Of a DNA stretch of 10,151 nucleotides, positions 1 through 10,151 are shown piece after piece. This DNA is from Gammaproteobacteria bacterium (lineage in GTDB: Bacteria; Pseudomonadota; Gammaproteobacteria; S144-34), in assembly GCA_015487895.1 (NCBI GenBank), contig WFOW01000105.1, positions 1 through 10,151 on the forward strand, read 5' to 3'. The position numbers and the translations under genes were made by a program. Numbering within the stretch: position 1 is the first letter of the stretch; each line of letters begins with the position of its first letter. The notes beneath the pieces are model-generated. The model did no database searches, was not told the DNA's origin, and saw nothing but the letters and a program-made list of their open reading frames with translations.

Positions 1-1
1 G

Positions 2-757
2 CTGGCGCTCCTCGGGCCGTGGATCGCGGGCGACGCCGAGGCGATCGCTCTCGAGCGCATCCTCGCCCCGCCCGGCAGCCCGGGCTGCCCGCTGGGCTGC
101 GACGACCTCGGCCGCTCGCAGCTCGCGCGCCTCCTCGCCGGCGCGCGCGTCTCTTTCGAGGTCGCGCTGGCGAGCGTCGCGGTCTCGGCCACCCTCGGCA
201 CCGCCCTCGGCCTCGCCGCGGGCTACGCCGGCGGGCGCTGGGACGCCGCCGCCATGCGCCTCGTCGACGTCTTCCTGGCCTTCCCGGGCATCCTGCTCGC
301 CATCGCGCTCGCGGCCGTGCTGGGTCCCGGGATCGGCAACGTCATCGTGGCGCTCGCCGCCGTCGGCTGGACCGGGTATGCGCGGCTCGCGCGCGCCCAG
401 GCGCTCGCCCTGCGCGGGCGCGAGCACGTGCTGGCGGCCGTCGCCCTCGGCACGCCGCCCGCGCGCCTCGTCGCCCGCCACGTGCTGCCGCTGGCGTGGG
501 CGCCGCTGCTGGTCGAGGCCACCTTCGGCATCGCCGCCGCCGTGGTGGCCGAGGCGGGGCTCTCCTTCCTCGGCCTCGGGGTGCAGCCGCCGCAGGCCTC
601 CTGGGGGGCGATGATCCGCGACGGGGTGCGCTACCTGCTGGTGGCGCCGCACGCGGTGCTCGTCCCGGGCCTGGCGCTGGCGGCCGTGGTGCTCGCCGTC
701 AACCTCCTCGGCGACGCCCTGCGCGACCGCCTGGACGTGCGCCTGCGGGAGCGCTGA
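2..757 (+). CDS. Peptide-type ABC transporter permease, DppC/OppC family (5' truncated)
   Basis: Inner-membrane permease subunit of a dipeptide/oligopeptide-type ABC importer, cut by the left window edge. The frame is open from base 2, beyond the internal ATG at 254, and encodes at least 251 residues. The visible N-terminus (LALLGPWIA) resembles the end of the first membrane helix of DppC proteins, so perhaps 20-40 residues are missing. A family-typical periplasmic segment (CDDLGRSQLARLLAGARVS, about residues 37-55) is followed by several hydrophobic helices. The EAA loop that contacts the ATPase lies near residues 141-163 (EHVLAAVALG...HVLP), and AEAGLSFLGLGVQPP follows. These are standard DppC/OppC landmarks. 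Substrate cannot be read from the permease: peptides, including murein peptides, nickel or other solutes are possible. The stop codon is one base from the nagZ start, so the genes are likely co-transcribed and translationally coupled. The rest of the transporter must lie upstream of the window. Confidence 0.9.
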   Translation: MALLGPWIAGDAEAIALERILAPPGSPGCPLGCDDLGRSQLARLLAGARVSFEVALASVAVSATLGTALGLAAGYAGGRWDAAAMRLVDVFLAFPGILLAIALAAVLGPGIGNVIVALAAVGWTGYARLARAQALALRGREHVLAAVALGTPPARLVARHVLPLAWAPLLVEATFGIAAAVVAEAGLSFLGLGVQPPQASWGAMIRDGVRYLLVAPHAVLVPGLALAAVVLAVNLLGDALRDRLDVRLRER

Positions 758-758
758 G

Positions 759-1805
759 ATGCTCGGGCCGGTCATGGTCGGCATCGAGGGCCTGGCGCTC
801 GACGCCGCGGCGCGCGAGCTCCTGCGCCATCCGCTGGTGGGGGGCGTCATCCTGTTCCACCGCAACTACGAGTCGCCGGAGCAGCTCGCGGCGCTGGCGC
901 GCGAGATCCACGCCCTGCGCCGGCCACGGCTCCTGATCGCCGTCGACCAGGAGGGCGGGCGCGTGCAGCGCTTCCGCGCCGGCCTCACGCGGCTTCCGCC
1001 CGCAGCCGCCCTCGGCCGCCTGTGGCACCGGGACCGCCGGGCGGCGCTGGAGGCCGCCGAGCGCCTGGGCTGGCTGATGGCGGCGGAGCTGCGCGCCCTC
1101 GACGTGGACCTGTCCTTCGCCCCCGTGCTCGACCTCGGCCGCGGCCGGGCCGACGTCATCGGCGACCGCGCCTTCGGCCGCAGCCCCGAGCAGGTCGCGG
1201 CGCTCGGCCGGGCCTGGATGCGGGGCGTGCGGCACGCGGGCATGGCGGCGGTGGGCAAGCACTTCCCGGGGCACGGGGGCGTGCACGGCGACAGCCACCG
1301 GGAGCTGCCGGAGGACCCCCGGCCGCTCGCCGATCTCATGCTGGAGGACCTCGTCCCGTTCGAGCGCCTGATCCACGCGGGGCTGCCGGGGGTGATGACG
1401 GCCCATGTGCTATATTCGGCCGTCGACGCGCTGCCGGCGACCTTCTCGCCGCGCTGGATCGGGGGGATCCTGCGCGGCGAGCTCGGCTTCCAGGGGGCGG
1501 TGTTCAGCGACGACCTCGGCATGGCGGGCGCGGCGGGGATGGGCGATCCGCCGCGGCGCGCGCGCGCGGCCCTCGAGGCGGGCTGCGACATGGCGCTGGC
1601 CTGCACCGCCCCCCTTGCGGCCGAGATCCTGGACGGGCTGAGGTGGGAGCCGGACCCTGCGGCCGGCCTGCGGCTCGCGCGGCTGCACGGGCACGGGGCG
1701 GCTCCCGGCCTCGATGCGCTTCGCCGCAGCCGCGCGTGGCGCGAGGCCGCGGAGCTGGCGGCCCGGCTGCACGAGGCCCATTCCATGGATCTCGATCTGG
1801 AATAG
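759..1805 (+). CDS. nagZ: Beta-N-acetylhexosaminidase NagZ (glycoside hydrolase family 3)
   Basis: Cytoplasmic hydrolase of peptidoglycan recycling. NagZ removes N-acetylglucosamine from GlcNAc-1,6-anhydroMurNAc (peptides), and its products include the ligands that control ampC beta-lactamase in species with AmpR. The 348 residues are close to the roughly 340 of E. coli NagZ. Visible landmarks are DQEGGRVQRF (63-72), the KHFPGHG family signature (167-173) followed by GDSH (177-180), and FSDDLGM (249-255), in which Asp251 matches the catalytic nucleophile of NagZ enzymes. It has a single GH3 barrel, no second domain and no signal peptide, as expected for NagZ rather than periplasmic GH3 enzymes. 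ATG 759 is supported by GGGAG at 747-751, seven bases upstream and inside the end of the permease gene. The stop codon is directly followed by a heptad-repeat spacer. Confidence 0.96.
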   Translation: MLGPVMVGIEGLALDAAARELLRHPLVGGVILFHRNYESPEQLAALAREIHALRRPRLLIAVDQEGGRVQRFRAGLTRLPPAAALGRLWHRDRRAALEAAERLGWLMAAELRALDVDLSFAPVLDLGRGRADVIGDRAFGRSPEQVAALGRAWMRGVRHAGMAAVGKHFPGHGGVHGDSHRELPEDPRPLADLMLEDLVPFERLIHAGLPGVMTAHVLYSAVDALPATFSPRWIGGILRGELGFQGAVFSDDLGMAGAAGMGDPPRRARAALEAGCDMALACTAPLAAEILDGLRWEPDPAAGLRLARLHGHGAAPGLDALRRSRAWREAAELAARLHEAHSMDLDLE

Positions 1806-1889
1806 CAGGTTACGGCTCACAGTTGACGGTTTGCGGCATGAGTTCCCATCGCTCCGGACCGTAAGCTGCGACACGCGAGCTGTCGGCTG
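1806..1889. repeat. Heptad-repeat element with two inverted arms, nagZ-mscS spacer
   Basis: The 89-nt gap between nagZ and the MscS gene is almost filled by a degenerate seven-base repeat. On the plus strand, units beginning C-A/G-G start at 1806, 1813, 1820, 1827 and 1834 (for example CAGGTTA at 1806 and CGGTTTG at 1827). On the minus strand the same type of unit occupies 1883-1889, 1876-1882, 1869-1875, 1862-1868 and 1855-1861 (for example CAGCTTA at 1862-1868). One unit, CGTGTCG at 1869-1875, departs from the pattern. The two five-unit arms face each other across 14 nt, so the element is twelve seven-base steps long. It starts directly after the nagZ stop codon and ends 5 nt before the next start codon. 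Function is unknown; no terminator with a T tract is visible. Confidence 0.6.
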
Positions 1890-1894
1890 CCCAA

Positions 1895-3034
1895 ATGGAA
1901 CTGTCGGACCTCACCGCCTGGCTCGACGTCTTCCGCGGCAAGGGCGCCTGGATCACCCAGGTCTTTCTCATCGTCCTCGCCACGCTCCTGCTCAACTTCG
2001 TGCAGCGGCGGCTGCGGCTGCGCCTGCAGCGGCGCCTCGAGCGCACCCGCACGCCCTGGGACGACGCCGTCGTCGAGGCGCTCGGCCCCCCGCTCACCTG
2101 GCTGATCTGGGTGGTCGGCATCGCCTTCGCCGCCACCGTGGTGCAGCGCGCCACGGGCGCGGCCATCTTCGAGGCGGTCGGCCCGGTGCGCGACGTGGCC
2201 GTCATCGCCATCGTCGTCTGGTTCCTGCTGCGCCTCATCCGGCGCGCCGAGGCCAACCTCATCGCCGCGGCCGAGGCGCAGGGGCGCAAGGTCGACCGCA
2301 CCACGGCGGACGCCATCGGCAAGCTGCTGCGCGCCTCGGTCATCATCACCGGCGCGCTCGTCGCGCTGCAGACGCTCGGCTACAGCATCTCGGGCGTGCT
2401 CGCCTTTGGCGGCATCGGGGGGCTGGCCGTGGGCTTCGCGGCCAAGGACCTGCTCGCCAACTTCTTCGGCGGGCTCATGATCTATCTCGACCGCCCCTTC
2501 GCCGTCGGCGACTGGATCCGCTCGCCGGACCGCGACATCGAGGGCGTGGTGGAGCGCATCGGCTGGCGCCTGACCACGATCCGCACCTTCGACAAGCGCC
2601 CGCTCTACGTGCCCAACGCCACCTTCACCCAGATCGCGGTCGAGAATCCCTCGCGCATGAGCAACCGCCGCATCTACGAGACCATCGGCATCCGCTACGA
2701 CGACGCCGACCGGCTCGAGGGCATCCTGCGCGACGTGCGCGCCATGCTCGAGAACCACCCCGAGATCGACCACGACCAGATCCTCATGGTCTACTTCAAC
2801 GCCTTCGGCCCGTCCTCGCTCGATTTCTTCGTGTACGCCTTCACCAGGACGACGAAGTGGGCCGAGTACCACCGCGTCAAGGAGGACGTGCTGCTGCGCA
2901 TCCAGCGCATCATCCGCGAGCACGGGGCCGAGATTGCCTACCCGACGACCACGGTGCACGTGCCGGAAGGCCTGCGCATCCACGGCATGAGCCCGGCCGA
3001 GCCCACGCGCCCGCAGCCGCCGGCGGCGTCCTGA
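1895..3034 (+). CDS. MscS-family mechanosensitive ion channel (medium-length, five-helix type)
   Basis: Predicted inner-membrane mechanosensitive channel, gating ion or osmolyte release under membrane tension. The 379 residues exceed E. coli MscS (286) and resemble YnaI-type members. Hydrophobic segments lie near residues 18-37, 67-83, 98-115 and 145-162. The pore-lining helix is the Gly/Ala-rich stretch at 166-193 (SGVLAFGGIGGLAVGFAAKD...), leading into LMIYLDRPFAVGDWI (194-208), which begins the beta domain of the cytoplasmic vestibule. TTIRTFDKRPLYVPNATF is another family landmark. The C-terminus ends in a Pro/Ala-rich tail. ATG 1895 is the only reasonable start: the frame is closed by TAA at 1862 and no ATG, GTG or TTG lies between. 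There is no visible Shine-Dalgarno sequence, because the heptad repeat runs to within 5 nt of the start. The substrate and any lipid or ion selectivity cannot be told. Confidence 0.93.
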   Translation: MELSDLTAWLDVFRGKGAWITQVFLIVLATLLLNFVQRRLRLRLQRRLERTRTPWDDAVVEALGPPLTWLIWVVGIAFAATVVQRATGAAIFEAVGPVRDVAVIAIVVWFLLRLIRRAEANLIAAAEAQGRKVDRTTADAIGKLLRASVIITGALVALQTLGYSISGVLAFGGIGGLAVGFAAKDLLANFFGGLMIYLDRPFAVGDWIRSPDRDIEGVVERIGWRLTTIRTFDKRPLYVPNATFTQIAVENPSRMSNRRIYETIGIRYDDADRLEGILRDVRAMLENHPEIDHDQILMVYFNAFGPSSLDFFVYAFTRTTKWAEYHRVKEDVLLRIQRIIREHGAEIAYPTTTVHVPEGLRIHGMSPAEPTRPQPPAAS

Positions 3035-3061
3035 GCGCGCAGCGCGCGGCGGCGCTAGAAT
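3035..3061 (+). promoter_or_regulatory. Possible promoter for the dsrE-like/hpt/chalcone-isomerase-like cluster
   Basis: The 85-nt gap after the MscS gene contains TAGAAT at 3056-3061, a good match to a sigma-70 -10 box and AT-richer than its surroundings. No convincing -35 box is visible at the usual distance; the bases near 3032-3037 (TGAGCG) match poorly. The transcription start would fall near 3068, leaving a leader of about 50 nt before the DsrE-like start codon. This is a weak call, made from one box and its position at the head of a closely spaced gene cluster. Confidence 0.3.
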
Positions 3062-3106
3062 GGCATGCGGCGGGGAGGGGCCGTGCCGTGGGCGGATCCT
3101 GGCAGC

Positions 3107-3116
3107 GGGAGAGGAG
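3107..3116 (+). promoter_or_regulatory. Ribosome binding site deciding the DsrE-like start at 3120
   Basis: A purine-rich run GGGAGAGGAG lies 3 to 12 nt before the ATG at 3120. It supports this start over the longer in-frame ATG at 3060, which would add a 20-residue Gly/Arg-rich leader unlike the family and would begin inside the putative -10 box. Confidence 0.65.
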
Positions 3117-3119
3117 ACG

Positions 3120-3488
3120 ATGCCCGACAAGCTCATGATCGTGATGGTCAACACGGACCCCACCAACGCCGCCGAGCTCGGCGCCCCCTTCTTCCAGGCG
3201 ACGGTGGCGGCGGCGATGGAGTACGAGGTCGAGGTCATCCTCACGGGCCGCGCCGGCCAGCTCGCCATCAAGGGCGTGGCGGAGCAGATCCGCGTCCAGG
3301 AGGGCAGCGACAAGACGGTCTACGACTTCATCAAGGACGCCCACGAGGCCGGCGTGAAGTTCAAGGTCTGCACGCCCACGCTGGACCTGTGGGGCAACGA
3401 CCTGATCCCGGAGATCGAGGAGACGGTGGGCGGGGCCTACGTCATCAGCGAGGCCATGGACGAGGGCACCGTGACCTTCACCTACTGA
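3120..3488 (+). CDS. Small DsrE-superfamily (DsrE/TusD-like) protein
   Basis: A 122-residue soluble protein with the compact alpha/beta pattern of the DsrE/DsrF/TusD superfamily: strand MIVMVNTDP near the N-terminus, helix around NAAELGAPFFQATVAAAME, strand EVEVILTGRAG, a middle segment ending in a helix (YDFIKDAHEAG), then strand KFKVCTPTLDL. Cys84 is the only cysteine and sits where this superfamily often carries a sulfur-binding or redox cysteine, just after the third strand. Known relatives move sulfane sulfur in tRNA thiolation (TusBCD) or in sulfur oxidation (DsrEFH); this short single-cysteine type has no assigned role that I know of. No other sulfur-oxidation genes are visible here, so a function in that pathway is conjecture. 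The gene leads a cluster: the hpt GTG lies 11 nt after its stop, and the hpt ribosome binding site overlaps this stop codon. Confidence 0.8.
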   Translation: MPDKLMIVMVNTDPTNAAELGAPFFQATVAAAMEYEVEVILTGRAGQLAIKGVAEQIRVQEGSDKTVYDFIKDAHEAGVKFKVCTPTLDLWGNDLIPEIEETVGGAYVISEAMDEGTVTFTY

Positions 3489-3499
3489 AGGCTGGCCCC

Positions 3500-4075
3500 G
3501 TGGACCGCACCGTGACCGCCGGCGCGCCCCCCGACGAGGTGCTCGAGACCTGGCGCCGCGCCGAGCGCCTCTACGGGCGCGCCGAGATCGAGGCGGCGCT
3601 CGACGCCATGGCCGCGGACATCACCCGCGCCCTCGGCGGCAGCGACCCCGTGGTGCTGTGCGTGATGCTCGGGGGCCTGGTCCCGGCGGGCCACCTGCTC
3701 GCGCGGCTCGACTTCCCGCTGACGCTGGATTACGTGCACGCCACACGCTACCGCGGGGACGTGCGGGGGCAGGAGCTCGAGTGGATCGCGCGTCCCCGCA
3801 CCCCCCTCGAGGGCCGCACCGTGCTGGTGCTGGACGACATCCTCGACGAGGGGGTGACGCTCGCGGCCATCCTCGAGGACTGCCGCGCGCGCGGCGCGCG
3901 CGCCGTGCACAGCGCCGTGCTGGTCGACAAGCGCATCGGCCGCCCGCGGGCCCTGGAGCGCGCCGACTTCACGGGCCTCAGCGTCCCCGACCGCTACGTC
4001 TTCGGCTTCGGGATGGACTACCGTGGCTACCTGCGCAACCTCCCCGCCATCTACGCCGTGGCCGAGGGCGGCTAG
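3500..4075 (+). CDS. hpt: Hypoxanthine(-guanine) phosphoribosyltransferase
   Basis: Cytosolic purine-salvage enzyme joining hypoxanthine (and probably guanine) to PRPP to give IMP or GMP and pyrophosphate. The protein has 191 residues from GTG 3500, within the usual 175-190 range. Landmarks are the pyrophosphate loop VMLGGLVPAGHL (from residue 55), the PRPP-binding signature VLVLDDILDEGVTL (108-121), in which Asp116 matches the catalytic aspartate of HGPRTs, and the purine-binding segment PDRYVFGFGMDYRGYLRNLP (163-182). Orotate, uracil and adenine transferases lack this last segment. GTG 3500 is supported by GAAGG at 3487-3491, eight bases upstream and overlapping the DsrE-like stop codon, which suggests coupling. 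A second in-frame GTG at 3512 would shorten the protein by four residues. The convergent mtnP product is predicted to generate hypoxanthine, making Hpt its natural partner. Confidence 0.93.
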   Translation: MDRTVTAGAPPDEVLETWRRAERLYGRAEIEAALDAMAADITRALGGSDPVVLCVMLGGLVPAGHLLARLDFPLTLDYVHATRYRGDVRGQELEWIARPRTPLEGRTVLVLDDILDEGVTLAAILEDCRARGARAVHSAVLVDKRIGRPRALERADFTGLSVPDRYVFGFGMDYRGYLRNLPAIYAVAEGG

Positions 4076-4643
4076 GCGCGCCCTGGCGGCGCTCGCCGCG
4101 GCGGCGCTCGCCCTCGCCGGGATGCCGGCCCCGGCGCGCACGGTGGCGGGCGTCGAGGTGCCGGAGGAGGTGACGCTCGCCGACGGCACCGTGCTGCGGC
4201 TCAACGGCGCCGGTGTGCGCCGCAAGCTCTTCGTCAAGGTCTACGTCGGCGCCCTCTACCTGCCGCGGCCGCGGAGCGATCCGGCCGCGATCCTGGCCGC
4301 CGACGAGCCCCAGCGCGTCGAGATGCGCATCCTGTACCGCCACATCGGGGTGCGGAGGATGCGCGGGACGTGGGAGGAGGGCCTGCGCCGCAACCATCCG
4401 CCGGAACGGCTGGAGCGGCTGCGGCCCGACATCGAGCGCTTCTACGCGGCGATCCGGCCCGTGCGGCGCGGCGACCTCGTCACCTTCACCTACCGGCCCG
4501 GCGAGGGCATGGCCATCGTCCACAACGGCCGCCGGATCGACGTGATCCCGGGGCGGGGGCTCTTCGCGGCCCTGCTCGGCGTCTGGCTCGGGCCGAGCCC
4601 CCCGGACGAAGGCCTCAAGCGGGCGATGCTGGGCAGGCAGTAG
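4023..4643 (+). CDS. Exported chalcone-isomerase-like protein of unknown function
   Basis: A 206-residue protein matching the bacterial chalcone-isomerase-like family found in proteobacterial periplasmic proteins. The core begins VAGVEVPEEVTLADGTVLRLNG and continues NGAGVRRKLFVKVYVGALYL (61-80). A middle segment resembles MRILYRHIGVRRMRGTWEEG, and the end PPDEGLKRAMLG is also typical. Basic residues (PRAARR, 14-19), a hydrophobic Ala/Leu stretch (20-33) and AP-A-R near 36-39 form a probable signal peptide, so the mature protein is likely periplasmic. The start is uncertain: GTG 4023 is used because the only later ATG (4122) would remove the signal peptide. That start overlaps the hpt gene by 53 nt, and CTG starts near 4083 cannot be excluded. 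Family members are not known to be true chalcone isomerases, and no substrate is assigned. The stop codon lies inside the heptad repeat. Confidence 0.8.
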   Translation: MATCATSPPSTPWPRAARRALAALAAAALALAGMPAPARTVAGVEVPEEVTLADGTVLRLNGAGVRRKLFVKVYVGALYLPRPRSDPAAILAADEPQRVEMRILYRHIGVRRMRGTWEEGLRRNHPPERLERLRPDIERFYAAIRPVRRGDLVTFTYRPGEGMAIVHNGRRIDVIPGRGLFAALLGVWLGPSPPDEGLKRAMLGRQ

Positions 4644-4685
4644 GCAGACGTCGGCCTTCAGCGCTCGACCGCAAGCCGCTAGCTG
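4638..4685. repeat. Heptad-repeat element at the convergent gene junction
   Basis: The same seven-base rhythm fills the junction between the convergent chalcone-isomerase-like and mtnP genes. Plus-strand units beginning C-A/G-G start at 4638, 4645, 4652 and 4659 (for example CAGACGT at 4645). Minus-strand units occupy 4679-4685, 4672-4678 and 4665-4671 (for example CGGCTTG at 4672-4678). The two arms meet head to head at 4665. Both neighbouring stop codons (4641-4643 plus; 4679-4681 minus) lie within repeat units, so the last codons of both proteins are partly repeat-derived. No T-tract terminator is seen in the 35-nt gap. Confidence 0.5.
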
Positions 4686-4693
4686 CCAGCTAG
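4679..4693. repeat. Inverted repeat over the mtnP stop codon
   Basis: CTAGCTG and CAGCTAG are perfect 7-base inverted arms separated by one base (4679-4685 and 4687-4693). Realistically it would fold with five pairs and a five-base loop. It spans the mtnP stop codon, and a perfect 10-bp palindrome AGGAGCTCCT follows at 4692-4701. It could help end transcription from either side, but it lacks a T tract, so it is recorded as a repeat, not a terminator. Confidence 0.5.
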
Positions 4694-5431
4694 GAGCTCC
4701 TGGAGGAGACGCCTTACGCGGGCCATCCCTTCCTCCAGCCAACGCTCGATCTCCTCCATGGCGATGCGCCCGTCGCCGGGCCCACGCCCGGCGGCGCGGT
4801 TGACGACCACGGCGCAGCAGGCGTAGCAGAGCTCGAGCTCGCGCGCGAGCGCCGCCTCCGGCATGCCCGTCATGCCCACCATGTCGCAGCCGTCGCGCGC
4901 GAGGCGCTCGATCTCGGCCGCCGTCTCCAGGCGCGGCCCCTGGGTGGCGGCATAGGTCCCCCGCTCGCGGAAGGGCACGCCGGCCGCGCGTGCGGCCTCC
5001 ACCAGCCGCCGCCGCAGCGTCTCGCAGTACGGGTAGGTGAACTCGATGTGGGTGACGGGCGCGCCGTCGCCGTCGAAGAAGGTGTGCGCCCGGCCCCAGG
5101 TGTAGTCCACGATCTGGTCCGGGATGGCGAGGGTGCCGGGCTCCAGCCCCTCGGATATGCCGCCGACCGAGTTGACGGCGACGACCTCCTCGACCCCGAG
5201 GCTCTTCAGGGCCCAGATGTTGGCACGGTAGTTGACGCGGTGGGGCGGGATGGTGTGGCCGTAGCCGTGGCGCGCGAGAAAGACCACCTCGCGCCCGTGC
5301 AGCAGGCCGTGGGTGACCGGCCCCGAGGGCTCGCCGTAGGGGGTGTGCACCACCTCGCGGCGCACGATGTCCAGCCCCTCGAGGCGGGTGAGCCCGCTGC
5401 CCCCGATGATGGCGATCGCCCTGTTGCCCAT
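4679..5431 (-). CDS. mtnP: S-methyl-5'-thioinosine phosphorylase (MTAP/PNP family)
   Basis: Cytosolic phosphorylase predicted to cleave methylthioinosine with phosphate to hypoxanthine and 5-methylthioribose-1-phosphate, a salvage route for the methylthioadenosine by-product of polyamine synthesis. The protein has 250 residues. Landmarks are the phosphate-binding GGSGL (10-14), RHGYGHTIPPH (54-64), NSVGGISEGLEPG (87-99), ATQGPRLET (162-170) and GMTGMPEA (186-193), all typical of MTAP-like enzymes. In the base-binding region the sequence is VVVNRAAGRG, with Asn211 where adenine-specific MTAPs have a TDYD-type aspartate motif. An asparagine here is a 6-oxopurine feature of PNPs and favours methylthioinosine over methylthioadenosine. 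Plain MTAP or inosine/guanosine phosphorylase activity remains possible. ATG 5431 is supported by AGGGGAGG at 5443-5450. It is the last gene of the mfd-csiV-mtnP operon, 20 nt after csiV. Confidence 0.9.
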   Translation of the reverse strand: MGNRAIAIIGGSGLTRLEGLDIVRREVVHTPYGEPSGPVTHGLLHGREVVFLARHGYGHTIPPHRVNYRANIWALKSLGVEEVVAVNSVGGISEGLEPGTLAIPDQIVDYTWGRAHTFFDGDGAPVTHIEFTYPYCETLRRRLVEAARAAGVPFRERGTYAATQGPRLETAAEIERLARDGCDMVGMTGMPEAALARELELCYACCAVVVNRAAGRGPGDGRIAMEEIERWLEEGMARVRRLLQELLAGS

Positions 5432-5442
5432 GGTCCGCCGCG

Positions 5443-5450
5443 CCTCCCCT
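5443..5450 (-). promoter_or_regulatory. Ribosome binding site of mtnP
   Basis: AGGGGAGG on the minus strand, 11 nt before ATG 5431 and directly after the csiV stop codon (5452-5454). It fixes the mtnP start; the open frame itself continues far upstream without a stop, as expected at this base composition. Confidence 0.7.
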
Positions 5451-5451
5451 T

Positions 5452-6240
5452 TCAGCTCCCGGTCGCGCCGCCGGCCCCGGCGCACCCGGCGCCCTCGGGG
5501 CAGGGCACGCGCCGCACCCGCACCAGCGCCCCGAAGGCCGGGTGGTCGAAGTAGTGCACCTCGCCCAGGCGCACGCGCCGGCGCTGGTGCAGCCGGAAGA
5601 CCTGCCGCCGCTCGGTTGTCATGCGCGCGCCCGTGACGGGATCCGTGACCTCGACCGCCAGCGCCCCCCGGTAGGCGAGGTCCACCGCCACGTGGAGGTA
5701 GCGGCTCAGGGTCACGCGCACGGTGCCGTCCACGGCCTCGGGGGGCACGTATGGTCCGGCCTCCGCCGCGACGCCCGGCTGGTCCGCGGGCGGCTCCCCG
5801 CCCTCCGCCGAAAGCGTCGGCTCCGGCGCTTCCGGCCGCAGCCACGGCCCTTCGGGCAGGCCCCCGTGAATGCGCACGGGCACCGCCTCGTCCGGCCCCA
5901 GCGGCGCCTGCCGCCAGGCGGCGCGCGCGAGCGGGCGCACCGCGCCCGAGCGCTCGAGCCGGGCCCACGTCCCGGTGAGGAGGGAGGCATCTCCCGCCGG
6001 CAGGGAGGCGACGGGCCGCCCGGCCGGCACCGGTGCGAGCGTCCCGGGCTCGACCGCGTCCCCGGGCACCTCCGGCACCCGGGGCTCCTCGGGCCAGCGC
6101 TCCGTGAGGCGCTGCGCGGGGTCTGTCCAGGCGAAGACCACCACCTCGACCGCGTACCAGTGGCGCGCCGGCCCCGCCGCCGGGGCGGCGCCCGCGGCGA
6201 GCAGCGCGAGCAGCGCGACGAGCGGCGCCGCCCGTCTCAC
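5452..6240 (-). CDS. csiV: CsiV-family envelope protein
   Basis: A 262-residue exported protein of the CsiV family, whose Vibrio cholerae member (about 258 residues) is a periplasmic protein needed for peptidoglycan assembly through the LpoA/PBP1A pathway. The N-terminus is a clear signal peptide: RR at 2-3, a Leu/Ala core, and a likely cut near APAAG at 19-23. WYAVEVVVF (28-36) directly after it is the family's opening strand. The end contains SRYLHVAVDLAY, RRQVFRLHQRRRVRLGEVHY and FDHPAFGALVRV, also family hallmarks. The middle is rich in Pro, Glu and Ala and poorly conserved. GTG 6240 overlaps the mfd stop codon (shared bases GTGA, 6237-6240) and has GAGGAGG at 6248-6254, seven bases upstream, so the start is firm and translation is probably coupled to mfd. 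Whether the Vibrio function carries over here is inference. Confidence 0.85.
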   Translation of the reverse strand: MRRAAPLVALLALLAAGAAPAAGPARHWYAVEVVVFAWTDPAQRLTERWPEEPRVPEVPGDAVEPGTLAPVPAGRPVASLPAGDASLLTGTWARLERSGAVRPLARAAWRQAPLGPDEAVPVRIHGGLPEGPWLRPEAPEPTLSAEGGEPPADQPGVAAEAGPYVPPEAVDGTVRVTLSRYLHVAVDLAYRGALAVEVTDPVTGARMTTERRQVFRLHQRRRVRLGEVHYFDHPAFGALVRVRRVPCPEGAGCAGAGGATGS

Positions 6241-9200
6241 GCCCCGGCCTCCTCGGGCTGGGCGGCCCCGGCCGGCGCCGGCGCGATCGCCTCCAGGAGC
6301 GCCGCCACCGCCGCGATGCGCGCCTCCTCGCCCTCGAGCGCCGCCTCGAAGCGCAGCTCGCGCTGCCCGTCGAGGCGGTAGCGGCCGGGCTCGCCCTGCA
6401 CCAGCGCCACCAGGCGCGCCGGGTCGATGCGCGGCGCCTCGCCGAAGACCAGGCGGCCGCCGCGCGGGCCGGCCTCGACGCGCTGGATGCCGAGCGCCTC
6501 GGCGCGCCGCCGCAGGGCGGTGAGCTCGAGCAGGTGGCGCAGCGGGCGGGGCAGGGGGCCGAAGCGGTCGACGAGCTCGGCCTCGAGCTCGCGCAGCGCC
6601 GCGCGGTCCGCGGCGCCGGCGATGCGCTTGTAGAGCACCAGGCGGGCGTCCACGTCCGGGAGGTAGTCCTCCGGGATGAGGGCGGCGAGGCCGAGGTCCA
6701 CCTCGACCCCGCCCTCGGCGGAGAGGTCCTCGGGCGGCAGGCGCCCGGCCTTGAGGGCCGCGACCGCGCGCTCGAGCATCTCCATGTAGAGGCCGAAGCC
6801 GACCTCCTGGATGTGACCGCTCTGGGCCTCGCCGAGCAGCTCGCCCGCGCCGCGGATCTCGAGGTCGTGCGTGGCGAGGGTGAAGCCGGCGCCGAGCTCG
6901 TCGAGCGACTCGATGGCCTCGATGCGCTTGACCGCGTCGGCGGTCATGAGCTCGCGCGGCGGCAGCACCAGGTAGCAGTAGGCGCGGTGGTGCGAGCGCC
7001 CGACGCGCCCGCGGAGCTGGTGGAGCTGCGCGAGGCCGAAGCGGTCGGCGCGCTCGATGATCATGGTGTTGGCGCTCGGCACGTCGATGCCGCTCTCGAT
7101 GATGGTGGTGCACACCAGCACGTTGAAGCGCTGGTGGTAGAAGTCGAGCATGACCTGCTCGAGCTCGCGCTCGCGCATCTGGCCGTGGGCGACGCGCACG
7201 CTCGCCTCCGGCACCAGCTCGCGCACGCGGCGCGCCGCGCGCTCGATGCTCTCGACCTCGTTGTGCACGTAGTAGACCTGGCCCCCGCGGCGGATCTCGC
7301 GCAGGCAGGCCTCGCGGATCAGGCCCGGCTCCCAGGCGCACAGCAGCGTCTTCACGGCCATGCGCCCCGGCGGCGGCGTGGCGATGATGCTGAGGTCGCG
7401 CAGCCCCGCGAGCGCCATGTTGAGCGTGCGCGGGATGGGCGTGGCGGTGAGGGTGAGCACGTCGACCTCGGCGCGCAGCGCCTTGAGGCGCTCCTTGTGG
7501 CGCACGCCGAAGCGGTGCTCCTCGTCGACGATGACCAGCCCCAGGTCCTTGAAGCGCACGCCCTTCTGCAGCAGGCGGTGGGTGCCGACGACGACGTCCA
7601 CGCGCCCCGCGGCGAGGTCGGCGAGCACGGCCTCCTGCTCCTTGCGCGAGCGCAGGCGCGACAGCGCCGCCACGCGCACGGGCCAGTCGGCGAAGCGGTC
7701 GAGGAAGTTCTGGTGGTGCTGCTGGGCGAGCAGCGTGGTGGGCACCAGCACCGCCACCTGCGCGCCGCTCATGGCCACCACGAAGGCCGCGCGCAGGGCG
7801 ACCTCGGTCTTGCCGAAGCCGACGTCGCCGCACACCACGCGGTCCATGGGGCGGGGCGCGGCGAGGTCGGCGAGCACGGCCTCGATCGCCGCCTGCTGGT
7901 CCGGGGTCTCCTCGAAGGGGAATGCCTCGGCGAAGGCGGCGTAGGTGGCCGGATCGACGCGGAAGCTGCGCCCGGGGCGGGCCGCGCGCCGGGCGTGGAT
8001 CTCGAGCAGCTCCGCGGCGACGTCGCGCGCGCGCTTCGCCGCGCGCCGGCGCGCGCGCCGCCACTGCTCGCCGCCGAGGCGGTGGAGCGGGGCGGCCTCG
8101 TCGGCGGCGCCGGTGTAGCGGCTCACCAGGTGCAGGGAGGCGACCGGCACGTAGATGCGGTCGCCGCCCGCGTACTCGATGACCAGGAACTCCTGCTCGA
8201 CGCCGTCGAGCGTGAGGCGCTCGAGGCCGCGGTAGCGGCCCACGCCGTGGTCGACGTGCACCACGGGCGCGCCGGGGCGCAGGTCCGTGAGGTCGCGGAC
8301 GACGGCCTCGGGGTCGCGCGCGGCGCGCCGGCGGCGCGGGCGCGCGCGCTCGCCGAGGAGCTGCGCCTCGGTCACCACGGCCAGCGCCGGCTCCTCCAGC
8401 ACCAGGCCCTCGTCCACCGGCACCACGCCGAGGGCGAGCGGCGCATCGCCCTCCAGGAAGGCCTGCCAGCCCTCCACGGGCCGGGGGCGGATGCCGTGGT
8501 CGGCGAGCAGCCCGCGCAGCACCTCGCGCCGCCCCGGGGTCTCGGCCGCGAACAGCACCCGCCCCCGGAAGGTCTCCAGGAAGCGCCGCAGCGCCGCCGC
8601 GGGCTCCCTGGCGCGGGCGCGCACGCGCAGCTCCGGCGGCGCCGCGGTGGCGAAGTCCGCCGCCCCCGGCGCGTGCCGCTCGGCGCGGCGCGCCTCGATG
8701 CGCGGGTGCGCCGCGCGGCGGCGTGCCGCCTCCTCCGGCGGCAGGTAGAGCGCCTCGGGCTCGAGGGCGGGGCGCTCCGGGTCGCGCCGGCGCGTCTCGT
8801 AGCGCTCCCCGAGCTCGGCCCAGAAGCGCTCGGCGGCCTCCGCGGCGCCCTCGAGCTCGACGAAGACCGCCCCTTCCGGCAGGTAGTCGAACAGCGTCAC
8901 GGTGCGCTCGAAGAACAGCGGCAGGTAGTACTCGACCCCGCCCGGCGCCAGCCCGCGGCTCACGTCGCGGTAGATCACGCTCTGGCGCGGGTCGCCCTCG
9001 AAGCGTTCGCGGTAGCGGCGGCGGAAGGCCGCGATCGCCTCCTCGTCGAGGGGGAACTCGCGCGCCGGCAGCAGCCGCACCGCCTCGACGCGCTCCACCG
9101 AGCGCTGCGTCTCGGGGTCGAAGGTGCGGATGGACTCGATCTCGTCGTCGAAGAGATCGAGACGGTAGGGCCGCGGGGCGCCGGCCGGGAACAGGTCGAG

Positions 9201-9737
9201 CACCGCGCCGCGCACCGCGTACTCGCCGTGCTCGCCCACCTCCGGCACGGCGCGGTAGCCGGCCGCCTCCAGACGCGCCCGGAAGGCGGCGACGTCGAGG
9301 CGCTCGCCGACCTCGAGGCTCAGGGTGCGCGCCTCCACGTACTCCGGCGGGGCCAGGCGCTGCAGGAGGGTCGCCGCCGGCACCACCAGCACCCCCGCCC
9401 GCACCCGCGGCAGGCGCGAGAGGGTCTCCAGGCGCCGCGAGACGCTGTCGGGGTGCGGCGGGACGGGATCGTAGGGCAGCGTCTCCCAGTCCGGGAAGTC
9501 CAGCACCGGGAGCCCCGGCGGGGCGAGGGCGCGCACCGCGCGCCCGAGGCGTTCGGCCGTGCCCGCGTCCGGCGCGATCACCACCAGCAGGCGCCCGTGG
9601 CGGGCCGCGGCGCGGGCGAGGGCGAGCGGCAGCGCCGCTCCGTAGAGCCGCCCCCAGCGCAGGGGCGCGCCCGGGCCCTCGGGCACGGGCGGCTCGAGGA
9701 CGCTGGCAAGTCTGGCCTCGCGCGTGAGATCGTCCAT
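6237..9737 (-). CDS. mfd: Transcription-repair coupling factor Mfd
   Basis: ATP-dependent DNA translocase that removes RNA polymerase stalled at DNA lesions and recruits UvrA for nucleotide excision repair. The protein has 1166 residues (E. coli 1148) and looks complete. The UvrB-like, UvrA-recruiting region is residues 1 to about 330, with DFPDWETLPYDPVPPH and GEYAVRGAVLDLFP visible. The RNA-polymerase interaction domain begins near 485, with VHVDHGVGRYRGL from 493 and ...GDRIYVPVASLHLVSRY after it. The translocase follows, with Walker A GDVGFGKT (637-644), DEEH (738-741), TLTATPIPRTL near 762-772 and QLRGRVGRSHHRAYCY near 905-920. The C-terminal domain includes ALIPEDYLPDVDARLVLYKRIA near 1015-1036. 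ATG 9737 matches the family N-terminus but has no Shine-Dalgarno; a GC hairpin sits there instead. It is the first gene of the operon with csiV and mtnP. Confidence 0.98.
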   Translation of the reverse strand: MDDLTREARLASVLEPPVPEGPGAPLRWGRLYGAALPLALARAAARHGRLLVVIAPDAGTAERLGRAVRALAPPGLPVLDFPDWETLPYDPVPPHPDSVSRRLETLSRLPRVRAGVLVVPAATLLQRLAPPEYVEARTLSLEVGERLDVAAFRARLEAAGYRAVPEVGEHGEYAVRGAVLDLFPAGAPRPYRLDLFDDEIESIRTFDPETQRSVERVEAVRLLPAREFPLDEEAIAAFRRRYRERFEGDPRQSVIYRDVSRGLAPGGVEYYLPLFFERTVTLFDYLPEGAVFVELEGAAEAAERFWAELGERYETRRRDPERPALEPEALYLPPEEAARRRAAHPRIEARRAERHAPGAADFATAAPPELRVRARAREPAAALRRFLETFRGRVLFAAETPGRREVLRGLLADHGIRPRPVEGWQAFLEGDAPLALGVVPVDEGLVLEEPALAVVTEAQLLGERARPRRRRAARDPEAVVRDLTDLRPGAPVVHVDHGVGRYRGLERLTLDGVEQEFLVIEYAGGDRIYVPVASLHLVSRYTGAADEAAPLHRLGGEQWRRARRRAAKRARDVAAELLEIHARRAARPGRSFRVDPATYAAFAEAFPFEETPDQQAAIEAVLADLAAPRPMDRVVCGDVGFGKTEVALRAAFVVAMSGAQVAVLVPTTLLAQQHHQNFLDRFADWPVRVAALSRLRSRKEQEAVLADLAAGRVDVVVGTHRLLQKGVRFKDLGLVIVDEEHRFGVRHKERLKALRAEVDVLTLTATPIPRTLNMALAGLRDLSIIATPPPGRMAVKTLLCAWEPGLIREACLREIRRGGQVYYVHNEVESIERAARRVRELVPEASVRVAHGQMRERELEQVMLDFYHQRFNVLVCTTIIESGIDVPSANTMIIERADRFGLAQLHQLRGRVGRSHHRAYCYLVLPPRELMTADAVKRIEAIESLDELGAGFTLATHDLEIRGAGELLGEAQSGHIQEVGFGLYMEMLERAVAALKAGRLPPEDLSAEGGVEVDLGLAALIPEDYLPDVDARLVLYKRIAGAADRAALRELEAELVDRFGPLPRPLRHLLELTALRRRAEALGIQRVEAGPRGGRLVFGEAPRIDPARLVALVQGEPGRYRLDGQRELRFEAALEGEEARIAAVAALLEAIAPAPAGAAQPEEAGA

Positions 9738-9742
9738 GGCAA

Positions 9743-9758
9743 CGGGCGCACGCGCCCG
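9743..9758 (-). promoter_or_regulatory. GC hairpin in the mfd leader
   Basis: A near-perfect palindrome of 16 bases (CGGGCGC and GCGCCCG arms with two bases between) ends five bases before the mfd start codon. In the transcript it would occupy the place of the missing ribosome binding site. It may limit mfd translation, or be chance in a very GC-rich leader. Confidence 0.4.
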
Positions 9759-9788
9759 CTCCCGCGGGGCGGGCGGGCGGCTTCGCGC

Positions 9789-9794
9789 ATTGTA
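9789..9794 (-). promoter_or_regulatory. Probable -10 box of the mfd-csiV-mtnP promoter
   Basis: TACAAT on the minus strand, one base from the sigma-70 consensus, in the only AT-rich patch of the region (9788-9803). Transcription would start near 9781, giving a leader of about 44 nt. No good -35 box lies at 17 nt spacing (CACTCT at 9812-9817), and that position already touches the edge of the repeat array, so promoter strength may depend on repeat sequence or on an activator. Confidence 0.5.
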
Positions 9795-9814
9795 AAGGAA
9801 TCGTGCCTCGAAGA

Positions 9815-10078
9815 GTGGACGGGAGACGGGTTACGGGAGACGGGAAAGATCGAAAGGCCGCGCGCGAAGCGCGCACCGACCCTCGTCTCTCGCCGCCCGC
9901 CTCCCGCGGCTGCCAGTGCACGGGCGACGGGCTGCGGGAGACGGGAAAGACCAAAAGGCCGCGCCCGCTTCGCGGGAGTGCACGGGAGACGGGTTACGGG
10001 AGACGGGAAAGACCAAAAGGCCGCGCGTGAAGCGCGCACCGACCCTCGTCTCCCGGCTCTCGTCTCCCGCGGCTGCCA
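9815..10078. repeat. Array of 101-bp hairpin-forming repeats (A, shortened B, C)
   Basis: Three tandem units start with GTGSAC: A at 9815-9915 (101 bp), B at 9916-9977 (62 bp) and C at 9978-10078 (101 bp). A and C differ at 9 of 101 aligned positions. B matches C at 46 of its first 49 bases and then lacks the 3' arm. In C, CGGGAGACG at 9983-9991 and 9997-10005 pairs exactly with CGTCTCCCG at 10061-10069 and 10047-10055, with matched 5-base spacers. An inner hairpin has arms 10023-10028 and 10032-10037 around GAA. A keeps the fold with one wobble and one mismatch in the outer stems. The 5' part of each unit is made of seven-base units beginning CGGG. The six-frame translations here are repeat-derived; I see no gene. 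Confidence 0.88.
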
Positions 10079-10149
10079 GTGCACGGGAGACGGGTCACGG
10101 TGTACAGGCCACTGTAAACCGTAACCTGTAACCCGTAACCAGTACCCTG
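10079..10149. repeat. Partial fourth repeat unit fused to a heptad inverted repeat
   Basis: The fourth unit matches unit C at 21 of its first 22 bases (10079-10100) and then departs from it. From there 10085-10107 and 10112-10134 form arms of 23 bases with 18 matching pairs around a GCCA loop. The right arm continues to 10149 as minus-strand seven-base units, with CTG, CCG, CTG, CCG, CAG and CTG at 10112, 10119, 10126, 10133, 10140 and 10147, exactly seven apart. Sample minus-strand units are CGGTTTA (10115-10121) and CAGGTTA (10122-10128). CAGGTTA also occurs in the plus strand at 1806. The element may continue past the window. Confidence 0.7.
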
Positions 10150-10151
10150 CC

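Follow-up and report, generated by a model that had tools for sequence, protein, structure and literature searches.

The intergenic DNA of this gammaproteobacterium and of its sister species carries composite interspersed heptamer repeats, which probably arise by seven-base slippage together with the copying of hairpin modules and are kept as structures at the 3' ends of genes; function is the weaker part of this account. The repeats were followed from the window, the whole stretch of 10,151 nucleotides that was analysed. It is a complete contig, and the contig end falls within the element that begins at 9820. Three genomes were compared: the window's own (88% complete), that of a sister species (94-96% identity, 98% complete) and that of a congener (81-83% identity).

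A seven-base rhythm had been proposed by the initial annotation for three noncoding sites of the window, with the gap at 3035-3119 lacking it. Identity at lag 7 was raised at 1806-1894 (z 3.6), 4638-4690 (z 4.2) and 9820-10151 (z 9.4), with none of 300 dinucleotide shuffles as high at any of the three sites, and lags 14 and 21 were likewise raised in all three elements. The rhythm is thus above chance. The gap at 3035-3120 gave z 0.6, with 89 of 300 dinucleotide shuffles equal or higher, and 9738-9819, the part before the big element, reached only z 1.0, so the negative control of the initial annotation stands. In-phase C-R-G was found at 5 of 6 sites in the 1806 plus arm and 4 of 6 in the 1848-1889 minus arm (0/2000 shuffles each), at 4 of 4 in the 4635-4664 plus arm (1/2000), 3 of 5 in the 4660-4698 minus arm (7/2000) and 5 of 7 on the minus strand of 10101-10151 (0/2000); the 3035-3119 gap had 4 of 12 on the plus strand (197/2000) and 1 of 12 on the minus strand. 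Recent copies are fitted better by CGGGNNR, their commonest unit, than by the originally proposed C-R-G-N-N-N-N. CAGGTTA was recovered as a single exact copy per strand, at 1806 on the plus strand and at 10122-10128 on the minus strand.

The three sites differ in their build. At the first, a plus heptad arm (1806-1840; CAGGTTA CGGCTCA CAGTTGA CGGTTTG CGG) lies immediately 3' of the stop codon of a GH3 (NagZ-like) gene, and a degenerate facing minus arm (1850-1889), too degenerate for an array call by the CGGGNNR score, reaches to 5 nt ahead of the start of an MscS-type gene. The fold of 1806-1885 gave z -2.5 on the plus and -0.5 on the minus strand. The orthologous gap of the sister species keeps arrays, and its alignment shows gaps of 11 and 3 nt, a net change of +14 nt; the orthologous gap of the congener has no array. 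At the second site, a plus arm (4635-4664) runs over the final codons and stop codon of a chalcone-isomerase-like gene, and the facing minus arm (4665-4690), in which a score relaxed to 8 finds three units, does likewise for a convergent phosphorylase-family gene. The arms of 4638-4690 face each other in rhythm, yet pair no better than shuffles (fold z -0.2 and -0.4).

The third site begins with a four-unit plus array at 9820-9847 (CGGGAGA CGGGTTA CGGGAGA CGGGAAA) containing a (G3N4)3G3 quadruplex motif at 9821-9844, followed by a plus-strand core hairpin, GGCCGCGCGCGAAGCGCGCACC, at 9856-9877 and a facing minus array at 9880-9906, predicted to pair with 9820-9847. A further plus array at 9920-9948 (CGGGCGA CGGGCTG CGGGAGA CGGGAAA; quadruplex motif 9922-9945) precedes a variant of the core hairpin at 9951-9976, with arms CCGCGCCCGC and GCGGG and no strand assigned. 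The second copy of the four-unit plus array, at 9983-10010, belongs to a 119-nt block with 92% identity to 9813-9931; it is followed by a second plus-strand core hairpin, GGCCGCGCGTGAAGCGCGCACC, at 10019-10040 and a facing minus array at 10047-10069, with which it is predicted to form a long two-part stem. The element closes on an abutting facing pair, a plus arm at 10084-10110 (CGGGAGA CGGGTCA CGGTGTA CAGG) and a minus arm of about five heptads at 10111-10149, which includes the minus-strand CAGGTTA; the fold of 10081-10151 gave z -4.0 and -4.6. A plus arm facing a minus arm, proposed for every site, describes 1806 and 4638, but 9820-10149 is a string of arms and hairpins and not one pair. 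The window had no Rfam match at the gathering score, block 9813-10151 had none among plasmids and phages, and the exact 19-mer was absent from viral contigs.

Similar elements occur at hundreds of places elsewhere in the genome. Near-matches to the 19-mer numbered 270 in the window's own genome (reversed control 0), 343 in the sister species (reversed control 1) and 4 in the congener, and among 369 genomes searched only the first two had more than 15 matches. With arrays called by an unsupervised, hand-rounded heptad profile, 97 were found in 149 sampled gaps of the window's genome and 136 in 213 of the sister species, as against 8 and 16 in reversed controls; coding DNA of the former held 20 arrays in 283 kb. 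One contig set from each of these two genomes had been picked for holding hits, and separate unbiased sets were also used; the latter gave no support to the repeats as a cause of assembly breaks. In the unbiased sample of the window's genome, noncoding DNA showed an excess at lags 7, 14 and 21 (z 9.6, 6.7 and 6.1), and coding DNA showed the codon period only, with no excess at lag 7 or 14. The lag-7 excess confined to noncoding DNA that the initial annotation had anticipated is therefore present, and it is weak in the unbiased noncoding sample of the sister species (z 2.4). Neither of the two outcomes that the initial annotation had named as refuting, no lag-7 excess or no similar elements in the rest of the genome, was observed. 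Seven-base arrays of other kinds were also seen: the congener contains (CTTGCTA)18, which has no G-tracts, and two other gammaproteobacterial genomes contain different seven-base words.

Within arrays, the loop words alternate with a 14-bp period. Units two apart were identical in 97 of 288 cases, above chance, and adjacent units in 52 of 492, against about 13% expected from word frequencies, that is, with no excess likeness. This counts against simple 7-bp slippage, which would not predict unlike neighbours. Exact runs of three, four and five units numbered 27, 57 and 13, a four-unit peak among runs of at least three that persisted without the copies preceding the core hairpin (18, 37 and 9); two-unit exact runs (87) were more numerous than four-unit runs, and profile-called arrays of the sister species had five units as often as four (43 and 43). 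Neighbouring arrays up to 120 nt apart were facing in 77 cases, back to back in 37 (p 2e-4) and on the same strand in 44. The strand reversal suggested for each element is thus a preference for facing over back-to-back arrangement, but is not universal. In 56 of 71 gaps the first array was a plus-strand one. Read along one strand, a G-rich arm usually precedes a C-rich one, and a core hairpin with compensatory changes often separates the two.

The arrays are placed unevenly relative to genes. Genes in the samples were called with a simple codon-score script, which on the window returned the expected genes, one of them with a longer start. Near gene ends, arrays are commonest just 3' of stop codons: in the first 75 nt past the stop, 74 of 730 genes had arrays on the coding strand and 13 had them on the noncoding strand. 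With complete 3' ends only, the counts were again 74 and 13 (662 genes; reversed control 11), and 26 of the 74 coding-strand arrays overlapped the stop codon. Ahead of starts, the noncoding strand carried 20 and the coding strand 13 (730 genes). Convergent gaps held arrays in 20 of 38 cases, as compared with 51 of 324 other gaps (p 1e-6); divergent gaps held them in 9 of 71, below convergent gaps (p 2e-5) but without a significant difference from co-directional ones (42/253, p 0.47). In the unbiased sets the post-stop asymmetry had the same direction without being significant (8 vs 3 and 5 vs 2), and arrays were present in 0 of 4 and 1 of 5 convergent gaps.

Comparison of the window's genome with that of its sister species showed that all six comparable orthologous array gaps kept their arrays and that all six changed in length by at least 14 nt, whereas 21 of 24 orthologous array-free gaps changed by at most 5 nt. 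Length differences of 14 or 35 bases separate some of the orthologous arrays, as expected of the growth in seven-base steps that had been suggested. Such growth covers only a part of the change: by total length, the difference between species is mostly gain or loss of longer pieces, chiefly not multiples of seven, and the unlikeness of adjacent units also speaks against simple slippage. In the congener, the single mappable array-holding gap had no array. Among positions within arrays, 21 of 521 in CGGG and 42 of 388 in the NNR loop had changed (p 1e-4), with units found by consensus in the window's genome, which may lower the apparent change of CGGG; C1 and the G positions are equally conserved. 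Array-free gaps differed at 414 of 2792 positions, counted without a local-identity filter. The divergence is uneven, and since CGGG changes more slowly than the loop it is not plain decay. This first change count suggests constraint on CGGG and not on the loop.

It is possible, though we doubt it, that the repeats are neutral or selfish, the functionless products of slippage and duplication tolerated at gene ends. The facing arms would then arise because hairpins promote template switching, copying one arm into the other. The confinement to one small lineage, the turnover of pieces between species and the empty gap in the congener are all in keeping with this, and gene ends, distant from promoters, would be tolerant. 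It accounts poorly for the lower rate at which CGGG changes, compared with loops inside the same arrays, for the four-unit peak and for the fact that after stops the G strand is predominantly the coding strand.

Motif counts also leave some room for the arrays being G-quadruplex elements, a tentative reading in which the four G-tracts would be the conserved feature, acting in DNA or in nascent RNA. (G3N4)3G3 occurred 52 times in the sampled noncoding DNA of the window's genome, 55 times in that of the sister species and not at all in that of the congener, and all quadruplex motifs together numbered 84 and 77 in the first two, as against 25 and 26 in shuffles. The four-unit peak points the same way, and the GGGNATC repeats of Xanthomonas, according to their published description, combine the same four-unit preference with quadruplexes formed in vitro (PMC4692102). 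Against this stand the conservation of C1, which a quadruplex does not need, the frequent facing of G arms by a pairable C arm, the 1806 and 4638 elements, which have no quadruplex motif, and the (CTTGCTA)18 array within the same genus.

The core hairpin is strongly paired. In the alignment, 99.4% of cells were paired and two pairs had changed on both sides; the analysis covered 43 of the 44 copies, the one left out having an extra base. The covariation score was reached by none of 500 shuffles, and two other measures by 61 and 41 of 500. For the 44 copies with their arms, the median fold z was -3.0 on one strand and -3.75 on the other, with individual copies ranging up to +0.5. We consider it unlikely that intrinsic transcription terminators are built upon this hairpin. 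The tail of the core on the opposite strand is 46% T (up to 16 nt), compared with 14% in the noncoding background, the core hairpin and its variant make up two of four terminator-like sites in the window (0.8 expected), and 10 of 44 core copies lie in convergent gaps. However, TTTT was found in none of the 44 copies in the 40 nt past the right arm, and of the 16 copies in co-directional gaps 5 had the terminator orientation and 11 the opposite one (p 0.21), so that the T-rich tail on one strand is not backed by orientation.

REP-like GGCTTCCAGCC hairpins are interspersed with the heptad arrays; they are about equally dense in all three genomes sampled and so do not follow the heptads. Mobilisation of REP/BIME-like elements by a Y1 (RAYT) transposase would suit such intergenic hairpin composites and the convergent-gap enrichment, which REPs share according to the account in PMC3733652, but it is very improbable and was set aside as the driver because Y1_Tnp matches (E 0.001) numbered 0 in the window's genome (88% complete) and 0 in the sister species (98% complete), the single match lying in the heptad-poor congener.

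In the account that we prefer, of seven-base slippage and hairpin-module copying with retention at 3' ends, short arrays would arise at gene ends and shift in length by 7- or 14-bp steps through replication slippage, and hairpin modules of about 90-150 nt would be copied, inside one gap or from gap to gap, through recombination or some other copying step. Transcribed copies would give the mRNA a stable 3'-end structure, predicted to be a long stem-loop or a competing quadruplex of the G arm, which may shield or delimit the transcript. Such a role would explain the post-stop position, the enrichment in convergent gaps and the slow change of CGGG. It may be weak, and tolerance at gene ends would then explain much of the position. 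A broader and rather improbable extension is that the seven-base pitch is the product of a shared replication or repair step, so that unrelated bacteria would reinvent heptad words with the same anatomy of facing arms and gene-end position; here the words would have been captured into a new, non-autonomous kind of hairpin element with a compensated core flanked by two heptad arms, multiplying without a Y1 transposase and with CGGG under selection as a 3'-end mRNA structure. A repeat-rich sister pair beside a repeat-poor congener makes slippage, hairpin and quadruplex constraint separable by per-position change counts, and the differing words in the two other gammaproteobacterial genomes make the origin of the seven-base pitch testable.

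Several known systems resemble these repeats in part. REP/BIME elements of the GTAG and CGTC families, described as palindromes of 20-40 bp, are likewise short hairpins of intergenic DNA, found chiefly where neighbouring genes converge or run in one direction; the GTAG families accompany RAYT transposases, unlike the repeats here, for which none were found in the two repeat-rich genomes (PMC3733652). The TAACTGA direct repeats of Beggiatoaceae are also dispersed intergenic heptamers of a gammaproteobacterial lineage, but they are not G-rich and most are reported just upstream of start codons (MacGregor 2015, PMC4679880); doubled TAACTGA was absent from five sampled contig sets. The four-fold heptanucleotide elements of Geobacter metallireducens share four tandem G-rich heptads and dispersal, but this 49-member family has the unit GGGACCG, lies at 49 places including the inside of genes, and is presented in the relevant part of the source with no mention of facing arms (PMC2700814). 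A search for literature on cyanobacterial short tandemly repeated repetitive heptamers found none under that term.

The closest likeness is to the G-rich heptamers of Rehm et al. (2015, PMC4692102), GGGNATC in Xanthomonas and GGGGA(C/T)T in Nostoc. The initial annotation did not recognise the repeat as a named family, but its kind is known from a few bacteria, plant pathogens and cyanobacteria among them, and G-rich heptamers with convergent pairs are already in print there. As far as that description goes, the shared features are a seven-base unit with G3, an intergenic bias, the four-unit preference, pairs in convergent orientation, coding-strand placement near stops, and common locations with variable length among related species; its discussion leaves function open. 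The description also places heptamers ahead of starts on the noncoding strand and finds few of them between divergent genes, features for which the counts here were 20 noncoding against 13 coding and 9 of 71 divergent gaps. The GGGNATC subfamily unit itself is rare here, near-matches to three GGGAATC units numbering 1 in the window's genome and 3 in the sister species. Compared with what is described for Xanthomonas and Nostoc, the present repeats have the unit CGGGNNR, many loop words with 14-bp alternation, a compensated core hairpin between the arms, interspersed REP-like hairpins and turnover in longer pieces. They are a lineage-specific variant of this known kind of G-rich intergenic heptamer.

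The initial annotation described a seven-base rhythm at 1806-1889, 4638-4685 and 9820-10149. This was borne out at all three sites, where lag-7 identity exceeded that of all 300 dinucleotide shuffles and further peaks stood at lags 14 and 21, and in-phase C-R-G counts per arm agreed with this result. The gap at 3035-3120, said to lack the rhythm, indeed had a lag-7 identity that was not above all 300 dinucleotide shuffles, and CAGGTTA was confirmed at 1806 on the plus strand and at 10122-10128 on the minus strand. The sites occupy gaps between genes, except that 4638-4690 runs across the ends of a convergent gene pair. The window is one entire contig (C105) of a 2.31-Mb assembly of 437 contigs that is 88% complete. 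A Pfam scan of eight genes, excluding the partial left-end ORF, assigned them to a GH3 hydrolase (NagZ-like), an MscS-type channel, a DsrE-family protein, a phosphoribosyltransferase, a chalcone-isomerase-like protein, a phosphorylase-family protein, a CsiV-family protein and Mfd.

Similar elements occur elsewhere in the genome, as had been anticipated: the window 19-mer ACGGGTTACGGGAGACGGG, allowing up to 3 mismatches, gave 270 matches, and the reversed control gave 0. Sequence was then sampled from this genome (G000; the first 40 contigs as an unbiased set, 10 of which read as N and were excluded, and 20 hit-chosen contigs plus the window), from a repeat-rich sister species (G002; 20 unbiased contigs, 3 of them N, and 20 hit-chosen) and from a repeat-poor congener (G001; the first 20 contigs). 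The predicted confinement of the lag-7 excess to noncoding DNA held in the unbiased G000 set (z 9.6, 6.7 and 6.1 at lags 7, 14 and 21), while coding DNA showed the codon period only. The corresponding peaks were weak in the unbiased G002 set (z 2.4, 1.9 and 3.0), strong in the hit-chosen G002 set (25.8, 19.6 and 17.3), and 4.2, -0.2 and 1.5 in G001. Sampled G000 noncoding DNA held 139 period-7 windows, vs at most 23 at every other period from 5 to 13; sampled G001 held 20, vs 21 at period 6.

Matches to the 19-mer were present in 15 of the 56 genomes of a relatives search, own genome included. G002, whose aligned window stretches are 94-96% identical, had 343 (control 1), and G001, at 81-83% identity in the same genus, had 4 (control 1). 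Of 369 genomes in the class, G000 and G002 alone exceeded 15 matches; the next-highest had 13, mostly in one long array. Among named species genomes, the exact 19-mer lay in 15 contigs of the MAG Gammaproteobacteria bacterium S144_34, and four further records had one occurrence each. It was absent from the viral contigs searched, and the 9813-10151 block had no match in plasmids and phages. At one locus G001 carries a short heptad array where G000 holds a similar one, indicating that at least one seed is older than their split. In G001, L086 5298-5860 and 7424-8323, which correspond to the gaps near 3035-3119 and 4644-4678 in the window, carry a different dispersed hairpin repeat (GGCCAGGGACGGCC, CATGCACAGGGAAGTGCATG) that is less dense in sampled G000 and G002.

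On the G strand, an unsupervised profile of seven columns, built from 301 periodic windows, has C (0.91), G (0.80), G (0.81) and G (0.74), followed by two variable positions and a mostly purine one. Exact CGGGNNR runs of 2, 3, 4 and 5 units numbered 87, 27, 57 and 13 (74, 18, 37 and 9 without copies preceding the core hairpin), and profile-called arrays of 3, 4 and 5 units numbered 8, 35 and 27 in G000 and 5, 43 and 43 in G002. Adjacent units were identical in 52/492 cases and units two apart in 97/288, with ~13% expected from word frequencies; thus the loops follow an alternating pattern that repeats every 14 bp. A common composite consists of a plus arm, a linker, the core hairpin and a minus arm (44 deduplicated copies, 24 in G000 and 20 in G002), with a median fold z of -3.0 on the first strand (range -7.5 to +0.5) and -3.75 on the second. 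In a second form two arms directly abut, as at 10084-10149. The core hairpin (window copies at 9856-9877 and 10019-10040, variant at 9951-9976) was compared in 43 copies, 20 of them distinct: 99.4% of cells were paired and 2 of 8 pairs had changed on both sides. Its covariation score was reached by 0/500 shuffles, and two other measures by 61/500 and 41/500. On the minus strand of this GC-rich genome, a T-rich tail comes after 10022-10038 (core hairpin) and after 9959-9975 (variant), resembling the arrangement of an intrinsic terminator. REP-like hairpins (GGCTTCCAGCC, GGCTGGAAGCC) are interspersed among heptads at several loci (e.g. L005, L024, L132), at similar density across the three sampled congeners.

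For position relative to genes, the array-calling score threshold yielded 97 arrays vs 8 in reversed sequence for G000, 136 vs 16 for G002 and 13 vs 2 for G001. Neighbouring arrays no more than 120 nt apart were facing in 77 cases, back to back in 37 and on the same strand in 44. With G000 and G002 pooled, so that some orthologous gaps count twice, arrays lay in 20/38 convergent, 42/253 co-directional and 9/71 divergent gaps. Within 75 nt downstream of the stop codons of 730 genes, 74 genes had arrays on their coding strand and 13 on their noncoding strand, an asymmetry driven by hit-chosen contigs, the unbiased sets being small and in the same direction (8 vs 3, 5 vs 2). The 662 complete 3' ends again gave 74 vs 13, with 26 of the 74 overlapping the stop and 11 in the reversed control. 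Upstream of starts, the noncoding strand carried 20 arrays and the coding strand 13. Contig ends fell within or near arrays in the window (10151), C25, C100, C168 and C279, all hit-chosen contigs or the window; in the unbiased sets, ends with two heptads (G000 2/60, G002 3/33) were no commoner than in G001 (3/34).

Of 166 G000 gaps, 30 could be mapped to sampled G002 sequence: arrays were present in both genomes in 6, absent from both in 24 and never confined to one. Lengths differed by at least 14 nt in 6/6 array gaps and by at most 5 nt in 21/24 array-free gaps. Seven gaps mapped to G001; one of them holds an array in G000, and all are array-free in G001. In G002 the nagZ-mscS gap retains its element at net +14 nt, the sum of an 11-nt and a 3-nt gap; the G001 sequence is array-free and of similar length. 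Growth by seven-base slippage, as initially proposed, is supported in part: differences of 14 and 35 bp lie inside arrays, but most change by total length involves pieces tens of bases long. The arrays may have arisen by slippage steps of 7 or 14 bp plus duplication of modules. Neither repeat-rich genome yielded a Y1 transposase gene; the single Y1 (RAYT-like) match lies in G001 (C114, L148).

In nine orthologous pairs, alignable units had changed at 21/521 CGGG positions and 42/388 NNR positions (p = 1e-4), although units were detected in G000 and change at CGGG may be understated. Non-heptad positions of the same gaps differed at 82/990, and array-free gaps at 414/2792, counted without a local-identity filter. 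Because of this constraint and the position of the arrays, we favor a putative folded structure at transcript 3' ends. Quadruplex formation is possible: in sampled noncoding DNA, (G3N4)3G3 was counted 52 times for G000 and 55 times for G002, and 0 times in sampled G001. As a sole cause, however, it is disfavored by C1, which is conserved as well as the G positions (3/129 changed, vs 3/129 for the last G and 8/131 and 7/132 for the other two), and by a seven-base array without G-tracts in G001, (CTTGCTA)18 at L055 1532-1656, in a genome with few G-rich heptads. The T-rich tail makes the core hairpin a possible intrinsic terminator, but the orientation of its copies lends this no support, 5/16 in co-directional gaps pointing in terminator direction.

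Elsewhere in the class, two gammaproteobacteria carry seven-base arrays of their own (L232, L236, L244-L249): GGGCAGC-type in G343, and GGGAATA in G248, where a plus and a minus array face each other within ~250 nt at three places. Within the searches made, we found no description of the CGGGNNR unit, the loop alternation or the compensated core hairpin. The initial annotation recognized no named family, but the kind is already published, as G-rich heptamer repeats, by Rehm et al. 2015 (PMC4692102). That account covers intergenic GGGNATC and GGGGA(C/T)T repeats that favor four units, form 70 and 75 convergent pairs in two Xanthomonas genomes, lie on the coding strand close to stop codons, and occupy shared sites at variable length. 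Four-fold heptads are also reported at 49 places in Geobacter metallireducens (PMC2700814). The G000 and G002 repeats follow the same grammar as the GGGNATC and GGGGA(C/T)T types of PMC4692102, and the heptad family is thus a variant of an already known kind.
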